Assembly (NCBI GenBank): GCA_944324495.1 | Contig: CALUWN010000012.1 | Coordinates: forward strand, 1 to 60,719 | Length of the DNA: 60,719 nucleotides | Direction of reading: 5' to 3' | Source of the DNA: an uncultured Mucispirillum sp. | GTDB taxonomy: Bacteria > Chrysiogenota > Deferribacteres > Deferribacterales > Mucispirillaceae | In this document: positions 1-60,719 of the stretch, one piece after another | Layout of the letters: every line of letters starts with the position of its first letter | How positions within the stretch are numbered: position 1 is the first letter of the stretch | Translations under genes and position numbers: made by a program | Notes under the pieces: model-generated | The model's input: only the letters and a program-made list of their open reading frames with translations | Database searches by the model: none | What the model was told of the DNA's origin: nothing

Positions 1-30
1 CCTATACAATTAAAAAGGTTAAAAGAAACT

Positions 31-66
31 GCTTCGCCTACTATCGTAGGCTCTGAATGACAGTTA
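31..66 (-). repeat. Family C hairpin repeat (copy outside the prophage)
   Basis: On the minus strand this reads GTCATTCAGAGC, a CCTAC/GTAGG hairpin, then GCGAAGCAG. The same layout (CATTCTGAGC, short hairpin, GCGAAGAATCT) recurs at 37573, 50608 and 52236 and encloses another repeat at 49515. This copy lies in the otherwise empty 293-base stretch before the first gene. I see no other feature in that stretch apart from a promoter. Confidence 0.6.
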
Positions 67-243
67 TTACAATTATTACAATTATTTCTATTTTTACATA
101 TATTATCAAGTAGTTATAGCATTTTTAAACAAAAGAATGAAATACCACCAGAATATAGTATTCAACACTTATTATTATATAACTCTATTTTATTTTTACA
201 ATTTATTATTTTTTAATTGCCTTTTTTTAATTAATGTTATATG

Positions 244-272
244 TTGATTAGGTCAGTATAATAGTATAGAAT
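244..272 (+). promoter_or_regulatory. Likely sigma-70-type promoter of the symporter gene
   Basis: TTGATT at 244-249 and TAGAAT at 267-272 are separated by 17 bases. They lie just upstream of the GGAGG ribosome binding site (284-288). Read by eye only; several other AT-rich boxes are nearby. Confidence 0.4.
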
Positions 273-293
273 AATATACTTTTGGAGGTGTTT

Positions 294-1691
294 ATGCTGG
301 AACAAAATTTTGACGATAAAGAGGCTAAAAAAAAGAAGTTTTATAAAAGTCTTGTATTCTGGGTACTTGTTGGTTTATGTCTTGGTATTATTGTTGGTAC
401 AATAGGCAGTTTTCACAAGCCTAATGCAGAAGAATCAAATGCTGTTCTTAAATTCTTTTATGATTTTTCTGTTGTTGCAAAAGAATATACTATTGACCCT
501 TTTATTAAAGGCTTAAAATTATTAATGGGGCCAATAATTTTCTTAACAGTTATTGTGGGGATAGTTAGACTTGAAGATATTAAAACACTTGGCACTCTTG
601 GGGTAAAAACACTTATATACTTTGAAGTTATAAGTACTATCGCATTAATATTAGGTGTATTATTTGGCTATCTTTTACAGCCGGGTGTTGGTATGAATTT
701 AGATGTATCAAGCCTTGATGAAAAAAGTGTAGCAGGCTATATTGAAAAAGGTGCATCTCAGCCTATGACAGCAGGTGATGAGCTTATTCATATATTAAAA
801 GGTGCAATACCTCATGACCCTATTACGCCTTTTGTTGAAGGAAAAACATTACAAGTTCTTGTTTTAGCAATCATTATTGCTCTTGTCCTTTCTTTTAGCA
901 GACCAAAATTTAAAGAATATGTACTTAATCATTTTGAAACAATGCAGGAAACTTTCTTTAAAATATTATCTGTATTAATATGGTACAGCCCACTTGCTAC
1001 TTTTGGTGCTATGGCTTATCTTATTGCTAAATTTGGATTTAGCTCTATTACAGGTATGATTATGCTGTTGATTGCTATGGCAGTTACTGTGCTTGTATTT
1101 ATATTTGTGGTGCTTGGTGCTATTGCAGCTGTTGCAAAAGTTAATATATTTAAACTTATGCGGTTTATTTACAAAGAAATTTTAATAGTATTTGCTACTT
1201 CAAGTAGTGAAACAGCACTTGCCCCTCTTATGCGAAAGCTTGAAAAGGCAGGTATAGATAAGGCAGCAGTTGGGCTTATTATGCCAACAGGGTATAGTTT
1301 TAATCTTGATGCAACAAATATATATTTAAGTCTTGTAGTTATCTTTTTAGCGCAGGCCTTTAATATACCAGTTACAATAGAACAAGTTATTACACTTTTA
1401 ATTATTTTAATGGTATCATCAAAAGGTGCAGTGGGAGTAACAGGCAGTGGCTTTATTGTACTTGCAGGAACACTCTCAGCATTAACTTTACCTGATGGAA
1501 GCCATTTAATACCAGCTGTTACTGTGGCGGCAGTTTTAGGTATTGATAAATTTTTAAGTGAAATGAGAAGTGTTGGTAACTTATGCGGTAATGCAATTGC
1601 ATGTGTTGTAATCAGTATATGGGATAAAAGAGTTGATATGGAAAAATTCCGCTATGCTCTTGATAACCCTGAAAAATTTAATGATATATAA
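294..1691 (+). CDS. Dicarboxylate/amino acid:cation symporter (DAACS family, DctA/GltP-like)
   Basis: An inner-membrane secondary transporter expected to import C4-dicarboxylates or acidic amino acids with protons or sodium. The roughly 465-residue protein is rich in hydrophobic segments and keeps the family signatures: a serine-rich TSSSETALAP stretch near residue 305, then PTGYSFNLDATNIY, and a C-terminal GVTGSGF re-entrant-loop motif. The NLD-T form of the second motif leans to the DctA branch, but the substrate cannot be fixed from sequence alone. The ATG at 294 is chosen because GGAGG sits 5 bases upstream; an in-frame TTG at 282 would overlap that site. The gene is monocistronic and ends in a strong terminator. 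Confidence 0.9.
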   Translation: MLEQNFDDKEAKKKKFYKSLVFWVLVGLCLGIIVGTIGSFHKPNAEESNAVLKFFYDFSVVAKEYTIDPFIKGLKLLMGPIIFLTVIVGIVRLEDIKTLGTLGVKTLIYFEVISTIALILGVLFGYLLQPGVGMNLDVSSLDEKSVAGYIEKGASQPMTAGDELIHILKGAIPHDPITPFVEGKTLQVLVLAIIIALVLSFSRPKFKEYVLNHFETMQETFFKILSVLIWYSPLATFGAMAYLIAKFGFSSITGMIMLLIAMAVTVLVFIFVVLGAIAAVAKVNIFKLMRFIYKEILIVFATSSSETALAPLMRKLEKAGIDKAAVGLIMPTGYSFNLDATNIYLSLVVIFLAQAFNIPVTIEQVITLLIILMVSSKGAVGVTGSGFIVLAGTLSALTLPDGSHLIPAVTVAAVLGIDKFLSEMRSVGNLCGNAIACVVISIWDKRVDMEKFRYALDNPEKFNDI

Positions 1692-1713
1692 TAATAGGTA
1701 GTAATACAAATCA

Positions 1714-1752
1714 CAAAAGGGCAGTAGAAATATATCTACTGTCCTTTTTTTA
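1714..1752 (+). terminator. Rho-independent terminator after the symporter gene
   Basis: A hairpin of about 13 bp (AAAGGGCAGTAGA pairing with TCTACTGTCCTTT) is followed directly by a T-rich tract. Confidence 0.85.
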
Positions 1753-1862
1753 TTTTTTAAAAAATATAGAAATTATCTTTTTTTACACTATCAGTTTTTA
1801 AAAAAATATGTTAATATTAAATATTGTTTCAAAACATTATAATTTTTTTAGCGAGGTCAGCT

Positions 1863-3503
1863 ATGTACGAAAAATGGAAAGAACAGTATGAAAAAACAAT
1901 CAGCAAATTTCCTGAGCGTAAGAAAACATTTAAAACTACTTCTGGCTATGAAGTAAAACCTTTCTACACTCCAAATGATATTCCTGATTTTGATTATGAG
2001 AAAAAACTTGGTTATCCGGGTATCTACCCACTTACAAGAGGCGTGCAGCCTACAATGTATCGTGGCCGTTTTTGGACAATGAGGCAGTATGCAGGCTTTG
2101 CTACAGCTGAAGAATCTAATAAACGTTACAGATATTTATTAGACCAAGGTACAACAGGTCTTTCTGTTGCTTTTGACTTACCTACTCAAATTGGTTATGA
2201 CTCTGATGATGCTATGGCTTCTGGTGAAGTTGGTAAAGTGGGCGTTGCTATTGACTCCCTTGCTGATATGGAAATATTATTCAACTCTATCCCACTTGAT
2301 AAAGTATCCACATCTATGACAATCAATGCTACAGCATCTTATCTTTTATCATGCTATATAGCAGTGGGCGAAAAACAAGGTGTTTCATCTGAAAAATTAG
2401 CAGGTACTATACAAAATGATATTTTAAAAGAATATATGGCTAGAGGAACTTATCGTTTCCCACCTACTCAGTCAATGAGATTAATTACAGATATTTTCTC
2501 ATTCTGTAAAGATAATGTACCATTATGGAACACTATTAGTATTAGTGGTTACCATATCCGTGAAGCAGGAAGTGATGCTGTACAGGAAGTTGCATTTACT
2601 TTAGCTGACGGTATTGCTTATGTGGAAGCAGCTATTAAAGCAGGTCTTGATGTTGATGATTTTGCTGGTAGACTTTCTTTCTTCTTTAACTGCCACAACA
2701 ACTTTATTGAAGAAGTTGCAAAATTTAGAGCAGCTAGAAGAATGTGGGCAAAAATTATGACAGAGCGTTTTAAAGCTAAAAAACCAAAATCTACAATGCT
2801 CCGTTTCCACACTCAAACTGCAGGTTCTACATTAACAGCTCAACAGCCACAAAATAACATTGTGCGTGTTGCTCTGCAAACATTAGCAGCTTGTATGGGT
2901 GGTACTCAGTCATTACACACTAACTCATATGATGAAGCGTTAGCTCTGCCTACAGAAGATTCTGTACGTATTGCGTTAAGAACTCAACAAATCGTAGCAA
3001 ACGAATCAGGTGCTGCTGATACTATTGACCCACTTGCTGGTGCTTATATGGTTGAAGCTATGACTGATGACATAGAAAAACGTGCATTTGAATATATCCA
3101 AAAAATAGATGATTTAGGCGGTATGATGCGTGCTATTGAACAAGGTTATCCACAAAGAGAAATTCAAAATAGTGCTTATGAATACCAAAAAGCTATTGAA
3201 ACAGAAGATTTAATCATTGTTGGTGTTAATAAATACCATATTGAAGAACCAGCACCTACTGGGCTTTTAAAAATTGATTCTTCTGTTGAAATCAGCCAAA
3301 AAGCTAAATTAAAACAATTAAGAGAAACTCGCGATAATATGGCAGTTAAAAAAGCATTAGAAGAGCTTACTGCTGCTGCAAAAACTAGCGATAACTTAAT
3401 GCCAAAAATATTAAATGCTGTTAAAGTTTATGCTACCCTTGGCGAAACTATAAACGCATTAAAAGAAGTTTTTGGTGAATACCAAGAAAATATCGTATTA
3501 TAA
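1863..3503 (+). CDS. Methylmalonyl-CoA mutase family protein, large (substrate-binding) subunit
   Basis: The catalytic TIM-barrel half of an adenosylcobalamin-dependent acyl-CoA mutase, which interconverts methylmalonyl-CoA and succinyl-CoA or a related pair. Signatures include [20 protein letters not shown] near residue 55, the [13 protein letters not shown] stretch, [15 protein letters not shown] with the substrate-contacting histidine, and [16 protein letters not shown] near residue 390. At 546 residues it stops before the cobalamin-binding domain, so it resembles two-subunit enzymes in which a separate small subunit holds B12. No such subunit is in this window. The ATG at 1863 has GAGG 6 bases upstream; an in-frame TTG at 1824 lacks a binding site. 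Whether it is a methylmalonyl, isobutyryl or ethylmalonyl mutase is not settled. Confidence 0.92.
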
Positions 3504-3510
3504 TATACAG

Positions 3511-3541
3511 GCCTTTCTGCTTATGCAGAAAGGCTTTTTTT
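3511..3541 (+). terminator. Rho-independent terminator after the mutase gene
   Basis: A perfect 10-bp stem, GCCTTTCTGC pairing with GCAGAAAGGC around a TTAT loop, is followed by seven T. Confidence 0.95.
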
Positions 3542-3709
3542 ATATCAATTTATACTAATTTATCAAACATCATAAAAATTAAATCAAAACAAAATAAAAT
3601 AATTCTATAAATAACTTTAAAAATAATATATACTTGAATAAAAGGAAATTTTATATTAATTAAATAGTTAAGTTAAATATTTTTATAGATAATATTAATT
3701 GGAGAAACA

Positions 3710-4015
3710 ATGTCTTTTATAGAAATAGTTATTGGGTTAGTGATATTAATTATAGTAAATCTTTTTGCATCAAAAAAAGATAACAGCAAAATAAAAACTC
3801 AAAAAGAAGATACTTCAAAGTTTGAAATTAAAACTAAAAAAAACAATATTCCAAATACTGGCAGAGAGCTTACTCAAAAAATCATCCAAGAACCAATGAT
3901 AAGCTCATCTGGTGGTAAAATTGTATTTTTTATATTATTTCTTATTATTGTAGGTGCTTTTTATGCCTTTTTTACAGGTGAAATTCCTTTAGATTTATTA
4001 AAATATTTATTCTAA
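3710..4015 (+). CDS. Small two-helix membrane protein of unknown function
   Basis: A 101-residue protein with a hydrophobic helix at about residues 4-22, a basic and polar middle of about 45 residues rich in Lys, and a second hydrophobic helix at about residues 70-88. I recognise no domain. A GGAG site lies 6 bases before the ATG. The RNase H gene starts 7 bases after its stop, so the two are probably co-transcribed. The polar middle would face one side of the membrane as a linker. No catalytic motif is visible. Confidence 0.7.
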   Translation: MSFIEIVIGLVILIIVNLFASKKDNSKIKTQKEDTSKFEIKTKKNNIPNTGRELTQKIIQEPMISSSGGKIVFFILFLIIVGAFYAFFTGEIPLDLLKYLF

Positions 4016-4022
4016 GGTTAAT

Positions 4023-4625
4023 ATGAGCGAAAAAAAGTATTATGCTGTAAAAAATGGCAGAGAAACAGGGATATTTGAAAGCTGGGAAGAATGTCAGAAG
4101 CAGATTATAAATTTTAGTGGTGCAGTTTATAAAAAATTTACTGATTTAAAAGCAGCTGAAAAATTTTTATATGATAATGAAGTAGAAGAAAATACATCTG
4201 ATGATTTATCTGGTCTGCACGCTTATGTGGACGGCAGTTTTTCAAGCTCCTTACAAGAAACTGGTTATGGTGCTGTAATACTATATAATGGTGAGATAGT
4301 GCATACAATCAGTGGTAAAAGTAAAAAGTATATTGATATGCGTAATGTGGCAGGTGAGCTTTTTGCAACTGGTATGGCTGTAAAGTGGGCAGTTGATAAT
4401 GGCTATAAGGAAATCACACTTCATCATGATTATTCAGGTATTGCCTCATGGGCAAAGGGTGAATGGAAAACAAAGCAGGAAGGCACAATCAATTATAAAA
4501 ACTATATGGATAGCTTAAAAGATAAGATAGTAGTAAAATTTATAAAAGTCAAAAGTCATTCAGGTGATTTATATAATGATATGGCTGATGAGCTTGCAAA
4601 AAAAGCATTAGATATAATTGAATAA
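4023..4625 (+). CDS. rnhA: Ribonuclease H with N-terminal viroplasmin (hybrid-binding) domain
   Basis: Removes the RNA strand of RNA-DNA hybrids in the cytoplasm. Residues 4-45 (KKYYAVKNGRETGIFESWEE onward) form the caulimovirus viroplasmin/RNase H1 hybrid-binding fold. The RNase H domain follows from about residue 65, with its four acidic catalytic residues in order: Asp in HAYVDGSF, Glu in NVAGELFA, Asp in HHDYSGI and Asp in DMADELAKKA. This two-domain layout is common in clostridia and some gut bacteria and differs from the single-domain E. coli enzyme, so the symbol marks function only. It follows the small membrane protein at 3710 and precedes a tRNA gene. Confidence 0.88.
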   Translation: MSEKKYYAVKNGRETGIFESWEECQKQIINFSGAVYKKFTDLKAAEKFLYDNEVEENTSDDLSGLHAYVDGSFSSSLQETGYGAVILYNGEIVHTISGKSKKYIDMRNVAGELFATGMAVKWAVDNGYKEITLHHDYSGIASWAKGEWKTKQEGTINYKNYMDSLKDKIVVKFIKVKSHSGDLYNDMADELAKKALDIIE

Positions 4626-4628
4626 GTA

Positions 4629-4657
4629 TTGACAAAAGCATATAAATTATGTTTAAT
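4629..4657 (+). promoter_or_regulatory. Promoter of tRNA-Leu
   Basis: A consensus TTGACA (4629-4634) and TTTAAT (4652-4657) are spaced by exactly 17 bases, 18 bases ahead of the mature tRNA 5' end. Confidence 0.75.
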
Positions 4658-4675
4658 CAGTAATCTTAAAGACGA

Positions 4676-4757
4676 GCCGAAGTGGCGGAATGGTAGACGC
4701 AGTGGACTCAAAATCCACCGGTTTCTAATCGTAGGGGTTCAAGTCCCCTCTTCGGTA
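4676..4757 (+). tRNA. tRNA-Leu (anticodon CAA)
   Basis: The acceptor stem GCCGAAG pairs with CTTCGGT (one G-T pair) and the discriminator is A. The anticodon arm GTGGA/TCCAC encloses the loop CTCAAAA, giving anticodon CAA. A long class II variable arm and a GGTTCAAGTCC T-arm are present. CCA is not encoded. The last bases of the gene recur at 5021. Confidence 0.95.
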
Positions 4758-4766
4758 TAAAATAAT

Positions 4767-4793
4767 AAGCTGGCATAATGCCAGCTTTTTTAT
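4767..4793 (+). terminator. Terminator after tRNA-Leu
   Basis: AAGCTGGC pairs with GCCAGCTT around ATAAT and is followed by six T. Confidence 0.9.
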
Positions 4794-4799
4794 TTTACA

Positions 4800-5020
4800 A
4801 TAAATATGCGGGGGCTTGAAGGCAAATTTCGCCGAATTATTTAGTTTATATTAAAAATTACATACTTGTAATTTTTAATTTATCGTTTAGTCGCAGTAAA
4901 TGCTCCTGCACTCACTAAAGAAAAAACTTCCTGTTTTTTAAGAGGAAAAGCAAACAGGACGTTTGCGACAGAAATTTGGCTGGCTTTTTTAGAATTTTTA
5001 GGACAAAAATTTTAAAAAAG
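4800..5020. repeat. Structured non-coding stretch between the two tRNA-Leu 3' copies (divergent family E repeat)
   Basis: I see no convincing coding sequence. On the minus strand it contains CTTTAGTGAGTGCAGGAGC and ATTTACTGCGAC, then a long hairpin (AAAAATTAC/GTAATTTTT), which matches the family E repeats inside the prophage at 26770 and 31778. A TTTTTAGGACAAAAA hairpin at 4993-5010 has the loop AGGAC also seen in those repeats. The phrase GGCTTGAAGG occurs at 4812 and again at 5097. Confidence 0.5.
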
Positions 5021-5040
5021 AAGTCCCCTCTTCGGTATAA
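5021..5040 (+). repeat. Exact 20-bp copy of the tRNA-Leu 3' end (attachment-site-like)
   Basis: Bases 5021-5040 repeat 4741-4760 exactly: the T-arm end, the 3' acceptor strand and three following bases. A displaced tRNA 3' end is the usual mark of site-specific integration at a tRNA gene. Only 280 bp separate the copies, so at most a relic remains. Confidence 0.7.
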
Positions 5041-5044
5041 TTAC

Positions 5045-5073
5045 AAAAAAGGCGGGGTTTACCCTGCTTTTTT
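5045..5073 (+). terminator. Terminator-like hairpin after the tRNA 3' copy
   Basis: GCGGGG pairs with CCCTGC (one G-T pair), extended by an A-run pairing with the following T-run. It occupies the same relative place as the terminator after the intact tRNA, although its sequence differs. Confidence 0.7.
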
Positions 5074-5112
5074 GTTATTAAAATCAAATAATTGGAGGCT
5101 TGAAGGTAACAG

Positions 5113-5132
5113 TATATTATATTATATTATAT
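5113..5132. repeat. Short tandem repeat (TATAT)x4
   Basis: Four perfect copies of the pentamer TATAT lie in the AT-rich spacer between the tRNA 3' copy and the accessory cluster. Confidence 0.8.
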
Positions 5133-5220
5133 TTTACTTAAAAATCCCCTATAAATATATACTGGGTGTAGTTAATACACTTCTTCAATTAAAAATATAT
5201 AAATTTAAATTTTATATAAT

Positions 5221-5679
5221 TTATAAATACTTATTAAACATTTCCTTTAAACTGTGTAATTGTTTTTTAATATATTCTGCTCTTTCATTTTCTTTTAAAT
5301 CTTGATTATTATGAAAAAAACTTAACCTTTTAGGAAAATTACCCTGCCACCACCAAACAGTTTGTCCACGTGTGCGTGCTGCACCAATCACTATATCTAT
5401 AGTAATATTTATTTTTATGAAAGAAGCAATTTGTCGTTTCAATTCCCCTTCATTATCACCTTTAGACATAATTAATACATTCTTACCTTTATACTTAATA
5501 ATCATGCAATAATCTGACGGTTTATTTTTATTAATTATTTCTGATTTTGTGTAATGGTTTGGCATTACAATCTCACCACCATCATTTAAAATATTCTTAA
5601 TAAATTCAAATATTAAAGTTGTTTTTCCCCTGTTTCCTGCTCCTTTAACAATAATAGCTTTTGCAATACTTAAGTCCAT
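5221..5679 (-). CDS. Small P-loop protein of unknown function
   Basis: A 152-residue protein with a Walker A-like loop GAGNRGKTT at about residues 11-19, inside the strand-loop-helix AIIVKGAGNRGKTTLIFEF. That makes it a likely nucleotide-binding protein. A second conserved-looking stretch is IVIGAARTRGQTVWWWQ near residue 110. I recognise no family. The ATG at 5679 is chosen because GAGGG lies 4 bases upstream; longer in-frame starts would overlap the previous gene. It is the last gene of a tight three-gene minus-strand unit with the membrane protein at 5687 and the NERD-like protein at 5998. Confidence 0.7.
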   Translation of the reverse strand: MDLSIAKAIIVKGAGNRGKTTLIFEFIKNILNDGGEIVMPNHYTKSEIINKNKPSDYCMIIKYKGKNVLIMSKGDNEGELKRQIASFIKINITIDIVIGAARTRGQTVWWWQGNFPKRLSFFHNNQDLKENERAEYIKKQLHSLKEMFNKYL

Positions 5680-5686
5680 ATAACCC

Positions 5687-5998
5687 TCACTTTTCTTTTT
5701 TGTGGTTATGTAAAGTTGATATATGGCTTTCCATAACACATATTTCTTCTTTTATTTTAAATACTTTATCGGTATTGATACTATCTATAAAGTTTATTAA
5801 ATCTGTTCTATTTCTTATATTATAGTTTGAATAATCAAACTTTCTTGGTTGATATTTTTCTTGAATTTCATCTTCTTTATATGCTACTGGTTTATTTCTA
5901 TAAAAGCCTATTTTTTTAAATGTTTTTCTAATTACACTAAAAACAAATAAAACCACTATAAAAATAATTATAAAGAATAATAAATCATACATTTGCAT
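5687..5998 (-). CDS. Small single-helix membrane protein of unknown function
   Basis: A 103-residue protein with one strongly hydrophobic N-terminal helix (about residues 5-22) and a charged cytoplasmic-type tail rich in Lys, Asn and Glu. Its ATG overlaps the stop of the upstream NERD-like gene (TAATG), indicating translational coupling. Seven bases separate it from the P-loop gene downstream. No domain is recognised. It may anchor its two soluble partners to the membrane; that is inference from operon structure only. Confidence 0.65.
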   Translation of the reverse strand: MQMYDLLFFIIIFIVVLFVFSVIRKTFKKIGFYRNKPVAYKEDEIQEKYQPRKFDYSNYNIRNRTDLINFIDSINTDKVFKIKEEICVMESHISTLHNHKKEK

Positions 5999-6693
5999 TA
6001 TTTTTTACTCCACACTTCTATATCATCATAAGCAATTGGGTGACAGGCATTATAATACATTGCTTTTACAAACCTTAATGCATCATTATGTTTTTTAGGA
6101 TATTTATTTTCTGCATCCTTGAACATACGGCTTAATTCTGAAATATGGCAGCAATATTCCTGTTCTTTTTCACTAATATATTGTAAGTCTAATTTTTGCC
6201 TAAAAAACACTTTTGGTATTACAGGAAGTGAAATATTATAATATTTAAGAAACTGCTCTATAATCAATGCATACTTTAATACTTGAAAAACAGGATTATC
6301 AATAAATTCACATTCTGCCTGCCAAAATAATTGTTTAGGAATATAAACTGTATCTTTTTTGTGATTTTTTGCTTCTAATACAAAAATTGCATAAGGTTTT
6401 ACAATAATATGGTCTATAGTGATTTGATTAAATTTTGGCATAGCAAAATCCATATTACTAATATTTTCACTGCTGTTATTAAAAGGATTATGCATTAATA
6501 TAGACCATTCTATATTATTCCTAAACTTAAATGATATTTGCTCATATAAAAAAAATTCTCTCTCATATTTTATTATATTATCATTTATCTCAAGTTCAAA
6601 ACTCCTTCCTTTTCCTTTATTTATATCTTCTAATTTATACTTATCAATAGAAAAATTCTCTGCCTTTTTTTTATAATCGTTTAGTATATTCAT
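5998..6693 (-). CDS. NERD-like (nuclease-related domain) protein
   Basis: A 231-residue protein. The segment MPKFNQITIDHIIVKPYAIFVLEAKNHKK, about residues 83-112, matches the NERD core, a PD-(D/E)xK-type nuclease-related fold. The Asp of IDHI and the Glu-x-Lys of LEAKN sit where the acidic and lysine active-site residues are expected. Family members process DNA or are of unknown role. It is first of three coupled genes with a small membrane protein and a P-loop protein. It has no signal peptide, so it is cytoplasmic. A good GAGG site precedes the ATG. Nuclease activity is inferred, not shown. Confidence 0.65.
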   Translation of the reverse strand: MNILNDYKKKAENFSIDKYKLEDINKGKGRSFELEINDNIIKYEREFFLYEQISFKFRNNIEWSILMHNPFNNSSENISNMDFAMPKFNQITIDHIIVKPYAIFVLEAKNHKKDTVYIPKQLFWQAECEFIDNPVFQVLKYALIIEQFLKYYNISLPVIPKVFFRQKLDLQYISEKEQEYCCHISELSRMFKDAENKYPKKHNDALRFVKAMYYNACHPIAYDDIEVWSKK

Positions 6694-6855
6694 TTTTACC
6701 TCATAAATAAATCATTATATTTATTTTAGTAGCACTGTCAATGATTATTAACATATAAACAACTCATAAATTTCTATAAGATTATATTACTATAATATTT
6801 GACTATAAATAAAAATATTATTTTGAAAAAATATGAGTAAATTAAAAGCAGTAAA

Positions 6856-8894
6856 TTAAAAACCAACACTTTTTGGGAAGTATTGTTCTTTATACTTTTG
6901 CTCTATTAAAGCTAAATCTACAATTTCAGAACCTTTTATATTTTCCATAAATTTAACTTTTGAAATAATTACAGCAATATCACCTGCTGTAATTTTTTTT
7001 ATATTTTTAAATTTATCATCTAATCCACCAAAATCCACCTGTGGAAAAAAGTATTCAAAAGCATTTTTTATTTTATTTTGTGCAATAGATTTAAACTCAA
7101 CTTTCCAGTTAAATCTTCTCATAGCTGCCATATCAAACTGTTTTACAAAATTTGTGGTAGCAATAAATACTCCTTTATATCTATCAAGCTGAGCTAAAAA
7201 TTCATTTACTTGAGAAACTTCCCAGCTTCGCGCTGCACCACGTCTATCAGAAAGCAGCGAATCTGCCTCATCAAATATTAGCACCATATTCTTTTTTATA
7301 GCTTCTTTAAATGCTTTTACAATATTTGCTTCAGTTTCACCAACATAAGGGGATAAAAAATCTGAACAGATAATGTTTTATGGTCAAAGCCTGTTAATTT
7401 AGCTAAAAAGCGTGCAAATTCTGTTTTACCTGTTCCCGGCTCTCCATGAAAAAGTATGGCACAGCGTTCTTTTTCCTGCATATTTTTATAATGCTCAATA
7501 TATGATTTAATTGTATCTACAGAAATATCTGTATTTAAAAACTCCATATTAAAATTTGATTTTGGCTCAAATTTTGTAATACTATTTTTATTTCTTAAAC
7601 TATTATGGCTTTCTAATATGCTTTCAAACATTTTTTTACGCTTTTCTTTGCTTTTGTAACAAGTTACAGCACTATCAACTGCTTTTGAAACAATACCTAT
7701 TGGCAGGCTGTATTTTTTTGCAAGTTCTTTTATTTCCTGCTCTGTTAATATTTTTTCAATATCTATTATATTTTTCTGCCATAAAACAGCATTTTCTTTA
7801 TCAGATAAATCAGAAAATTTTATAATATAATGAAAACGCCTTAAAACAGATTTATCTGCATATTTTAATGTGTTTGTAATAAATATACAGGGTTTATCAA
7901 TATCATCTAAATCTTTATTAAGTTTAGCTTTTTTACTTTCCTTCATAAAAGAAAACATACCTTCATTTAATAAATCATCTGCTTCATCAATGATTAATAC
8001 TTCATCATAGGATATACACCTTGAAGCAATCCATAAATTTTCATTTTCATCAAGAGTATAAGGTGCTTTGCCAGTATATTCTGCTAAACTTTTTGCAAAA
8101 GAAGTTTTACCTGTGCCTGAAGCACCATAAAGTAAAATTTTCACATCTGGTATTTTTTTCATCATGGTAACAGCATTATTTCTTATATGCTCATCAAGAA
8201 AAAAACTTTCTATATCATAATCACCATACTCTTTTGTACATAAGTAATTTAAAAGGCTGCTGCTGTCTGTGGATAAATACTCCATCATGGTTTCAGATAA
8301 GGCAAAATCATTATCTTTATTTATTATCTCATTATACATAAGGGTGTTTTTATGGCTTAACAGCTTTTTGATATTGCTGTTTGGGATATTTAAAAAGTTT
8401 TCTATGGATTGGTCCCTGTCAAACTCATATCCACAAAAATCCCATTCGTTAGCATTTTTTAAGTAAAAAAAGCTTATAATTTCAAGTTCGTCAAGGTTTA
8501 AGTCAAATATTTTTTCAAGTTTTTTTACTTTTTTTAATACAAGATTTTTAGATTTCACGGTATAAATATATTTTTCAATAATATCAAATATTTCTTCCTG
8601 CTCATAATCTTCTAAATAAATGCACTCTTTAGAAATCTTCTTATATACAGGTAAATGCTTAAAAGATTTTTTTGATATGCGGCGATTTTCCCTATCTGTT
8701 TCATTATATTTTTCAAGGGTTTTTTGAATGTGTAATAATATTTCCTGAGGCAAAATACTTATTATTAAAGACCAAAAATCATCACTTATTCTATAAAGGT
8801 CTATTTTTTGAAATGCATTTTTAATATAATTTGTAACAATCACCTTTTCTTCTGCTGTAAAACCATGATTTTTCATCATCCTTCTTCTTCTCAT
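6856..8894 (-). pseudogene. Tandem AAA+ ATPase interrupted by a one-base frameshift
   Basis: Two AAA+ modules follow an N-terminal alpha-helical region of about 230 residues. Module 1 has GASGTGKTS, the Walker B VLIIDEADD and a sensor/arginine region NTLKYADKSVLRRF. Module 2 starts with LFHGEPGTGKTEFA, then the frame is lost at a run of six A at 7355-7360 (T on the coding strand). Translation stops at 7317. The next frame continues perfectly as SPYVGETEANIVKAF, LIFDEADSLL and TTNFVKQFDMAAMRRF to 6856. One extra T would restore about 680 residues. It may be a true mutation, an assembly error or slippage. ATG 8894 follows GGAG; an upstream GTG at 8903 abuts the binding site. Confidence 0.8.
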
Positions 8895-8926
8895 AAAAAA
8901 CACTCCTTCCTTATTTTGTTAACCAT

Positions 8927-8960
8927 ATTATACTAGGAGTTACGACAATATATGTCGTAA
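8927..8960 (-). promoter_or_regulatory. Promoter and operator-like inverted repeat before the AAA+ gene
   Basis: On the minus strand a TATAAT box (8927-8932) lies upstream of the AAA+ start. The perfect inverted repeat TTACGACA-N5-TGTCGTAA (8940-8960) covers the spacer and -35 region. No T-run follows on either strand, so a protein-binding operator fits better than a terminator. Confidence 0.5.
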
Positions 8961-9030
8961 AAAGAAGATGCAGGCATACAATAGAAAAATTTTTATTTAA
9001 CATCAAAATGTTATAAAATTAGCAATAAAG

Positions 9031-9996
9031 TTATTCTTTTGTCCAAATTCTGTTATTAAGCTGTAAATCATCTACTATATTTAATTTATTTGCAATTTCT
9101 TTATATATAAGTTTCATATTACTTTCATAATCTAGACTATTATCTACTTCTAAAAATTTTTCCTTTTCAAAAGCTACATACATTATACCATTTTTAAAGC
9201 ATATACCTAACCCTTTATTTATTTTTTTATGCAAATGTAATAAAAGTTCTGCAAAAGCTGGTGTTAAAATATATAATGCATTTTGTATATCTGTAGTAAT
9301 CACATCAAATTGATTATTAAAATCTTGGTTTTCTATAGTAAGTTTTTCATAATTATTAAATAATGTATCCATATTTTCTTCGCAGCCATCAAAAAATACA
9401 TTTCTAGTATGCAATTTTGTTATACCATCAAAGTGCTTATTGAAATCAAGGCTCATAAAAATTCCTTTAAAAACTGTGTAGGTATGACGTTCTATCTCTG
9501 TTGTTCTACGACCATCACGTTCTACAACTTTTTCAATTTCTTCTACTCGCGTTGCTTCAATATTGGATATTTTGACAGAAGTTTCACCAAACATACCACT
9601 TATCATATTATCTGATTCATAGTCAGTAATATTTTTATTATATAAATCTGAATCAAAAAACTCTTGTTTAGTATGACCTGCATTAATATTATATTTAAAA
9701 GAAGTGTCTATAGCAGACAAAATAGCAGGAATAACCTGCTGTTTAAATTTTTTATTCTGCTCGTTTATAATATTATACCTTATGATTAATAAAATACCAA
9801 TAATAACAACAGCTATAGCAACAGCAATAATAATAAATTCTGCTTCATCTTTATGAATAAGACTATATATAGCAGTAATTATGGCTACTATAATTATTAA
9901 AGGTAAAATAATTTTATTTGCCATTTTTTTAGTTCCCGCTAACTTGCTAAATAATGCTTGATTTTCAAGCATAATCTGTTGTAATTTTTCTTCCAT
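9031..9996 (-). CDS. DUF3137-like membrane protein
   Basis: A 321-residue protein with two adjacent hydrophobic helices at about residues 25-45 and 50-72, then a soluble domain. The order of short helices, TM pair, QQVIPAILSAIDTSFKYN and HTYTVFKGIFMSLDFNKHF resembles the DUF3137 family, whose function is unknown. The start is uncertain: ATG 9996 has a weak GGGA upstream, and ATG 10014 adds six residues but has no clear site. It lies upstream of the AAA+ gene on the same strand, with an operator-like repeat between them, so it may not share its transcript. Confidence 0.6.
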   Translation of the reverse strand: MEEKLQQIMLENQALFSKLAGTKKMANKIILPLIIIVAIITAIYSLIHKDEAEFIIIAVAIAVVIIGILLIIRYNIINEQNKKFKQQVIPAILSAIDTSFKYNINAGHTKQEFFDSDLYNKNITDYESDNMISGMFGETSVKISNIEATRVEEIEKVVERDGRRTTEIERHTYTVFKGIFMSLDFNKHFDGITKLHTRNVFFDGCEENMDTLFNNYEKLTIENQDFNNQFDVITTDIQNALYILTPAFAELLLHLHKKINKGLGICFKNGIMYVAFEKEKFLEVDNSLDYESNMKLIYKEIANKLNIVDDLQLNNRIWTKE

Positions 9997-10014
9997 AATA
10001 TTTATCCCAACCAT

Positions 10015-10220
10015 TTTATAGTAATGTAATGCTACATTTTTTTACTATAAATGTAAAGAGCTACTTTTTTAGGATATAAAATCAATAAAATATTTTACAA
10101 AGATTTCTAATTATTTACGTTTCTAACGTTCGTTATAAATTTTTGCCAGTATATGATAAATTCAGTATCTAAAATATATAGATGATGTATATTAAAAGCT
10201 TAATAAGTAATATAATTATC
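10015..10220. other. Intergenic AT-rich spacer between divergent genes
   Basis: It separates the DUF3137-like gene from the NfeD gene. Apart from the NfeD promoter at its right edge I see no gene, RNA or clear repeat. Confidence 0.5.
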
Positions 10221-10249
10221 TTGTAATATTATATAACTTAGTATATAAT
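10221..10249 (+). promoter_or_regulatory. Promoter of the nfeD-SPFH operon
   Basis: TTGTAA (10221-10226) and a consensus TATAAT (10244-10249) are spaced by 17 bases, ahead of the GGAGGGG site of the NfeD gene. Confidence 0.65.
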
Positions 10250-10275
10250 CTCAAATTATTATATTTGGAGGGGAT

Positions 10276-10704
10276 ATGTTATTAACTATTATTTGGCTTA
10301 TACTTGTTGTTGTATTTATAATAGTGGAAATATCTACAGCTGCATATATTAGCTTGTGGTTTATTTTAGGCTCATTAATTGCCATGCTTTCATCTTTTAT
10401 TACAAGTAATACGGTAATACAAATTGCTGTATTTTTATTTGTATCATTTGTAACTCTTATAACACTTAGGCCATTTGCCATGAAATATGCAAAACCTGCA
10501 GTTAAATCCAACGTAGAAGCTTTGATAGATAAAGAAGGTATTGTTACAGAAACCATTAATAATATAGAAAATGCAGGCAGAATACAAGTTATGGGGCAGG
10601 ACTGGGCTGCTTTATCAGAAAATGATAATATTATTGAAAAAGGTAAAAAAGTTGTCATTTTAAATATTAAAGGTATCAAACTTATCGTTAAGGAGGTAGA
10701 GTAA
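10276..10704 (+). CDS. NfeD-like membrane protein
   Basis: A 142-residue short-form NfeD protein of the inner membrane. Residues 3-70 hold three closely packed hydrophobic helices. The C-terminal part (about 80-140) is the OB-fold domain, seen as KEGIVTETINNIENAGRIQVMGQDWAAL with the characteristic GxxxVxGxxWxA-like stretch. NfeD proteins work with SPFH/stomatin partners in membrane microdomain organisation, and here the stop overlaps the start of an SPFH gene. It corresponds to E. coli YbbK/QmcA-YbbJ pairs. The ATG follows a strong GGAGGGG. Confidence 0.88.
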   Translation: MLLTIIWLILVVVFIIVEISTAAYISLWFILGSLIAMLSSFITSNTVIQIAVFLFVSFVTLITLRPFAMKYAKPAVKSNVEALIDKEGIVTETINNIENAGRIQVMGQDWAALSENDNIIEKGKKVVILNIKGIKLIVKEVE

Positions 10705-11651
10705 TGACATCTATTTATATTTTATTAGGACTGGTGTTTGTAATCATATTTGTACTGGTTGCTTACATTAAAATCATCCCACAATCAGAACAGTATGTTA
10801 TTGAAAGGCTTGGAAGCTATCATGCAACATGGGGAGTTGGTATCCATGTAATGGTTCCATTTATTGACAGGATTGCAAGTAAGGTTTCCTTAAAAGAACT
10901 TGTTATTAACTTTATGCCACAGCCTGTTATTACAAAAGATAATATTACAATGTCTATTGATACTGTATTATTTTATCAAATAACAGATGCTTTTGCTTAT
11001 ACTTACGGTGTACATAATCCACTTTTAGCTATTGAAAACCTTACAACTACAGCACTTCGTAATATTATTGGTGATTTAGAGCTTGACGAAACTCTTACAT
11101 CAAGAGATATAATTAACAATAAAATGAGAGCTAATCTTGATGAAGCTACTAATACATGGGGTATTAAAGTACTTCGTGTAGAAGTAAAAAATATTGTGCC
11201 ACCAAAAGATATTCAAGATACAATGGAAAAACAAATGAGAGCAGAACGTGAAAGACGTGAAGCAATTTTAAAAGCAGAAGGTGAAAAAAAATCTGCTATC
11301 TTAGTTGCTGAAGGTCAAAAACAAGCTAAAATATTAGAAGCTGAAGCTAATAAACAATCTCAAATATTAGCAGCTGAAGCAGCAAGGGAAGCAGCTATCA
11401 GAACAGCAGAAGGTGAAGCACAAGCTATTCTAGAAGTGCAGACTGCAACTGCAAAAGGTTTAGAGCTTATTAATAAAGCAATGCCTTCAGATGCTGCCCT
11501 TACATTAAAAGCCTTAGAATCATTTGCTGCTATGGCAAATGGTCAGGCTACAAAAATTATTATCCCATCAGACTTACAGGGTATAGCAGGCTTAACAACT
11601 TCAATTAGCGAAATAATGCAGCATAAAAGCAAAAAAGTAACAAAAGAATAA
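10704..11651 (+). CDS. SPFH/stomatin-like membrane protein (QmcA type)
   Basis: A 315-residue slipin/stomatin family protein. One N-terminal membrane helix (about 4-24) is followed by the SPFH domain (IPQSEQYVIERLGSYH, VPFIDRIASKVSLKE). A long alanine- and glutamate-rich coiled coil runs from about residue 175 (RERREAILKAEGEKKSAILVAEGQKQAKILEAEA), and a short C-terminal tail closes it. These proteins form ring or cage oligomers on the inner membrane, often with FtsH-type proteases. It is translationally coupled to NfeD (TAATG overlap) with its own AGGAGG site. The operon ends at a strong terminator. Confidence 0.92.
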   Translation: MTSIYILLGLVFVIIFVLVAYIKIIPQSEQYVIERLGSYHATWGVGIHVMVPFIDRIASKVSLKELVINFMPQPVITKDNITMSIDTVLFYQITDAFAYTYGVHNPLLAIENLTTTALRNIIGDLELDETLTSRDIINNKMRANLDEATNTWGIKVLRVEVKNIVPPKDIQDTMEKQMRAERERREAILKAEGEKKSAILVAEGQKQAKILEAEANKQSQILAAEAAREAAIRTAEGEAQAILEVQTATAKGLELINKAMPSDAALTLKALESFAAMANGQATKIIIPSDLQGIAGLTTSISEIMQHKSKKVTKE

Positions 11652-11661
11652 CATAAACAAC

Positions 11662-11695
11662 AAAAGCCGAAAAATAATTTTTCGGCTTTTTTCTT
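11662..11695 (+). terminator. Terminator of the nfeD-SPFH operon
   Basis: A 13-bp stem (AAAAGCCGAAAAA with TTTTTCGGCTTTT) is followed by a T-run. It is nearly symmetric and could also act on the other strand. Confidence 0.9.
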
Positions 11696-11799
11696 TTATA
11701 AACACTTATAAAAATATAATTCAAAATAAAAAAGACATACAATTATGAAATAATAAATATTTAAATAATTCTGATAAAATAATAAAAAATGATTTAAAA

Positions 11800-11876
11800 T
11801 GGCGCGCCCAGCAGGAATCGAACCCACAACCTTTTGATCCGTAGTCAAACGCTCTATCCAGTTGAGCTATGGGCGC
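11800..11876 (-). tRNA. tRNA-Arg (anticodon ACG)
   Basis: Read on the minus strand, the acceptor GCGCCCA pairs with TGGGCGC, the discriminator is G and CCA is encoded. The anticodon stem TTTGA/TCAAA holds the loop CTACGGA, giving anticodon ACG. The D-arm AGCTCAACTGGATAGAGC and T-arm GTGGGTTCGATTCCTGC are intact. The rest of the 438-base gap between the SPFH and Fur genes is AT-rich with no other feature I can support. Confidence 0.95.
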
Positions 11877-12090
11877 TTGTGATATTTATTTGAGAATGTA
11901 TTTATATCTAATTATTCATATTTTTGCAAGCACTTTTTTACATTTAGATATATTTTTTTATAACCAACTGATAAATAATATGTTTTTATTATTAATGAGA
12001 TAATTTTAGTAGGAAATTACACTATAATTTAAAAAAACTTTTGCAAATCTTATTAATTTAGTTTATTTTAAAAGAAATTTGGAGTAATGT

Positions 12091-12546
12091 ATGCAGGAAA
12101 AAGATATTGAAAAGAACAGGGAATATTTTAAAACATTCCTTGCTACGCAAAAGCTTAGGCTTACAAATCAACGTCAGGTTATATTTGATGAATTTATGAA
12201 ATATGATTCTCATATTGATATTGATAAGTTATACGCTATTACAAAAGAGATTGACCCTAATATCGGACTTGCTACAATTTATAGAACTATCAAACTTTTA
12301 ATTGAAGCAGGTATTGCCAGAGAAGTTCGCTTTGGTGATGGCAGAAGCTACTATGAAGTAGTTATGGGAAAAACTCACCATGACCACCTAATTTGCGTGG
12401 TATGTGGTAAAAATATAGAATTTAATGACCCAGATTTAGAAGAGATGCAGGAACAGATTGCAGCTAAATATAAATTTAAGCTGACAAACCACTATATGAA
12501 CCTTTTTGGTGTATGTGAAAAGTGCCGCTCTCTAGGTATGGGTTAA
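12091..12546 (+). CDS. fur: Fur-family ferric uptake regulator
   Basis: A 151-residue metal-sensing transcription repressor. The N-terminal winged helix includes LRLTNQRQVIFDEF and the recognition region NIGLATIYRTIKLLIEAGI at about residues 55-73. The C-terminal dimerisation domain has the metal ligands HHDHLIC and two cysteine pairs, CVVCG and CEKC, which form the structural zinc site. Length and motifs fit Fur better than PerR or Zur, but the metal cannot be proven. It is followed 16 bases later by two cyclophilin genes, and it has a GGAG site. Confidence 0.88.
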   Translation: MQEKDIEKNREYFKTFLATQKLRLTNQRQVIFDEFMKYDSHIDIDKLYAITKEIDPNIGLATIYRTIKLLIEAGIAREVRFGDGRSYYEVVMGKTHHDHLICVVCGKNIEFNDPDLEEMQEQIAAKYKFKLTNHYMNLFGVCEKCRSLGMG

Positions 12547-12561
12547 GTATTGGAGTATTAA

Positions 12562-13134
12562 ATGAAAAAATTATTAATTTTATTAACAGCTGTTATTACA
12601 GTTTTTACTGCTGGCAAAAGTTTTGCTCAAAACAATCCAAAAATATTAATTGACACTTCTATGGGCCAAATTGAAGCAGAGCTTTATCCTGATAAAGCAC
12701 CTGTAACAGTGCAAAATTTCTTAGCTTATGTTAATAATAAGTATTATGACGGGCTTGTATTTCACCGCGTTATTGATGGATTTATGATTCAAGGTGGTGG
12801 TATGAATGCTGAATTAAAAGAAAAAGCAACATTAAACCCTATTAAAATAGAAAGCGATAACGGGCTTAAAAATACAAGAGGTACTCTTGCTATGGCTAGA
12901 ACTAATGACCCTAACTCTGCTACAAGCCAGTTTTTTATAAACTTAGTAGACAATCCATTTTTAGACTATAAAGCACCTACTATGGCAGGTTATGGATATG
13001 CTGTATTTGGTAAAGTTACTAAAGGGCAAGATGTAGTTGATAAAATAGGTAAAGTTAAAACAGGAAGCAAAGGTTTTCATCAAGATGTACCACTTACACC
13101 TGTTACAATAAAAAGTATAAGGGTTATTAAATAA
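12562..13134 (+). CDS. Periplasmic cyclophilin-type peptidyl-prolyl isomerase
   Basis: Catalyses cis-trans isomerisation of prolyl bonds. Residues 1-22 (MKKLLILLTAVITVFTAGKSFAQ) form a signal peptide with an AQ cleavage site, so the 168-residue mature enzyme is periplasmic. The cyclophilin core shows VFHRVIDGFMIQGGG, AMARTNDPNSATSQFFINLVDN and GYAVFGKVTKG, the compact bacterial PpiA/PpiB type. The active-site Arg is in FHRVIDGF and the Gln in SQFFI. Its stop overlaps the start of a second, cytoplasmic cyclophilin of very similar sequence, an evident tandem duplication. Confidence 0.92.
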   Translation: MKKLLILLTAVITVFTAGKSFAQNNPKILIDTSMGQIEAELYPDKAPVTVQNFLAYVNNKYYDGLVFHRVIDGFMIQGGGMNAELKEKATLNPIKIESDNGLKNTRGTLAMARTNDPNSATSQFFINLVDNPFLDYKAPTMAGYGYAVFGKVTKGQDVVDKIGKVKTGSKGFHQDVPLTPVTIKSIRVIK

Positions 13135-13766
13135 TGGCAGAAGAAAAAGAAACTAAAAAGAAAACAGAAGCTAAAAAAACAACTACAAAAAAAAGTACTG
13201 CTAAAAAAACAGCAGCAAAAACAACTAAAACACCAAAGGCTGCTAAAACAAAAAAAGCTGAAAGCAGTAATATAAATATATTAATGAAAACTAATATTGG
13301 TGATATAGAGCTTGAACTATACCCTGATAAAGCCCCTATTACTGTTGAAAACTTTGTATCATACATTAATGACAAGTTTTTTGACGGGCTTATTTTCCAC
13401 AGAGTAATAGACGGTTTTATGATTCAAGGTGGTGGCTTTGATGACAGGCTTTCACAAAAGCAGACTAAATCACCTATTAAAATTGAAAGCGATAATGGGC
13501 TTAAAAATGACCGTGGCACAATTGCTATGGCTAGAACTAACGACCCAAACTCTGCTACAAGCCAGTTTTTTATAAACCTTGTGGATAACAACTTTTTAAA
13601 CTTCCGTTCCCCTGATGTTTCAGGATATGGGTATGCTGTATTTGGCAAAGTTACAAAAGGAATGGATGTAGTTGATAAAATAGGCACTGTACCTACTGGT
13701 TCTTTTGGATATATGCAGGATGTGCCAAAATATCTTATACAAATAGAAACAATCACTTTAATATAG
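13134..13766 (+). CDS. Cytoplasmic cyclophilin with lysine/alanine-rich N-terminal tail
   Basis: A 210-residue peptidyl-prolyl isomerase. Residues 2-42 form a repetitive Lys-Thr-Ala tail resembling a histone H1 terminus. The cyclophilin domain follows, with motifs nearly identical to the preceding gene (FHRVIDGFMIQGGG, ARTNDPNSATSQFFINLVDNN). It has no signal peptide, so it should stay in the cytoplasm, where the basic tail could bind nucleic acid or ribosomes; that is inference. It is coupled to the upstream cyclophilin (TAATG) and is probably its paralogue after duplication, relocated by loss of the signal and gain of the tail. Confidence 0.88.
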   Translation: MAEEKETKKKTEAKKTTTKKSTAKKTAAKTTKTPKAAKTKKAESSNINILMKTNIGDIELELYPDKAPITVENFVSYINDKFFDGLIFHRVIDGFMIQGGGFDDRLSQKQTKSPIKIESDNGLKNDRGTIAMARTNDPNSATSQFFINLVDNNFLNFRSPDVSGYGYAVFGKVTKGMDVVDKIGTVPTGSFGYMQDVPKYLIQIETITLI

Positions 13767-13777
13767 TTTGGTGTTAA

Positions 13778-14344
13778 ATGCTTAGTGATAATGAAAACAG
13801 TAACCAAAAGCCAGTTAAATCTCATTTAAAACCACTGCCTGATGGTTCATATGAAATAGCAAAAAGCGAGGGTAAAGTTTTTTATTATGTGGCAGCAGCA
13901 TTTGTATTTGCCCTTGCCTCTTTATATATGCTTAAAGGTGGATATAAAGTAATTGGCAATATTTTTCTATTATCATTTGCTCTATCTTCTGCTGTTGCAT
14001 TAAAAATGGTGCTGTTTAAAAAAGTAGTGCTTACTATTAATGATAAGTTTTTAATTATCACATCTATGATTGGCACATCTGAGCAAGTATTATGGGATGA
14101 TATTACAGGTTTTTCAGAAGTAAGAGATAAAAGAAACCATTATATAACTGTTATGGTGAAAGACCCTGAAGAAATACTTGAATTACAGCAAAATAAACTG
14201 ACATATAAATTAATGCGTCATAATATTAAACTTTATGGCACACCATTTTTAATTCAAACAGATAACTTAAATGCCCATAGAAAAGAAATAATGAAACTTT
14301 TAAAAAGATTTCATGATGAATATTTGGAGCAGGGTGTGCTTTAA
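13778..14344 (+). CDS. STM3941-like membrane protein with PH-like domain
   Basis: A 188-residue protein. Two adjacent hydrophobic helices (about 33-52 and 60-78) are followed by a small beta-rich domain (KKVVLTINDKFLIITSMIGTSEQVLWDDITGFSEV). This matches the STM3941/bacterial PH-like membrane family of unknown function. It is third of four tightly packed genes (two cyclophilins, then two of this type). Its stop overlaps the next start. A role in membrane protein folding or envelope stress would suit the neighbours but is speculative. Confidence 0.65.
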   Translation: MLSDNENSNQKPVKSHLKPLPDGSYEIAKSEGKVFYYVAAAFVFALASLYMLKGGYKVIGNIFLLSFALSSAVALKMVLFKKVVLTINDKFLIITSMIGTSEQVLWDDITGFSEVRDKRNHYITVMVKDPEEILELQQNKLTYKLMRHNIKLYGTPFLIQTDNLNAHRKEIMKLLKRFHDEYLEQGVL

Positions 14345-14877
14345 TGCAAGATATAAAAATATATCTTTCGCCTTTTAAAATTTTTTATATGTTTTTAGGA
14401 AGTATATTTTTTGTATTAGCTTCATTGGTTATTTATTTAAGTGACATTATTAGCCCAATAGTTAAGCCTGTATCACTATTGGGTATAATATTTTTTGGAC
14501 TAGCTGCCATTATAAATATTGCTTCTTATTATAAACTTTCAAGCCCTGTTATAGAATTTACAGACCAAGGTGTCATACGGTACAACAATGTAACTAAAAA
14601 ACCTGTATTTTTTATTCCAAGAGAATATCTTTTAGGTATATATTACGACTTAAAACGCCCTTCTTTTTTCACCCTGCTTCTTACACCTCAAGATAATGAT
14701 GAGCAATACAGATTGCTGTTAAAACATATAGAACTTCCCAAAAACTTAGATAACTGCCCGCAAAAAATACCTGTCATAATATCAAACCAAATAGTATTCA
14801 AGTTTTACACAGAAAAAGCAGACTTTATAAAACTTGAACCATTAATAAAAAAATACTTTAATGTGCAGGATAGCTAA
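14344..14877 (+). CDS. STM3941-like membrane protein, paralogue of the preceding gene
   Basis: A 177-residue protein with the same plan as its upstream neighbour: two hydrophobic helices (about 13-31 and 40-60), then a beta-rich PH-like domain (SSPVIEFTDQGVIRYNNVTKKPVFFIPREYLLGIYYDL). Sequence identity looks low, so the duplication is old. It starts in the stop of the upstream gene. Its 3' end overlaps the convergent ygiQ gene by four bases, so there is no room for a private terminator. Function is unknown. Confidence 0.62.
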   Translation: MQDIKIYLSPFKIFYMFLGSIFFVLASLVIYLSDIISPIVKPVSLLGIIFFGLAAIINIASYYKLSSPVIEFTDQGVIRYNNVTKKPVFFIPREYLLGIYYDLKRPSFFTLLLTPQDNDEQYRLLLKHIELPKNLDNCPQKIPVIISNQIVFKFYTEKADFIKLEPLIKKYFNVQDS

Positions 14878-16586
14878 TATTTCTTTTTCTTATAGTTTTT
14901 ATGATTAACCTTATTATTTCCCATAATTATACTTTTATATTTTTCTTTTTTGCTTAGTGATTTTTCCACGTATATATTATTTCCATCTTCATCAAGCCCT
15001 GTGTAATAAGCACAAGTTGCCCAAGTGGAAGGCGTTGGAGTAAAAATTTGCACCTGCTCAGGGTTAAAATCAAGATTTTTTTCAATAAATTTTCTTGTAC
15101 TATATGCTTCTTTTTCGCTTTCTGCTGGGTGTGCTGCAATAAAATAACAGGAAATATATTGGTTTTTATTATATTTTTTACTGTAATTTTTATATAAAGA
15201 GCAAAACTCTAAAAAACTGCTATTATCAGGCTTTTTCATAGCTTTTAAAACTTTTAAATCTGCACTTTCTGGTGCCATTTTTAGCTGCCCTGAAACATAA
15301 TTTTTTGCGATTTCTGAAATATATCTTTTTCCGTTTTCTTTATCGTTAACTGCTAAATCTGCCCTTATGCCTGAAGTGGCAAATAGATTTTTTACACCCT
15401 TAATATTCTTAATGCTTTCAAGCATATTTAAAAGTGGTGCATGGTTTGTATTCATTCCATTACATACTTCTGGATAAAGGCAGTGTTTATGGGTACAGGC
15501 ACCTAATTTTTCCATTTTTTTGCACTTCATCATATACATATTTCCAGTAGGACCACCAATATCTGTAATAGTGCCACTAAACCATTTTTTTGATACCATA
15601 CTTTTTACTTCTTTTTCAATGGAAGCAGCACTTCTTGAAACAACACGCCTTCCCTGATGTACGGCTATTGCACAAAATGAACAGCCTCCAAAACAGCCTC
15701 TGTGACTTATAATAGATGTTTTGATAGTATCAATTGCCTTTACCTTTCCTTTAATTTGTGGATGCACTGCCCTTTCATACTCTATATCACTTATTTCATC
15801 TAATATATTATCATCATAATAAGCTGGTGGGTTTTGAATTAAGTATCTGTCCCCTGTTTTTTGCATTAATCTTTTACCAGATACTGCTTCACTGTTATTA
15901 TAAAATATTTTAAACATATTATAAAATGCTTTTTTATCAGTACATACTTCTTCAAATGACGGCATCTCTACTGCATTGCTTACCTTATCTTTTGAGATAA
16001 AGCAAAGCCCTTTTATATTTTCCACACTTTCATTATTATCAAGTGCTTTTGCAAACTCTAAAACAGGAACTTCACCCATACCATATATTATATAATCAGC
16101 TTTAGCATCAAAAAGTATGCTTCTACGCACTTTATCTGTTTTAAAATCATAATGAGCTATGCGGCGAAGGCTTGCTTCTATACCACCTAGTACAATAGGT
16201 TTTGTGTTTTTAAAATATCTTCTAATAAGCGTAGTATATACAATACTTGCCCTGTCTGGTCGTTTATTATTGATACCATTTGGCGTAAAATCGCACTGTT
16301 TTCTGGGCTTTCCACTTGAAGTGTAGTTTGCTACCATAGAATCCACACAGCCTGCACTTATCCCCCAAAATAACCTTGGTTCACCAAATATGGTTATATC
16401 TTTATCACAATCTATATCTGGCTGAGATATGACAGCCACACGAAACCCATGTTTTAAAAGATATTTGCCAACAACTGCAATACCTGAAAATGGGCTATCA
16501 ATATACGCATCTCCTGATATTAATATTACATCTATATAATCCCATCCTAATTTTTCTACTTCCTGTCTGCTGATAGGTAAAAACAT
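14874..16586 (-). CDS. YgiQ-family radical SAM protein
   Basis: A 570-residue radical S-adenosylmethionine enzyme. The N-terminal domain starts MFLPISRQEVEKLGWDYIDV, a YgiQ hallmark. The iron-sulphur motif CFGGCSFC (CxxxCxxC) is near residue 300. Further family stretches are TDIGGPTGNMYMM, LKMAPESADLKVLKAMKKP and FTPTPSTWATCAYYTG. The reaction is not established. The ATG at 16586 has GAGGTGAT upstream; a longer start at 16637 would add 17 residues without a site. It converges on the STM3941-like genes. Confidence 0.9.
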   Translation of the reverse strand: MFLPISRQEVEKLGWDYIDVILISGDAYIDSPFSGIAVVGKYLLKHGFRVAVISQPDIDCDKDITIFGEPRLFWGISAGCVDSMVANYTSSGKPRKQCDFTPNGINNKRPDRASIVYTTLIRRYFKNTKPIVLGGIEASLRRIAHYDFKTDKVRRSILFDAKADYIIYGMGEVPVLEFAKALDNNESVENIKGLCFISKDKVSNAVEMPSFEEVCTDKKAFYNMFKIFYNNSEAVSGKRLMQKTGDRYLIQNPPAYYDDNILDEISDIEYERAVHPQIKGKVKAIDTIKTSIISHRGCFGGCSFCAIAVHQGRRVVSRSAASIEKEVKSMVSKKWFSGTITDIGGPTGNMYMMKCKKMEKLGACTHKHCLYPEVCNGMNTNHAPLLNMLESIKNIKGVKNLFATSGIRADLAVNDKENGKRYISEIAKNYVSGQLKMAPESADLKVLKAMKKPDNSSFLEFCSLYKNYSKKYNKNQYISCYFIAAHPAESEKEAYSTRKFIEKNLDFNPEQVQIFTPTPSTWATCAYYTGLDEDGNNIYVEKSLSKKEKYKSIIMGNNKVNHKNYKKKKY

Positions 16587-16698
16587 AATCACCTCGTAAT
16601 ATAAGCAAGTTATAGCATAATTTTTTATTTCTCTCAATTTATTATGGAAATTATTTAAAAAAAATACTATATTTACAAAATATTACTGGGAGGATTTT

Positions 16699-17100
16699 AT
16701 GCAGGTAGAAAACCAAAATATTATTTTTACAGTTTTTAATAAAAATTTAGTTTATACTCTAGCAGTTTTTGAGATAATTAGTGCTGTTATAGTTGCACTT
16801 TTTTTTACCGTTATTAGAGCAGAATATATTGTTTTAGTGCTTCCGTTTGTATTTTTTGTATTTGTGCTGCCAATATTTATGATTGGTATGCGTAATAAAA
16901 TTATTTATAGATTTACCATTGATGAACTTCAATATCGTGGCAAAAATCCATGTGTTATAAAATGGGCGGATATTAAATCATTTCATATATTAGATAATAG
17001 TTTAGAATTATCTTTAAATAGTGGTAATAATATATCACTGCCTATACTTCAGTTTAATAAAGAAGAAATGAATAAGGCTCTTTCCCTTTATATAAAATAA
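16699..17100 (+). CDS. Small membrane protein with PH-like domain
   Basis: A 133-residue protein. Two hydrophobic helices (about 17-38 and 44-65) precede a beta-rich segment (IIYRFTIDELQYRGKNPCVIKWADIKSFHILDNSLELSL). The layout resembles the two STM3941-like proteins upstream and other bacterial PH/YcxB-like proteins. A strong GGGAGG site precedes the ATG. It ends 6 bases before the interrupted metallopeptidase gene, so the two were probably one operon before the prophage inserted. Confidence 0.6.
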   Translation: MQVENQNIIFTVFNKNLVYTLAVFEIISAVIVALFFTVIRAEYIVLVLPFVFFVFVLPIFMIGMRNKIIYRFTIDELQYRGKNPCVIKWADIKSFHILDNSLELSLNSGNNISLPILQFNKEEMNKALSLYIK

Positions 17101-17106
17101 CATATT

Positions 17107-17442
17107 ATGGCAGAAATTTATACCTTTAATGAGGCAGAACGCAGCACAATAGATTTATTAAAACATATAGTTGTAATAAGAATTGGTAATTATAAATCAT
17201 TTAAACTAAAAAAAGAGCGTATAAATTACCGTAAATCTATTGTGCTTTATGCTCCAAAGCTATATGATAATAATACCATTGAAGCCTACCTTTTAAAAAA
17301 TGAATATGCAGTATATAAACTTGGCTACAAATGTTTTTTTCCAAAAATTAATTTAATTAAAGATGAAAGCAATACTATTCTTTTTCTTGGCAAAATATAT
17401 AATATATCATACAATAATCAACTTGAAAAACAATATGTTATA
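17107..17442 (+). pseudogene. 5' half of a YgjP/DUF45-type metallopeptidase, cut by the prophage
   Basis: The first 112 codons of a gene whose remainder lies at 55331-55714. This half shows the N-terminal YgjP pattern: a basic RINYRKSIVLYAPKLYDNNTI stretch and later ILFLGKIYNISY. The reading frame runs on for six codons into the prophage end and stops at 17460, giving a 117-residue truncated product without the zinc-binding motif. The flanking GTTATA is read as Val-Ile in both halves in the same frame, so joining them restores 239 residues, a normal length for the family. Confidence 0.85.
17437..17442. repeat. Left target-site duplication GTTATA of the prophage
   Basis: The same six bases occur at 55325-55330 immediately outside the other prophage end. 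Mu itself makes 5 bp, so one of the six matches could be chance. Confidence 0.8.
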
Positions 17443-17484
17443 TATATCGGGGCGAGATAATTTCAATTAAAATGACGAGATAAG
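17443..17484 (+). repeat. Left prophage terminus with two transposase-binding-like motifs
   Basis: Reading inward: TATATCGGGG, then CGAGATAAT (17453-17461) and CGAGATAAG (17476-17484), 23 bp apart. The right end gives the same pattern with the same spacing. Repeated end-binding sites are expected for MuA-type transposases. Confidence 0.8.
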
Positions 17485-17509
17485 AAAAATTCGTTTCACA
17501 TAACAAATC

Positions 17510-17524
17510 TTAAAATCGTTTTAA
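17510..17524. repeat. Palindrome TTAAAATCGTTTTAA near the left prophage end
   Basis: This 15-bp palindrome, or a one- to two-base variant, also occurs at 27178, 28353, 32621, 42873 and 55215, all within the prophage. Two copies sit near the two ends and two sit beside antisense-RNA promoters. Confidence 0.6.
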
Positions 17525-17536
17525 ATTTTCAATATA

Positions 17537-17568
17537 ATAGGTGGCATTATTTTGCCACCTATTTTTTT
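17537..17568 (+). terminator. Bidirectional-looking terminator at the left prophage edge
   Basis: AATAGGTGGCA pairs with TGCCACCTATT, followed by T-runs on the plus strand and an A/T tract on the other side. It could stop host transcription entering the prophage and late phage transcription leaving it. Confidence 0.8.
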
Positions 17569-17570
17569 AG

Positions 17571-18533
17571 TTAATTACATATTTTTTTGTTTAATTCTTT
17601 TTGTGCGTTAGTTATTCTCTCATGAGCTATTTTAAAATAACCTTCATCTTTTTCAATACCAATAAAATTCCTACCAGTATTGATAGAGGCTACTCCAGTA
17701 GAGCCCGAGCCCATAGTCAAATCACACACTGTATCACCTTCGTTTGAAAATGTTTTAATTAAATCTTCAAGCAATTTAACAGGTTTTTGGGTGGGGTGGT
17801 ATTTCTTACTATCTTTTGCATACTTTAATAAATTACTTTTATGACCTTTACCTTCCCATAGATTGAAAACACTTGTGCTTTTTATATTTGCTTTTGCCTG
17901 AATATCTAGCAGCTCTTGATAGGATTTAAAACCTTGCATTTTATCAAGTTTAAATACATTAATAAGCTCTTCATACGTCTTGATAGTGCATAAAGCAAAC
18001 TGTAGCCCATCATGGCATAAAAAGTGTTGTGTTTTTGCATGACCTAAAACCGTATTAATTTCCTTTGTGGTTTTATTGATATATTCTTTACAGCTTTTTG
18101 CATAAACTCTTAACGGATTGCCATCGTGCTTATCATGTAATTTCTTAAATACGCATATTTCTTCAATATACGATACTGGCGATATTTTAGCACATAATGG
18201 GTTACCAAAATGCTCTTTTTCCCAATACATTTGATAGATGTGTTTTATACCATCATGCTGTTTTACAAGTAACTTTGTTGTAAAAGGTTGTTGAGAAAAA
18301 AGTAGCATTTTTGCATTCTTTTTTTAAATACGTGATGCTATTTTAAATATTTCATCTGTATCTAATGCTTCATCCCAATCATATTTACCAGCCTTAAATA
18401 CACGGTTATACCTATCAATACCTTTCATTGTTCCATAGGGTAGGTCTGTAAGTATCAAATCCACACTAGAAGTGCTTATTTTATCAGCTTCTTTTAAACA
18501 GTCACCATTATAAATTTCAAAATTTTTAATCAT
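17571..18533 (-). pseudogene. DNA methyltransferase (beta-class N4/N6) with one in-frame stop
   Basis: A modification enzyme of the Dam/N4-type superfamily placed at the terminus where Mu carries mom. The N-terminal part (18324-18533) has motif IV DLPYGT near residue 32. The C-terminal part (17571-18308) has the KKYHPTQKPVKLLEDLI stretch and motif I DLTMGSGSTGVAS. The two parts are in the same frame and separated only by a TAA at 18324-18326; reading it as TTA (Leu) would give IASRILKKNAKMLLFSQQPF. So this looks like a single nonsense change in an otherwise intact gene of 320 codons. Both fragments lack a motif needed for activity. It probably once protected phage DNA from restriction. Confidence 0.82.
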
Positions 18534-18602
18534 AGGTTAATTTCTCCTTTACAAATTTTAATAAAAGCCGATATACCCAATAAGCCGTTCGCGAAAAGGC
18601 TA

Positions 18603-18676
18603 GGGGTAGCGGCTCTGCCGTACTGTTAGTAGCATAACAGTTCTTGCAAAGGGTTCGAGCCTTTGTGGGATACCCC
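18603..18676. other. Cloverleaf-like structured element
   Basis: The outer stem GGGGTA/TACCCC encloses three hairpins: CGGC/GCCG, CTGTTA/TAACAG, and CAAAGG/CCTTTG with loop GTTCGAG. The last resembles a tRNA T-arm. A five-base gap before the 3' acceptor strand and a three-base first loop argue against a working tRNA. It fills the 187-base gap before the methyltransferase. It may be a decayed tRNA or another structured repeat. Confidence 0.45.
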
Positions 18677-18689
18677 GCTATACATGAAA

Positions 18690-18711
18690 TGGGAGTAGTT
18701 TTCTACTCCCA
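18690..18711. terminator. Hairpin after the tail fibre assembly gene
   Basis: A perfect 8-bp stem GGGAGTAG/CTACTCCC around TTTT sits just past the stop of the gene at 18721. The T-tract is better on the plus strand than on the coding strand, so its role is uncertain. Confidence 0.45.
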
Positions 18712-18720
18712 TTATTTATT

Positions 18721-19299
18721 TTATTCTTTATTATTATAAATAGGCATTTCTGACCATATCACATTTTCTGGAAATCCTGCCTGCTCTGGCACATTTCTTA
18801 AATCTTCTTTATATTGTAGTAATGCAAGCCTGTAATCATCATCTACATTAATAACGCCTAGTTCTACCTGCTCTTGATATTTAAGCAGTAAAATATCAGC
18901 TTCATTAATAAGATTATCTCGTTTACTTCTAATAAAATTTTCTTTTTGTTCTAAAGTCATTTCATTAAAAATCTCATCTTGGCTTTTTTGAGTTAATTTA
19001 CCATTTTCCATTTTCATATTAGCAGGCATTTCTTCTATACCTGCTATCACTTTTTCTTCATAAGTTAATTCTACTAACTTGTTATTTTCTACCTTATACC
19101 CTAAAGGCATATCTACTAAACCAAGTAAAATAAGTTCTACATCTGTTTTCCTGCTCCAGTCATTATTATAAAAAGCAATATTTTCACCAGCTCTTACTTC
19201 GTGATTTTCTGGTAATATTATAATGTTTTCATTTTCTTCCACATCTCCGCAATATATTGCTTCTATTATATTATTATTAATAGTCATATATTCTGCCAT
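18721..19299 (-). CDS. Tail fibre assembly/chaperone-like protein
   Basis: A 192-residue protein downstream of the tail fibre gene, the position of Mu gpU. The C-terminal part has the pattern of phage tail assembly proteins: SKRDNLINEADILLLKYQEQVELG, then DDYRLALLQYKEDLRNVPEQAGFPENVIWSEMP. The N-terminal part holds two short repeats of similar wording, MPLGYKVENNKLVELTYEEK and MPANMKMENGKLTQKSQDE. It likely helps fold or attach the fibre. It has a strong GGAG site and lies 12 bases after the fibre gene. Confidence 0.75.
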   Translation of the reverse strand: MAEYMTINNNIIEAIYCGDVEENENIIILPENHEVRAGENIAFYNNDWSRKTDVELILLGLVDMPLGYKVENNKLVELTYEEKVIAGIEEMPANMKMENGKLTQKSQDEIFNEMTLEQKENFIRSKRDNLINEADILLLKYQEQVELGVINVDDDYRLALLQYKEDLRNVPEQAGFPENVIWSEMPIYNNKE

Positions 19300-19311
19300 A
19301 ATCTGCTCCTT

Positions 19312-20166
19312 TTATGATATTTTCTTCCAAACTCTAACAGCACTATTCACAGGTGTTACGTGGGTTGATGAGCCATAAATACTATTTGATTTTGATGCAT
19401 TAATACCGAAACTAATAGTTTTATACGCTGTTTCATCAGATTGTCCTTTAAAATATGTTTTTCCTAATCCAATTTTGTATAAAGCACCACTTTCACTAAC
19501 AGGATTACCAATATAATTGTTTAACATACCTGTTATATTCGGCAACCCTTCATTTTGCTTGCTTCCAAAGCTGGCACTATTCCCACCAACTGCTCTAAAA
19601 AATTCCCCAGCATAAGTGGAGCTTATATCCTGCCATTTGCCATCAGTTCCAAATAAAATATCTGGTGTGGACTGATTTCTATACTGAATATAGATAAATC
19701 CAATAGGAATAATTTTATTAACAAGATTTATAAGAGTTATTTTTTTTACAGTATTATCTGCAAAAATATATACATAATCTGTATTGTTTAATGTAGAGTT
19801 TACTGCAACATCTTTTAAAATATTGTTAGCTGCATCTTGTTTATTATTTGCTCCTGTGCCACCATTTTCTACCTTGAGCACATTTAATGCTTTTGTCATG
19901 TCTACAGGAAAGCCTGCTGAAATAGCCAAATCTTGTAATTCTTTTACAGCTGCATAAACAGTATAAAATATGGCATTCAGTTGCTGCCTTTCAAAATATT
20001 CTCCACCATCTGCAATAGGTGTTTCATATTTAAACCCAAACCCATCAGTATTATTTACTAAGCCTGTTGGTGAAGTATCTGGGATATTAAACTTATCACC
20101 AGTTTCTGCAAAAGGAATTGTAATCTTGTGTTGTAAATCAAGTTCTTCTAACACTTTTTTTTCCAT
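19312..20166 (-). CDS. Tail fibre protein
   Basis: A 284-residue receptor-binding fibre at the end of the baseplate operon. The N-terminal baseplate-attachment region shows DGFGFKYETPIADGGEYFERQQLN, typical of short tail fibres. A fibre motif VENGGTGANNKQDAANNIL follows near residue 105. The C-terminal tip has FFRAVGGNSASFGSKQNEGLPNITG and ends VRVWKKIS. It is short compared with Mu gpS, so only a small shaft is expected. Host range would depend on this tip. The GGAGG site overlaps the end of the upstream DUF2612 gene. Confidence 0.8.
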   Translation of the reverse strand: MEKKVLEELDLQHKITIPFAETGDKFNIPDTSPTGLVNNTDGFGFKYETPIADGGEYFERQQLNAIFYTVYAAVKELQDLAISAGFPVDMTKALNVLKVENGGTGANNKQDAANNILKDVAVNSTLNNTDYVYIFADNTVKKITLINLVNKIIPIGFIYIQYRNQSTPDILFGTDGKWQDISSTYAGEFFRAVGGNSASFGSKQNEGLPNITGMLNNYIGNPVSESGALYKIGLGKTYFKGQSDETAYKTISFGINASKSNSIYGSSTHVTPVNSAVRVWKKIS

Positions 20167-20168
20167 AA

Positions 20169-20822
20169 TTAACCTCCATTTTTTATTTTATTAAAAATTG
20201 TTTTATACAAATTACTTGATAAACCTTGCCCTTTAAATCCAACAATATAATTTTCTTCTCTTTTATGAAAAATAGTTCGATAGAAATTATCTGATAATTT
20301 TTGCCCTTTAAATCCTAAAATTTGATATACAGCTTCTCTATATCTAGTTCCAACTGCCATAGGGTGTGGCAGTAAGTCATAATTATTAAATGCCTGCTTT
20401 AAATATTCAGGTATTTCCCATACAAATATATAGTTTACATAGGTCATATCTTGATTATCTAATGTATATGCATCTGCATTGTAGAATGAAAATAATTCTT
20501 TTAATGACTTATTAATCCCTGCTACACTCATTTTTGTATAAATTCTCAAACTTACCACTTGCAGCACAAGCCTGTATTCATCATCCTGCAGCGTAACACT
20601 GTTTTCTATTTCTGTTTCTTCATTGATATATTTAATGGTTCTAGGGAAGTTTAATTTTTCACCCCACAAATCAAGCCCAATACCGCTGGCTGTATCTAAG
20701 TTATAAATATTATTATAAAAATCATTAAGCGGTTGAGTTATTAATTTATCATATAAATCAGCAAGCCCATTGATAAGGGTTTCAATATTTGTTCCTTGAT
20801 ATTGATTTTGTAAGCTAGTCAT
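20169..20822 (-). CDS. Baseplate/tail protein, DUF2612-like (Mu gp48 position)
   Basis: A 217-residue protein between the baseplate J-like protein and the tail fibre. The N-terminal part (SLQNQYQGTNIETLINGLADLYDK, then LDTASGIGLDLWGEKLNFPR) matches DUF2612-type wedge proteins that end the baseplate arm. The C-terminus carries an internal repeat: GFKGQ-LS-N-Y-TIF occurs twice, about 22 residues apart, perhaps serving as a fibre docking site. The start overlaps the upstream gene by 8 bases, and AGGA precedes the ATG. Confidence 0.72.
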   Translation of the reverse strand: MTSLQNQYQGTNIETLINGLADLYDKLITQPLNDFYNNIYNLDTASGIGLDLWGEKLNFPRTIKYINEETEIENSVTLQDDEYRLVLQVVSLRIYTKMSVAGINKSLKELFSFYNADAYTLDNQDMTYVNYIFVWEIPEYLKQAFNNYDLLPHPMAVGTRYREAVYQILGFKGQKLSDNFYRTIFHKREENYIVGFKGQGLSSNLYKTIFNKIKNGG

Positions 20823-21975
20823 TATATAATCCTACAGTAATATTTTCTGCTGATATCACTGCTTCATCAGTAAAATTAAGAGCGATAGGGTTATAAGTAG
20901 CAGTAGCAGACACAAGCCCCATTTTAAAATCAGCCAGTTGCAGATTAGGCAGAGATATATCTGAAGCCACTTGAAAGGGTATGATTTCATCATTAATTTT
21001 ATAACTATTAATGATGTTTATAATCTGCTCTTGCAGCTGTGTAGTATAATCTTGAGTAGTCAAATTATTAGTAATAACTTTCAATTCAGCTTTTAGTTGT
21101 TTCTGCGTAGGGCGATATATCCGCATAGTATATGTCTGTTTACTTATTTCTTCATAAACTGGTATTTCAATATCACCTTGCACATAAGCACCGATAGTTT
21201 TATTTTCTAATATTACTTTACCTATTTGCTTTAAATCACCGCCTTTGCAGACTATGGCAATACTGTTTGGCTCTAATACAATATTTTTATATGTTACTAT
21301 ATTTTTAGTATTATTTTCATAACCCGCAATTTTAGATACACCTGTAAGCTGTAAAATTTGAGCAAGCATTCCATCAAATATTGAAGTTGCTCTGTATGTA
21401 AGGCTGTTAGCAGCTCTTAATCTTAATTCATTATCTGTTTCGGTATCACTTCCAGAAACGCTTTCGTAAGGATTTGTAATGCGTTCTACCCCTGATACTG
21501 GTGTAATAATGGTTGTTAACGTATCTGCATTAATACTAAAATCACCATCATCTTTAGCAAAGAGTTCAGCATAAACATTACCGCTAGAAGCAATTATATA
21601 TTCAGATATTGTTTCAAACTCATAATCACCAGATTTAGCAATAAACCCTGCGGGAATAACAGTGCCAACAGCTCCAGAAATAAGAGCTGTTACAGAGCCT
21701 TTGGATGCTGTTTTTCTTATAATTCCATAATAGGTTTTACAATATGCATCAAGCCATATTCCAGTTCCACCATTTAATATTACATTAGCAAACTCTACAA
21801 TATCTGTTTGTGCCTTTGTAAATAGTTCTGTAATAGCAGTTATTATCTGTCCTTGTGGTGTTGAAGGTTCTACATTTAAATTTGGAAATGCTGTTAAAAA
21901 TACATTCTGTACCTGCTGCAATATAGTAGATGTATCACTTAATTCTAATCCGTTATCTGATTTAGTCCAGCTCAA
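20815..21975 (-). CDS. Baseplate J-like protein (Mu gp47 type)
   Basis: A baseplate wedge component of contractile tails, about 386 residues. The sequence has PNLNVEPSTPQGQIITAITELFTKAQTDIVEF, the family-typical passage GIWLDAYCKTYYGIIRKTASKGSVTALISGAVGTVIPAG, and VSGSDTETDNELRLRAANSL. I choose a TTG start at 21975 because GGAGG lies 6 bases upstream and the product then begins like relatives. An in-frame GTG at 21990 lies within that site. The start overlaps the end of the W-like gene by 14 bases. Confidence 0.85.
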   Translation of the reverse strand: MSWTKSDNGLELSDTSTILQQVQNVFLTAFPNLNVEPSTPQGQIITAITELFTKAQTDIVEFANVILNGGTGIWLDAYCKTYYGIIRKTASKGSVTALISGAVGTVIPAGFIAKSGDYEFETISEYIIASSGNVYAELFAKDDGDFSINADTLTTIITPVSGVERITNPYESVSGSDTETDNELRLRAANSLTYRATSIFDGMLAQILQLTGVSKIAGYENNTKNIVTYKNIVLEPNSIAIVCKGGDLKQIGKVILENKTIGAYVQGDIEIPVYEEISKQTYTMRIYRPTQKQLKAELKVITNNLTTQDYTTQLQEQIINIINSYKINDEIIPFQVASDISLPNLQLADFKMGLVSATATYNPIALNFTDEAVISAENITVGLYND

Positions 21976-22294
21976 AAGACACCTCCTCACCGCCTGTAAT
22001 AGTTAAAATAACTTTAAGATTGTTACTTTCTTTAGCTGTTTCAAAAGTTACATTAGTAACTCTTGTATCTTCTAATATTCTTGACTGAATTGCAGCAAGC
22101 AGCCCTGTTTCATCATCATTTTGTAAATAAGCTATATAATCTATGCCTTTATTTGTATTATAAGGGTATTCGCCTTTATACATATAAAGGCGAGTTTTTA
22201 TATCCTGCACAAGTGCAGCTTTTTCTGATACAAGAATAAAATTGCTGTTATTAATAATATTGTTATTTCTATCAAGTTTAAATGATGAGCTCAT
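21962..22294 (-). CDS. Baseplate wedge protein W-like (Mu gp46/T4 gp25 type)
   Basis: A 110-residue wedge subunit. The motif KAALVQDIKTRLYMYKGEYPYNTNKGIDYIAYL at about residues 22-54 is typical of gp46-type proteins. The C-terminal strand VTFETAKESNNLKVILTITGGEEVSFEL completes the fold. The ATG at 22294 overlaps the TGA of the upstream small gene (ATGA); a longer frame reaching 22414 would read through that gene out of phase. It lies in the baseplate operon just before the J-like protein. Confidence 0.75.
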   Translation of the reverse strand: MSSSFKLDRNNNIINNSNFILVSEKAALVQDIKTRLYMYKGEYPYNTNKGIDYIAYLQNDDETGLLAAIQSRILEDTRVTNVTFETAKESNNLKVILTITGGEEVSFELD

Positions 22295-22524
22295 AATATT
22301 TTCCCTGTTCCAGTGCCAGCGATAGGACCTGTAGAGCATGTTCCTGTTACAGTTGTTTGCACTTGTGCATTTGCTACTATATGATTTATAACAGCTTTTG
22401 CTATCCCATCGCATAATGTATCTAAATAAGCATCACTATCTCCGTTTTCATAGCTGGCTGTCGCCTGTTGAAAAGCTGTTTTTATCAAAGTTTTCAGGGC
22501 TGCATCACTTCCTGTTAATGGCAT
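22291..22524 (-). CDS. Small baseplate-region protein of unknown function
   Basis: A 77-residue protein between the spike and the W-like wedge gene. The N-terminal half is helical (DAALKTLIKTAFQQATASYENGDSDAYLDTLCDGIAKAV). The C-terminal half is rich in Gly and Thr (TTVTGTCSTGPIAGTGTGK). An AGGAGG site precedes the ATG and the stop is coupled to the next gene. Proteins of this size commonly sit here in Mu-like phages; I cannot assign a role. Confidence 0.65.
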   Translation of the reverse strand: MPLTGSDAALKTLIKTAFQQATASYENGDSDAYLDTLCDGIAKAVINHIVANAQVQTTVTGTCSTGPIAGTGTGKIL

Positions 22525-22534
22525 ATTCTCCTCC

Positions 22535-23281
22535 TTATGTGCCAGGGGTAAACACTTTAGTTGAACCTTTGCTGTGTGTGCCTGTTAAAGGGCATGGGCT
22601 TCCAACAGCAACTGCACCTTGTGCAGCAGTTGCACCGCAAAATGAAACTGTTGCACCATCCACCGTAACATTTCCACTTGCTTTAATCTCTGCATTTGCT
22701 TGAGTTTCAATGCTTGCATTATTACATGTAATATTTATATCTTTTTGTGTATCTATTGTAATATCGCTTTCACAAGTAACAGCTAATCCGCCTTCTTTGT
22801 TTATTAAAAGACTTGCTTTGCCATTAGTGACAGATATTTCATTATCTTTATTAATAGTGATATTTACTATGCTATTAGTAATCACTATATCTTCACTTAT
22901 TGCAGGCTGTTTAAATAAAGCAAACGGCACAAATACTCCATTGTTTTGAGAGTAAGGTGAAAGTGATTCCCCGCTAAATTCTCCAGTTGATTTATAATTA
23001 CTAATCTCATATTTTGTAAAAAATACTATGCCTGTGTCATCTTGTTTTATTGGTAAAGATATAGTCCAGCCGTTAAAACTGCTGGCACAGAGTGGCACAT
23101 TTATAACTTTATCACCATTCAAAAGCTCTAAATCTACAGTATTTTCATTTACTGCTGTAACACGAGCAATAGAAGAAGTATTTACCATATTCTCAATACC
23201 AAGTCTTATAGCTGCATTAATAATATCATCAGGTGTTGCAGTATCTGCCCAACCAAAACTCGAATAATCTTTTTTATCCAT
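22535..23281 (-). CDS. Baseplate spike protein (gp138/gp45-like)
   Basis: About 248 residues. The N-terminal OB-fold region (SSIARVTAVNENTVDLELLNGDKVINVPLCA) matches phage spike N-terminal domains. A series of short beta repeats follows (ITINKDNEISVTNGKASLLINKEGGLAVTCESDITIDTQKDINITC), typical of a beta-helical membrane-piercing needle. The end CPLTGTHSKGSTKVFTPGT may be a tip or metal-binding segment. The ATG at 23281 follows GGAG by 5 bases; a GTG two codons upstream would overlap it. Confidence 0.75.
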   Translation of the reverse strand: MDKKDYSSFGWADTATPDDIINAAIRLGIENMVNTSSIARVTAVNENTVDLELLNGDKVINVPLCASSFNGWTISLPIKQDDTGIVFFTKYEISNYKSTGEFSGESLSPYSQNNGVFVPFALFKQPAISEDIVITNSIVNITINKDNEISVTNGKASLLINKEGGLAVTCESDITIDTQKDINITCNNASIETQANAEIKASGNVTVDGATVSFCGATAAQGAVAVGSPCPLTGTHSKGSTKVFTPGT

Positions 23282-23301
23282 ATTCACTCCTTCATATTTT
23301 T

Positions 23302-24162
23302 TTACATCCTAATTGCAAAAACGTTGCAAAAATAAGGGTTGCTTCTGTTTCCTCCCTGCATTTGCAATGTTTGTATTTTATAAAGCCCATTTAATAATGG
23401 CAGCTTGCGGCTTTGTATCTGCACCATGCCGCCAACTTTTAATCCTGGCATCAATAAACATTTAAAATTAATACCCTGCATTGATGCTTGTGGAGTTCCA
23501 ATTAGTCCGCTGTCACCACTGATTAAAATAACATCGCTACCAGGAACAGCGGTATCTTCTACGTTTAATATATTATCGCTGTAATATATTCTTTTTGTGT
23601 GTGGCACTGTTCTTTGTAAATTACTTAAAAGCTGAAACACTGTGCCTTTAAAGTTATATTCAGAAAATGTTTTATCTTCTGCGGTAAAATTAAGCGGTGC
23701 TTGCAATACTGCTGCTGCTTTTTGGCATATACTCATAAGTGTAGCAGGCTTTTCATTTATTTCTATTTGGGAAATTCTTGAGGCATCATATCCCGGTTTT
23801 ACATCAAGAGTCACACTCATATCTGGAGTATCTAAATTAGATGATACTTTAAATACACCACCAGTAAAGATTACTCCGTAATCAGATTCATAACCTGCCA
23901 TAAGCTGCACATAGTTTCTTAATGGCTTTTCTTTTCCTATATTCATCATACACGTTGATAATGCACCAGCATCTTCAAGCGGAAGCCCTGTTATTGTTAT
24001 TGTGCCTCTATCTCCAAGACTACCCATTGTTTTTGTAATATTAAAATCTATCTTTAAATTAAACTTATCTACAAGTGCATCAGAGTATGTTTTAATTATA
24101 TTATTTACTTGTATATCTAATGCTACTTTTCTTTTAAAAAGGGCAGAATATGATAAATTCAT
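23302..24162 (-). CDS. Baseplate hub protein (Mu gp44-like)
   Basis: A 286-residue protein in the position of the hub that carries the spike. Beta-rich segments include FNLKIDFNITKTMGSLGDRGTITITGLP near residue 35 and YVQLMAGYESDYGVIFTGGVFKVSS near residue 85. The end PGLKVGGMVQIQSRKLPLLNGLYKIQTLQMQGG is reminiscent of hub domain folds. An AGGTGA site lies upstream of the ATG. The next gene (spike) follows 20 bases later. Confidence 0.72.
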   Translation of the reverse strand: MNLSYSALFKRKVALDIQVNNIIKTYSDALVDKFNLKIDFNITKTMGSLGDRGTITITGLPLEDAGALSTCMMNIGKEKPLRNYVQLMAGYESDYGVIFTGGVFKVSSNLDTPDMSVTLDVKPGYDASRISQIEINEKPATLMSICQKAAAVLQAPLNFTAEDKTFSEYNFKGTVFQLLSNLQRTVPHTKRIYYSDNILNVEDTAVPGSDVILISGDSGLIGTPQASMQGINFKCLLMPGLKVGGMVQIQSRKLPLLNGLYKIQTLQMQGGNRSNPYFCNVFAIRM

Positions 24163-24173
24163 AAATCACCTTA

Positions 24174-24473
24174 TCAGTTTACAATATAATATAATTTGTA
24201 ATCACTACCAAAGCCTGTATAATAAACATCTGATGTGCTTTCTGTATCAAATATTAAAGCACCTTTAACACCTTTATATTTAAAACTTTCAGTCATATCT
24301 ATATTTGCATCACATCTTAAACCTTGAAAAATAACATTATTATTTACTGATAAATCCATATAAGTTTTGCTATTTAAAGAGCGTATTTTTATTCTTAAAT
24401 TTTCATCAGCAATAACTGTGGTTATTTCAAAATTTGGTGTATTCCGTGGTAAACTTATTTCATAAATAATCAT
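24174..24473 (-). CDS. Baseplate plug-like small protein
   Basis: A 99-residue beta-rich protein starting MIIYEISLPRNTPNFEITTV. It resembles the small baseplate-plug proteins found between the Dit-like protein and the hub in contractile phages; the assignment is from position and pattern only. Its first 18 codons are duplicated in altered form at 24649-24702, with two structured repeats in between, so this copy is the complete one. A GAGAG site precedes the ATG. Confidence 0.6.
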   Translation of the reverse strand: MIIYEISLPRNTPNFEITTVIADENLRIKIRSLNSKTYMDLSVNNNVIFQGLRCDANIDMTESFKYKGVKGALIFDTESTSDVYYTGFGSDYKLYYIVN

Positions 24474-24480
24474 AATCTCT

Positions 24481-24647
24481 CACTAAGCCACACGATGTGG
24501 CGTCTTTAGTAAGGGTTAAGGGGAGCGTTTTTTTGCGACGCAAGGACTTTCCGACCAAATCGGGAGGAAATATAAGTCCGTAGCTGGACGTTTCCCCGTA
24601 AACCCGCTAAATAAAAAATTCACGGAAGAATTTTTTATTATATTTAA
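24481..24647 (+). repeat. Family E repeat with a family B repeat nested in its loop
   Basis: The outer E parts are a CCAC/GTGG hairpin, CTTTAGTAAGGGTT, then AAACCCGCTAAAT and a hairpin AAAAATT/AATTTTT around the loop CACGGA. Inside the GGGG/CCCC stem lies a B element (24520-24597): GCGACG, the stem GGACTT/AAGTCC, and the inner hairpin TTCC-CGACCAAATCG-GGAGGAA. This fills the gap between a truncated gene copy and its full copy. Confidence 0.7.
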
Positions 24648-24702
24648 TAGTTATTTCAAAATTTGGTGTATTTTGTGGTAAACTTATTTCATATATGCTC
24701 AT
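24607..24702 (-). pseudogene. Duplicated 5' end of the baseplate plug-like gene
   Basis: A 31-codon frame beginning MSIYEISLPQNTPNFEIT, nearly the same as the start of the gene at 24174-24473, then running into repeat sequence and stopping at 24607. About 47 of 54 bases match between 24420-24473 and 24649-24702. The copy starts one base after the stop of the upstream gene, in the original operon position, so it looks like the remnant of the original start after an insertion with duplication. Confidence 0.7.
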
Positions 24703-24703
24703 A

Positions 24704-25258
24704 TCAATTTACCCCAGTAATCATATTTACAAGCTTCAGAGCAAGAGTTTTATTATCTTTAACTTCTTTTGCCTGAACCTGACCTAATAAACTGGTTTCA
24801 GCATCCTGCACGCTGGCAGCTTGTTCTGCAGTAATAGCAGTAGTTAATGGCATTACAAATGGTATCTGTTGCATTTCTATTTGTAGCTTATAGCTAGAAG
24901 CATTATCTGCATTAGATACTTTAGATAGTGATAAAAACTGCATATTATCATACACGCCACCCATATAATATACAGTAAATAACTGATTAGCTTTCAATGC
25001 ACTATCTATCATTTGTAACACAAGCTGGTATTTCATAATGGACACATAGCCATTTAATGACAATTTAGCAGGCGTAGACCAAATTGTATCACTAATTTTC
25101 ATGTTCGCATCTACTGGGTGCTGTGGTATCTCCCACACACAATCTTCTTTATCTTCAGTAAATATTATAGGAAATATTACACCATTATTTTCAATTCTAA
25201 TCGCTCTTCTAATAGATGCTATTGATTGCAGCGAAAACCGTGGTAATGTAAAAGGCAT
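24704..25258 (-). CDS. Dit-like/baseplate distal tail protein
   Basis: A 184-residue protein after the tape measure gene. The pattern VWEIPQHPVDANMKISDTIWSTPAKLSLNGYVSI (about 42-75), then FTVYYMGGVYDNMQFLSLSKVSNADNASSYKLQIEMQQI, matches the N-terminal domain of Dit-like tail proteins. These form the ring joining tube and hub. The start overlaps the tape measure stop (ATG at 25258) and a GGAG site precedes it. Mu gpN (DNA circularisation protein) occupies the comparable position. Confidence 0.7.
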   Translation of the reverse strand: MPFTLPRFSLQSIASIRRAIRIENNGVIFPIIFTEDKEDCVWEIPQHPVDANMKISDTIWSTPAKLSLNGYVSIMKYQLVLQMIDSALKANQLFTVYYMGGVYDNMQFLSLSKVSNADNASSYKLQIEMQQIPFVMPLTTAITAEQAASVQDAETSLLGQVQAKEVKDNKTLALKLVNMITGVN

Positions 25259-26667
25259 TATTGAGCTCCATTTAGAAGCAATGCTGGTGAAACAGAATTA
25301 GCTTTGTTAATACCTCTTTCCACAGCATTTGTAATATTTGTTAAACTGTCAGTTCCGCCAGGCATATTTATTGTGATATTATTATTTTGAGTATTATTAT
25401 TTTTACTATTGCCTTTTATATAATCGGAATATACAGGCATTGCTTTTGTATCTAATTTTTTTAATTCTAAATCAATAAATGGTAATTCATTTAATACATC
25501 TATTAATGGGTTTACAATAAATGCACCAAGGTTTGCTCCAATAGTTGCAATAACATCTTTTACATAATCAAAAGTTCCTACAAACACATTTTTTATAGCA
25601 TCAGCCATGTTATTTATTTTTTCTAAAAGTCCATCAAAAGAAAATCCAGATACTAAATCTTTTATCCAGGAAAAAGCTCCCTGTATCTTTTGTACAAACT
25701 CTTGTATTTTCTCATTTTCTAAAAATTTACCAAAAAGGCTTTCTTTACCATTAAAATACCCTACAATATCTTCAACTATTAAAAATAATATTGTTAATCC
25801 TGTGATTAACGCTAATAGTGGCAAATTAGCTTTTAAAAAGCTTTTAGAAAAAATAGTCATAACACTTTGCAAGTTTTTAATAGCATACCCAACAACACCA
25901 AAAGATGCAGCAAGCATAATAGTATATGTATCTAAGCTTCGCACCCACTCTACAGCTTTGCCAAGCTGCTTTACAAAATCAATTACTGGAGGCATAATAT
26001 CAACTGCAATACTTCTGCCTAAAGAGCTTAATGATTGTTTTAGTTTAGTCCATTCTACGCTAAACTTTTTTGCTTCAAGAGCTTGCTGGGCATTCATTGC
26101 ACCCATTGCCGCCTGCTCATTAAGTAATGCTTTTATGTTTGCTTTGCCTTGCTGTAATAATAAGATTGTGCTTTCATCAAGCCCTAATTGACTGCCCAGT
26201 GTAAACTGCTGGGCTTTTGTGAGATGCCCGAAATCATCAGCTAAACCCATTAAAAGCTGTTGAGCATTTTTAAGTGAGCCGTCCTGGTTATAAAGTTCTA
26301 CACCATAAAGAGCAGCAGTTTCTAATAACTGCCCCTGCCCCCATTCTGCTTGAGAAAGTCCTTGCTGTAATGCTTGAAGCGAACTTTTAGCACTATCAAC
26401 ATTACCACCAAACTGTTCTAACGCACCACCAAGGGCTGTTATATCTTGTTCTGCAATACCAGTTAGTGATGAAAAATTACTAATATCAGTGCCAGCATCT
26501 ATAAATTTTTTAAATGCAAGTCCAAGAGAGCCCGCACCAAGCATAATTCCCATTTGAGACACAAAACTTTTTAACTGGCTCCCCATATTTTTAAGCCCAG
26601 CAGTAAAATTATTATCTTTTACACCAACACCAATGGTATAGTTTTTTAATGTATCACCAAGAGCCAT
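25258..26667 (-). CDS. Tape measure protein
   Basis: About 469 residues. It sets tail length and sits inside the tube. The N-terminal region (GDTLKNYTIGVGVKDNNFTAGLKNMGSQLKSFV) is typical. A glycine-rich stretch, long helices and a hydrophobic block near 270-320 (MLAASFGVVGYAIKNLQSV, LLALITGLTILFLIVEDIVGYF) follow. The tail NITINMPGGTDSLTNITNAVERGINKA is a common tape measure ending. It is short, predicting a short tail. ATG 26667 has AAGGA upstream; a start at 26730 would add 21 residues without a site. Confidence 0.85.
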   Translation of the reverse strand: MALGDTLKNYTIGVGVKDNNFTAGLKNMGSQLKSFVSQMGIMLGAGSLGLAFKKFIDAGTDISNFSSLTGIAEQDITALGGALEQFGGNVDSAKSSLQALQQGLSQAEWGQGQLLETAALYGVELYNQDGSLKNAQQLLMGLADDFGHLTKAQQFTLGSQLGLDESTILLLQQGKANIKALLNEQAAMGAMNAQQALEAKKFSVEWTKLKQSLSSLGRSIAVDIMPPVIDFVKQLGKAVEWVRSLDTYTIMLAASFGVVGYAIKNLQSVMTIFSKSFLKANLPLLALITGLTILFLIVEDIVGYFNGKESLFGKFLENEKIQEFVQKIQGAFSWIKDLVSGFSFDGLLEKINNMADAIKNVFVGTFDYVKDVIATIGANLGAFIVNPLIDVLNELPFIDLELKKLDTKAMPVYSDYIKGNSKNNNTQNNNITINMPGGTDSLTNITNAVERGINKANSVSPALLLNGAQ

Positions 26668-26717
26668 TATACAATCCTTATATTTATTATAAGTCAAGTA
26701 TAATACAGATATATTAA

Positions 26718-26757
26718 GGATTACAGGCAATATAGATTATTAATTTTTATTATATAT
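26718..26757 (-). promoter_or_regulatory. Late-promoter candidate motif P1 (before the tape measure)
   Basis: On the minus strand it reads TATATAATAAAAATTAATAA, then TCTATATTGCCTGTAATCC. Three close relatives occur at 31721, 37841 and 44661, each upstream of a late gene cluster. In Mu the late promoters need the activator C; a Mor-type activator is encoded at 54833. Confidence 0.55.
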
Positions 26758-26769
26758 AGAGTGGATACA

Positions 26770-26855
26770 GGCTTTTAGGACAAAAGCCCTTTAGTAAATG
26801 CGGGAGCATTCACTGCGACCAAATGCCTAAACAAAAAAACACGGATGTTTTTTTG
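26770..26855 (+). repeat. Family E structured repeat
   Basis: A GGCTTTT/AAAAGCC hairpin with loop AGGAC, then CTTTAGTAAATGCGGGAGC, CACTGCGACCAAATGCC, and a hairpin of eight A/T pairs around CACGGATG. The loops match the copies at 24487, 30907 and 31778, whereas the stems differ. Confidence 0.65.
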
Positions 26856-26971
26856 TTATTGTTTAATAAGATGTAGAAATAATTTAAAAGTTGTGATATA
26901 AGAAAAGTGCAGTGTAAACTTAAGGCGGTAAAGCTCGCATCCTTTATTTTATAAGAAAGGGGGTGAGATAT

Positions 26972-27052
26972 GTGCTTATTGAAAGCTACACTACCTACTT
27001 TATGATATTTCTTGTAATATTTGTAGTAGTAGCAGTAATGAAGCATAAATAA
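26972..27052 (+). CDS. Putative type I toxin peptide (cassette 1)
   Basis: A 26-residue hydrophobic peptide starting at GTG: MLIESYTTYFMIFLVIFVVV then AVMKHK. One membrane helix is followed by a short basic tail, the pattern of holin-like/TxpA-Fst type toxins. A very strong AAGGGGGTGAG site lies 4 bases upstream. It runs against the surrounding late genes. A convergent antisense RNA is predicted at 27056-27138. The peptide resembles that of cassette 2 (MIYESW then a helix and IIIKR), supporting a real gene. A competing ATG at 26970 gives only 11 codons. It probably depolarises the membrane if not repressed; that is inference from family resemblance. Confidence 0.65.
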   Translation: MLIESYTTYFMIFLVIFVVVAVMKHK

Positions 27053-27055
27053 GCA

Positions 27056-27092
27056 TAAACCCGCCTGCATGTTGGAGATGGGCGGGTTTTTC
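27056..27092 (+). terminator. Terminator shared by toxin 1 and its antisense RNA
   Basis: The stem AACCCGCC/GGGCGGGTT has a long loop and is followed by T5 on the toxin strand and a weaker T-tract on the antisense strand. Confidence 0.7.
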
Positions 27093-27169
27093 GCTTAAAA
27101 CCATATATGCGAGCTTTTGCTCATAAGTTTACCTGCACTTAATATAAACTACTTTCATATAACATTCAA
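27056..27169 (-). ncRNA. Antisense RNA and its promoter (antitoxin 1)
   Basis: On the minus strand, TTGAAT (27164-27169) and TATATT (27141-27146) are spaced by exactly 17 bases. Transcription would begin near GTGCAG (27138) and run into the toxin terminator, giving an RNA of about 80 bases complementary to the toxin mRNA 3' region. The RNA would start GTGCAGGTAAACTTA, close to GTGCAGTGTAAACTTA at 26907 on the toxin strand, so inverted repeats bound the cassette. Cassette 2 has the same promoter pair and spacing. Confidence 0.6.
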
Positions 27170-27177
27170 GTAAAAAA

Positions 27178-27192
27178 TTAAAACGATTTTAA
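27178..27192. repeat. Palindrome TTAAAACGATTTTAA upstream of the antitoxin 1 promoter
   Basis: A member of the six-copy palindrome set of this prophage; it also contains the stop codon of the frameshifted chaperone frame. Confidence 0.6.
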
Positions 27193-27344
27193 CTTTTCAT
27201 GCTTTTTTGAAACTCTATATTGCTTAACGCTACTGTAATATACGTATAGACAGCACTTTCAAAACTCATATTTATTACTTTATCATAATCACCAAACCCG
27301 TTTAAAATAAGAGTAGTGACTATTGCATTACATGGGTAATTTAT
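27189..27344 (-). CDS. Second tail-assembly chaperone frame, reached by -1 frameshift
   Basis: A 51-codon frame without its own start, in the -1 frame relative to the chaperone gene ending at 27341. The upstream gene ends CAA AAA TAA; slipping back one base on AAA avoids the stop and continues KINYPCNAIVTTLILNGFGD and on to VALSNIEFQKSMKS. The whole product would be about 170 residues. Many long-tailed phages make G and GT-type chaperones this way, directly before the tape measure gene. The coding look of the extension supports it; the slippery site is not the ideal heptamer. Confidence 0.65.
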   Translation of the reverse strand: MNYPCNAIVTTLILNGFGDYDKVINMSFESAVYTYITVALSNIEFQKSMKS

Positions 27345-27700
27345 TTTTGAAGAGCTTGAGCTTGTAACTCCATAATTTTGCTTCTGGAAATGTTCAAGCT
27401 CCCTAAATAGGGGACTATATAGTTCTCAAACTCTTCTGCAATTTTTATACTCATAAATGGGTTATCAAATATAGCATCCAGCTCAGTTAAACTTTTAATA
27501 TGCTGCTCTACTCCTGTTTCTTGAATGATTAATACAAGATATTTAACTGCAATATTTACAAACTTATTAACAGCTGCTTCTTCCTGACGAGCCATACCAT
27601 CAGCAGTTGTTATGATTTTTAACCCATCTTCCATGGTAACTTTTTTAAAATAAGCTTGACGTGTAGTCTTGCCATCACTTAATTCAAATGTATGTTTCAT
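27341..27700 (-). CDS. Tail assembly chaperone
   Basis: A 119-residue protein between the tail tube and tape measure genes, the place of lambda G and Mu gp41-type chaperones that coat the tape measure during tail assembly. The start KHTFELSDGKTTRQAYFKKVTMEDGLK is typical for such proteins; the rest is helical. It ends at CAA AAA TAA, where a -1 slip would add 51 residues. A GGAG site precedes the ATG. Confidence 0.72.
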   Translation of the reverse strand: MKHTFELSDGKTTRQAYFKKVTMEDGLKIITTADGMARQEEAAVNKFVNIAVKYLVLIIQETGVEQHIKSLTELDAIFDNPFMSIKIAEEFENYIVPYLGSLNISRSKIMELQAQALQK

Positions 27701-27758
27701 TTTTTATCTCCAATATCCTATTATAAAAATCACGGGCGTGAACCTAAATTTTTTCTTT

Positions 27759-27886
27759 AAGGCTTAAAATTTTTTTTGCAGGACAAGGCGGCTTGGATTT
27801 TTACCGAAGCGAGTTTACATAAAGCGAAGGTAAATGAGCGAGGAAAAATCCAAACAACAAAGTCCTGCGGAAAAAGATTAAGCCGT
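27759..27886 (+). repeat. Family A structured repeat, copy 1
   Basis: Outer stem GGCTTAA and GCAGGAC against GTCCTGC and TTAAGCC; conserved GGCGGCTT; second stem TTGGATTTTT/AAAAATCCAA; terminal hairpin GAGTTTAC/GTAAATGA; then AACAAAG. It lies between the tail tube and chaperone genes. Eight copies lie between 27.7 and 48.9 kb. Confidence 0.75.
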
Positions 27887-28336
27887 TGGTCCGGTGGTAG
27901 TGAAAGTGCCAAACTTGAAGCTATACTGCTTATTTCCAAGCCTGTCTTGCTGCACTTTCATACCAAGCTCACCATTATTTATAATACCATCCGAGTAAGT
28001 ATCAACTTGCCCAGTGTGTGCATGGGTAACAACTACTGTCACTTGGAAAGGTTCTGGACCAACACCCACATAGCTTTGCTGTGCAGCAACAGCCGCATCT
28101 AAAATAACAGCAATAGGGCTGGCAGGAGCAATAGTTAATGTTCTTTCTATAATTGCATTTTTTGTCCAAGCGTAGGTATGACCATCAGGTGTTTTTACCA
28201 TATCAGCAGTTTCTACCGCATCACCAGTCCATACATCACTGCCATCTGCGAAATGGTCAACTGTGCCTGCTGGATACAGTGGCAAGATAGATATTGCTAT
28301 TGTTACAGCATTAGTTCCTATAAAATTTGATGACAT
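27878..28336 (-). CDS. Tail tube protein (DUF3277-like)
   Basis: A 152-residue structural protein following the sheath gene, as expected for the contractile tail tube. Beta-rich stretches include DVWTGDAVETADMVKTPDGHTYAWTKNAIIERTLTIAPASP and the C-terminal GELGMKVQQDRLGNKQYSFKFGTF. The pattern resembles DUF3277-type tube subunits. The stop lies inside the 3' edge of a family A repeat. A strong AGGAG precedes the ATG, and the palindrome TTAAAATCATTTTAA (28353-28367) lies just upstream. Confidence 0.75.
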   Translation of the reverse strand: MSSNFIGTNAVTIAISILPLYPAGTVDHFADGSDVWTGDAVETADMVKTPDGHTYAWTKNAIIERTLTIAPASPIAVILDAAVAAQQSYVGVGPEPFQVTVVVTHAHTGQVDTYSDGIINNGELGMKVQQDRLGNKQYSFKFGTFTTTGPTA

Positions 28337-28352
28337 ATATTTCTCCTTATTT

Positions 28353-28367
28353 TTAAAATCATTTTAA
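28353..28367. repeat. Palindrome TTAAAATCATTTTAA upstream of the tail tube gene
   Basis: A near-perfect member of the prophage-wide 15-bp palindrome set, 17 bases from the tube start codon. Confidence 0.5.
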
Positions 28368-28384
28368 ATTTTATATTCCTTTAT

Positions 28385-28505
28385 TAATACCTATTATAAA
28401 ATCACTGGGCTTTGCCCATGATTTTATCCCTATGAAATTTTTACTCAGGTGATGAGTAAAAATTTTGCATTAGGGGGAAGGTGGAAAGGGGGAAAATTCC
28501 CCCTT
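28385..28505 (+). repeat. Family D structured repeat, copy 1
   Basis: TAATACCTATTATAAAATC opens stem 1 (AAAATC/GATTTT), then ATCCCTATGAAA, stem 2 (AAATTTTTACTC/GAGTAAAAATTT), then GCATTAGGGGGAAGGTGG and a GGGGGAA/TTCCCCC hairpin. Copies with the same joints and different stems occur at 31167 and 43995. Confidence 0.7.
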
Positions 28506-28515
28506 CCAGTTATGT

Positions 28516-30378
28516 TTATATTACAATATTTTGAATTACTAACCTGTTCAGTGGCACATTTTTAGTATAAATAAACTGCACTCTCATCTGTTCGTTAGCA
28601 ATATCATCAGCAGTTAGTGGCAGCACATTTATATAATACCCATTACTTTCTATTAAGTTTACTGCATTAGCATTGCCTGTAATAGATACTATTTTAGCTT
28701 TTTCTGATGCTAATAATCCATCTGTTCCAACTGTTACAATAATATCTGATGATTTAGCTAAAGCTATTATCTCTTGTAAACTTGCTAAAATTAGTGATTT
28801 ACCTTTGCCACCACGAAGAGCAATAAACCCTTGAGAAATCATAAGATTAGCACCAGCAATTTCCATTTTTGCTTTTATCCATGAATTGCCAATATAGTTT
28901 GCTATATTATTAAAGTTAGTTCCAAAAATCTTACCTTCACCAAAAAGTGGCTGACTTTGACCATACCCACCCATTATATAACAGCAGTTAGCTCGATTTG
29001 CATTAATGCCATCTAGCTCCTCACTTGTGCCAATAGAATCATCTAAAAATTCAGGTGTTTCTATAAAATTAAAGTTTGTCATACCATTAGGTACTGAAAA
29101 ATCAACAGAAGCAATAGCTGCTTGCATAAATGCTAACATATTAATATTGCTGCCGTAGATTAAAATAAATCCATCGTTACCAAAAAGGCTTTCATATACA
29201 ATCTGATTTGTTGATTTTAACCTGGCATCATCACTTAAAACTATAAAAGCATATCTGCCACTACTGGCGTTAACCCATGTAGCTATTTGCTCATAATCAC
29301 TTGTATCTATTTTATTAATAGATGCAATAGAAACATAATCACCATTGATAAGCCCAATATTGTTTAGCATTTCAGTTAAATTTTCACCATTTGTGCCTTT
29401 TGTAATATATCCGCCGTCTGTTTCTGCAAGCCCTAATACAGAAGCCATATTGCCTGTGGCAAAATCAATAGTTTGTGATGCAGAGGCTATCGCACCTTGA
29501 ATTATAAAACCTTTAGTTTGTGTAGAATATGTGCAGCTACCCAAATCTCTTACTGGCACTTCTGGTGAACCAGTTTGGGTTGTAACATTATCTAATCCAA
29601 GTTTTACTTGAATATCTGATTCTGATATAAATATTTTTTCAGGTATTGTATTAGAGGCTGATGAATAATTTATCTGGCTTAATTTAAAAACACCGCCATC
29701 ATTACTCCAAACAAGGTTAGCATCACTTAATTCTTTAGTGTTTAATTTTGTTACAATTTCATCTACGCCATCAGATGTATCTAGTGTTATGCTTGAAGTG
29801 TATGTAAATATTGCTTCACTTTGATTATCCTGTATAACAAATTCTGATGCATCAATAGTAGCAGATGCTGTAATCGGCAGTGCAGGTGTTGTACCTTCAA
29901 GACTATATGGCACTGCATCTATTTTTGGCTGTTTTAAATTATCATTAATAATATTTGCAGCATCTGTAAATGATGATATATTTTCTAAATCAATATTAAA
30001 ATCATAACTATCACCATTTATGTTTAATGCTAATGAGCCTTGCTGCTTAATCTCATCAAGCATTGCAATAGCAGCACCAACAAGTGCTGCTTTTTGTGCT
30101 TCTGGATAACTGTTATAAAATGTTAGCTTTTGTGCCTTTGTTGCATTTTTTGAAGTATATCCAAAAAATTCTGTTGCATAGCTGTATTCTTGGCTTACAA
30201 CTCCATATGATTTTGCAACAGCTTCTAAACTTCCAGCTTCTACTGTTGCAGGCATTGGTATAAGTGGGGTAGTGATAGCTAATGCATTAAGTCTGTTAAA
30301 TGTAAATGTATCACTAACACCAGAAGTTGTAATATTAATAAACTTTGAAAAGGGTATTACTGTGTTCGGTTTAGCCAT
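28516..30378 (-). CDS. Contractile tail sheath protein (DUF3383-like)
   Basis: A 620-residue sheath subunit. The N-terminal domain (SKFINITTSGVSDTFTFNRLNALAIT) and SYGVVSQEYSYATEFFGYT suit DUF3383-type sheaths. The middle is a beta-rich insertion with repeated Asp-Thr segments (TSSITLDTSDGVDEIVTKLNTKEL). The C-terminal region has NANRANCCYIMGGYG, a LMISQGFIALRGGKGKS stretch and ends in short beta strands (MRVQFIYTKNVPLNRLVIQN). It is longer than the Mu sheath (about 495 residues). AGGAG precedes the ATG; the neck-type gene is upstream and the tube gene downstream. Confidence 0.8.
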   Translation of the reverse strand: MAKPNTVIPFSKFINITTSGVSDTFTFNRLNALAITTPLIPMPATVEAGSLEAVAKSYGVVSQEYSYATEFFGYTSKNATKAQKLTFYNSYPEAQKAALVGAAIAMLDEIKQQGSLALNINGDSYDFNIDLENISSFTDAANIINDNLKQPKIDAVPYSLEGTTPALPITASATIDASEFVIQDNQSEAIFTYTSSITLDTSDGVDEIVTKLNTKELSDANLVWSNDGGVFKLSQINYSSASNTIPEKIFISESDIQVKLGLDNVTTQTGSPEVPVRDLGSCTYSTQTKGFIIQGAIASASQTIDFATGNMASVLGLAETDGGYITKGTNGENLTEMLNNIGLINGDYVSIASINKIDTSDYEQIATWVNASSGRYAFIVLSDDARLKSTNQIVYESLFGNDGFILIYGSNINMLAFMQAAIASVDFSVPNGMTNFNFIETPEFLDDSIGTSEELDGINANRANCCYIMGGYGQSQPLFGEGKIFGTNFNNIANYIGNSWIKAKMEIAGANLMISQGFIALRGGKGKSLILASLQEIIALAKSSDIIVTVGTDGLLASEKAKIVSITGNANAVNLIESNGYYINVLPLTADDIANEQMRVQFIYTKNVPLNRLVIQNIVI

Positions 30379-30393
30379 ATATATCTCCTTATT

Positions 30394-31152
30394 TTAATTT
30401 GTTTTTAAAAATCTATCTACAAAAGTTGTATATGCGGGGTTAGTTTTTAATATGCCTACTTCATTAACTTCAACCACTACTTTTTTTAAAACAGTATCGC
30501 TTAATTCAACTTTGCTCATTTTTGTAATAAATATCTCAAACTGTGCAATCTGCACCCATTTTTTGTATGTATTAAAATCTGCTTGAAAAGTTATATCAGA
30601 CCATATAGGCATAAGTTCATATTTATAATTATTAAAAAATAAATCTCTTGCTTGTGAGCTTTTTAAATATGTTTGCAGTGTTTCAGCTATATCAAAAGCA
30701 GACATATTATCAGTGTTCCATTCTATAGTTTTATAAATATCTACTTCAAAACACACTTCAGTTACTGCATCAATAAGCACTGTAAGGGGACTTCCAAAGC
30801 CAGCCCCCTTTCCATCTTCCCCCGCTTTTAATGTTGTTGCTCCAAATTTGTGTGAAAATTCTCCGCAACACAAATCATCTTGATTTAGTAACCGCTCGCC
30901 AGCTAAAGCACAGGATGTGCTGTCGCTTGCGTAAGGGTTGAGGGGTTTCCCCGAAAACCCGTTTTTTACTAAATCCACGGATGGATTTAGTAATCTTTCT
31001 CCTGATAATGTTAAGTTTTTTATTTTTTTGGGTGCAAATGTTACCACGCCACCATCTACATCTGCTTCTATATCTTGGTATGGATATAATGCTTTAAACG
31101 GCTGCACAATATCACTGACAATATTGTATATTGATGCAATCATTTCTTTCAT
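30394..31152 (-). CDS. Neck/tail terminator-like protein with an in-frame repeat insertion
   Basis: A 252-residue protein upstream of the sheath gene, matching LIC12616-type neck proteins by position. The conserved part runs from AVTEVCFEVDIYKTIEWNTD to KVVVEVNEVGILKTNP. Near residues 48-85 a family E repeat is inserted in frame (DNA 30907-30991). Around it, gene-like phrases recur: LSGERLLNPSVDL before and LAGERLLNQDD after. The inserted segment has low-complexity wording (NGFSGKPLNPYASDSTSC) and probably forms a surface loop. AGGAG lies 5 bases before the ATG. Confidence 0.65.
   Translation of the reverse strand: MKEMIASIYNIVSDIVQPFKALYPYQDIEADVDGGVVTFAPKKIKNLTLSGERLLNPSVDLVKNGFSGKPLNPYASDSTSCALAGERLLNQDDLCCGEFSHKFGATTLKAGEDGKGAGFGSPLTVLIDAVTEVCFEVDIYKTIEWNTDNMSAFDIAETLQTYLKSSQARDLFFNNYKYELMPIWSDITFQADFNTYKKWVQIAQFEIFITKMSKVELSDTVLKKVVVEVNEVGILKTNPAYTTFVDRFLKTN
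30907..30991 (+). repeat. Family E repeat inserted in frame in the neck gene
   Basis: AGCAC/GTGCT hairpin, GTAAGGGTTGAGGGG pairing with CCCC and AACCC, then ACTAAATC-CACGGATG-GATTTAGT. About 27 bases of gene sequence (GATTTAGTAA plus related bases) occur on both sides, at 30884 and 30983. Confidence 0.7.
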
Positions 31153-31166
31153 AAAGGCTCCTTCAT

Positions 31167-31290
31167 TAATACTTATTATAAAAACTATCCGATTTACTCG
31201 GGAGTTTTTTATCCCTATGAAATTTTATTGTGGCGAACAATAAAATTTTGCATTAGGGGGTAGGTGGAAGGGGCGACCTGTCCCCCTTCC
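31167..31290 (+). repeat. Family D structured repeat, copy 2
   Basis: It has the same joints as the copy at 28385 (TATCCCTATGAAA; GCATTAGGGGGTAGGTGG), but stem 2 is AAATTTTATTG/CAATAAAATTT and the last hairpin is AAGGGG-type. Its 3' part supplies the last codons of the gene at 31253. Confidence 0.7.
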
Positions 31291-31660
31291 AGACATTTTT
31301 TATTCCATATACTTTTATCCATGAATTATTTTGCCACTCTATTTTGCCATAAATAGAATATTCTTTATTGTCCCAAATAATTATAGAGTTTGAAGCACTT
31401 TGATTTTTAAAAAAATCAACTATTTCTGCTTTATCCCCCATAATGTAAAATTTTAAAAGGGTAGATGATTTTTCTAACGTCTGAAACGCTTCCAGCTCTT
31501 TTATTGTTAGTGGTTGAGCATGGACTCTTGCTTGAATATCTATTATATTATAATTTGCTATACCATCATTAATAACTGAAACTTTATTATAGATTGTTGT
31601 TGTAACAGTTTTTTGAATACCAGACACCGCAGAAAGAGCGGCATTTAATACATTTATCAC
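31253..31660 (-). CDS. Phage head-tail connector region protein
   Basis: A 135-residue protein between the tail completion gene and the neck gene. Pattern: MINVLNAALSAVSGIQKTVTT, then ADIVDFFK-like KAEIVDFFKNQSASNSIIIWDNKEYSIYGKIEWQNNSWIKVYGI, a small beta barrel compatible with a connector or collar protein. The final residues (WKGDRSPLPPTP) are encoded by a family D repeat, so the natural C-terminus was replaced. It starts at GTG with GGAG 8 bases upstream. Exact function is not recognised. Confidence 0.6.
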   Translation of the reverse strand: MINVLNAALSAVSGIQKTVTTTIYNKVSVINDGIANYNIIDIQARVHAQPLTIKELEAFQTLEKSSTLLKFYIMGDKAEIVDFFKNQSASNSIIIWDNKEYSIYGKIEWQNNSWIKVYGIKNVWKGDRSPLPPTP

Positions 31661-31720
31661 AATCTTATCTCCACAATACGTATTATTATGATAAAATTGT
31701 ATTAAGTTTTAATAGATATA

Positions 31721-31756
31721 TACAGCTAAGATATATTATTAATATTTATTATATAG
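31721..31756 (-). promoter_or_regulatory. Late-promoter candidate motif P2
   Basis: On the minus strand TATATAATAAATATTAATAA is followed by TATATCTTAGCTGTATATA. It lies 61 bases upstream of the GTG start at 31660 and shares about 30 positions with P3 and P4. Confidence 0.55.
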
Positions 31757-31777
31757 TGAAGTATTATTTTAGATAAA

Positions 31778-31867
31778 TTTTTAGGATAAAAACTCTTTAG
31801 TAAGTGCGGGAGTATTTACTACGACCAAACGCTAAATAAAAAATACACGGATGTATTTTTTATTATT
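31778..31867 (+). repeat. Family E structured repeat
   Basis: TTTTTAGGATAAAAA hairpin, CTTTAGTAAGTGCGGGAG, ATTTACTACGACCAAACGC, then a long A/T hairpin around CACGGATG. It is closest to the copy at 26770. Confidence 0.65.
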
Positions 31868-32318
31868 ATTTTGGAGTTCTTAATTTCCATTCCACTTTTG
31901 AACGCATATCACCTGTATCAATAAGCGGATTTGATGAGCCTTTTTTCGCTATTGTATATGGTGAGTTTGGTGGTTCTTTTAAATTAGTTATTTCTTTTTG
32001 AATAAATCCAACAAAAAGTTCACCAGCTTTTGATAATGCCTGCTGTTCATCCATGCCACCAACAATACTTTGGACTGTAATATTTATTATTTTATTTGCT
32101 GCTTTTTTTGCTGCTGGTATCATGAAAGGGCGTTCTGGAACACCAATTCCTTTGTCATTCTTTTTCGCAACTTCTGTAACATCTTTACCATTAGGGTAAG
32201 TATGTGTACCTTTAAAAAAACCCACATCTACAGTGCCAAACTGTAATTTCAGCTTTTCAAGCACTGCCGTCAATAAATCATTTTTATTTACTTTTGGAAT
32301 GTTTGCATTTATGTCCAT
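31866..32318 (-). CDS. HK97 gp10/virion morphogenesis-like tail completion protein
   Basis: A 150-residue protein with VGFFKGTHTYPNGKDVTEVAKKNDKGIGVPERPFMIPAAKKAANK at about residues 32-75, the hallmark of gp10-like/virion morphogenesis proteins (a PxRPFM-type motif). The end NSPYTIAKKGSSNPLIDTGDMRSKVEWKL is also typical. It closes the tail tube to the head. The start codon lies 19 bases before the toxin 2 promoter on the other strand. Confidence 0.82.
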   Translation of the reverse strand: MDINANIPKVNKNDLLTAVLEKLKLQFGTVDVGFFKGTHTYPNGKDVTEVAKKNDKGIGVPERPFMIPAAKKAANKIINITVQSIVGGMDEQQALSKAGELFVGFIQKEITNLKEPPNSPYTIAKKGSSNPLIDTGDMRSKVEWKLRTPK

Positions 32319-32336
32319 GATACCACCATTTTTTAT

Positions 32337-32365
32337 TTGAATAATTATAAAAAGTTTGATATATT
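32337..32365 (+). promoter_or_regulatory. Promoter of toxin cassette 2
   Basis: TTGAAT (32337-32342) and TATATT (32360-32365) have a 17-base spacer. The sequence then reads GGTGCAGTTGGG, which recurs inverted at the antisense start. Confidence 0.65.
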
Positions 32366-32417
32366 AACGGTGCAGTTGGGAATAGGTGGTTGCCTACTTT
32401 TTTAGGAGGCAGGCTTT

Positions 32418-32495
32418 ATGATATATGAAAGCTGGGTGTCAATCATTGCTCTAACTTTCATAATTGCCTTTGCTTTAATTATTATAAAGCGATAG
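32418..32495 (+). CDS. Putative type I toxin peptide (cassette 2)
   Basis: A 25-residue peptide MIYESWVSIIALTFIIAFAL then IIIKR: one hydrophobic helix with a basic C-terminus, in the style of Hol-Tox/TxpA-type membrane toxins. AGGAGG lies 8 bases upstream. The gene runs opposite to the late operon between the tail completion gene and a DUF4054-like gene. Both strands carry a TTGAAT-N17-TATATT promoter facing inward, and a hairpin lies between them. The relation to cassette 1 (ES after the start, then helix, then basic tail) supports a shared origin. Confidence 0.7.
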   Translation: MIYESWVSIIALTFIIAFALIIIKR

Positions 32496-32502
32496 CGTTC
32501 AT

Positions 32503-32612
32503 AAAAAAACCGCCTAAGTGAGCAGACTTCGGCGGATTAAAAAAATATTTTAAATCTCTGAGGCAATCACCCCAACTGCACTTAATATAAACTAGTTTTC
32601 CATTTCATTCAA
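32503..32612 (-). ncRNA. Antisense RNA and its promoter (antitoxin 2)
   Basis: On the minus strand, TTGAAT (32607-32612) and TATATT (32584-32589) are 17 bases apart. The RNA would start near GTGCAGTTGGGG (32581) and end at the hairpin CCGCC/GGCGG (32510-32535) followed by T7. It would overlap the 3' part of the toxin transcript. Confidence 0.62.
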
Positions 32613-32620
32613 GTAAAAAG

Positions 32621-32635
32621 TTAAAATGATTTTAA
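32621..32635. repeat. Palindrome TTAAAATGATTTTAA upstream of the antitoxin 2 promoter
   Basis: Same spacing to the antisense promoter as in cassette 1: the palindrome begins 8 bases beyond the -35 box in both. Confidence 0.6.
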
Positions 32636-32668
32636 ATTTTTTTATTATTTTTACTTACTATTTTTTAA

Positions 32669-32792
32669 AGGTTATAAGATTTTTGGCTAGTTCTAGGCGG
32701 CTTTTAAATCTGGCAAAGGAGTTTACACAAAAAGGTAAATGACTGAAGACAGATTTAAAAACAACAACGAAATAACCAAAAAGATATAACCG
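32669..32792 (+). repeat. Family A structured repeat, copy 2
   Basis: Outer stem GGTTATAAGATTTTTGG with CCAAAAAGATATAACC; TAGGCGGCTT; second stem TTTAAATCTG/CAGATTTAAA; hairpin GTTTAC/GTAAAT; CAACAACGA. Confidence 0.8.
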
Positions 32793-33173
32793 TTAATTTA
32801 TTAAAGTTATTCCGCCGACTGATGCAAGCCATGCAAGAAAATCTCTCCCATACACCGTTGATGCCATAAAATCTTCAAACATATCATTTATAGGTTTTGC
32901 CTGCATACCCACAGATACATCACCAACTGATGCACTATTAATAATTCCACCACTATTTCCGCTACTACCTGCCGTGCTGTCTTCTGGCATTTCATAAACT
33001 GTTAAATAATGAGCAACTACAAGACATGCAGCATCAGTATTATAGCAATTATCTATATTTAATACAGGAAAACGACATTTTACCTGATTATAATAATCTG
33101 CGATTTTATCTTTTACTATTTCAAACTGTGGGAATTTCTTTAAAAAATAATCTATAAACTCATTATCTGTCAT
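32793..33173 (-). CDS. DUF4054-like head-tail connector protein
   Basis: A 126-residue protein. The start MTDNEFIDYFLKKFPQFEIVKDKIADYYNQVKCRF and the middle YNTDAACLVVAHYLTVYEM are typical of DUF4054/Mu gp36-like adaptors. The end (DFMASTVYGRDFLAWLASVGG) matches GxxFLxLxxxxG endings. The chosen ATG 33173 gives the family-typical N-terminus; an upstream start at 33215 would run into a structured repeat. It lies in the head gene block. Confidence 0.75.
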   Translation of the reverse strand: MTDNEFIDYFLKKFPQFEIVKDKIADYYNQVKCRFPVLNIDNCYNTDAACLVVAHYLTVYEMPEDSTAGSSGNSGGIINSASVGDVSVGMQAKPINDMFEDFMASTVYGRDFLAWLASVGGITLIN

Positions 33174-33185
33174 AATATTCTCATG

Positions 33186-33292
33186 TAATAATCTTATTGC
33201 AAAATTATCCGACAAGTGCGGGAATTTTGCTCCTTACAGCAAAGGGGGAGTTGGGAGGGGGAACGGCTGCGGAGTTCCCACCCCAGTATTTA
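33186..33292 (+). repeat. Family D-related structured repeat (divergent)
   Basis: A GCAAAATTATCCGAC half pairs with GGGAATTTTGC, a short GCTCCTTACAGC region follows, then GGGAGGGGGAAC against GTTCCCACCCC. It shares the TCCGA and GGGGGAGTTGG wording with family D but is shorter. Confidence 0.5.
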
Positions 33293-33296
33293 TCTG

Positions 33297-33599
33297 TCAT
33301 TTTTTCTCTGTTGCCTTTTTTACAGTTTCTACTGCCTGATTTACTGCTTTTTCATTTCTTTCTATTTCTTTCTTTTCATCATTCATTGCATTATCTGCTT
33401 TTAAATTATCTTGTTTTTTATCATTAAAAGTAATAAACCCTTTTTCTTCCCATATTTTTAAATGTGGGTATTCTGCAAGTAAAGCATTAAAATCTGCATT
33501 ACTTAATTCATTTATTTCATGATGTCCTTTCAATGTTATTTCTTTTCCATTTTTTAATCTAAAACAGCAGCTGTCGTTGTGTAATATAATTATTTTCAT
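33297..33599 (-). CDS. Small head-region protein (Mu gp35-like position)
   Basis: A 100-residue protein directly after the major capsid gene. Residues 1-60 (MKIIILHNDSCCFRLKNGKEITLKGHHEINELSNADFNAL then LKIWEEKGFITF) look like a small beta/alpha fold. Residues 65-100 are a charged helix rich in Lys and Glu. Similar small genes follow the capsid gene in Mu-like phages. Function is unknown. AAGGA precedes the ATG. Confidence 0.65.
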   Translation of the reverse strand: MKIIILHNDSCCFRLKNGKEITLKGHHEINELSNADFNALLAEYPHLKIWEEKGFITFNDKKQDNLKADNAMNDEKKEIERNEKAVNQAVETVKKATEKK

Positions 33600-33641
33600 G
33601 TTATTCCTATCCTTTATTTGTATTGAACATGCTTTATTGGT

Positions 33642-33766
33642 AAGGCTTAAAAATTTTGGTTTATATCAAGGCGGCTTAAAATTTGGCGAAGGGAGTTTAC
33701 ATAAATTAAGTAAATGACCTAGCCAAATTTTAAACAACGCAGATATAGAGCAAAAGATTAAGCCGT
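33642..33766 (+). repeat. Family A structured repeat, copy 3
   Basis: Outer stem GGCTTAA and GATATA-side pairs with TTAAGCC; GGCGGCTT; second stem TTAAAATTTGGC/GCCAAATTTTAA; hairpin GTTTAC/GTAAAT; AACAACGCAG. Its right edge overlaps the capsid stop codon. Confidence 0.8.
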
Positions 33767-34795
33767 AAAGTATGAGCGAGCTATCATGTAAGGCTTATAG
33801 ACAATACAACCAAAACTTCCGCTAGAAAATTTTTGTGATGAGTAAGTCTCATATCTCACAACAGGGCTTGCAAGTGCAATTTCAGAGAAACCAAGCACAG
33901 CAGTTTCTGCTACATTTGCAGCTTCTGTATTTTCTATGCGGCATACCATTACATCATTACTGTTATAAGCAGCGTCAAGCTCTGGAGAGTTTACTATTTT
34001 CAAGTTATGAAATGTTTTCTTTAACACTTCTTCTACAGTTTGCCCGTATTGGTTTACAACAGAAAAGTTCATAGCTCTTGCATTAGCAATACCTATTGTA
34101 ATATTGCTGTCACTTGATGCCCAGCCACGAGCTTTTGTTATAACATCCTGTATTAAATCTCTAACATCTTTAAAAAATGTATCAAATGTAGTATTAGCAA
34201 TAGTTGAGCTTGCTGTTTTATAAGCATCTAATGATGGATTATTTAAAAATCCATAAACAGGGTATGCTCCACTTTGCTTTGTGGTACCAAAAAAAGCAGT
34301 GTTATTAAACTCAATAGCAAGAGTTTCAAGTGCTGCTGCATACATTTCTGCTTCATTTGAAATATTAGCAAGTGCCATCTGGGCTGATTCTAAATCGCCA
34401 GGTTGAGCTTTTACTGAAAATCTATAATGTCCAGCGTAAATAAACTGTGGGTTTAATGATACTGTTGGGGCATTATCTTTATCAGTATATGGTTTTGTTT
34501 CACCAAGCTGTTCAAGGTTGCGTGTTAATATATCATTCTGCTCCCACATGCCCAGTTTTTTACGGTTACCTATGATTTCATCAGCCGTTCTTTTTCTTGT
34601 AATAATTCTCACTAAATCAGCAGAGATTTTTGTAAGAATACCAGCAGGCATATATACATTTGATGGTGTAATACCAGCAGGACCACCATCCATCACCTGC
34701 ACTTTGGCAGTGTTAAATATACCTTTTCTGTTAAGTTCGTCCATTATGGCTTTTTTGCCATCCATTGTTTTCATTTTGTCTTTTAATCCATTCAT
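33758..34795 (-). CDS. Major capsid protein (DUF2184-like)
   Basis: A 345-residue HK97-fold shell protein. Typical passages: FNTAKVQVMDGGPAGITPSNVYMPAGILTKISADLVRIIT, FSVKAQPGDLESAQMALANIS, and the C-terminal ALASPVVRYETYSSQKFSSGSFGCIVYKPYMIARSYF. It follows the cement gene and a protease/scaffold gene in the standard order. An AGGTAG site precedes the ATG. It should be the most abundant virion protein. Confidence 0.82.
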   Translation of the reverse strand: MNGLKDKMKTMDGKKAIMDELNRKGIFNTAKVQVMDGGPAGITPSNVYMPAGILTKISADLVRIITRKRTADEIIGNRKKLGMWEQNDILTRNLEQLGETKPYTDKDNAPTVSLNPQFIYAGHYRFSVKAQPGDLESAQMALANISNEAEMYAAALETLAIEFNNTAFFGTTKQSGAYPVYGFLNNPSLDAYKTASSTIANTTFDTFFKDVRDLIQDVITKARGWASSDSNITIGIANARAMNFSVVNQYGQTVEEVLKKTFHNLKIVNSPELDAAYNSNDVMVCRIENTEAANVAETAVLGFSEIALASPVVRYETYSSQKFSSGSFGCIVYKPYMIARSYFTA

Positions 34796-34804
34796 ATATT
34801 CTAC

Positions 34805-35266
34805 CTACCTTACTATAAAAGCGATTCCGCCACTTTCTGCACCTTGTTTTACTGCCCAGCCAGTGCTTTTAGCATCTGCCACATCGCTATCACTAAATGC
34901 AAGTGTGGCATCAGCACTTTTTATAAATACTTTATTATTTACAGTTGCACTAGCAGAGTATGTATTTTCAACGGCTACCACACCGAACACGCATACAGTT
35001 ACAGTTTGCCCTGCGGGGATACTCATTCCTGATTCCTGCCCTGTAAAATAACCGTCTTTGATTATGATGCCTAAAACAGCACCATCACCTGCAGCACCTG
35101 TTACTTTACCATCAACACTGCCTTTTTTAACAAATCCGCCAACTGTGCAGGTATCATCTTCTGTTACAAAATGCTCTAAAAGTTTATAACTTTCAGCAGC
35201 TTCTACCAGTGTTCCCGGCACTGCTACTCCTAAATAATCTCTTATCTCTTTTTGAAAATTTTCCAT
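34805..35266 (-). CDS. Capsid cement/decoration-like protein
   Basis: A 153-residue beta-rich protein between the protease/scaffold and capsid genes. Pattern: VTEDDTCTVGGFVKKGSVDGKVTGAAGDGAVLGIIIKDGYF, PAGQTVTVCVFGVVAVE and a C-terminal GWAVKQGAESGGIAFIVR, as in phage cement proteins that stabilise the shell. AGGAG precedes the ATG. Confidence 0.75.
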   Translation of the reverse strand: MENFQKEIRDYLGVAVPGTLVEAAESYKLLEHFVTEDDTCTVGGFVKKGSVDGKVTGAAGDGAVLGIIIKDGYFTGQESGMSIPAGQTVTVCVFGVVAVENTYSASATVNNKVFIKSADATLAFSDSDVADAKSTGWAVKQGAESGGIAFIVR

Positions 35267-35279
35267 ATTTTGCTCCTAT

Positions 35280-36683
35280 TTATTTTATATGAGTAAAAAA
35301 TTCATCAGCAATATTTGAATGATTTATATTAATACTGCTATCCTGCACCCTAGCTTTCATATATGCTTTAAAGCTTGGCTTTGCATCTGCTGTTTTTACT
35401 TTTTCGCTAGTTAATACTTCATAAGCATACTGATAGATTTCACTTTCGCTCATTCCTGCCATATTAAATGAGCCAGTCCATTTTTCTACTTCTTGATATG
35501 CGGATATTGCATCCTGCGTGCGTTTTCTTTCATTCAAAATCGCTTTATTAATTTCAGCATCCATTGTTTTTTTGCTGATACCCGGATAAGAATCAGATAC
35601 TTGTTTTGTATCGTCTTTTTTTTCTTCAACATCTTCATCTTCTGCATGCTCTGGCTCTTTCATTTCTTCACCAATATACTGTTTAAAGATAGAAGCGAAG
35701 CTATTAAATGCATCTTTCATTGCAGCCACGTCGCTGTCTACTGTTTTTTCTTCTTTTCCCTCTTCATCATCTGTTTTTGATGTTTCTGACGGCTCATACC
35801 CAAGCTCCTCAGCCTTTTTTAAAATGGTTTTAAATTTTTCTTCTTCACCACCTTGAAAATCAGTATCAGGTTTTACTGCAATGGCTACTATTTCCCTGAT
35901 AAGCTCTCGCTTATCTGTGTCATCTGTTTTGTTTGTAATACATTCATCATATACTTTTTTTGCATGTGATAATGCACTCAAACTGTTTCGCATAAATCCT
36001 TTTTTCATGTCTATTTCTCCTTTTATAATTGGCTTTTCATCGTTTATTTTTACTTCTTTTCCACTTCTACCATTTTCTACGACCGCTAGATGATTATATT
36101 TAATATCTTCCTGCTTAAACTCATATTTTTCCCCATTATATTCACCACTTTCTTGTTTGTAATAGGCTCTATACCCTGGGGATAAATCAACTATTCCCTT
36201 GTTAGTTATTTCTTCTATTGCATCTTTGTCATATATTTTTATATCAGCGACCAAATAAGGCTCTTCTAATTTAACTTCCCCAGAAACAGCACCTATTTTT
36301 ACATCTCTTTTGCTGGGCTCTACCCACTCATGACCAAACTTAACAGGCATACCTTCAAAGTCTTTTGCAGATTTTTCTAACTCTTCCCAAGGTCTATAAA
36401 CTTTATAAATTTCAGTTTCTGGCAGGCTGTCTGATATTTCTCTTCCCAAATAATCAAACACTCCAGCCTTTGCTATTTTATTATCTTTAATCACTAAAAA
36501 GCCGTTTTCATCAAAATATCTACTACTCTTATTGTCCATGACAATAAGTCTTTCTTGCAAAAAGTCCGTCCTAGACTTTTCGCAAACACGCTCAGCAAAA
36601 GTTTGATTTTGCTTCGCTCTCGCTTCGCGGGGGTTGCTGTCCTGCAACCCTATACTCTTTGTATCTAATGTTATTTTTTTCAT
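35280..36683 (-). CDS. DUF2213-like head maturation protease fused to scaffold region
   Basis: A 467-residue protein. From about residue 52 it shows the DUF2213 pattern (SSRYFDENGFLVIKDNKIAKAGVFDYLGREI, then YRPWEELEKSAKDFEGMPVKFGHEWV, ITNKGIVDLSPGYRAYY and IKYNHLAVVENGRSG). A long acidic, helical scaffold part follows from about residue 230 (KMKEPEHAEDEDVEEKKDD). Relatives process scaffold and capsid during head maturation. Residues about 11-47 are encoded by a family G repeat, which adds a basic, non-conserved leader. AAGGA precedes the ATG; an in-frame ATG after the repeat (about codon 49) is a possible original start. Confidence 0.78.
   Translation of the reverse strand: MKKITLDTKSIGLQDSNPREARAKQNQTFAERVCEKSRTDFLQERLIVMDNKSSRYFDENGFLVIKDNKIAKAGVFDYLGREISDSLPETEIYKVYRPWEELEKSAKDFEGMPVKFGHEWVEPSKRDVKIGAVSGEVKLEEPYLVADIKIYDKDAIEEITNKGIVDLSPGYRAYYKQESGEYNGEKYEFKQEDIKYNHLAVVENGRSGKEVKINDEKPIIKGEIDMKKGFMRNSLSALSHAKKVYDECITNKTDDTDKRELIREIVAIAVKPDTDFQGGEEEKFKTILKKAEELGYEPSETSKTDDEEGKEEKTVDSDVAAMKDAFNSFASIFKQYIGEEMKEPEHAEDEDVEEKKDDTKQVSDSYPGISKKTMDAEINKAILNERKRTQDAISAYQEVEKWTGSFNMAGMSESEIYQYAYEVLTSEKVKTADAKPSFKAYMKARVQDSSININHSNIADEFFTHIK
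36556..36652 (+). repeat. Family G structured repeat inside the protease gene
   Basis: Stem TGCAAAAAGTC/GACTTTTCGCA around the loop CGTCCTA, then AACACGC, a TTGCTTCGC hairpin and GGTTGCTGTCCTGCAACC. The copy at 43890 keeps the loop CGTCCTA with a different, fully paired stem. Confidence 0.65.
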
Positions 36684-36692
36684 ATATTATCC

Positions 36693-37808
36693 TTATTTTT
36701 TCTTAACTAATATATACCCATACCCATCAGGGCTTTTTACAATTTTCTCATCTGTATCTAAAATCACTCCCACAGCAATACATCTACAGTTTGGTCTATC
36801 TCCCGGTTTACCATAATAAAAGCCCCGTTTATTACTATGGCTGATTATTGCTTCGTTACTACCATATTTAAATATGCGGTGGTTATTTTGAGCATGTCCC
36901 CCAAGCCCGCTGGATACTCTTTCATCATCAGCAGTCAGCCATTCATAATATTCAATACCTAGTGCTGTGTTTTGCACCTGTTTAAAACTTTCTACTGCCT
37001 TGTGTATCTGGTCTCTTGCAATAAATACAGCCCTATCTTTACTCACGCCTTTTATTCTTTTTAAATTTTTTATCAGTTCTTTTTGATTGCCTGATATTAT
37101 CCCCTGCGATAACGCTACCTGCATATCTTTTAATACTTCCTGCGGTATGCTTTTTATAAGTGTCAGATTTTCATTTATTACAGCATTCATTATCTGCTCA
37201 TAATATTCACCTGATACTGACATGTTAGGGAAGCTGCTTTTGTAAGAGCCATAAACATATCTATATAAATTATTAAGTTCTTTATCAGTCCATTCACGAG
37301 CCAAAAGCTCAGCTCTGCCTGTATAATAATCAAAAAGGGAAGAAAGGCTGCTTGTGTAATCTACTATCTCTTTTTTCTTTTTAGGATATTTTGCTGCAAT
37401 CTCTGATGTTATTATACCCAGTAACTCTTTCCATGCTCGTTTACTTTCATCTGGGCTTTTTCTTTTCTTTCTGCCATAAAGCTGCCTTTCAATATCCGCT
37501 ATCTCGCTCTCATGCTCTTTGAAAAAATTATCCCATTCGTCAAAAGAGCCTTCGTCCATAACTCTCTCTCGTGTCATTCTGAACGCCTGCAAAGCAGGCA
37601 GTGAAGAATCTAAAACAGTATTTTTTACACCTTCTTCAGTTAGTTCAAAGATAGCTTCTACTAAACTGCTAAAATTTTCCACAATATTATCTGTAAAATT
37701 TTTAAGTAGTCGTGCATACTGCACTGCATAGCTTTCACCATATATTTTTGGCACTTTTACTTTTACATGTTTTCTGTTGAGTTTCTCTTGCAGTTCTTTC
37801 AATTCCAT
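36693..37808 (-). CDS. Phage head morphogenesis protein (Mu F/gp30-like)
   Basis: A 371-residue minor head protein. The C-terminal domain has ARDQIHKAVESFKQVQNTALGIEYYEWLTADDERVS, NHRIFKYGSNEAI and GKPGDRPNCRCIAVGVILD, the Mu F-like signature with its RCxC end. The N-terminal half is helical. A family C repeat (37573-37616) is read in frame as SSLPALQAFRMTRE near residue 65-78. The ATG lies 33 bases after the P3 motif, with no obvious binding site. Confidence 0.85.
   Translation of the reverse strand: MELKELQEKLNRKHVKVKVPKIYGESYAVQYARLLKNFTDNIVENFSSLVEAIFELTEEGVKNTVLDSSLPALQAFRMTRERVMDEGSFDEWDNFFKEHESEIADIERQLYGRKKRKSPDESKRAWKELLGIITSEIAAKYPKKKKEIVDYTSSLSSLFDYYTGRAELLAREWTDKELNNLYRYVYGSYKSSFPNMSVSGEYYEQIMNAVINENLTLIKSIPQEVLKDMQVALSQGIISGNQKELIKNLKRIKGVSKDRAVFIARDQIHKAVESFKQVQNTALGIEYYEWLTADDERVSSGLGGHAQNNHRIFKYGSNEAIISHSNKRGFYYGKPGDRPNCRCIAVGVILDTDEKIVKSPDGYGYILVKKK
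37573..37616 (+). repeat. Family C hairpin repeat inside the head morphogenesis gene
   Basis: GTCATTCTGAACGCCTGC pairs internally (GCCTGC/GCAGGC) and ends GTGAAGAATCTAAAAC. It is in frame in the coding strand. Confidence 0.7.
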
Positions 37809-37840
37809 AGTTTGATACTATATTAAAATGATTGGTAGAT

Positions 37841-37877
37841 ACAGATAAGGTATATTATTAATCTTTATTATATATTG
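37841..37877 (-). promoter_or_regulatory. Late-promoter candidate motif P3 (head genes)
   Basis: On the minus strand TATATAATAAAGATTAATAA is followed by TATACCTTATCTGTATCTACC. It lies 33 bases before the head morphogenesis start codon. Confidence 0.6.
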
Positions 37878-38024
37878 ATTGATATATTTTTATGATTTTT
37901 TATTTTTTCTAAATTTTGGCTTGTAAGGGCTTTTTATGCTTGAAATGATAATTTATACACAACCGCCATAAACTTTTAAAAATAAACATTTATAAACAGC
38001 AATTTTGGGGTATTATTAAATTTA

Positions 38025-38059
38025 TGAGAGAAGCATTTTTAATTTAAAATACTTCTCTT
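38025..38059. terminator. Long hairpin between the portal and head morphogenesis genes
   Basis: AGAGAAG and ATTTT pair with AAAAT and CTTCTCT. It lies downstream of the portal stop and upstream of motif P3, so it may end the portal transcript. The rest of this 389-base gap holds only motif P3 and the element at 38107. Confidence 0.5.
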
Positions 38060-38106
38060 ATTATTTTCCTTGATTATTTTTTAATAAGTTAGTATATTAA
38101 CCATAT

Positions 38107-38204
38107 AAGTTAAGGTAACGGCTGAGATATACAGCGTCGACAGCCGCCAATTATTTTTTAATAGTTGTTGCGATGAAGGGGTCGCTGTCCTTCTACCTTA
38201 ACTT
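38107..38204. other. Four-way-junction-like structured element
   Basis: Outer stem AAGTTAAGGTA/TACCTTAACTT (11 bp) encloses CGGCTG/CAGCCG, AATTATT/AATAGTT (G-T pairs) and GCGA/TCGC hairpins. It overlaps the portal stop codon at 38198. I found no second copy of this sequence in the window. Confidence 0.55.
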
Positions 38205-40147
38205 TTAATTTTTTTGTCTATTCTTTTTTTTCTATCCACTCCATCATCAGATATATAATGATAATTTACTATCTCATAGTTTTCTTTTTCATCAGATAAC
38301 TCTAAAAGTACTATGCTATTTTTATCATCTTTTAATCTTGTAATAAAGTTATGATATGCTGGTTTATCTTTATTTGCTTTCAATACTGCTTCAGGTTTAT
38401 ATAAAGAGTATCCTATTATTTCACGAGCCATATCATCTGTTATATCTGGGTGGTTTGCTTTATTCTTTTCTATTATATTCTTTTTAAGAACTACTGGTTT
38501 ATCTTCAAACCCATATTGTTCTAATGTATCTTTATTAAGATTAGGTAGCTTGTTATCTTTTGAAAAATCAATATTCTTTAAGCTGTCTATTTTTGCTTGT
38601 ATATCATTATTGCTTTTACTTCCACTTCCATTACCTTTAAACCCGCCATTTTCATCTCTACCATGCTCGCTTTCTTTCCACTCATCTAAAAATTTATTAA
38701 ATATTTCATTTTCTACTTCTGGATTTTCTGGTATTTTATAATCTTCACTGTTTATCCAGTCAAAGTTAAAATTATCTTCACTAATTGCTCTTATTGCATC
38801 TTTACCTGTTACTACTCCGCTCATTATAAGTTTTGAAATGTAATCAGCTTTTAAGTTATTTATCTCTGCCTGCTCTTTTTGTTTTATTTGCTTTCTTGGG
38901 TTAAATGTATATTTTGGTTCATCCAGCACACCAGCTTTAAAGCATAATATATATTCTGCCAACTTTTCCATCGCTGGTATTACTACACTGCTTGCATAAC
39001 CATCAATAACATCATAAAAATTATTTTCATCATATTCCCCAGTAGCATTAAATCCACGAGGTGAAAGCCCTAATAATTTTGTTACAGGTATTCCCCTTGT
39101 AGATGCTGTCATAAGTTCATACATTTGTGAGAGCAGGTTATCCATGCCAGAAAGGCTTGTTACTGTTTCTATCCACTCTTCATCTTTTGCCAAAAGCAGT
39201 GTAGCAAGGTTATTGCTTGTAGCATTCATATATTTTACTCTTGCCTGCGTCTGCGGGTCCGCTATTTTTTGAGCAGTAGTTTTTATTATTTTTGTGCGAA
39301 ATCTTAATATTAAATCACTTATACTCTGCCTTACAGTATCAGCATTTGATACATAGTTTTTCATATAAAAGGAAAGGGGCAAGCCTAAATAGTTATATAA
39401 TGGCTTTATCAAATCAGGCACAGAATAAAATACTATTGGTATAAGCCTTGTTTTATGAACTGTAGTAGAAGCACCCAGCACCCACCATAAGTCTGGCTCC
39501 ATATAATTTTCTTTTAAAGGGTTAAAACTGTTTACCTGCACAGGTGCTGCCTGCCATGGCTCAATTACTGATAATGATGTAATTTTATTTGTGCTGGCAG
39601 TTTTTTCATTTAAATACAGGGGCAGGCTTAAATTGGTATCATCAGTATTAATATAAATAAATGCTCCGCCGTATTCTAAAGCTCGTTGCACAGCTAAAGT
39701 TATCTTATTATAAAAATCAAGAGAATTTAAAATCATTTCAAAATTATCTATATCAAGATGGGTAGCTTCCCATTTGCCACCACTTTTAAATATCTCTCTT
39801 GTAATCACATCTATTGCCTTGCTTATCATGCTGTCAGTTGCTAAATTCGCACATTCTTGATAGCTTAATCTATTTAATATATGATGTGAGTATTGCTGCA
39901 GTGAATTATTTACACCAATAGATGCAGCATAATTCTGCCAGCTTGAAAAATTTCTATAAGCAAGCCCTGCCACATCAGCTGGCATATTATCAAATGTCCT
40001 AATCGGTGCAATATCTGATAAATTAATATTCCTGCTTTCATAAGCATGGCTGTCAATATAATTAATACCACCCATTCCCTTGTCATTCAAAGCCACAGGC
40101 GAAGAATCTAAAACTTTTTTTGATTTAAATATGTCTAATATACTCAA
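38198..40147 (-). CDS. Portal protein with C-terminal PBECR-like nuclease domain
   Basis: A 649-residue protein. Residues about 55-475 form a DUF1073-type portal (SYQECANLATDSMISKAIDVITREIFKSGGKWE, LLGLSPRGFNATGEYDENNFYDVI, KYTFNPRKQIKQKEQAEINNL). A linker EHGRDENGGFKGNGS follows, a wording common before toxin-like domains in phage head proteins. Residues 560-649 (NHPDITDDMAREIIGYSLYKPEAVL, then SIVLLELSDEKENYEIVNYHYI) resemble the phage Barnase-EndoU-ColicinE5/D-RelE nuclease group. It starts at TTG with GGAG 7 bases upstream. The nuclease role is inferred. Confidence 0.8.
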   Translation of the reverse strand: MSILDIFKSKKVLDSSPVALNDKGMGGINYIDSHAYESRNINLSDIAPIRTFDNMPADVAGLAYRNFSSWQNYAASIGVNNSLQQYSHHILNRLSYQECANLATDSMISKAIDVITREIFKSGGKWEATHLDIDNFEMILNSLDFYNKITLAVQRALEYGGAFIYINTDDTNLSLPLYLNEKTASTNKITSLSVIEPWQAAPVQVNSFNPLKENYMEPDLWWVLGASTTVHKTRLIPIVFYSVPDLIKPLYNYLGLPLSFYMKNYVSNADTVRQSISDLILRFRTKIIKTTAQKIADPQTQARVKYMNATSNNLATLLLAKDEEWIETVTSLSGMDNLLSQMYELMTASTRGIPVTKLLGLSPRGFNATGEYDENNFYDVIDGYASSVVIPAMEKLAEYILCFKAGVLDEPKYTFNPRKQIKQKEQAEINNLKADYISKLIMSGVVTGKDAIRAISEDNFNFDWINSEDYKIPENPEVENEIFNKFLDEWKESEHGRDENGGFKGNGSGSKSNNDIQAKIDSLKNIDFSKDNKLPNLNKDTLEQYGFEDKPVVLKKNIIEKNKANHPDITDDMAREIIGYSLYKPEAVLKANKDKPAYHNFITRLKDDKNSIVLLELSDEKENYEIVNYHYISDDGVDRKKRIDKKIKS

Positions 40148-40200
40148 CTTTATACTCCTTTCATATATTAATAATAATTTTTTATCCCTATTTCAAAAAT

Positions 40201-40322
40201 AAGGCTTTAAATTTTTGGTTTTAATCAAGACGGCTTTTAAAAAACCGACGGAGCTTACTAAAAAAGGGTAAGTGAGTAAGGTTTTTTAAAAATAACGCAG
40301 AGTAAAGCCAAAAAGAAAAGCC
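40201..40322 (+). repeat. Family A structured repeat, copy 4
   Basis: Outer stem AAGGCTTT.. with AAAAGCCT; GACGGCTT; second stem TTTTAAAAAACC/GGTTTTTTAAAA; hairpin GCTTAC/GTAAGT. The C and G replacing T and A in this hairpin still pair, unlike all other copies. Confidence 0.8.
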
Positions 40323-41761
40323 TAGATATTCCATATCTCATTTATTTTTTCATAATCTACTTGCTCATTATCACCTAGCTCACTTCTCGCATACACTCCT
40401 AAAAGACATGCAATAACCGAGTCTCCATGCCGTTTTAAATGGCTGTCTTTTTCATTTACTCTTTCAACTATCTTTGGCACACCTTTTACAAGCTTTACAC
40501 TCCTAAAATCTGCCAAAATATCTGCTGATTTTGGAAGAGTTATAGTTTTATCTTCTAACGCTGCTTTTAATTTTGGAAAAGCATTTAAATAAAAACTCTC
40601 ACTAGCTTTTACAGATATTATTAAATCTTCGCCATATCTCTCTGTGCAGCTTTCAGCTAAATATTCACCATTTCCCCTTGCATCAAATCCACCACCATTA
40701 AAGCGGGGTAGGCGGTCTATTATATAATGGGCAATCTGCTCCTGCACCTTATGTGGGGCATTTCTTATTTCAACTATAAACGGAGTAGATAGTGTTAAGT
40801 CTTTATTTTCAGATAATATCCAAAACACAGAAAGGTCACTGCTGCGTGCAAAGTCTTCACCAATGAAGTGCCTGTTATTTATGTTTAGATTCTTTAATAA
40901 CTCAGATATGTTATCATCTAAAAAATCACTTACATAAGAAGAACGTCTTGCCTCATTCCATGATGCAAAATCTTCACTTGGTGGGTTAAATCTCACTATT
41001 GGTATATCTGCCTGCATGCAGCTTTCAACTAAGAATGATGTAAAATAAGCACCACCACTTTTTGAAGGTATGCAGCGTAACTCTTCATCAGAGCTTTCGC
41101 CATAGTCTGCATATATTGAGGCTATCCATTCATCTTTTGGTGTCTTCATTTTTGTTATTTCTCTAACTCTTTCATAAAGACCATCATTAATTGCATCATC
41201 AAAAGTAGTTCTATGCAGGCTGTAATTTAATCTGCCTTTTCTAATATCTTCAATATACTCGTTAAAAATATTATCTTCGCCAAAATGAGTACTTATAACT
41301 GCTACTTTGCCTCCCCATATTAAAAAGGCAAGAGCAGCTTTCATAGTCTCTTTCAAATCATCATGGAATGCTGCTTCATCTATTACTGCTTTTCCTTGCT
41401 TACCACGTAAGTTTGAAGGGCGTCCAGAAAGGGCAGTAATTTTAAAGCCTGAATGGAATGTTATTGAATATGATAATATTTTTTTATCTTCATCTACTAA
41501 TTCATTATTATATATATTTGATACTGCTTGATTAAGCTTACGAGCCCAGTCAGCACATGTTTCTATATATTCTTTTGCCATATCTTTATTATATCCTATA
41601 TACCAAACATCCATGCCTTTATTACTGCAAGCAGTAAGCACATTATCAAGTGCCTCAGCCCATGTCACACCAATACGACGGCTTTTTTCATAGAATTTTA
41701 CAGAAGCAGTATCTGATACCCACTTTTTCTGATATGGCAAAAGAACACTATCTATTTTCAT
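40322..41761 (-). CDS. Terminase large subunit (Mu gp28-like)
   Basis: A 479-residue packaging motor. The ATPase region starts LLPYQKKWVSDTASVKFYEKSRRIGVTWAEALDNVL, a variant Walker A (KSRRIGVT) typical of Mu-like terminases. The Walker B-like GKQGKAVIDEAAFHD is near residue 130. The nuclease half follows (FIGEDFARSSDLSVFWILSE, FNGGGFDARGNGEYLAE), with acidic residues for metal binding. The start overlaps the small terminase stop (TAATG). The 3' end abuts a family A repeat. Confidence 0.88.
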   Translation of the reverse strand: MKIDSVLLPYQKKWVSDTASVKFYEKSRRIGVTWAEALDNVLTACSNKGMDVWYIGYNKDMAKEYIETCADWARKLNQAVSNIYNNELVDEDKKILSYSITFHSGFKITALSGRPSNLRGKQGKAVIDEAAFHDDLKETMKAALAFLIWGGKVAVISTHFGEDNIFNEYIEDIRKGRLNYSLHRTTFDDAINDGLYERVREITKMKTPKDEWIASIYADYGESSDEELRCIPSKSGGAYFTSFLVESCMQADIPIVRFNPPSEDFASWNEARRSSYVSDFLDDNISELLKNLNINNRHFIGEDFARSSDLSVFWILSENKDLTLSTPFIVEIRNAPHKVQEQIAHYIIDRLPRFNGGGFDARGNGEYLAESCTERYGEDLIISVKASESFYLNAFPKLKAALEDKTITLPKSADILADFRSVKLVKGVPKIVERVNEKDSHLKRHGDSVIACLLGVYARSELGDNEQVDYEKINEIWNI

Positions 41762-42210
41762 TAATCTAACCCTAAAAGTTCTTTTCTAATTTCATCTATA
41801 TTTTCATGCTTTAACCCTGTATTTTTCTTTTTGTCTTTAGGGTTGATTTTATTTCTTAGGTTTATCAATTTTTCGCACAACTGGTTATATACATACATTG
41901 CTTGGTTATCTACTTTACCAGCTGGCAGGTTATCAAAATACACATCATATCTTTCTTTTTGTTTTTGCAAATCTAAAAGCAGGCTTTCTTCAAATGATAT
42001 ACTGACATCTTGTGCTGCCTGCTTTTTTACATCTATGCTTTCAGCTCTTGTTTCCCAGCTATATTTTTCTCGCCATGAAGCAATAGTTGTGCGAGTGATA
42101 TTATAACCATTACTTTTTAATAATCGCACAACTTCACTATCATTTCTTGTATCATACCAAAATAAAAAAGCTTGCTCTCGTATCTCGTTAGAATATTGTT
42201 GTTTTGCCAT
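41761..42210 (-). CDS. Terminase small subunit-like DNA-binding protein (Mu gp27 position)
   Basis: A 149-residue protein. The N-terminal helix-turn-helix (IREQAFLFWYDTRNDSEVVRLLKSNGYNITRTTIASWREKYSWE) recognises DNA. The C-terminal helical part would oligomerise. It immediately precedes the large subunit gene and overlaps it, as usual for terminase pairs. It has an AAGG site. Confidence 0.78.
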   Translation of the reverse strand: MAKQQYSNEIREQAFLFWYDTRNDSEVVRLLKSNGYNITRTTIASWREKYSWETRAESIDVKKQAAQDVSISFEESLLLDLQKQKERYDVYFDNLPAGKVDNQAMYVYNQLCEKLINLRNKINPKDKKKNTGLKHENIDEIRKELLGLD

Positions 42211-42219
42211 TAATTACCT

Positions 42220-42519
42220 TTACTCTACAATAATTCCTATATCAGAGATAGAATGCTCTAATATATCTATACCTTTTTTAGAAAGAGTTATCACAAGTAT
42301 ATAATTTTTAAAGTATGTAACTTTCACATACTCGCCATCTTTTAAATACTCAATTAAACTTGCAAGCTCTCTTTTTGATAATGTATGCCCCTGTATCTCT
42401 AATGCTTTTTGCAGCACTACAAAGTCAACTCCATCAGGGTATTTTTGTTTTAAATTTTCTAATATAAGCCCACGCCTGCGGTTATTTTCAATATTTTCTA
42501 TTACATCTTTATTCAGCAT
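42220..42519 (-). CDS. Winged-helix phage protein (Mu gp26-like)
   Basis: A 99-residue protein with a winged-helix pattern: RGLILENLKQKYPDGVDFVVLQKALEIQGHTLSKRELASLIEYLKDGEYV, then a beta wing (VTYFKNYILVITLSKKGIDIL). It lies between the gp25-like membrane protein and the small terminase, the same place as Mu gp26. Its start overlaps the upstream gene by 11 bases. Confidence 0.7.
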   Translation of the reverse strand: MLNKDVIENIENNRRRGLILENLKQKYPDGVDFVVLQKALEIQGHTLSKRELASLIEYLKDGEYVKVTYFKNYILVITLSKKGIDILEHSISDIGIIVE

Positions 42520-42856
42520 TTTTATTTCCTTTTATTTTATTTTCTATTCTGATTTCTGTTATATCTTCATTTATTTTTTTTAATGTCATTTCTATTGCAT
42601 CTAATCTTTTTGTTATTGTTACCGCATTTTCTTCACTTTCATCTACTCGCTGGCTCATATTACTTAGCGTTTCACGCATTAATTTCACTTCACTTGTTAA
42701 GCCATTAAATGAGCTTATCAGCTGTGGTATATATTTATGTGCTATCAAAAATACACCTATCAGCACCAAAAGTCCAAACAGTGGTCCTGATGCTCTTAAT
42801 AATATTTCTAATGTATTTGGTGAATTAACTACAGCATTCACAATTTCTGTTTCCAT
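42509..42856 (-). CDS. DUF2730-like membrane/coiled-coil protein (Mu gp25-like)
   Basis: A 115-residue protein with one membrane helix (about residues 24-44, LFGLLVLIGVFLIAHKYI) and a long coiled coil (VKLMRETLSNMSQRVDESEENAVTITKRLDAIEMTLKKI). This is the DUF2730 pattern found after lysis genes in Mu-like phages. The role is unknown. AGGAG precedes the ATG. Confidence 0.7.
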   Translation of the reverse strand: METEIVNAVVNSPNTLEILLRASGPLFGLLVLIGVFLIAHKYIPQLISSFNGLTSEVKLMRETLSNMSQRVDESEENAVTITKRLDAIEMTLKKINEDITEIRIENKIKGNKNAE

Positions 42857-42872
42857 CTTTTTCTCCTTAATC

Positions 42873-42887
42873 TTAAAACTGTTTTAA
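42873..42887. repeat. Palindrome TTAAAACTGTTTTAA
   Basis: Member of the six-copy palindrome set, here 17 bases upstream of the gp25-like start codon. Confidence 0.45.
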
Positions 42888-42916
42888 AAAAATGGGGCGT
42901 TACCCCCATTTTTTAC
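42885..42916 (-). terminator. Terminator after the small membrane protein of the lysis block
   Basis: On the minus strand AAAATGGGG pairs with CCCCATTTT and T7 follows. It overlaps the stop of the gene at 42913, and probably attenuates rather than ends the late transcript. Confidence 0.7.
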
Positions 42917-43014
42917 TTGCTTTTGTTTTTAAAATACTCAACTGTTTTACAGCCAAACCAGCCTACAATTAAGCCAAAAAGCAATGAACAAGTCATCCAG
43001 CCCCAAGTTGCCAT
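42913..43014 (-). CDS. 33-residue membrane protein of the lysis block (holin-like candidate)
   Basis: A short protein MATWGWMTCSLLFGLIVGWF then GCKTVEYFKNKSK. One hydrophobic helix with a basic tail. GAGGTGA lies 3 bases before the ATG, so translation is likely. It follows the Rz1 gene and precedes the gp25-like gene. As no other holin is evident it may act as a small holin or pinholin; that is inference. Confidence 0.55.
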   Translation of the reverse strand: MATWGWMTCSLLFGLIVGWFGCKTVEYFKNKSK

Positions 43015-43040
43015 AAGTCACCTCATCATAATTATTTTTA

Positions 43041-43162
43041 AGGTAATAAGATTTTTTCTTTAATCTAGGCGGATTGAGAAAATTACGAATGAGTTTACAA
43101 AATAGGTAAATGATTGAGTAATTTTTTCAACCAACAACGAGTAAAGGAAAAAGATATTACCG
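43041..43162 (+). repeat. Family A structured repeat, copy 5
   Basis: Outer stem GGTAATAAGATTTTTTC with GGAAAAAGATATTACC; TAGGCGGATT; second stem TTGAGAAAATTAC/GTAATTTTTTCAA; hairpin GTTTAC/GTAAAT; CAACAACGA. It overlaps the Rz1 stop. Confidence 0.8.
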
Positions 43163-43396
43163 TTTTTCAAAGCATTTAATAGCTGCTTCTAAACTCTTTA
43201 CATATGCCACTAAATCCGCAATATTCAGCATCAGTATTGCTGTATTTTTTTCACTGCCAATATGGCTTTTATTATCAAGCTGTTTTAACTCCACCCGTGC
43301 AGGCACAGCACACTGTTTATTTTTTACTATCACTTGCGAGTGTGAACTGCACCCAGTAAGAATTAATACTATTAATAGCATAACTACTTTTTTCAT
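43157..43396 (-). CDS. Rz1-like outer-membrane spanin lipoprotein
   Basis: A 79-residue lipoprotein. The signal MKKVVMLLIVLILTGCSS has a lipobox LTGC with Cys at residue 16, followed by Ser-Ser, which favours the outer membrane. The remaining part is mostly helical. It starts inside the Rz-like gene in another frame, the classic nested Rz/Rz1 layout. It pairs with the inner-membrane spanin to fuse membranes at lysis. Confidence 0.78.
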   Translation of the reverse strand: MKKVVMLLIVLILTGCSSHSQVIVKNKQCAVPARVELKQLDNKSHIGSEKNTAILMLNIADLVAYVKSLEAAIKCFEKR

Positions 43397-43865
43397 AACT
43401 TATCACCTTTGATAGCACTGGGGCGGTGCGGTCTTCCGCCCCAGCTTTTGAGCCATTGTGCAAATTTATTTCGGAGGGGAGCGTTTCCCAGCGACGGCTG
43501 CCTGTTTCCCGACCGAGTAGGGAGGAATCAGAAACAGCACAGGCTGGAAGTTGTGGGAAAAATGCCCCATTTTTACCAACATTATAAGTAGGCTCAATAC
43601 TTAAAAATGTTAGTAAATTCTCTCTTGCTTTTATCCTTTCATTACATATACTTTCTGCTTCTAATACCTGCTCTTGCAGGCTTGCAATATTTTTATCTAT
43701 TTCAGTAATAGCAGCATCTCTTAACTTTATTATTTCAGTAAGCCTTGCATTTTCTTTTGTAAGTGTATTATTACTTGCTTTTTCAATACCTAAAAGCACA
43801 GATAAAACCACCAGCATAGCAAAAAGAAAAAGTATTATATATTTACTTAACACATTTATATTCAT
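43317..43865 (-). CDS. Rz-like inner-membrane spanin with an in-frame repeat
   Basis: About 182 residues. One N-terminal membrane helix (about 5-25) is followed by a periplasmic coiled coil (NNTLTKENARLTEIIKLRDAAITEIDKNIASLQEQVLEAESICNERIKA). From about residue 97 to 130 the coding sequence passes through a family B repeat (PQLPACAVSDSSLLGRETGS), which is not spanin-like. The C-terminus overlaps Rz1. The repeat probably lengthened the periplasmic domain or replaced its end, so function is uncertain. An ATG at 43865 follows AAGGA. Confidence 0.68.
   Translation of the reverse strand: MNINVLSKYIILFLFAMLVVLSVLLGIEKASNNTLTKENARLTEIIKLRDAAITEIDKNIASLQEQVLEAESICNERIKARENLLTFLSIEPTYNVGKNGAFFPQLPACAVSDSSLLGRETGSRRWETLPSEINLHNGSKAGAEDRTAPVLSKVISYEKSSYAINSINSYWVQFTLASDSKK
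43476..43568 (+). repeat. Family B structured repeat in the Rz gene
   Basis: Outer pairs GGGG and TTTCCCA with TGGGAAA and CCCC; GCGACGGCTGCC; stem TGTTTC/GAAACA; inner CCGACCGAGTAGGGAGGAA; GCACAGGCTGGAAG. It is nearly the same as the copy at 54115 apart from the stems, which are replaced on both sides. Confidence 0.8.
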
Positions 43866-43889
43866 GCTTAACAAATCCTTTTTATCTAT

Positions 43890-43980
43890 AATAAAAAATC
43901 CGTCCTAGATTTTTTATTGAAACGCACCCACGAAGTAAATTCGTTTGGGTGCTTACGCTTTGCGACAGGACATCCTGCCC
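43890..43980 (+). repeat. Family G structured repeat
   Basis: A perfect 11-bp stem AATAAAAAATC/GATTTTTTATT with loop CGTCCTA; CGCACCCACG pairs with CGTTTGGGTGCG-type bases; then GACAGGACATCCTGCC. Together with the next element it fills the 234-base gap between the Rz and endolysin genes. Confidence 0.65.
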
Positions 43981-43994
43981 TTTTTATCCACCAT

Positions 43995-44108
43995 TAATAC
44001 CTGTTATAAAATTTTGGAGCGTGTATCCAAAATTTTATTCTGCTGAAAGTAATAAAATGGTGAATTTTATTACTTTTGCATTGTGGGGGTAGTATAGGGG
44101 GAGCCTGC
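43995..44108 (+). repeat. Family D structured repeat, copy 3
   Basis: TAATACCTGTTATAAAATT, stem 1 AAAATTTTGG/CCAAAATTTT, stem 2 AAAGTAATAAAAT/ATTTTATTACTTT, then GCATTGTGGGGGTAG and a GGGGGAGC region. Confidence 0.7.
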
Positions 44109-44477
44109 TCACCCTATAAGTTCAAAATGTGGGTAATCTTTTAAATTAGTAAAATCCCTTCCCCAGCGAATGTTTATACCCAAATCTTTTGCTTTTGCCA
44201 TAATTTTTTCACCTAGTTTTTCAAAAGCTGGTATATCTTCCCAGTCCAGTGGCAGTGGCACAACATCTACAGCTAAAGATGGTTTATGATTATGTTTAGA
44301 CTGTCCCCAGCGAGCACGGCTTGCCCCACTATTATATGCTTTTTCCTGCTCTGCTTTACCTCTATGCCCACAAATTACGGCACATTTTTCTGTTTTTGCC
44401 ACAGCTTCTATTAATTTTATTAAATCACTATGGCAGGTATTTAATTTGGTTTGACTTTTTGTAGATAATTTTGGCAT
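44109..44477 (-). CDS. Endolysin, M15-type peptidase
   Basis: A 122-residue L-alanyl-D-glutamate/D-Ala-type peptidase for host cell lysis. Zinc-site pattern: CGHRGKAEQEKAYNSGASRARWGQSKHNHKPSLAVDVVPL (His in KHN, Asp in AVDV), then the C-terminal DYPHFEL His. It has no signal peptide, so export would depend on a holin. It is first of the late leftward block. AAGGAG precedes the ATG. Mu uses a different lysozyme in this place. Confidence 0.85.
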   Translation of the reverse strand: MPKLSTKSQTKLNTCHSDLIKLIEAVAKTEKCAVICGHRGKAEQEKAYNSGASRARWGQSKHNHKPSLAVDVVPLPLDWEDIPAFEKLGEKIMAKAKDLGINIRWGRDFTNLKDYPHFELIG

Positions 44478-44498
44478 ATAATCAACTCCTTACTTGAA

Positions 44499-44621
44499 TG
44501 GTATTAAAATTTTTATTTTAGACAAGGCGGCTTAAAATTTAGTGATGGAAGTTTACATAAATAAGTAAATGACCAAGCTAAATTTTAAACAACACAGTAT
44601 AAAATAAAAAGGCGATACCAT
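44499..44621 (+). repeat. Family A structured repeat, copy 6
   Basis: Outer stem TGGTAT with ATACCA and TTTTATTTTA with TAAAATAAAA; GGCGGCTT; second stem TTAAAATTTAG/CTAAATTTTAA; hairpin GTTTAC/GTAAAT. Confidence 0.8.
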
Positions 44622-44660
44622 TTTTCATAAGCTGATTATATATGTGAAAATGAGGTAATT

Positions 44661-44693
44661 ACAGATAAAGGGTATTATTAATATTTATTATAG
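44661..44693 (-). promoter_or_regulatory. Late-promoter candidate motif P4 (lysis genes)
   Basis: On the minus strand CTATAATAAATATTAATAA is followed by TACCCTTATCTGTAATTACC. It precedes the endolysin gene by about 184 bases, with a family A repeat in between. Confidence 0.6.
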
Positions 44694-44703
44694 AAAAGGA
44701 TAA

Positions 44704-44742
44704 ATAAAAAAAGCCCTGCATGGTTTCTTCCTGCAGGGCTTA
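44704..44742 (-). terminator. Terminator of the accessory gene block
   Basis: On the minus strand AAGCCCTGCA pairs with TGCAGGGCTT, followed by T7. It separates the repressor-side accessory genes from the late block. Confidence 0.85.
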
Positions 44743-44770
44743 AATATTTTAAATATTATCATAACTAATA

Positions 44771-45160
44771 TTATTTATTATTTAATAATATGTGTGTATT
44801 ATTAATGGTCTGCCTTACATTTGAAAAATTATAAGTCTTCCCACATTTAATACATGCTATATTATCATGCATATCAGTATATCTATATTGATGTTCATTT
44901 ATAGCTTTTATGTATTTTTCATTATTTGTAAATAATAATAAAAAATTGTTTATTTCTCCACACTCACATTGAAATTGATGTGGTAATACTCCTTTTTCTA
45001 AAATAAACTTATAAGCATATACAACATCATCAGGTATATTAATATTAATTGTCCTATTTATGCGAAGTGGTGGCAGCACAGCTCTTCTATATGCAAATAT
45101 ATTACGTTTAGGGGTATATCTACTGTTATATCTTTTTTTAGAATAATTGCGTCTTCTCAT
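44771..45160 (-). CDS. Small basic protein with two CxC/CxxC zinc-ribbon halves
   Basis: A 129-residue protein. The N-terminal 45 residues are very basic (RRRNYSKKRYNSRYTPKRN). FQCECGEIN near residue 63 and IACIKCGKTY near residue 101 look like the two knuckles of a zinc ribbon. No family is recognised. It is last of three genes between the repressor and the late block, and ends at a strong terminator. Expression in the lysogen is likely from its place behind the repressor. Confidence 0.6.
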   Translation of the reverse strand: MRRRNYSKKRYNSRYTPKRNIFAYRRAVLPPLRINRTININIPDDVVYAYKFILEKGVLPHQFQCECGEINNFLLLFTNNEKYIKAINEHQYRYTDMHDNIACIKCGKTYNFSNVRQTINNTHILLNNK

Positions 45161-45202
45161 AATTCACTAAGTCTTCCTACCCTGCCATATGGCAGGGTTG
45201 TA

Positions 45203-46192
45203 TTAATTTGTTTCATTATCTTTTGTTTTAAAATAATTAGTTGATTCTATTTTTACATTTTTCTTTAAAAGTTTAGATATGTTATCATATATTTCTTGTG
45301 CAACTTTTTTAGGTATTTTAATTGTATACCCTTTATAACTGATTCCACCAAAATCTGTGTTAATAAAATAGTCTGGCACTTCTATATACACATAATCTTT
45401 ATTAGCTTTTATTGCACCTTTATAGTCAAATCCTTGATTATAAAACATACCTTGTCCATCAAGTGATGGGTATAATATACATTTTTGAGTGTAATATTGC
45501 TCTATTTTTTCATTTGCATTTAACGCCAACTCTAATGTTGTAAAACATGGAGCACTTCCATAATTCCATTGATTATTTGTAATAAATGGCATACTCACTT
45601 TATTAGTTATATCAATAAATTCTAATTCGATACTACCAGCATTTTTATCAAATACCAAGTATGACTTTAAAAATGAACCATCATAAAGAGTATATTTTCC
45701 ACTATTTAAAATGCTTATATTCATTAATTTATTTATATGAGTACAAGCTAACTCATATCCTAAGATAGTACACCAATTAAAAAGTTTATCTGTAATATCT
45801 TTCGCCTTTTTTTTCTCATCATGTTTTGCATAATATTCTACAGTTCTAAAACAAGCATTTATCATATTATGTTTATCACACAAAAACATATCAATATTTA
45901 CAGCTTTTTTATTATCTATCTTCCTAATATCTTCTATATACAAGTCAAAATCTGTAATATCTTGTTTAGATATATCTTTTGTTAAGCCCTTATCGTAAAG
46001 AGCAATAAGTTCATTTAATCTATTTTCTTTTTCTAATGCTTGTTTTTTTCTTAATTCATCTATATTTTTTTGTGCTATCTCCCTTTGTTTTTCTTCTTCT
46101 TTTTTTTGAATACTTTCATCAATAGCACTAGCTATCCAAGAGCAGCTTGGTATTATAAATAAAACAACTAGCAGTATAAAAATTTTTTTCAT
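45203..46192 (-). CDS. Lipoprotein of unknown function (lysogenic conversion candidate)
   Basis: A 329-residue lipoprotein. The signal MKKIFILLVVLFIIPSCSW has a lipobox with Cys at residue 17. A charged coiled-coil stretch (EEEKQREIAQKNIDELRKKQALEKENRL) follows, then a region resembling short helical repeats with paired Cys (YELACTHINKLM), and a beta-rich C-terminal half. No family is recognised. It sits in the accessory block behind the repressor, where temperate phages often keep genes that alter the host surface. Confidence 0.65.
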   Translation of the reverse strand: MKKIFILLVVLFIIPSCSWIASAIDESIQKKEEEKQREIAQKNIDELRKKQALEKENRLNELIALYDKGLTKDISKQDITDFDLYIEDIRKIDNKKAVNIDMFLCDKHNMINACFRTVEYYAKHDEKKKAKDITDKLFNWCTILGYELACTHINKLMNISILNSGKYTLYDGSFLKSYLVFDKNAGSIELEFIDITNKVSMPFITNNQWNYGSAPCFTTLELALNANEKIEQYYTQKCILYPSLDGQGMFYNQGFDYKGAIKANKDYVYIEVPDYFINTDFGGISYKGYTIKIPKKVAQEIYDNISKLLKKNVKIESTNYFKTKDNETN

Positions 46193-46195
46193 ATT

Positions 46196-46528
46196 TTATT
46201 CCTTTGGTCTAGTTAATAATACAAATATTCCTAATATTACATCAACTATAACCCATGTAGTTATACTTCCACTAAGCCAAATTGTGCCTGCAACTACATT
46301 AGCAGCTTGCTCCATACCATCATTTGTTGAAACAACTCCATCACCATAAAAAACAACAATATAAATCACCCATAAAAACATAAGTAAATTAAAAAGCACA
46401 AAAGACCATTTAAATATTTTTCCAAAAAAGCCTCTTTTTGCCTTTCTTAATCTTGCACCACAGTTAGGGCATTTAAATGCTTCACTGCTTACTTCTTTTC
46501 CACATTCTTTGCATGGTATCATTGCCAT
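46196..46528 (-). CDS. Zinc-ribbon membrane protein
   Basis: A 110-residue protein. The N-terminal zinc ribbon is CKECGKEVSSEAFKCPNCG (residues 6-24). Two membrane helices follow at about 36-58 and 80-104. This pattern is common in prophage-encoded and superinfection-exclusion proteins, although the role here is unknown. GGAG precedes the ATG. Its stop is 3 bases from the lipoprotein start. Confidence 0.68.
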   Translation of the reverse strand: MAMIPCKECGKEVSSEAFKCPNCGARLRKAKRGFFGKIFKWSFVLFNLLMFLWVIYIVVFYGDGVVSTNDGMEQAANVVAGTIWLSGSITTWVIVDVILGIFVLLTRPKE

Positions 46529-46562
46529 AATAAATCTCCTTTTTTTTATTTATTATCAAATT

Positions 46563-46955
46563 CTAACTTGATAATTTTTGCATATCTTTATTTTTATAAC
46601 TATCAACTATTGCCTGAATATATCCTTCTACTCGTATCAAATCTTCCTTTCTTAGTTTACTTAATAATATTAATAACCTTTCTGGAACATTATAGCTGGA
46701 TGCTATACTTACAACCCCACTATCTGCCTTTTTTTCATTATCTGATAAAAACATACTGCCATTTCCATTGATTAACCAATCTGTATTTACATTAAACTTT
46801 TCTTGAAGAAGTATAATAATACTATTATCAATACTTCTTTCACCTTTTTCATAATAACTTATAGCCATTTTTGTTCTGCCAAGTTCTTTTCCAAACTCTG
46901 ATTGTGTCATTTTTAAATATTTTCTTAACTGCATAAATCTTTGATATATTTGCAT
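46563..46955 (-). CDS. Prophage repressor, XRE-type helix-turn-helix (Mu c analogue)
   Basis: A 130-residue DNA-binding protein. The HTH_3 domain spans about residues 6-60 (RKYLKMTQSEFGKELGRTKMAISYYEKGERSIDNSIIILLQEKFNVNTDWLINGNG). The C-terminal part is helical (ERLLILLSKLRKEDLIRVEGYI). It has no protease-type C-terminal domain, so SOS cleavage is unlikely. ATG 46955 has AAGGAA upstream; a longer start at 46988 would extend into the operator. It is divergent from the early genes and likely binds the two operators between them. Confidence 0.82.
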   Translation of the reverse strand: MQIYQRFMQLRKYLKMTQSEFGKELGRTKMAISYYEKGERSIDNSIIILLQEKFNVNTDWLINGNGSMFLSDNEKKADSGVVSIASSYNVPERLLILLSKLRKEDLIRVEGYIQAIVDSYKNKDMQKLSS

Positions 46956-46978
46956 TTCTAATTGTTTCCTTATTAAAT

Positions 46979-47032
46979 AAATAAACATAGTTTATTTTTA
47001 TGCTTGACAAATAAACAATGTTTACTTATATT
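46979..47032 (+). promoter_or_regulatory. Early promoter and repressor operators
   Basis: Two inverted repeats of the form AAATAAAC-N3-GTTTATTT/GTTTACTT (46979-46997 and 47009-47027) are 30 bp apart. The second fills the 17-base spacer between a consensus TTGACA (47004-47009) and TATATT (47027-47032) facing the early genes, so bound repressor would block the early promoter. Confidence 0.75.
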
Positions 47033-47130
47033 TATTTTATAAAAATAATTATTAATATTCATTATATGTAATTATTTTAATTATTTTTTTAATCTGTGTA
47101 AAGCAAAAAATATTATTAATGGAGGCCATT

Positions 47131-47358
47131 ATGACACAAAAAGAAGAAATCTACAAAATATTAAGAGAAAAGCAAATCTCTACCCAATCTATTGCAAAAG
47201 CATTAGGTGTATCAAATCCTTTAATTATCAATGTAATTTCAGGAAAAACTAGAAGCAAAAGAGTTGAGCAAGCTATTACAAAACTTACAGGGTATGAATT
47301 TACACCAACTTTTAAAAGTGTTGCTGAAGTAAAACAAATGTTAGATGGAGTAATATAA
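47131..47358 (+). CDS. Ner-like/Cro-like early regulator
   Basis: A 75-residue helix-turn-helix protein (MTQKEEIYKILREKQISTQSIAKALGVSNPLIINVISGKTRSKRVEQAITKLTGYEF), as in Ner/Nlp-type regulators that switch off early and repressor promoters in Mu. It is first in the rightward early operon. GGAGG lies 5 bases before the ATG at 47131; an ATG at 47119 overlaps that site. Confidence 0.78.
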   Translation: MTQKEEIYKILREKQISTQSIAKALGVSNPLIINVISGKTRSKRVEQAITKLTGYEFTPTFKSVAEVKQMLDGVI

Positions 47359-47906
47359 TGAATGAATTAAACTTAATTAATGAAAAAGATATTATTATGC
47401 AGAACGGCATAATCTGCATGAATGCAGAAAGCATTGGTAGAGCATTAGGGTATGTTACACCAAAAGAATCGGTGTTAAAAATTTATCAAAGAAATCAAGA
47501 TGAATTAGATAATTATTCAGTTAAAGTCAAAATGACTTCAACTGACGGAAAAGCTTATAATCAGCGGGTTTTTACAGAAGAAGGCATATATATAATAAGT
47601 ATGCTTGCTAATACTGATAAGGCAAAAGCATTTAGGGCAGAACTTGCCAAATTTTTAAAACAAAAAAGATTAGAAGCTTTACAGGATGCAAAAGAGACTG
47701 CATTTAAAGCAGCTGTGAGAATAAATAAAAGATACCGCAATTTAAGGCTTACAAATTCAGAAATTAAAAGACTGCATATATTACTTAATGCAGGTGTTCC
47801 AAAAAGAGACATAGCAAAACTTTTAAGAATATCCGTAGACAGCATAAGAAGAATTGAAAAAGATTTAATATCAGCAGGAGAAAAAATATATGGCATTAGT
47901 AATTGA
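47358..47906 (+). CDS. BRO-N/antirepressor-like protein
   Basis: A 182-residue protein. The N-terminal region resembles BRO-N domains (MNAESIGRALGYVTPKESVLKIYQRN, then RVFTEEGIYIISMLANTDKAKAFRAELAKFLK). The C-terminal part has a helix-turn-helix (LLNAGVPKRDIAKLLRISVDSIRRIEKDL). BRO-N proteins in phages act as antirepressors. The start overlaps the Ner-like stop (TAATG). Confidence 0.72.
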   Translation: MNELNLINEKDIIMQNGIICMNAESIGRALGYVTPKESVLKIYQRNQDELDNYSVKVKMTSTDGKAYNQRVFTEEGIYIISMLANTDKAKAFRAELAKFLKQKRLEALQDAKETAFKAAVRINKRYRNLRLTNSEIKRLHILLNAGVPKRDIAKLLRISVDSIRRIEKDLISAGEKIYGISN

Positions 47907-48087
47907 AACAAAAAAATACAGACACAAAGAAAATAAAGATATAATCATCTCTTTACTAAAAATAGATGCAGAAGATGAAGATTACAGAGAGCCTGCATAC
48001 ATCTATAAAACAGATGATTTATATGCAGGCTGGCAGGTGTCTTTAAATCGCCACTTTTTAAAAGACTGGGAGGAAATAAATGAATAA
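47890..48087 (+). CDS. Small acidic early protein of unknown function
   Basis: A 65-residue protein (IISLLKIDAEDEDYREPAYIYKTDDLYAGWQVSLNRHFL) overlapping the upstream gene by 17 bases, with GGAG in that overlap. It is acidic and could be a DNA mimic or anti-restriction protein, but nothing in the sequence proves this. Confidence 0.6.
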   Translation: MALVIETKKYRHKENKDIIISLLKIDAEDEDYREPAYIYKTDDLYAGWQVSLNRHFLKDWEEINE

Positions 48088-48289
48088 ACAGCAACACATT
48101 TGTTTTAATAAAATTATCGCGGTTATTCGCAGCTGTAAAACCTTTGACCAGCTAGAAAACACTCGCAAGTGGTTTGATACTGTAACTTATCATAACAAGT
48201 TTACAGTAGAGCTTACAAATAAAATTGTAAAAGCATACAGAGCAAAAAAGCAGCAAATCCAAAATGGACTTGCCGCAAAATATAACTAA
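48080..48289 (+). CDS. Small early protein of unknown function
   Basis: A 69-residue, mostly helical and basic protein (CFNKIIAVIRSCKTFDQLENTRKWFDTVTYHNKFTVELTNKIVKAYRAKKQQIQNGL). GGGAGG precedes the ATG, which overlaps the upstream stop by 8 bases. The gene is followed by a family A repeat. Confidence 0.62.
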   Translation: MNKQQHICFNKIIAVIRSCKTFDQLENTRKWFDTVTYHNKFTVELTNKIVKAYRAKKQQIQNGLAAKYN

Positions 48290-48355
48290 ATAGTCATATC
48301 TAAACCCAATTAAAATATGACTGTTTTTTTTAAATAATGCAAGAAAAATAATATA

Positions 48356-48478
48356 AGGTTATAAGATTTTTTGCATAGACGAGGCAGACGGCTTTTTTAA
48401 AAACGGAGTTTACAATATTAGTAAATGAGTATTTTAAAAAAGGCGGATAACAAAGTATAGGCAAAAAAGATATAACCG
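48356..48478 (+). repeat. Family A structured repeat, copy 7
   Basis: Outer stem GGTTATAAGATTTTTTGCATA with TATAGGCAAAAAAG and ATATAACC; GACGGCTT; second stem GCTTTTTTAAAA/TTTTAAAAAAGGC; hairpin GTTTAC/GTAAAT. It occupies the whole gap between two early genes. Confidence 0.8.
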
Positions 48479-48495
48479 ACAAGGAGTTTTAAAAA

Positions 48496-48792
48496 ATGCC
48501 TACAACTTATACAAAGATTAATGCATTAAGCAAAGGGCTTGCCATTTTAAATATAATAGGTTCTTCACCTGTGCCTATTATGGCAAGAGATATAGCCGAG
48601 CAGGCTGGCGTTACTTACTCTACAGCTATGAATAATATCATAACTTTGGAAGATGCAGGCTTCATAGAAAAGCAAGGCTCAGGCTACATTGGAAGTTTTA
48701 AATTAGCATCAATTTGGACTAACCGCATGAGTTATTTAAAACGGCGTAAACAGGTAATTAGTGATGAAATAGAAGTGCTGGAAAGGGAATAA
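48496..48792 (+). CDS. IclR-type winged-helix early regulator
   Basis: A 98-residue DNA-binding protein. INALSKGLAILNIIGSSPVPIMARDIAEQAGVTYSTAMNNIITLEDAGFIEKQGSGYIGS is an IclR-like winged helix without an effector domain. A short helix follows. Similar small proteins occur in early operons of Mu-like phages. AAGGAG precedes the ATG, between two family A repeats. Confidence 0.72.
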   Translation: MPTTYTKINALSKGLAILNIIGSSPVPIMARDIAEQAGVTYSTAMNNIITLEDAGFIEKQGSGYIGSFKLASIWTNRMSYLKRRKQVISDEIEVLERE

Positions 48793-48910
48793 TAATATCT
48801 TTTGCCTTTACTCGTTGTTGTTTTTAAATCTGCCTGCGGTCATTTACTTATTTTGTAAACTCCCTTGTCAGATTTAAAAGCCGCCTAGATTAAAGCCAAA
48901 ATCTTATTAT
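48791..48910 (-). repeat. Family A structured repeat, copy 8 (inverted)
   Basis: The only copy in reverse orientation. On the minus strand: AATAAGATTTTGGCTTTAATC against AAAGGCAAAAGATATT; TAGGCGGCTT; second stem TTTAAATCTG/CAGATTTAAA; hairpin GTTTAC/GTAAAT; CAACAACGAG. Confidence 0.8.
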
Positions 48911-48933
48911 TATTTAATATTATGGAGTGTCAA

Positions 48934-49173
48934 ATGAATGAAGTAACCTTTTTTTTAAGAAAAAATTTTAATGGTGATTATTCTGTTTCTTCACCGCAGG
49001 ATTTAACAAAACTAACAGGCAACTTTAGGTTTTTAATCATAAAAGAGATTATGAAGTCCACTGCAAAAAACTATAAAGCAAGGGGGCAGCCTAAAAGTGA
49101 GTTTGTTAAAAAAATAAGTGATTTTACAATAAATCATGTCCTTGAAATAGCAGATGAAGTATTTGGAGAATAA
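48934..49173 (+). CDS. Small early protein of unknown function
   Basis: A 79-residue protein (NEVTFFLRKNFNGDYSVSSPQDLTKLTGNFRFLIIKEIMKSTAKNYKARGQPKSEFVKKISDFTINHVL). No domain recognised. ATG 48934 follows GGAG by 6 bases; an ATG at 48922 overlaps that site. Confidence 0.6.
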   Translation: MNEVTFFLRKNFNGDYSVSSPQDLTKLTGNFRFLIIKEIMKSTAKNYKARGQPKSEFVKKISDFTINHVLEIADEVFGE

Positions 49174-49175
49174 TA

Positions 49176-50597
49176 ATGAGTAAACAAACATACAAATTTG
49201 AAATACTAAAAAAAGATAACTACCATATCTATTATGAAGATAGAGATGATAATACAGGTGGTGCTATTGTTTATAAAAATTTAAAAAATAATGAATTTTT
49301 TGAGCGGTCTGGAAAAATAGAAAATTTAATAGATTTTTATAATTCTTGTGAAATGGGTATTATAAATTTTTGGCATTTACTACCTTTTGGTAAAAATAAA
49401 AATGATAAAAATAAACTTATTCTTCTTACAGATATTAAATCATTGCATGCAGACTTAAATGAAAAAGACTCATTCAGTGAAAATCAGGCTCAGAGTGACA
49501 CCACCACCCCTGTTATTCTGACGAGCGGTGTTTGCGAGGACACTTTTTCCCGACCAAATCGGGAGGAAATAGAAAAAGTGGCTAGACCGAGCAGCGAAGA
49601 ATCTCAAATTGACACTTATAAGCTTGAAGCAGAACATCAAGCAGCCACTGCCATAGTAGAAGCAAACATGGCAGAATTCCATGCAGAACAGCAGGAAATC
49701 AAAGAAAAAGAGCGAGAAGAAAGGGAAGCACTTATTGCTGAAGCATATAAAATGGCAGGCAAAATTGAAGCATTTAAATTTATTTCAAATTTTGCCGATG
49801 TCGGTAGTTTATCACTACTTAAAAAAATCAAAGAAAGTAAAGTGTATAAAGAAATGCCAACAATTAAAACATGGGATAATTATTGTAAATCTATAGGTTT
49901 ATCCGCATCAAAAGTTGATGAAGATTTAAATAATATTGCTACTTTTGGTGAAAAATTTATAACCGACGTCGGCAATTTTGGTTTGGGCTACCGTGAACTT
50001 CGCCAGCTAAAAAAACAAGTCAAAGCCGGCAATTTAGAAGTCCGAGATGCTGAAGTTATTATTGATGGTGAAGTAATACCATTAGACGATAAAGACGAAC
50101 TTCGTGATGCACTAGATACTCTTTTAAAATCTAAATATAAAGAGATAGAAGAAAAAGATAAACTTTTAAAAGATAAAGAGATGCAGCTTGAAGTTGTGAG
50201 AGAAACAAAAGATGGTTTTGCTCGTAGAATGGATAAAGCTGAAGAAGAAGCAGCTGCATATAAAAAGGAAATAGAAAAACTTAAAAATAATAAACCTAGC
50301 TTTAAAAATGTATCAGATGTTGATGCAGAAGATTTTCAGAAACTGCTTAATTTAGAACAGCAATGGAGAGATTTATTTAATGCTCTAAAAAATGCCACTG
50401 ATGATGATAACTTATCCAGTTTTAATAAGTCAATGCTTGGTGGTATTGTCGCCCAAATATTAATAATGCTTGATGATTTCCGCATGCAGTTAAACGGAAA
50501 ATCTGAATTTTATTTTCACGGTGTAGAAATAGATGAAGAAATGTTAAACGAGCAGATAAGCCCTAGCGATTTTCTAGCAATGCAGAACAAAAAATAA
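49176..50597 (+). CDS. Coiled-coil early protein with in-frame repeat insertion
   Basis: A 473-residue protein of unknown function. Residues 1-95 form a small domain. Residues about 114-143 are encoded by nested family C and B repeats (49515-49602), in frame. Residues 150-200 are a charged helix, and 215-290 hold a HTH-like stretch (TIKTWDNYCKSIGLSASKVDEDLNNIATFGEKF). A long coiled coil follows (KEIEEKDKLLKDKEMQLEVVRETKDGFARRMDKAEEEAAAYKKEIEKL). It is the last gene before the transposase, so a role in transposition control is possible. GGAG precedes the ATG. Confidence 0.65.
   Translation: MSKQTYKFEILKKDNYHIYYEDRDDNTGGAIVYKNLKNNEFFERSGKIENLIDFYNSCEMGIINFWHLLPFGKNKNDKNKLILLTDIKSLHADLNEKDSFSENQAQSDTTTPVILTSGVCEDTFSRPNREEIEKVARPSSEESQIDTYKLEAEHQAATAIVEANMAEFHAEQQEIKEKEREEREALIAEAYKMAGKIEAFKFISNFADVGSLSLLKKIKESKVYKEMPTIKTWDNYCKSIGLSASKVDEDLNNIATFGEKFITDVGNFGLGYRELRQLKKQVKAGNLEVRDAEVIIDGEVIPLDDKDELRDALDTLLKSKYKEIEEKDKLLKDKEMQLEVVRETKDGFARRMDKAEEEAAAYKKEIEKLKNNKPSFKNVSDVDAEDFQKLLNLEQQWRDLFNALKNATDDDNLSSFNKSMLGGIVAQILIMLDDFRMQLNGKSEFYFHGVEIDEEMLNEQISPSDFLAMQNKK
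49515..49602 (+). repeat. Family B repeat nested in a family C repeat, in frame in a coding gene
   Basis: Outer ATTCTGACGAGC with GCAGCGAAGAATCT (family C), then stem CACTTTTT/AAAAAGTG and inner TTCCCGACCAAATCGGGAGGAA split by its loop (family B). It has no stop codon in the host gene frame. Confidence 0.75.
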
Positions 50598-50607
50598 ACT
50601 TATACAT

Positions 50608-50640
50608 TGTCATTCTGAGCCTTTAGGCGAAGAATCTAAA
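50608..50640 (+). repeat. Family C hairpin repeat before the transposase gene
   Basis: CATTCTGAGCC, loop TTTA, GGCGAAGAATCTAAA. It lies in the 55-base gap upstream of the transposase binding site. Confidence 0.65.
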
Positions 50641-50652
50641 AAGGATATAAAA

Positions 50653-52473
50653 ATGGATAAAGAAACAACTATAATTTTAGAAAAATTAAATAATACCCCT
50701 GATGAGCTTATTACTGCTACAGTAAAAGAGTTATCACATGAGCTTAATCTATCAGTTGCTTCTATCTGGCGAAAAGCTAATAAAGCAGGCTTTCGTGTTC
50801 GCAAAGAGCGTTCAGATAAAAATAAAACTGTAATAAGCGAAGATGTAATAAATTATATTGCTTCAAGGGTATTAATATCAAGGCGAAGAAATAAGCAGTT
50901 TACTAACTTTGTAAAAAAAGCCTATGAAGATTATGAAAAAGAACATGGCAAAATAGAAGCAGGATACGAGCGGGTATGTGCAATTTTAAGACAGCGAGGG
51001 CTTGATAAAGAAAGCCTTAATCTTCCTACACCTGCACTCAAACTGTTTAGTTTACACCCTAACCATGTGCATCTTTTTGATGTTACAAACTGCCTGCAGT
51101 GGCATTTTAAAAATAAAGGCGGTTTAAGTGAGAGAGATGTCGAAAAAATATTTTATCAAAATAAAGTGGTGAAAGAAGCTAAAAAAATCAAACAAGAACT
51201 TTTAAGGTTTGTTTTAATAGACCATAAAAGTGGAGCATTTTTCTTTTGGTATTATTACACATCAGGCGAAAAAGCAAGCGACGGTTTAGATTTTTTCAGC
51301 CGTGCTTGGGGAGATAAAAAAGAACTTATAAAAAATACATTAGGTATATCTGATTATAATGGTAAATATCAGTTTCAAGGTTTGCCTCGTCTTTTATATT
51401 CAGATAAAGGCTCTATTTTAAAAAATAAAGCAATGCTTAATATGATGGCTTGTCTTGGAGTAGAAGTGCAAACCCATGAAGCAGGTAATCCGCGGGCAAA
51501 AGGTGCTGTTGAAGGTTTAATGCGGATAATAGGTTATGATTTTGAAAGTGATTTAAAAACTCATAATATTCAAGGCATAGAAGCATTAAACGCTTTTGCT
51601 CTTAACTGGTGCTTACAAAGAAATGAAAAGGCAGCTTTTAGAGGGGGCACTATTTCCCGAATAGATTTCTGGCGGAAAATAAAAGCGTCGGAGCTTATTT
51701 TATCCCCTGATTATGAAGTGTTTAAAAAGTTATATCATAAACCAGAAGTAACTAGGGTTTGCACTGTGCAGGGTATTATTAATTTTGAAGGCAGAAAGTA
51801 TCAGTGCCCAGATACTAATGCTTATGGCAAAACTGTGCTTATCAAAGTTAATGCTTTAGAATACCCTGCCATAGATATTCATTTTAATGGCTATGTATAT
51901 AAATCTGAGCCGCTTGAAGTAGATGAATATAATAACTTAATACTTCCTAATATGGCTACCTTTGGAAGCTATAATGCACTTAAAAAGACAGAATTACAGC
52001 ATAAAAAGGAAGAGTTAGAGCAGTTTGCAACTGAAAAATGGCAAGTTGAATATAAAGGTAAAAAAGATAAAAAAATCGCTTTGCCTAGTGATAATACACC
52101 AAAAGCTGAAATAGAAGTAAAGCAGGATAATATTGCATATCTGCCAAAAGCTGGCAAGCAGGCAGAAGTCAAAGACAGCAGTGAGCCAGTAACTACTGCA
52201 CCAGTTGAAACACATATTATTCATAACTACGCATATGTCACTCAGAGCGATAGCGAAGAGTCTAAAAAGGAAGGGTTAAAAAAGCCAGTTCTTATTCCTT
52301 TAATGCAGGCAATAGATTTAGTTATATCAGAATATGGCAAAATATCGCCTTTAATGAATAAGAATTTAAAAACATTATACCCAGAAGGTGTGCCACAAGA
52401 AATGACTGCAACAGATATTTATAATGCCATAAATAAACCTTTTATTGAGGTGGATAATGAAAAACTTGCATGA
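50653..52473 (+). CDS. Mu-type DDE transposase A
   Basis: A 606-residue transposase that cuts and joins the prophage ends. N-terminal DNA-binding helices (ATVKELSHELNLSVASIWRKANKAGFRVRKE) come first. The catalytic core has Asp in HVHLFDVTNCLQWHF (about residue 141), Asp in RLLYSDKGSI (about 255) and Glu in RAKGAVEGLMRIIGYDFES (about 290). A Mu-transposase beta-barrel domain follows (VCTVQGIINFEGRKYQCPDTNAYGKTVLIKV). A family C-like repeat adds YVTQSDSEESKKEG near residue 530. AAGGA precedes the ATG. The end motifs at 17453 and 55283 are its likely targets. Confidence 0.92.
   Translation: MDKETTIILEKLNNTPDELITATVKELSHELNLSVASIWRKANKAGFRVRKERSDKNKTVISEDVINYIASRVLISRRRNKQFTNFVKKAYEDYEKEHGKIEAGYERVCAILRQRGLDKESLNLPTPALKLFSLHPNHVHLFDVTNCLQWHFKNKGGLSERDVEKIFYQNKVVKEAKKIKQELLRFVLIDHKSGAFFFWYYYTSGEKASDGLDFFSRAWGDKKELIKNTLGISDYNGKYQFQGLPRLLYSDKGSILKNKAMLNMMACLGVEVQTHEAGNPRAKGAVEGLMRIIGYDFESDLKTHNIQGIEALNAFALNWCLQRNEKAAFRGGTISRIDFWRKIKASELILSPDYEVFKKLYHKPEVTRVCTVQGIINFEGRKYQCPDTNAYGKTVLIKVNALEYPAIDIHFNGYVYKSEPLEVDEYNNLILPNMATFGSYNALKKTELQHKKEELEQFATEKWQVEYKGKKDKKIALPSDNTPKAEIEVKQDNIAYLPKAGKQAEVKDSSEPVTTAPVETHIIHNYAYVTQSDSEESKKEGLKKPVLIPLMQAIDLVISEYGKISPLMNKNLKTLYPEGVPQEMTATDIYNAINKPFIEVDNEKLA
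52236..52270 (+). repeat. Family C repeat in frame in the transposase gene
   Basis: TGTCACTCAGAGCGATAGCG then AAGAGTCTAAAAAGG, a degenerate CATTCTGAGC-GCGAAGAATCT element, lies in the linker before the C-terminal B-interaction region. Confidence 0.55.
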
Positions 52474-53539
52474 TTTAAAGGCGGAAATTACAAAAAGCAA
52501 TATTTCACTATCAGTTATTATTAAAAAATTTAGTGAGGAATATAGGCAGAATATAAGCAAATCCGCATTGAGTTTATTTTTAAATAAAGGGATAGAGCCT
52601 AAAAAAATAGACAATTTATATGAAAAATTAGAACAAATTTTAAAAAAAATAAAAAGTTCAGGAGGAAGAACTATGATACCATCAATTTATTTATCTAATG
52701 AAGCAAGGCAGCATTTTAAATTAAAAAGCGACCCATTTGCACCATATCTGACAAAATTATCAGATATTATAATGCTGCAAAGCCATTATTATGCTGATGA
52801 AATGCTAAAAACTGCAGCCAATGCATGCATGTTTGCAATTATCACTGGCGAAGTAGGAAGTGGTAAAACAACAGTGAGAGATAAATTTTTAGAAGAAAAT
52901 AAAAGCACTAATCGCTTTACACCAATAATACCTGAAAGCGATGCTGGTCATTTAACAGCTCGCGAAATATTAAATGCTATTGTTTATGAGCTTTCAGGCG
53001 ATACTCCAAAAAGAAACATGGAAGCATTAGCTATGCAGGTAAAAAAACTTTTAAAACAAAGGCAGAAAGCAGGAGAAAAAGTTATACTAATAATTGATGA
53101 AGCCCAAGATTTACATACTCAAACACTGAAATATATTAAAAGACTGTGGGAGAAAAAAGATGGATTAACTGCTCTTTTAGGTATTGCATTGATAGGTCAG
53201 CCAGAATTTGCAACAAGGCTTTATGGACAAAGCAATGCTGAAATCCGTGAAGTTGTAGCAAGAACAACTCATATAGCATTAGAGCCTATAAATAATGAAT
53301 TACAGGCATATCTATCTCATAAAATTAAGCAGGCTGGTGGAAATATTAATAATATTATCACTGATGATGCAGTTGCTTCTTTAAGCGAGAAACTTACTCT
53401 GCAAGATAGAAATCATAAAGTGCAGCAAATAGCCTACCCTCTTGAAACAGGAAATATTATGAAGCTTTTAATGAATAAAGCCGTGATGATGGGCGAAGAA
53501 ATTATTACAAAAGAACTAGTTGAAAGTATTAAGTTATAG
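52457..53539 (+). CDS. Mu B-type target-capture ATPase
   Basis: A 360-residue AAA+ ATPase that selects target DNA and activates the transposase. An N-terminal helix-turn-helix (LKAEITKSNISLSVIIKKFSEEYRQNISKSALSLFLNKG) precedes the ATPase: Walker A GEVGSGKTT near residue 128, Walker B VILIIDEAQDLH near 210, sensor ALIGQPEFATRL. It matches MuB/ExeA-type ATPases. The start overlaps the transposase stop, with GAGG upstream of ATG 52457. Confidence 0.9.
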   Translation: MKNLHDLKAEITKSNISLSVIIKKFSEEYRQNISKSALSLFLNKGIEPKKIDNLYEKLEQILKKIKSSGGRTMIPSIYLSNEARQHFKLKSDPFAPYLTKLSDIIMLQSHYYADEMLKTAANACMFAIITGEVGSGKTTVRDKFLEENKSTNRFTPIIPESDAGHLTAREILNAIVYELSGDTPKRNMEALAMQVKKLLKQRQKAGEKVILIIDEAQDLHTQTLKYIKRLWEKKDGLTALLGIALIGQPEFATRLYGQSNAEIREVVARTTHIALEPINNELQAYLSHKIKQAGGNINNIITDDAVASLSEKLTLQDRNHKVQQIAYPLETGNIMKLLMNKAVMMGEEIITKELVESIKL

Positions 53540-53550
53540 TGAGGTGCATT

Positions 53551-54072
53551 ATGTATGTAAAATTATCAGATATTGAGCAGGCAGCAAGAGATTTCTCTGC
53601 AAAAAGCAAAACTTTAAGGAACTATCATGAACAATTAAACAGTGAGATAGATGCTATTAAATCTAAATATTTAGAAGATATTAAAACAGCATCAGTGGAA
53701 GCTGGTGAAAGCTATCAAATGCTTTTAACTCTTATTAATGACGCATCAGATTTGTTTAAAGATAAAAAATCTATGACAGTTTCAGGTGTTAAATTTGGCT
53801 TTCAAAAAAAGAAAGGAAAGTTAGAAATTATTAATGAAGATGTTACAATATCTAAATTAAAAGAGCTTTATGGTGATAATGCAGTTCTTTATATTAATAC
53901 AAAATCATCTGTTGTAAAAAAAGCTTTAGATAATTTGCCTGCATCTGACTTGAAAAAATTAGGTGTTAATATAGTGCAGGATACAGATGTTGCTTTTGTT
54001 AAATTAACTGATGATGAAGTGCAAAAATTAATAGAAGCAATGATAAAAGAAAGTGCAAAGGTGGCAGAATGA
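53551..54072 (+). CDS. Gam-like host-nuclease inhibitor
   Basis: A 173-residue protein that binds double-stranded DNA ends and protects them from exonucleases, related to Ku. The N-terminal coiled coil is LSDIEQAARDFSAKSKTLRNYHEQLNSEIDAIKSKYLED. The core has KKSMTVSGVKFGFQKKKGKLEIINEDVTISKLKELYGDNAVLYINTKSSVVKKAL, as in Mu Gam. GAGG lies 6 bases before ATG 53551; a GTG at 53539 would precede it. It is coupled to the small membrane gene downstream. Confidence 0.87.
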   Translation: MYVKLSDIEQAARDFSAKSKTLRNYHEQLNSEIDAIKSKYLEDIKTASVEAGESYQMLLTLINDASDLFKDKKSMTVSGVKFGFQKKKGKLEIINEDVTISKLKELYGDNAVLYINTKSSVVKKALDNLPASDLKKLGVNIVQDTDVAFVKLTDDEVQKLIEAMIKESAKVAE

Positions 54073-54272
54073 TTGTAAAGTTTTTTCCTTTGCTGCTTAT
54101 GATATTAGATTTATGTGCCGCAGGTGAGCATAGCGAAGACTGCCAAATTCCCTCCCGAATAGGAAGGAATCAGAATTTGCACAGGCTGGAAGTTTACCTG
54201 TGGCACGGTGACATCAGGCATTTTATTTACTGGGTTGCAGCTGCCACATTAACTGCAACAGTTACATTTTAA
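54069..54272 (+). CDS. Small conserved Mu-type membrane protein with repeat insertion
   Basis: A 67-residue protein, coupled to Gam (ATGA). Leaving out the family B repeat gives a natural short membrane protein: FFPLLLMILDLCAA before and WHGDIRHFIYWVAAATLTAT after, a layout usual between Gam and GemA in Mu-like phages. The inserted part adds about 25 polar residues (SEDCQIPSRIGRNQNLHRLE) without breaking the frame. Function is unknown. Confidence 0.7.
   Translation: MIVKFFPLLLMILDLCAAGEHSEDCQIPSRIGRNQNLHRLEVYLWHGDIRHFIYWVAAATLTATVTF
54115..54206 (+). repeat. Family B structured repeat inside a small membrane gene
   Basis: Outer stem GTGCC.CAGGT with ACCTG.GGCAC; GCGAAGACTGCC; stem AAATTC/GAATTT; inner CCTCCCGAATAGGAAGGAA; GCACAGGCTGGAAG. 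Confidence 0.8.
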
Positions 54273-54282
54273 TAGGTGCTAT

Positions 54283-54840
54283 ATGAAAAAAATGGCAGAT
54301 AAAAAACAGATACAATTAATTCATGTTGCTAAACAGCAGCTTGCTTTAGATGATGAAACTTACAGAGAAACACTAAAATATAGATATAATGTAACATCTG
54401 CTAAAAATTTAACTTATAACCAGGCAAGTAATTTTATTGGTTTTTTATCAGAAAAAGGCTTTAAATTTAAAAAGAAAGCTAAACCTTTAAAAGCAAAAAA
54501 AGCTGATAATGTAATAGAACTTGCTACTACCCGCCAGCATAAATTAATTGAAGTTCTTAAAAACAATATAGTTTGGAAAGTTGAAAATGGTTATGAACTT
54601 TACATTCAAAAAAGGCTTAAAATCAATAAAGTAATAACAAAAGCTGATGCATTTAAAGTGATTAATGCACTAAAAGGTATACTTGGCATTAATACTAAAA
54701 TTATTGAATTGCAAGCATTGCCATTTCCTTGGAATCCTGAAATAAAATGGTTTAACAAACATGGATGGGCTTGGTTCTTTGATATTTCAAAATGTAAGCT
54801 TATCAAACTAAATATCCACGGGGAGGAAATTGATGGATAA
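54283..54840 (+). CDS. GemA-like regulatory protein
   Basis: A 185-residue protein. The N-terminal region (KKQIQLIHVAKQQLALDDETYRETLKYRYNVTSAKNLTYNQASNFIGFLSEKGFKFK) is the GemA/DUF1018 signature. In Mu, GemA modulates host gene expression and DNA topology. It precedes Mor and overlaps it, as in Mu. An AGGTG site precedes the ATG. Confidence 0.88.
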   Translation: MKKMADKKQIQLIHVAKQQLALDDETYRETLKYRYNVTSAKNLTYNQASNFIGFLSEKGFKFKKKAKPLKAKKADNVIELATTRQHKLIEVLKNNIVWKVENGYELYIQKRLKINKVITKADAFKVINALKGILGINTKIIELQALPFPWNPEIKWFNKHGWAWFFDISKCKLIKLNIHGEEIDG

Positions 54841-55150
54841 TTATGATTATTCACTGCTTACTATTGAAGACTTTCCAGAAGGTTTTAGAGATGTAGTTGC
54901 AGCTATAGGTATGGAAGCAGCATATAAACTTTGTACTGCTGCTGGTGGTAACTATGTCTATGTGCCTAAAACAGATAGCATTCAAAAAAGGCTACGTGAC
55001 TTATCTATAAAAAATGACTATAAAAACGGCATGAGTATTGAGCAGCTTTGTAAAAAATACAATTTAAGTTTTAATCAAGTTAGAGCTATATGTAGTATGG
55101 CATATATGCGACAGTTATCTATAAATGAATATTTAGATGAAAGCAAATAA
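54833..55150 (+). CDS. Mor-type middle/late transcription activator
   Basis: A 105-residue activator. IGMEAAYKLCTAAGGNYVYVPKTDSIQKRLRDLSIKNDYKNGMSIEQLCKKYNLSFNQVRAICSMAY shows the Mor dimerisation region and the C-terminal helix-turn-helix. Mor binds as a dimer and recruits RNA polymerase to promoters lacking a -35 box. No separate C gene is visible, so this protein may drive the late promoters (motifs P1-P4). GGAGG lies 6 bases before ATG 54833. Confidence 0.88.
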   Translation: MDNYDYSLLTIEDFPEGFRDVVAAIGMEAAYKLCTAAGGNYVYVPKTDSIQKRLRDLSIKNDYKNGMSIEQLCKKYNLSFNQVRAICSMAYMRQLSINEYLDESK

Positions 55151-55153
55151 AAA

Positions 55154-55192
55154 AGGTGGGCTTGATGAAAGCTCACCTCAATTTATTTTTTT
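55154..55192 (+). terminator. Terminator of the early operon
   Basis: AGGTGGGCTT pairs with AAGCTCACCT (one G-T pair), followed by ATTTATTTTTTT. Confidence 0.8.
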
Positions 55193-55214
55193 CAACTTAA
55201 AAAAACAATCCTAC

Positions 55215-55257
55215 TTAAAATCGTTTTAACTTTCTACTCAAGTGCAAGTATTTGCAC
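55215..55257. repeat. Two palindromes near the right prophage end
   Basis: TTAAAATCGTTTTAA (55215-55229) matches the palindrome near the left end. GTGCAA-GTAT-TTGCAC (55242-55257) is a second inverted repeat. Both lie within 110 bp of the terminus. Confidence 0.6.
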
Positions 55258-55282
55258 AGTAACTGCACATATCTGTAACAAA

Positions 55283-55324
55283 CTTATCTCGTTATTCCAT
55301 TATATATTATCTCACCCCCTTATA
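55283..55324 (-). repeat. Right prophage terminus with two transposase-binding-like motifs
   Basis: Reading inward on the minus strand: TATAAGGGGG, TGAGATAAT (55306-55314) and CGAGATAAG (55283-55291), 23 bp apart as at the left end. Confidence 0.8.
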
Positions 55325-55330
55325 GTTATA
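55325..55330. repeat. Right target-site duplication GTTATA
   Basis: Matches 17437-17442 and is in the same codon phase (Val-Ile) of the split host gene. Confidence 0.8.
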
Positions 55331-55714
55331 GATAATGAAAAAAATATAATATACACAAGAAACAATTTAAATATACCATATAGAAAACACCAATTTTACG
55401 AGGAGCAGTCAAAAAATATACTTTCCCAAAGGCTTTACTTATATGCTGAAAAATTTGGATTATCTATTAGAAATATTAGAATAAAAAATTATAAAAGCTT
55501 ATGGGGAGCCTGCTATAGTGATAATTCTATTATACTAAACCAGCGGTTAATATTAGCCCCAATAGGCACAATAGATGCAATCATATGCCATGAGCTTGCA
55601 CATATTATGCACCCAAATCATTCTAAGGATTTTTATAATACACTAGAAAAGCTTTATCCCACTTACTATAAAGATTATATTTGGCTAAATATTTTTATGC
55701 CTGAAAAAATATAA
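55331..55714 (+). pseudogene. 3' half of the YgjP/DUF45-type metallopeptidase, cut by the prophage
   Basis: A 127-codon open stretch with no start of its own. It carries the zinc-protease signature HELAHIMHPNH (HExxH plus a third His), preceded by SLWGACYSDNSIILNQRLILAPIGTIDA, typical of YgjP/WrpP-like M48 proteins. Reading back through GTTATA in the same frame leads into the 5' half at 17107-17442. The catalytic half is thus separated from its promoter. An out-of-frame ATG at 55335 is not a start for it. Confidence 0.85.
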
Positions 55715-55718
55715 AATG

Positions 55719-56342
55719 CTAGTAACTGCTTTTTAATAAATGCTTTAACCTTTCAATAACACCTTTTAATGTATGTATAACTGGCATAGATTCCATACAA
55801 TGCTGAGATGCCATTTTTGCTATTACAGCACGTAAATCATCAATTGACTGGCTTATAGTATCATATGATTCAGCATCTAAATGAGTAGAAGGTGCATCAT
55901 TATGAGCAGAGTAAAGAGATTTTAATGTAAAAGCATATTCAGCTAGATTTACAATAGCTTTTATAATATCTTTAAAACTGCATGGTTTAATAAGATATTT
56001 ATCAACTTTAAGATTAATTGCTTCAAGTAAATGGTCAGGGTCATTTTTAACTGTATATATGATAATTGAGCATGATGGATTATTTCTACGAATATAAACA
56101 GGAAATTCCACACTTTCATTATCTGCCAAATTAAAATCAGTAATTAGTATATCAATATCTCTGCCTTCTGCTTTTTCCTTTGCTTCCTTAATAGATGACG
56201 CTACTATTAGATTTTTAACATATTCGGAAATAAGCCCAATAAGTTCATTATCTTTAGCAGTTGTTTCTTTATCATTATTTAGGAACATGACTGTAACAGA
56301 ACTAAGCAGACCTGCATTATCCTCACATAATTCTAATACCAT
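55719..56342 (-). CDS. Stand-alone receiver-domain (CheY-like) protein
   Basis: About 207 residues. A response-regulator receiver domain with the phospho-acceptor Asp in IDILITDFNL, the conserved Thr in IIIYTVKND and Lys in DKYLIKPCSF. The C-terminal 70 residues are helical with no recognisable DNA-binding or enzymatic domain. The insertion LNNDKETTAKDNELIGLISEYVKNL near the N-terminus makes the receiver somewhat long. ATG 56342 has GGAG 8 bases upstream; ATG 56357 adds five residues. No histidine kinase is adjacent. Confidence 0.72.
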   Translation of the reverse strand: MVLELCEDNAGLLSSVTVMFLNNDKETTAKDNELIGLISEYVKNLIVASSIKEAKEKAEGRDIDILITDFNLADNESVEFPVYIRRNNPSCSIIIYTVKNDPDHLLEAINLKVDKYLIKPCSFKDIIKAIVNLAEYAFTLKSLYSAHNDAPSTHLDAESYDTISQSIDDLRAVIAKMASQHCMESMPVIHTLKGVIERLKHLLKSSY

Positions 56343-56475
56343 ACCTACATCTCCCATACCTAATTAAAAAAATATCATCTCTTTATAGCATAAAACTTTA
56401 TTTTACTTTCGTCAAGGATTAATAGAAAACAATGAACATTAATGCAAACTTTATATATATGGACTTGTTTGATAA

Positions 56476-56500
56476 ACAAAAAAGGGAGCAAAAGCTCCCT
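56476..56500 (-). terminator. Terminator of the lipoprotein gene
   Basis: On the minus strand GGGAGC pairs with GCTCCC around TTTT, followed by T6-7. Confidence 0.85.
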
Positions 56501-56527
56501 GAAAAAAGTATATATTATATATTCTGC

Positions 56528-57037
56528 TTATTTTTTAACACCGCTAATCATAAGAATACGCCAAACAGGGTGTTCAAAGCTGTGCATATCTGGGTGGTTT
56601 TGAAAAAGCCAGCTGTCAAAAACTTGTGTGTCGTTATCAAAGAGAACAACTTTAGCACCCGGGTTTTTTTCCTCCATACTAACATTTGTAACACCACCAG
56701 AAGATATAGTGAAGTTTGTAAAGTATGAATTAACTAAAATAGAAAGCCCAGTATCGCCTATTGGAGTTTTAGTGCTAAAAGGCACAATAACTTCAATAGT
56801 AGAGTTATCGTTTTTGTTAACAGCAGCTACTTTTATACCAGAATAAATCTGAGCAATCTCAGGTAAAAGTTCAACAGGTTTTGTAACTTTCATATTAGAA
56901 GATGACTGCTCATGGTTAAATGTAGGCTGAGCAGGCATTTGAGCTGCAGGCTGAGCTTCAAACTCTTTTTTGTTTGTATTTTGCGAGCAGGCTGCAATAA
57001 GAGAAAAAACAGTTAATACCAATAGAAATTTTTTCAT
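56528..57037 (-). CDS. DUF2155-like lipoprotein
   Basis: A 169-residue lipoprotein. The signal MKKFLLVLTVFSLIAACSQ has lipobox IAAC with Cys at residue 17. A Pro/Ala/Gln-rich linker follows (FEAQPAAQMPAQPTFNHEQ). The C-terminal domain (AKVVLFDNDTQVFDSWLFQNHPDMHSFEHPVWRILMISGVKK) has the DUF2155 pattern in which a beta strand is followed by VFxxWxFxxxP and HPxxxI. Function is unknown. It probably sits on the periplasmic face of the inner or outer membrane. Confidence 0.72.
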   Translation of the reverse strand: MKKFLLVLTVFSLIAACSQNTNKKEFEAQPAAQMPAQPTFNHEQSSSNMKVTKPVELLPEIAQIYSGIKVAAVNKNDNSTIEVIVPFSTKTPIGDTGLSILVNSYFTNFTISSGGVTNVSMEEKNPGAKVVLFDNDTQVFDSWLFQNHPDMHSFEHPVWRILMISGVKK

Positions 57038-57216
57038 ATTTATTCCTCATATTTTATAGATTATAAGAATTTAGTTTTAGCAACTGTAATTAAATCTTTC
57101 ATTATTTGCAAGTATTTTTAAAAAATATTCTTATAAAAAACACACAAATTACACAAACATATTGAAAAAATTAAAATTATCTTATACTATAATAAAGCGG
57201 GACATTAAGGTGCTTT

Positions 57217-59823
57217 ATGGATAATAACTGGATTATTACATCAAAAATACATATCTCTGAAGATGATTTTCGTAAATGGTTAAAATCTTCTGCTCGTTTT
57301 ATTACAAATGCAGAATTATATAATTGTGACACATCAGACAAATTTGTTAATATTTTGCTTGGTGGTTCTATTAAAGCACCTTTTAGTTCCATAGGTATGT
57401 TTTTTGCCAACGAACTTTCAGAAATGATGCTTTCTTTCGATAAAGAAATACTTATACTTCATTACAATCAGTTTACTAAAACATTAGATTTTTCTTTTGA
57501 AATAAACAGATACAATGGTTTTAATATGGCAGTATATAACATTGCCATGCTTTTAAGTATATCATCATTTAAAAATAATGATATAACAGATGTTTGCATA
57601 TTGAGTAATAAATCATTTAATAATGCAAGCTATGCCATAGAATTTAACAATAAAAATGCTAAAATAATAAAAATACTTACAAAAGATATAGTTATCCCCC
57701 ACAGGTATCGCCTTGTTTATGATATGCTTTTAGGTGAAGAAGTTTTACAAACATATCTTGATAAAGAGATATACGAACTTTTTACAACTATGATTACAAA
57801 ACGCCTTGAAACAGATTTAGAAGATATAATTTTATTTTCTTCTCCAGAACAGCCTGCAGTAATCACTTACGATGCAAAATTTAAAACAGACGGCAAGCAT
57901 GTTTTAACAGATAAAGGTACTATAGTTAATGGTGCTGACCCTGCCAAATTTATGTCCATTGGCCTTGGTTATGGTATGGATAACAATAAAGTTTACTATG
58001 GCGATAAAGAGGTTATCAATGCAGATATTGATTCTTTTTATGTATTAAATTATGCCTATGCAAAAGATAAAAACACAGCTTATTTTAAAGGAGAAAAAAT
58101 ATGTGATTTAAGCTGTAATTTTAGAGCGTTTAAACAGGCTTTTGGGTATGCCACAGATAATACATATGTTTATTATAACGGTAAAATACTAGAAAACAGT
58201 GACCCTATGGCCTTTCAAGGTATAGGAGATGCATCCTTTTATGAAGCAAAATTTTTAGCTAAAGATAATGTATGCACTTATTTTGATGGCGAGATAATAG
58301 ATTATATTGATAATGAAACAATTTCATCTATAGGTAAAAACTTTTATAAAGATAAAAACGGCGTATATTATATTACAACCAAATTAGATGATTTAAATCC
58401 ACAGGATGTACGTGTAATTAATGAATATTATATTGCTGATAAAACAAAAGCATATTATTGTGACAGTAAAGGCGTAACTGCTTTAGAAAACGTAAACCCT
58501 ATTGGTCTGCGTGTTAGAAGCAGGCTTGCCAGTGATAATATTAATGTTTATTTTAAAGGTAAAATTATTCAAGGTCTTAATGGTGCAGAAGTAGATATTG
58601 ATTACAATAATTTCTGTGGTTATTTACAGGATAAAAATTCTGTTTACTATTATATGGATAAAGTTGATGCAAACCCAGAAACATTTAAAGCATTAGATTT
58701 TGGCTACGGCTCTGACGGTAAGCATTTATTTTTTAAGGATAAAAAAATTAGAGAGGGTAACTTTCAATCAGTAATATCATTATTTGACAGCTCTATTGCA
58801 GATACTTCCCATAAAATTGACAGCAGTAGTATAGTTGAGCTTGGTGGTTCATTTAGGAAAATTGGTAATAAAGTATATTATTCTTCGTTTATTATAGAAG
58901 AAGCTGATGAAGAGACATTTCATACATTAACTGTTGAAACACCTACAGGTCCAATATATACAAACTATGCCAGTGATAAAAACCATGTATATTACAAAAA
59001 CAAACTAATAAAAGAAGGTAACCAAAACGCATTTTGCATATTACTGCACCCAGATTATGATACTATTGTTGACTATATTCCGGGTACGGCAGTTGATTTA
59101 AAAAATGTATACTACAGGGGTGAAATTATACCAGATATTGACCCAGCAGTTATTCGTCCATTTATGATACACAGAGCATGGTATGCTGGAGATAATATTA
59201 TTTATAAAGGAAAAGTAATTAAAGGTATTGATTTAGATAATTTTCATAAAATAGAGGGTGATATTTATACAGATAATAAGCGTATTTATTATAAAATACT
59301 CCCTGCTATAAACATTGAGCCTGATAAAATTGTTATTTTATCAAATAACTATATTAAAGATGACAACGATTTATGTTATTTAGAAGAAGACAGAGATGGC
59401 AATTTAACAGCAAATACTTTCACTCCTCACATAAATAGTTTTGATATACTGCCAGAAAACAATGCTTTTTCTTTTGATAGATACAAACTATATTTTAAAG
59501 GTCTTGAAATAAACGGTATTGACTTAGGAAGCATATCTATGATTGGTGATAATTACATACAGGATAAAGAGCATATATTCTGCGGTAATGTAAAATTAGA
59601 TAATGTAGATTTAGGCTTATTTATGCTTTTAGGTGACGGCTATGCCACAGACGGCCACCACACATTTTATCAAGATAAATTATTAGAAACAAAAAATATG
59701 CTTCACGTATTAGGTCAAGGCTATGCTACAGATGGTGTTACATTTTGGCTTTATGGAGTAGTGCTTGATAACCCATATGAACATCAATATATTACAGATA
59801 TATTAGGGCAAGGCTTTATATAG
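57217..59823 (+). CDS. Large DKNYY-repeat protein
   Basis: An 868-residue protein. Residues 1-215 form a non-repetitive N-terminal domain. From about residue 220 a repeat of roughly 40-50 residues recurs to the end: YAKDKNTAYFKGEKI, YATDNTYVYYNGKIL, YASDKNHVYYKNKLI, YATDGHHTFYQDKLL and others, each followed by an Asp-rich turn and F-L. This is the DKNYY repeat, probably beta-hairpins stacking into a solenoid or propeller. It has no signal peptide. The role is unknown; similar proteins occur in gut Gram-negatives. An AAGGTG site precedes the ATG. Confidence 0.78.
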   Translation: MDNNWIITSKIHISEDDFRKWLKSSARFITNAELYNCDTSDKFVNILLGGSIKAPFSSIGMFFANELSEMMLSFDKEILILHYNQFTKTLDFSFEINRYNGFNMAVYNIAMLLSISSFKNNDITDVCILSNKSFNNASYAIEFNNKNAKIIKILTKDIVIPHRYRLVYDMLLGEEVLQTYLDKEIYELFTTMITKRLETDLEDIILFSSPEQPAVITYDAKFKTDGKHVLTDKGTIVNGADPAKFMSIGLGYGMDNNKVYYGDKEVINADIDSFYVLNYAYAKDKNTAYFKGEKICDLSCNFRAFKQAFGYATDNTYVYYNGKILENSDPMAFQGIGDASFYEAKFLAKDNVCTYFDGEIIDYIDNETISSIGKNFYKDKNGVYYITTKLDDLNPQDVRVINEYYIADKTKAYYCDSKGVTALENVNPIGLRVRSRLASDNINVYFKGKIIQGLNGAEVDIDYNNFCGYLQDKNSVYYYMDKVDANPETFKALDFGYGSDGKHLFFKDKKIREGNFQSVISLFDSSIADTSHKIDSSSIVELGGSFRKIGNKVYYSSFIIEEADEETFHTLTVETPTGPIYTNYASDKNHVYYKNKLIKEGNQNAFCILLHPDYDTIVDYIPGTAVDLKNVYYRGEIIPDIDPAVIRPFMIHRAWYAGDNIIYKGKVIKGIDLDNFHKIEGDIYTDNKRIYYKILPAINIEPDKIVILSNNYIKDDNDLCYLEEDRDGNLTANTFTPHINSFDILPENNAFSFDRYKLYFKGLEINGIDLGSISMIGDNYIQDKEHIFCGNVKLDNVDLGLFMLLGDGYATDGHHTFYQDKLLETKNMLHVLGQGYATDGVTFWLYGVVLDNPYEHQYITDILGQGFI

Positions 59824-59890
59824 GAAATAAAATACCAGCAACTGACATAAATCATGGTTATATAGTATATTTATATAAAACTTATAGTAT

Positions 59891-60544
59891 CTAGCTTACC
59901 CAATATGTGAATAATAAGTTAAAGCAGCATGTTAAGATAGTAATAATTCGCATAAATACCTTAGATTTCTGTAAATCTGTTTTTAATAAAGTATTTTCAG
60001 GCTGCAATGCTAATTTATATTTTCTAACAATTATACTGTAAATATAAGGCACAAAAAAGCTCATTTCAATCATAAAAAATATTATTAATCCAAGTAGTGC
60101 GTTTCCTTTTGCAAATATAGATAATGTAATAATAAGTAAAATACCAATTATTATAGAAATAAAATAAAAAAGTAATATATAAAGCATAAAATAATATATT
60201 TCTTTCTTTTGCTTAATATATGATACTATAAATACTAATGTACAAATCAATACAATAGGCATAAAAACAATGTAATTTGCTCCATGTTTATTTAAAGCAG
60301 AAACTGTTACTAAAAAAAATATAATAATAGATAAAATAAAAAGTAATACATAAAGCATAAAATCAGATATTTTTTTATTTTTCTTAATTAAGGCTATTAT
60401 AAATATCAGTATAAAAATCAATACAATAGGAATAAGAAAAATACTGAAACTCGGTCCATATATAATAAAAATATAAGGTGTTACAATTATTAAAAAAATA
60501 ACAGATAAACTAAAAAATAACCTATAAATTGTTTTTTCATTCAT
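59891..60544 (-). CDS. Multi-helix membrane protein of unknown function
   Basis: About 217 residues with six hydrophobic segments of 18-22 residues (for example IFLIIVTPYIFIIYGPSFSIFLIPIVLIF and FMLYVLLFILSIIIFFLVTVSAL). Two blocks look alike: ISDFMLYVLLF and IYYFMLYILLF each precede a long helix, suggesting an internal duplication. No transporter or enzyme motif is visible. ATG 60544 has AAGGG upstream; a start at 60580 would add 12 residues. Confidence 0.62.
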   Translation of the reverse strand: MNEKTIYRLFFSLSVIFLIIVTPYIFIIYGPSFSIFLIPIVLIFILIFIIALIKKNKKISDFMLYVLLFILSIIIFFLVTVSALNKHGANYIVFMPIVLICTLVFIVSYIKQKKEIYYFMLYILLFYFISIIIGILLIITLSIFAKGNALLGLIIFFMIEMSFFVPYIYSIIVRKYKLALQPENTLLKTDLQKSKVFMRIITILTCCFNLLFTYWVS

Positions 60545-60629
60545 TTTATACCCTTTTAGAGAAATTGTATAAAAAAACATATATTTATAATATCATAAAA
60601 AAAACTGCTTGTACAATAATAAAAATAAT

Positions 60630-60670
60630 TGCTTCACCCCCATTTTTTATTAAAAAATGAGGGTGAAGCA
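60630..60670. repeat. Long perfect-style hairpin near the window end
   Basis: TTGCTTCACCC and ATTTTTTA pair with TAAAAAAT and GGGTGAAGCA. It ends in GAAGCAG followed by TAAAAGAAA, wording shared with the family C copy at 31-66. It may be a member of that family or a terminator. Confidence 0.5.
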
Positions 60671-60719
60671 GTAAAAGAAAACTATTCACATACTCATAAG
60701 CCATTATAAGCGAATGCGA

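Follow-up and report, generated by a model that had tools for sequence, protein, structure and literature searches.

Long, variable direct repeats flanking a hairpin repeat at gene starts and gene ends in Mucispirillum

Bacterial target duplications usually have a fixed, short length. In fungal mitochondria, elements of the Allomyces atp6 type bring a replacement gene end upon insertion, and the gene stays functional. Variable duplications of 3–26 bp are found at the YPAL/RU-2 repeats of Yersinia, which are non-coding, measure 100–200 bp, contain internal inverted repeats, have no TA ends and occupy sites that are empty in some relatives and filled in others (PMC2229807). Rickettsia palindromic elements (RPE), which are hairpin repeats, can occupy protein genes without loss of the reading frame, and the bacterial MITEs (Correia/NEMIS, ERIC, RUP) are small, non-autonomous repeats with target duplications (PMC2229807).

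The repeat analysed here, E, is a non-coding, AT-rich element of approximately 110 nt with three hairpins. By description, not by sequence, YPAL/RU-2 appears to be the nearest described kind: E likewise has internal hairpins (three, with compensatory changes) and no terminal TA motif, its fairly constant ends carrying a 5' extension of the TTATTAAACT type. However, duplications at E measure about 25–117 bp, beyond the range of YPAL/RU-2, and E further differs in its length (168 bp for the YPAL repeat), its base composition, its tandem arrays and its occurrence, within its family, in Mucispirillum only. One E copy (30902–30997) resembles RPE in lying in frame inside an open reading frame; the target duplication of RPE is listed as unknown, whereas this copy has a 25-bp duplication. 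E departs from MITEs, with their terminal inverted repeats and TA ends, in that its hairpins are internal and its duplications long and of variable length. No terminal inverted repeat of E was evident, and searches for RVT_1 and Y1_Tnp pointed to no parent element. Retroposition (TPRT) needs a host reverse transcriptase, but RVT_1 (PF00078) was absent from all ten Mucispirillum genomes, each of which bears E, and present in three of 14 control genomes; a reverse transcriptase was therefore rejected as the mover of E. REP/RAYT systems use a Y1 transposase and make no target duplication, whereas duplications are present at E. Y1_Tnp was patchy in the genus and absent from G007, the genome in which E is commonest, and an IS200-type Y1 transposase was rejected as mover on that ground. 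Unlike the Allomyces atp6-type elements, which encode endonucleases, the E insert encodes nothing recognised and duplicates the resident gene start.

A duplicated gene start in a prophage baseplate gene

The window, the whole 60.7-kb stretch of DNA that was analysed, is contig C12 of a 2.43-Mb Mucispirillum genome. A direct repeat at 24421–24474 and 24650–24703 was identical at 49 of 54 positions with a spacing of 229 bp, and was unique: nowhere else in the window did two 54-mers within 600 bp of each other agree at 49 or more positions, and three shuffles yielded none. An earlier note had described a duplicated gene start of about 54 bp at this position; the duplication itself was recovered, with coordinates that the note had placed one base too low and an identity that it had put slightly low, at 47/54. 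All genes around the insertion lie on the minus strand, and the copy at 24650–24703 (U) is upstream in transcription. As the note had also claimed, U opens a 31-codon dead-end frame and the copy at 24421–24474 (D) starts the whole baseplate protein; translation placed the TAG stop of the dead-end frame inside the repeat, and the intact protein (24473..24174) has 99 aa and matches PF22479. The insert between both copies occupies 24475–24649, and a covariance model of E matched 24482–24642. Its division into E and a nested repeat, B, rests on G008 (locus L012), which carries E without B. The features of the locus are:

24650 to 24703, minus strand: U, upstream gene-start copy of the resident-allele type (matches D at 49/54 and the empty-site allele of L010 at 52/54 positions)
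24607 to 24702, minus strand: 31-codon dead-end frame, beginning in U and stopping inside E (translation)
24590 to 24649, minus strand: first part of E, with hairpin A (loop TTCC) and the 5' side of hairpin B (60/60 identical to E of L012)
about 24524 to 24589, minus strand: nested repeat B in the loop of E hairpin B, missing in G008 (comparison with G008; loop preference of repeat B)
24475 to 24523, minus strand: second part of E, with the 3' side of hairpin B and hairpin C (CCACATCGTGTGG) (98% identical to L012)
24421 to 24474, minus strand: D, downstream gene-start copy that serves the intact gene (52/54 positions shared with D of G008)
24174 to 24473, minus strand: intact baseplate plug gene, Pam3_gp18 family, 99 aa (PF22479 match)

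The plug gene is of the Pam3 gp18 type (PF22479, E-value 3e-15, 56.8 bits at a cut-off of 24.2). It lies between the gene of a Dit-like protein, upstream, and that of a gp41-like hub, downstream, which indicated a myovirus-type prophage. A DNA search of annotated phages with positions 24000–25000 gave no match, and a search of viral contigs for the hub protein found none.

Relatives without the insertion, with which the earlier note had proposed comparison, were available: four related prophages (L008, L009, L010, L011) had one gene start and no insert. G008 carried E and both gene starts and lacked the inner 66 bp (B), indicating that E arrived first and that B entered the loop of its middle hairpin later. 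Presence of the same junctions in two separate assemblies argued against an assembly artefact. U of the window matched the L010 allele at 52/54 positions and U of G008 matched the L009 allele at 52/54, while the two U copies matched each other at only 44/54 (81%). D, in contrast, was shared at 52/54 (96%) and E was 97–99% identical between the window and G008; identity between G000 and G008 remained high until approximately 80 bp into the gene past D and then fell to 73–85%. U thus matches local, resident alleles at 96%, and D travels with E. The simplest reading of these alleles would be that one insertion in an ancestor was carried between prophages by homologous recombination and that the resident allele took the place of the upstream copy.

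Element E and direct repeats at other loci

In an alignment of eight E copies, the outer two hairpins had NTCC-type loops and 18 of 29 hairpin pairs were changed on both sides. The search for E covered the genus Mucispirillum and its family: the covariance model detected E in all ten Mucispirillum genomes, with at least 5 to 71 matches each and the most (at least 71) in the single-contig genome G007, and gave no match in five genomes of two other genera of the family. Nothing relevant was found in the literature on Mucispirillum repeats. A preference of E for dyad targets was not supported: dyad symmetry at nine E junctions was no better than at random positions (P 0.68). In the window, E and its flanks occur elsewhere as follows:

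30902 to 30997, minus strand: second E copy, in frame inside the open reading frame 31152..30394 (site empty in G003, L135; filled in G004, L136)
30984 to 31008, minus strand: upstream copy of the 25-bp target duplication of the second E (overlap of two L135 alignments)
30882 to 30906, minus strand: downstream copy of the same duplication (overlap of two L135 alignments)
31773 to 31867, minus strand: additional E copy, at a gene's 3' end, without clear duplication
43887 to 43986, plus strand: further E copy, no clear duplication
4847 to 4942, plus strand: further E copy
26767 to 26861, minus strand: further, weaker E copy

At window positions 30882–31008, compared with L135, target sequence (TTACTAAATC) makes up the 5' arm of hairpin A and its complement the 3' arm, which gives the impression of a hairpin built, or corrected, on the target. 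The rule that the 3' arm of hairpin C always derives from the target was discarded: by eye it fits some loci of G007 and it fails at others. Tandem E arrays that are almost spacer-free occur at L105, L125 (6312–6605) and L083.

Flanking duplications, which the earlier note had suggested looking for at the other repeats, were found at E copies in unrelated genes. The start of an aminotransferase gene (PF00155) has no insert in G000, two E and three gene starts in G001, three E and four starts with a 166-bp spacing in G007, and one or two units in other genomes; such arrays of n E with n+1 copies of the flanking stretch X (2 and 3 in G001; 3 and 4 in G007) support duplication. At a baseplate V gene start the flanking repeat is identical at 56/56 positions, and no empty site with this gene start was found among orthologues. 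A peptidase M15 endolysin start shows a 36-bp duplication in three carriers, two of them orthologous, with a single X at the empty sites in G000:C7 and in the window's own paralogue; in G001 and G006, both X copies carry the same local allele. At the 3' ends of two hsdS genes, the duplications (90/90 and about 46 bp) include the stop codon. For the baseplate plug gene and the endolysin, the ribosome-binding site of D lies outside X on the E side and must therefore have been supplied or selected there.

Among 69 E arrays, 25 had an abutting repeat of 28–117 bp between their outer flanks; of 400 mismatched flank pairs, 19 gave a positive result in the same all-array test. Because many flanks in G007 hold a dispersed repeat, the analysis was repeated on independent E loci whose flanks lack known repeats: abutting direct repeats of 28–62 bp were present at 7 of these 24 loci and in none of 1461 mismatched pairs. 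The seven include four gene starts and one restriction S-gene end, and one of them, L091, is possibly what is left of an adjacent E. At the other 17 clean loci no long duplication was detected; duplication is either not obligatory, or decays, or is short there. Many E copies in G007 (L094–L120) adjoin a dispersed repeat, GTCATACTGAGC..GAAGTATCT or GTCATACTGAGC..GCGAAGTATCT. The latter is possibly a hairpin repeat in its own right and one beside which E preferentially lies. Many of the duplications in G007 consist of the dispersed repeat GTCATACTGAGC..GAAGTATCT, and two copies of it that were already there could mimic a duplication.

The earlier note had suggested that the repeats enter with a long target duplication that spares the gene. 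This held for E, with the qualifications that duplication length varies widely, that many E copies have no detectable one and that the baseplate copies were reshuffled by recombination. It did not hold for B, as none of 25 copies checked had an adjoining long direct repeat. Complementary arms of at least 6 bp enclosed 13 of 26 B copies (5% by chance), indicating that B often lies in hairpin loops, commonly those of E; B seems to use such loops as targets. Copies in hairpin loops are located at 24524–24589 in the window and at L002, L022, L026, L034, L043, L044 and L149.

Other repeats were observed in the window. A B-like pair (43490–43552 and 54132–54194) is 81% identical. A dispersed family of roughly 130 bp, AAGGCGG..GGAGTTTAC..GTAAATGA..AAAAGAT, has at least six copies, at 32660, 33634, 40193, 43032 and 44490 and, inverted, at about 48840–48922. 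Positions 12634–13049 and 13269–13684, which are 72–81% alike at a 635-bp spacing, are apparently tandem paralogous genes.

Proposed route of insertion and alternatives

It is probable that E is a mobile repeat that inserts with a long target duplication of variable length, that selection keeps those insertions that spare the gene, and that the repeats recombine later. E would enter between two staggered positions, and the intervening stretch (X, of about 25 to more than 100 bp) would be copied to both sides. Within genes, insertions would last only if X includes the gene's start region or its stop codon, or if the frame is kept. In the baseplate case, X would be the first 54 bp of the plug gene, with D keeping the gene whole and U left as a dead-end frame. 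B would later have entered the hairpin loop of E, and recombination between prophages would have swapped U for the resident allele, E and D moving as a block; such an added recombination step is needed because 5 of the 54 positions are not the same in both baseplate copies. Tandem arrays, and the matching alleles of U and D at the endolysin, would reflect later exchange between direct repeats. Gene starts look selected rather than targeted, because gene ends and an in-frame site also occur. We infer that the duplication arises in the act of insertion itself and that selection, without targeting, explains the gene-edge bias of E.

Template switching, in which a stalled replication strand moves to another E in the genome, is extended along it and then returns to its own template X bases behind its point of departure, would yield X-E-X without a transposase and is a possible, though not the favoured, source of the duplications. 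Hairpins are classic replication stall sites, and the variable length of X, the lack of a reverse transcriptase in ten genomes and of a consistently present Y1 transposase, and the target-derived 5' arm and complementary 3' arm of hairpin A at 30902 are all consistent with it. However, target deletions should then be roughly as common as duplications, and none was seen among the few empty sites at hand; moreover, the fairly constant ends of E suggest defined termini. That E brings its own gene start and forms with D a homing-like cassette, which spreads from allele to allele by homologous recombination and replaces the 5' end of the gene, would fit the baseplate locus, where E, D and the next 80 bp or so are far closer between G000 and G008 than either U or the rest of the gene. 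Yet X at other genes is that gene's own sequence, the shared local allele in both endolysin copies of G001 and G006 points to a duplication made or kept alike at the site, and the insert has no endonuclease gene; this unlikely explanation would account for spread at one site and not for origin.

Two further readings concern the upstream copy. Upstream of the aminotransferase, short frames recur, MRADFANLFHQ being one, as expected if short frame and hairpins together formed a conserved, attenuator-like regulatory leader, but upstream copies decay (ATG has become TTG in L012 and ATA in G007, and is changed in both G009 and G005), anything from 0 to 3 copies is present and the aminotransferase site is empty in G000, making a leader very improbable. 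Least credible is simple tandem gene duplication with decay of the first copy around a repeat. It would leave two homologous starts, as seen, but homology ends at the boundaries of E and the same geometry recurs at unrelated genes. Two full tandem genes in relatives, which the earlier note had named as the sign of such a history, were not encountered: the relatives have either one gene or the same 54-bp X-E-X, and this explanation was rejected.

With respect to insertion with target duplication, a more general statement is offered tentatively and is rather doubtful: that integration of a hairpin family, without a reverse transcriptase, itself makes duplications of about 25 to more than 100 bp, settles where important genes start or end, and seeds gene-start arrays that grow and shrink by recombination. 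Variable duplications of tens to more than 100 bases would point to an insertion route unlike that of ordinary transposases, and long duplications would explain how the repeats persist in working genes. Mucispirillum provides a concrete genus, with natural empty and filled sites, in which to seek the enzyme, and E shows how repeats can enter useful genes without destroying them.

Follow-up and report, generated by a model that had tools for sequence, protein, structure and literature searches.

A short palindromic element inserted in frame in a small gene of a Mu-like prophage of Mucispirillum

The best-known cases of in-frame palindromic selfish DNA come from Rickettsia and Wolbachia, and to our knowledge the mechanism by which these palindromes spread is still open. 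The Rickettsia palindromic elements (RPE) and the palindromic elements of Wolbachia are described as short, genus-wide and often located in protein genes, where they leave the frame intact (PMC10969869, PMC3767692). The REPs of E. coli have a conserved mismatch bulge in their stem, as outlined in PMC8266576, and some insertion sequences are described to insert into REP palindromes (PMC1525189). Among the literature matches listed for in-frame palindromes, Mucispirillum repeats and loop insertion, no title or abstract opening dealt with the family reported below, and the part of the M. schaedleri genome paper considered here mentions mobile elements just by a pointer to its Text S1 (PMC5285517).

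The locus compared with these systems lies in the gam-gemA interval of a Mu-like prophage from an uncultured Mucispirillum. The whole stretch of DNA that was analysed, 60,719 nt in length, is called the window in the following.

Filled and empty alleles between gam and gemA

The gene under study is an ORF of 67 codons (54069-54272, + strand) encoding a small hydrophobic protein. Its start codon overlaps the stop codon of the upstream gene (ATGA), which encodes a Mu Gam-like protein (53551-54072, +; PF07352, E 2.1e-9; phrog_491, E 2.2e-15). The GemA gene is located downstream (54283-54840, +; PF06252, E 7.4e-14). We searched for Gam in 146 genomes including that of the window, and obtained matches in ten of them. 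Six of the loci are close orthologs. Two are filled, namely the window itself (G000) and G006 (L011), and four are empty with a gene of 45 codons (G008, L010; G002, L012; G003, L013; G004, L014). The Gam proteins of filled and empty orthologs are 95% or 77% identical.

Comparison of the filled with the empty alleles defines an inserted palindromic element of 66 nt net at 54126-54191 (+), with an ambiguity of one base to the right. It encodes EHSEDCQIPSRIGRNQNLHRLE, corresponding to 22 codons which are free of stops in the frame used. The insert was initially annotated as about 90 bases long, an extent that took in bases of the gene itself to the left and to the right. GCAGGT and GTTTACCTG, which flank the insert, are native gene bases found in all four empty alleles, the left native flank reading GCCACA in the empty allele of G003. 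Consequently the joined product ...DLCAAWHGDI... that had been proposed is not the one encoded by the empty alleles; these give ...DLCAAGVYLWHGDIRHF... and keep ...AAGVYLWHG.... The two filled alleles differ by one substitution in the insert, which changes the residue (S/A). At the farther Gam loci of the genus and the family (L015, L019-L021) a different sequence is found at the place of the insert. Insertion is simpler than loss, since outgroup alleles are empty.

The insert peptide is hydrophilic (mean Kyte-Doolittle value -1.47) and is flanked by two hydrophobic segments of the 67-aa protein, in agreement with the initial annotation, which had placed the element between two hydrophobic parts. 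Homologs with equally long but unrelated loops at this place had been named as a possible refutation; the four orthologous empty alleles are without any loop. The description of the remaining protein as typical for Mu-like phages found no backing: the 45-aa empty form had no match in PHROGs or Pfam, none in annotated phages (tblastn, E<=1) and none in viral contigs, although a query as short as this one has low power. With the Gam protein as query no relative was found in the viral contigs either.

In the empty alleles the gene contains an 11-bp hairpin of its own, GTGCTGCAGGT-GTTT-ACCTGTGGCAC, and the element is located at the tip of this hairpin. In the window its left arm, GTGCCGCAGGT, is found at 54115-54125 (+) and its right arm, ACCTGTGGCAC, at 54196-54206 (+), with the element in the loop. 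Folding of the filled stretch gave -41.3 kcal/mol (z -5.35) as RNA and -18.1 (z -3.40) as DNA.

The element family and its copies in genes

An alignment of 29 copies reveals two hairpins, a small one on the left and a long one on the right. In the copy under study the small hairpin, T-GA-GC-ATA-GC-GA-A, spans 54125-54137 (+) and holds tandem G.A between covarying pairs. The long hairpin (54144-54179, +) is formed by CAAATTC and GAATTTG and capped by a CCC..GGAAGG hairpin, which repeats the design of the left one (G.A/A.G tandem). Both are supported by RNAalifold and covariation, the small hairpin also by the copy alignment and the long one by folding. RNAalifold predicts 13 pairs, ten of which show changes on both sides. 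Paired cells amount to 97.9%, a share that drops to 81.0% after shuffling and to 18-47% when the partners are slid. As the copies are related, the shuffles overstate the significance of the covariation, but the slid-partner controls agree. The ends of the consensus, GGCGAG and GCTGGA, are not inverted repeats, and GTAG is absent from the consensus of the 29 aligned copies.

The covariance model R2 (72 positions) matches the element at 54123-54190 (+) with 79.3 bits and an E value of 3.1e-18 in the window, far above chance. A repeat copy in frame within the 67-aa ORF is confirmed. All ten Mucispirillum genomes contain matches to R2, between 2 and 40 per genome and at least 233 altogether, the latter being a lower bound because 150 candidates per genome were scored. 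A scan with stricter filters of 89 genomes outside the genus, five of them from the same family, gave no match. The element was also not matched in Rfam (E<=1 for the whole window, E<=10 locally), and a group I or II intron or another known catalytic RNA was rejected on this result. Neither annotated phages nor plasmids contained a match to the element. An exact 22-base pattern was found in one of the viral contigs, L068, which carries further copies, and another exact pattern was found in none of them. At several places (L128-L132, L148) near-identical copies are accompanied by near-identical flanks, indicating that larger repeats containing the element multiply as well.

Four copies are present in the window (R2, E 1e-13 or better). 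Three of them lie within genes and are all open, with net lengths of 66, 60 and 69 nt, one of them in antisense. Besides the copy described above, a second one (49520-49586, +) is in frame in a 473-aa ORF (49176-50597), with a net gain of 60 nt compared to the empty ortholog in G003. The third (43476-43548, +) is in frame and antisense in an Rz-spanin-like ORF (43317-43874, -) and adds 69 nt net, the ortholog being empty; the spanin label is due to a phrog_214 match (E 0.0015) scored on the ortholog L033. The fourth copy, an R2 match at 24520-24588 (+), is located between the ORFs 24174-24473 (-) and 24704-25258 (-). Genes were defined as ORFs with orthologous proteins, judged by eye, and many short repeat-made ORFs over empty sites were excluded. 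The frame is kept at each of the three independent positions in genes for which an empty ortholog exists, though three cases are few, and the remaining empty-site pairs have net lengths of 59-72 nt and include all residue classes.

A given sense frame is without stops in 29-52% of 148 distinct copies, and a given antisense frame in 64-76%. Since the frames of the element are often free of stops, insertions in genes should be tolerated more readily. Further open copies occur in a Mu F-like head-morphogenesis-like protein (L041) and in a tail-terminator-like protein (L068), both of which were found by their openness. At L041:369-517 and again at L068:2904-3053, two oppositely oriented elements are translated as parts of a single phage protein.

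The window contains other repeats too. A REP-like stretch, CAGAGCGATAGCGAAGAGTCT (52245-52268), is translated within the ORF of the Mu transposase A (50653-52473), and a similar one is found upstream of this gene (50607-50632). A second and longer repeat family (AAGGCGGC ... GGGAGTTTAC ... GTAAATGACC ... AACAACG) is spread across the prophage on both strands (27758, 32660, 33634, 40193, 43032, 44490 and 48354 on +; 48795-48922 on -) and was not matched by any Rfam model when the window was scanned. In the ortholog of the L024 protein (30397-31152, -) a different repeat-like insertion, GERLLNPSVDLVKNG..., is found where L024 has the palindromic element.

Insertion sites and candidate enzymes

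The list of copies omits places present twice as well as two partial matches and retains 165 distinct copies. Stretches resembling an empty site were found for 39 of these. Orthologous sites make up only part of them; many represent paralogous repeats, and a few arise artificially from tandem copies (e.g. L026). Clear empty sites include AATGC-GGAGA-GCATT, CAAATTC-AAGGA-CGAATTTG, AAAAATTC-ACGGAT-GAATTTTT and the REP-like CTGAGCCAAAGGCGAAG. In one further case, L139:12381-12511, the empty site is provided by a second family member, whose hairpin loop holds the element in reverse (L139:12415). Junctions are precise to 1-2 bases and the usual point is GG before A. Judged from the filled and empty junctions, not more than about two bases could have been duplicated in most cases. 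For this reason, and because the ends of the element are not inverted repeats, a classical MITE was rejected.

The two bases preceding CGAG vary with the base following GCT: G/G was counted 114 times, G/other never, A/G five times and A/other 21 times, the copies being non-independent. Such covarying end bases would be expected of an element that retains a trace of its target at either end. For the flank tests 63 independent copies out of the 165 were used, from which similar or short flanks had been dropped. The two flanks of a copy pair with each other more strongly than they do after permutation (two tests, 0 of 20,000 permutations in each). A minority drives this excess, as strong flank stems (score >=8) were found for nine of the 63 pairs, with 1.0 expected. 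In MFE folding of 20 empty sites, nine are placed in a hairpin loop, compared to 617 of 2000 random positions and 526 of 2000 GG|A positions (controls 22-31%). The gam-gemA site itself was scored outside a loop in this test, since its junction projects onto the last base pair of the stem. As the MFE loop test is just weakly positive, insertion into loops is a preference rather than a rule.

We also looked for enzymes which could mobilise the element. The HUH Y1 transposase (PF01797) was matched in six of the ten genus genomes and in none of G003, G005, G006 and G007, which carry 40, 2, 21 and 35 copies, respectively; G007 is a single-contig genome. No Y1 transposase was seen linked to a copy of the element. 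At the Y1 loci L052-L054 the left end has a GAGCATAGCGAAG-like hairpin, with no R2 match there among the matches listed. The Y1 transposase may act in trans, may have been lost or may be uninvolved. The IS110 transposase (PF01548) is missing among the matches of all ten genus genomes, and a bridge-RNA IS110 derivative was rejected on that ground.

Reading of the filled gene and relation to known systems

The locus very probably carries a non-autonomous and genus-private mobile palindrome, which was inserted once in the hairpin loop of the gene and would still be read through to yield a 67-aa product. The palindrome is REP-like, measures about 60-70 nt and occurs, within the set of genomes searched, in Mucispirillum alone; it entered the small gam-gemA gene of the Mu-like prophage at the loop of a hairpin. 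Exactly 66 stop-free nucleotides were added, so that the gene could be read straight through, and the product of 67 aa would contain a hydrophilic linker of 22 residues between two hydrophobic halves. We infer that this protein is made and that the linker is tolerated. The mobility of the element presumably involves a folded single strand, for instance by way of ssDNA, with an HUH transposase working in trans; covarying hairpins and hairpin-tip targets favour a route of that kind.

The initial annotation left open whether the element stays translated within genes or whether its part of the mRNA is skipped by bypassing or splicing. The orthologous empty alleles, the 22 stop-free codons and the two additional in-frame copies of the window argue for the former. 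Bypassing and splicing are both without support, because such inserts need not keep the frame, yet all three gene-borne copies of the window do. Should ribosomes hop the insert, as they do in phage T4 gene 60 or in the mitochondria of Magnusiomyces capitatus, the strong fold of the insert (RNA z -5.35) could serve as a hop-inducing structure, and many copies are bounded by GG...GGA, reminiscent of the matched GGA codons reported for T4 gene 60. Landing on the GGA of the right end (GCTGGA) would however lead to the wrong frame for the rest of the ORF, and one copy in the window is antisense and still open. The Magnusiomyces inserts disrupt the frame, as stated in PMC5009743, whereas here all three inserts in genes lack stops and have lengths that are multiples of three. 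Bypassing is thus very improbable. That the element acts as a small RNA which splices itself out or is removed by an enzyme, leaving an uninterrupted mature mRNA, is hardly credible. The conserved and covarying RNA-like fold with its two tandem G.A hairpins would suit such an RNA, but known group I and II introns are much longer than about 66 nt. Moreover, no known intron or ribozyme family was matched in Rfam, a reverse transcriptase (RVT_1) was found in none of the ten genus genomes, and copies are present in both orientations inside genes and in many cases between them.

The filled allele could also be a broken gene whose function is abolished and whose frame is open by luck, with decay pending in a defective prophage. 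Given the stop-free shares among the 148 copies, an open insert alone is not rare. Nevertheless, G000 and G006 share the same open allele, their inserts differing by a single substitution, the three gene-borne copies of the window all keep their frame, and the copies in L041 and L068 are open too, though these were found by their open frames. We regard a broken gene as unlikely. Plain translation through the insert appears to be the best and most economical reading and would fit all data at hand. A broader proposal, which we put forward as possible but doubtful, is that an undescribed class of palindromes copies itself as a folded single strand into hairpin tips of DNA or RNA, among them those of its own hairpins, without the usual enzymes in cis, and thereby repeatedly builds linkers in phage proteins.

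Several known systems share single features with the Mucispirillum element. Like the inserts of T4 gene 60 and Magnusiomyces it is a short structured insert in a coding gene, but it keeps the frame and has no stop, so that no hop is required. Insertion into palindromes is shared with the REP-targeting insertion sequences, as seen for the copy in the loop of a family copy (L139:12415). These are however complete insertion sequences that encode a transposase, while in Mucispirillum a small palindrome is what becomes inserted. REPs and REPINs with their TnpA-REP (RAYT) are likewise palindromic, numerous and non-autonomous, and use a folded single strand. They differ in that the Mucispirillum consensus is without a GTAG-like tag, that each element has two hairpins, that copies lie inside genes and that there is no constant Y1 partner (six of ten genomes).

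In its behaviour the element appears closest to the RPE, as it is multicopy in one genus and resides in protein genes without breaking the frame; by length, fold and host as described it would be a different family. Its net length is 59-72 nt compared to 100-150 nt for the RPE, its host belongs to another phylum and its two-hairpin fold with G.A pairs is distinct. Furthermore it shows an excess of insertions in hairpin loops, and the gene-borne copies were seen mainly in prophages. The Mucispirillum system could be used to measure how frequently new protein segments originate from selfish DNA, which in this case concerns mostly prophage genes. Numerous copies in an unrelated genus, together with clean empty sites, a surplus of loop targets and end bases varying with the target, would make the hunt for the enzyme tractable. 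The element looks like a second, independent instance of the Rickettsia-type habit of in-frame palindromes.
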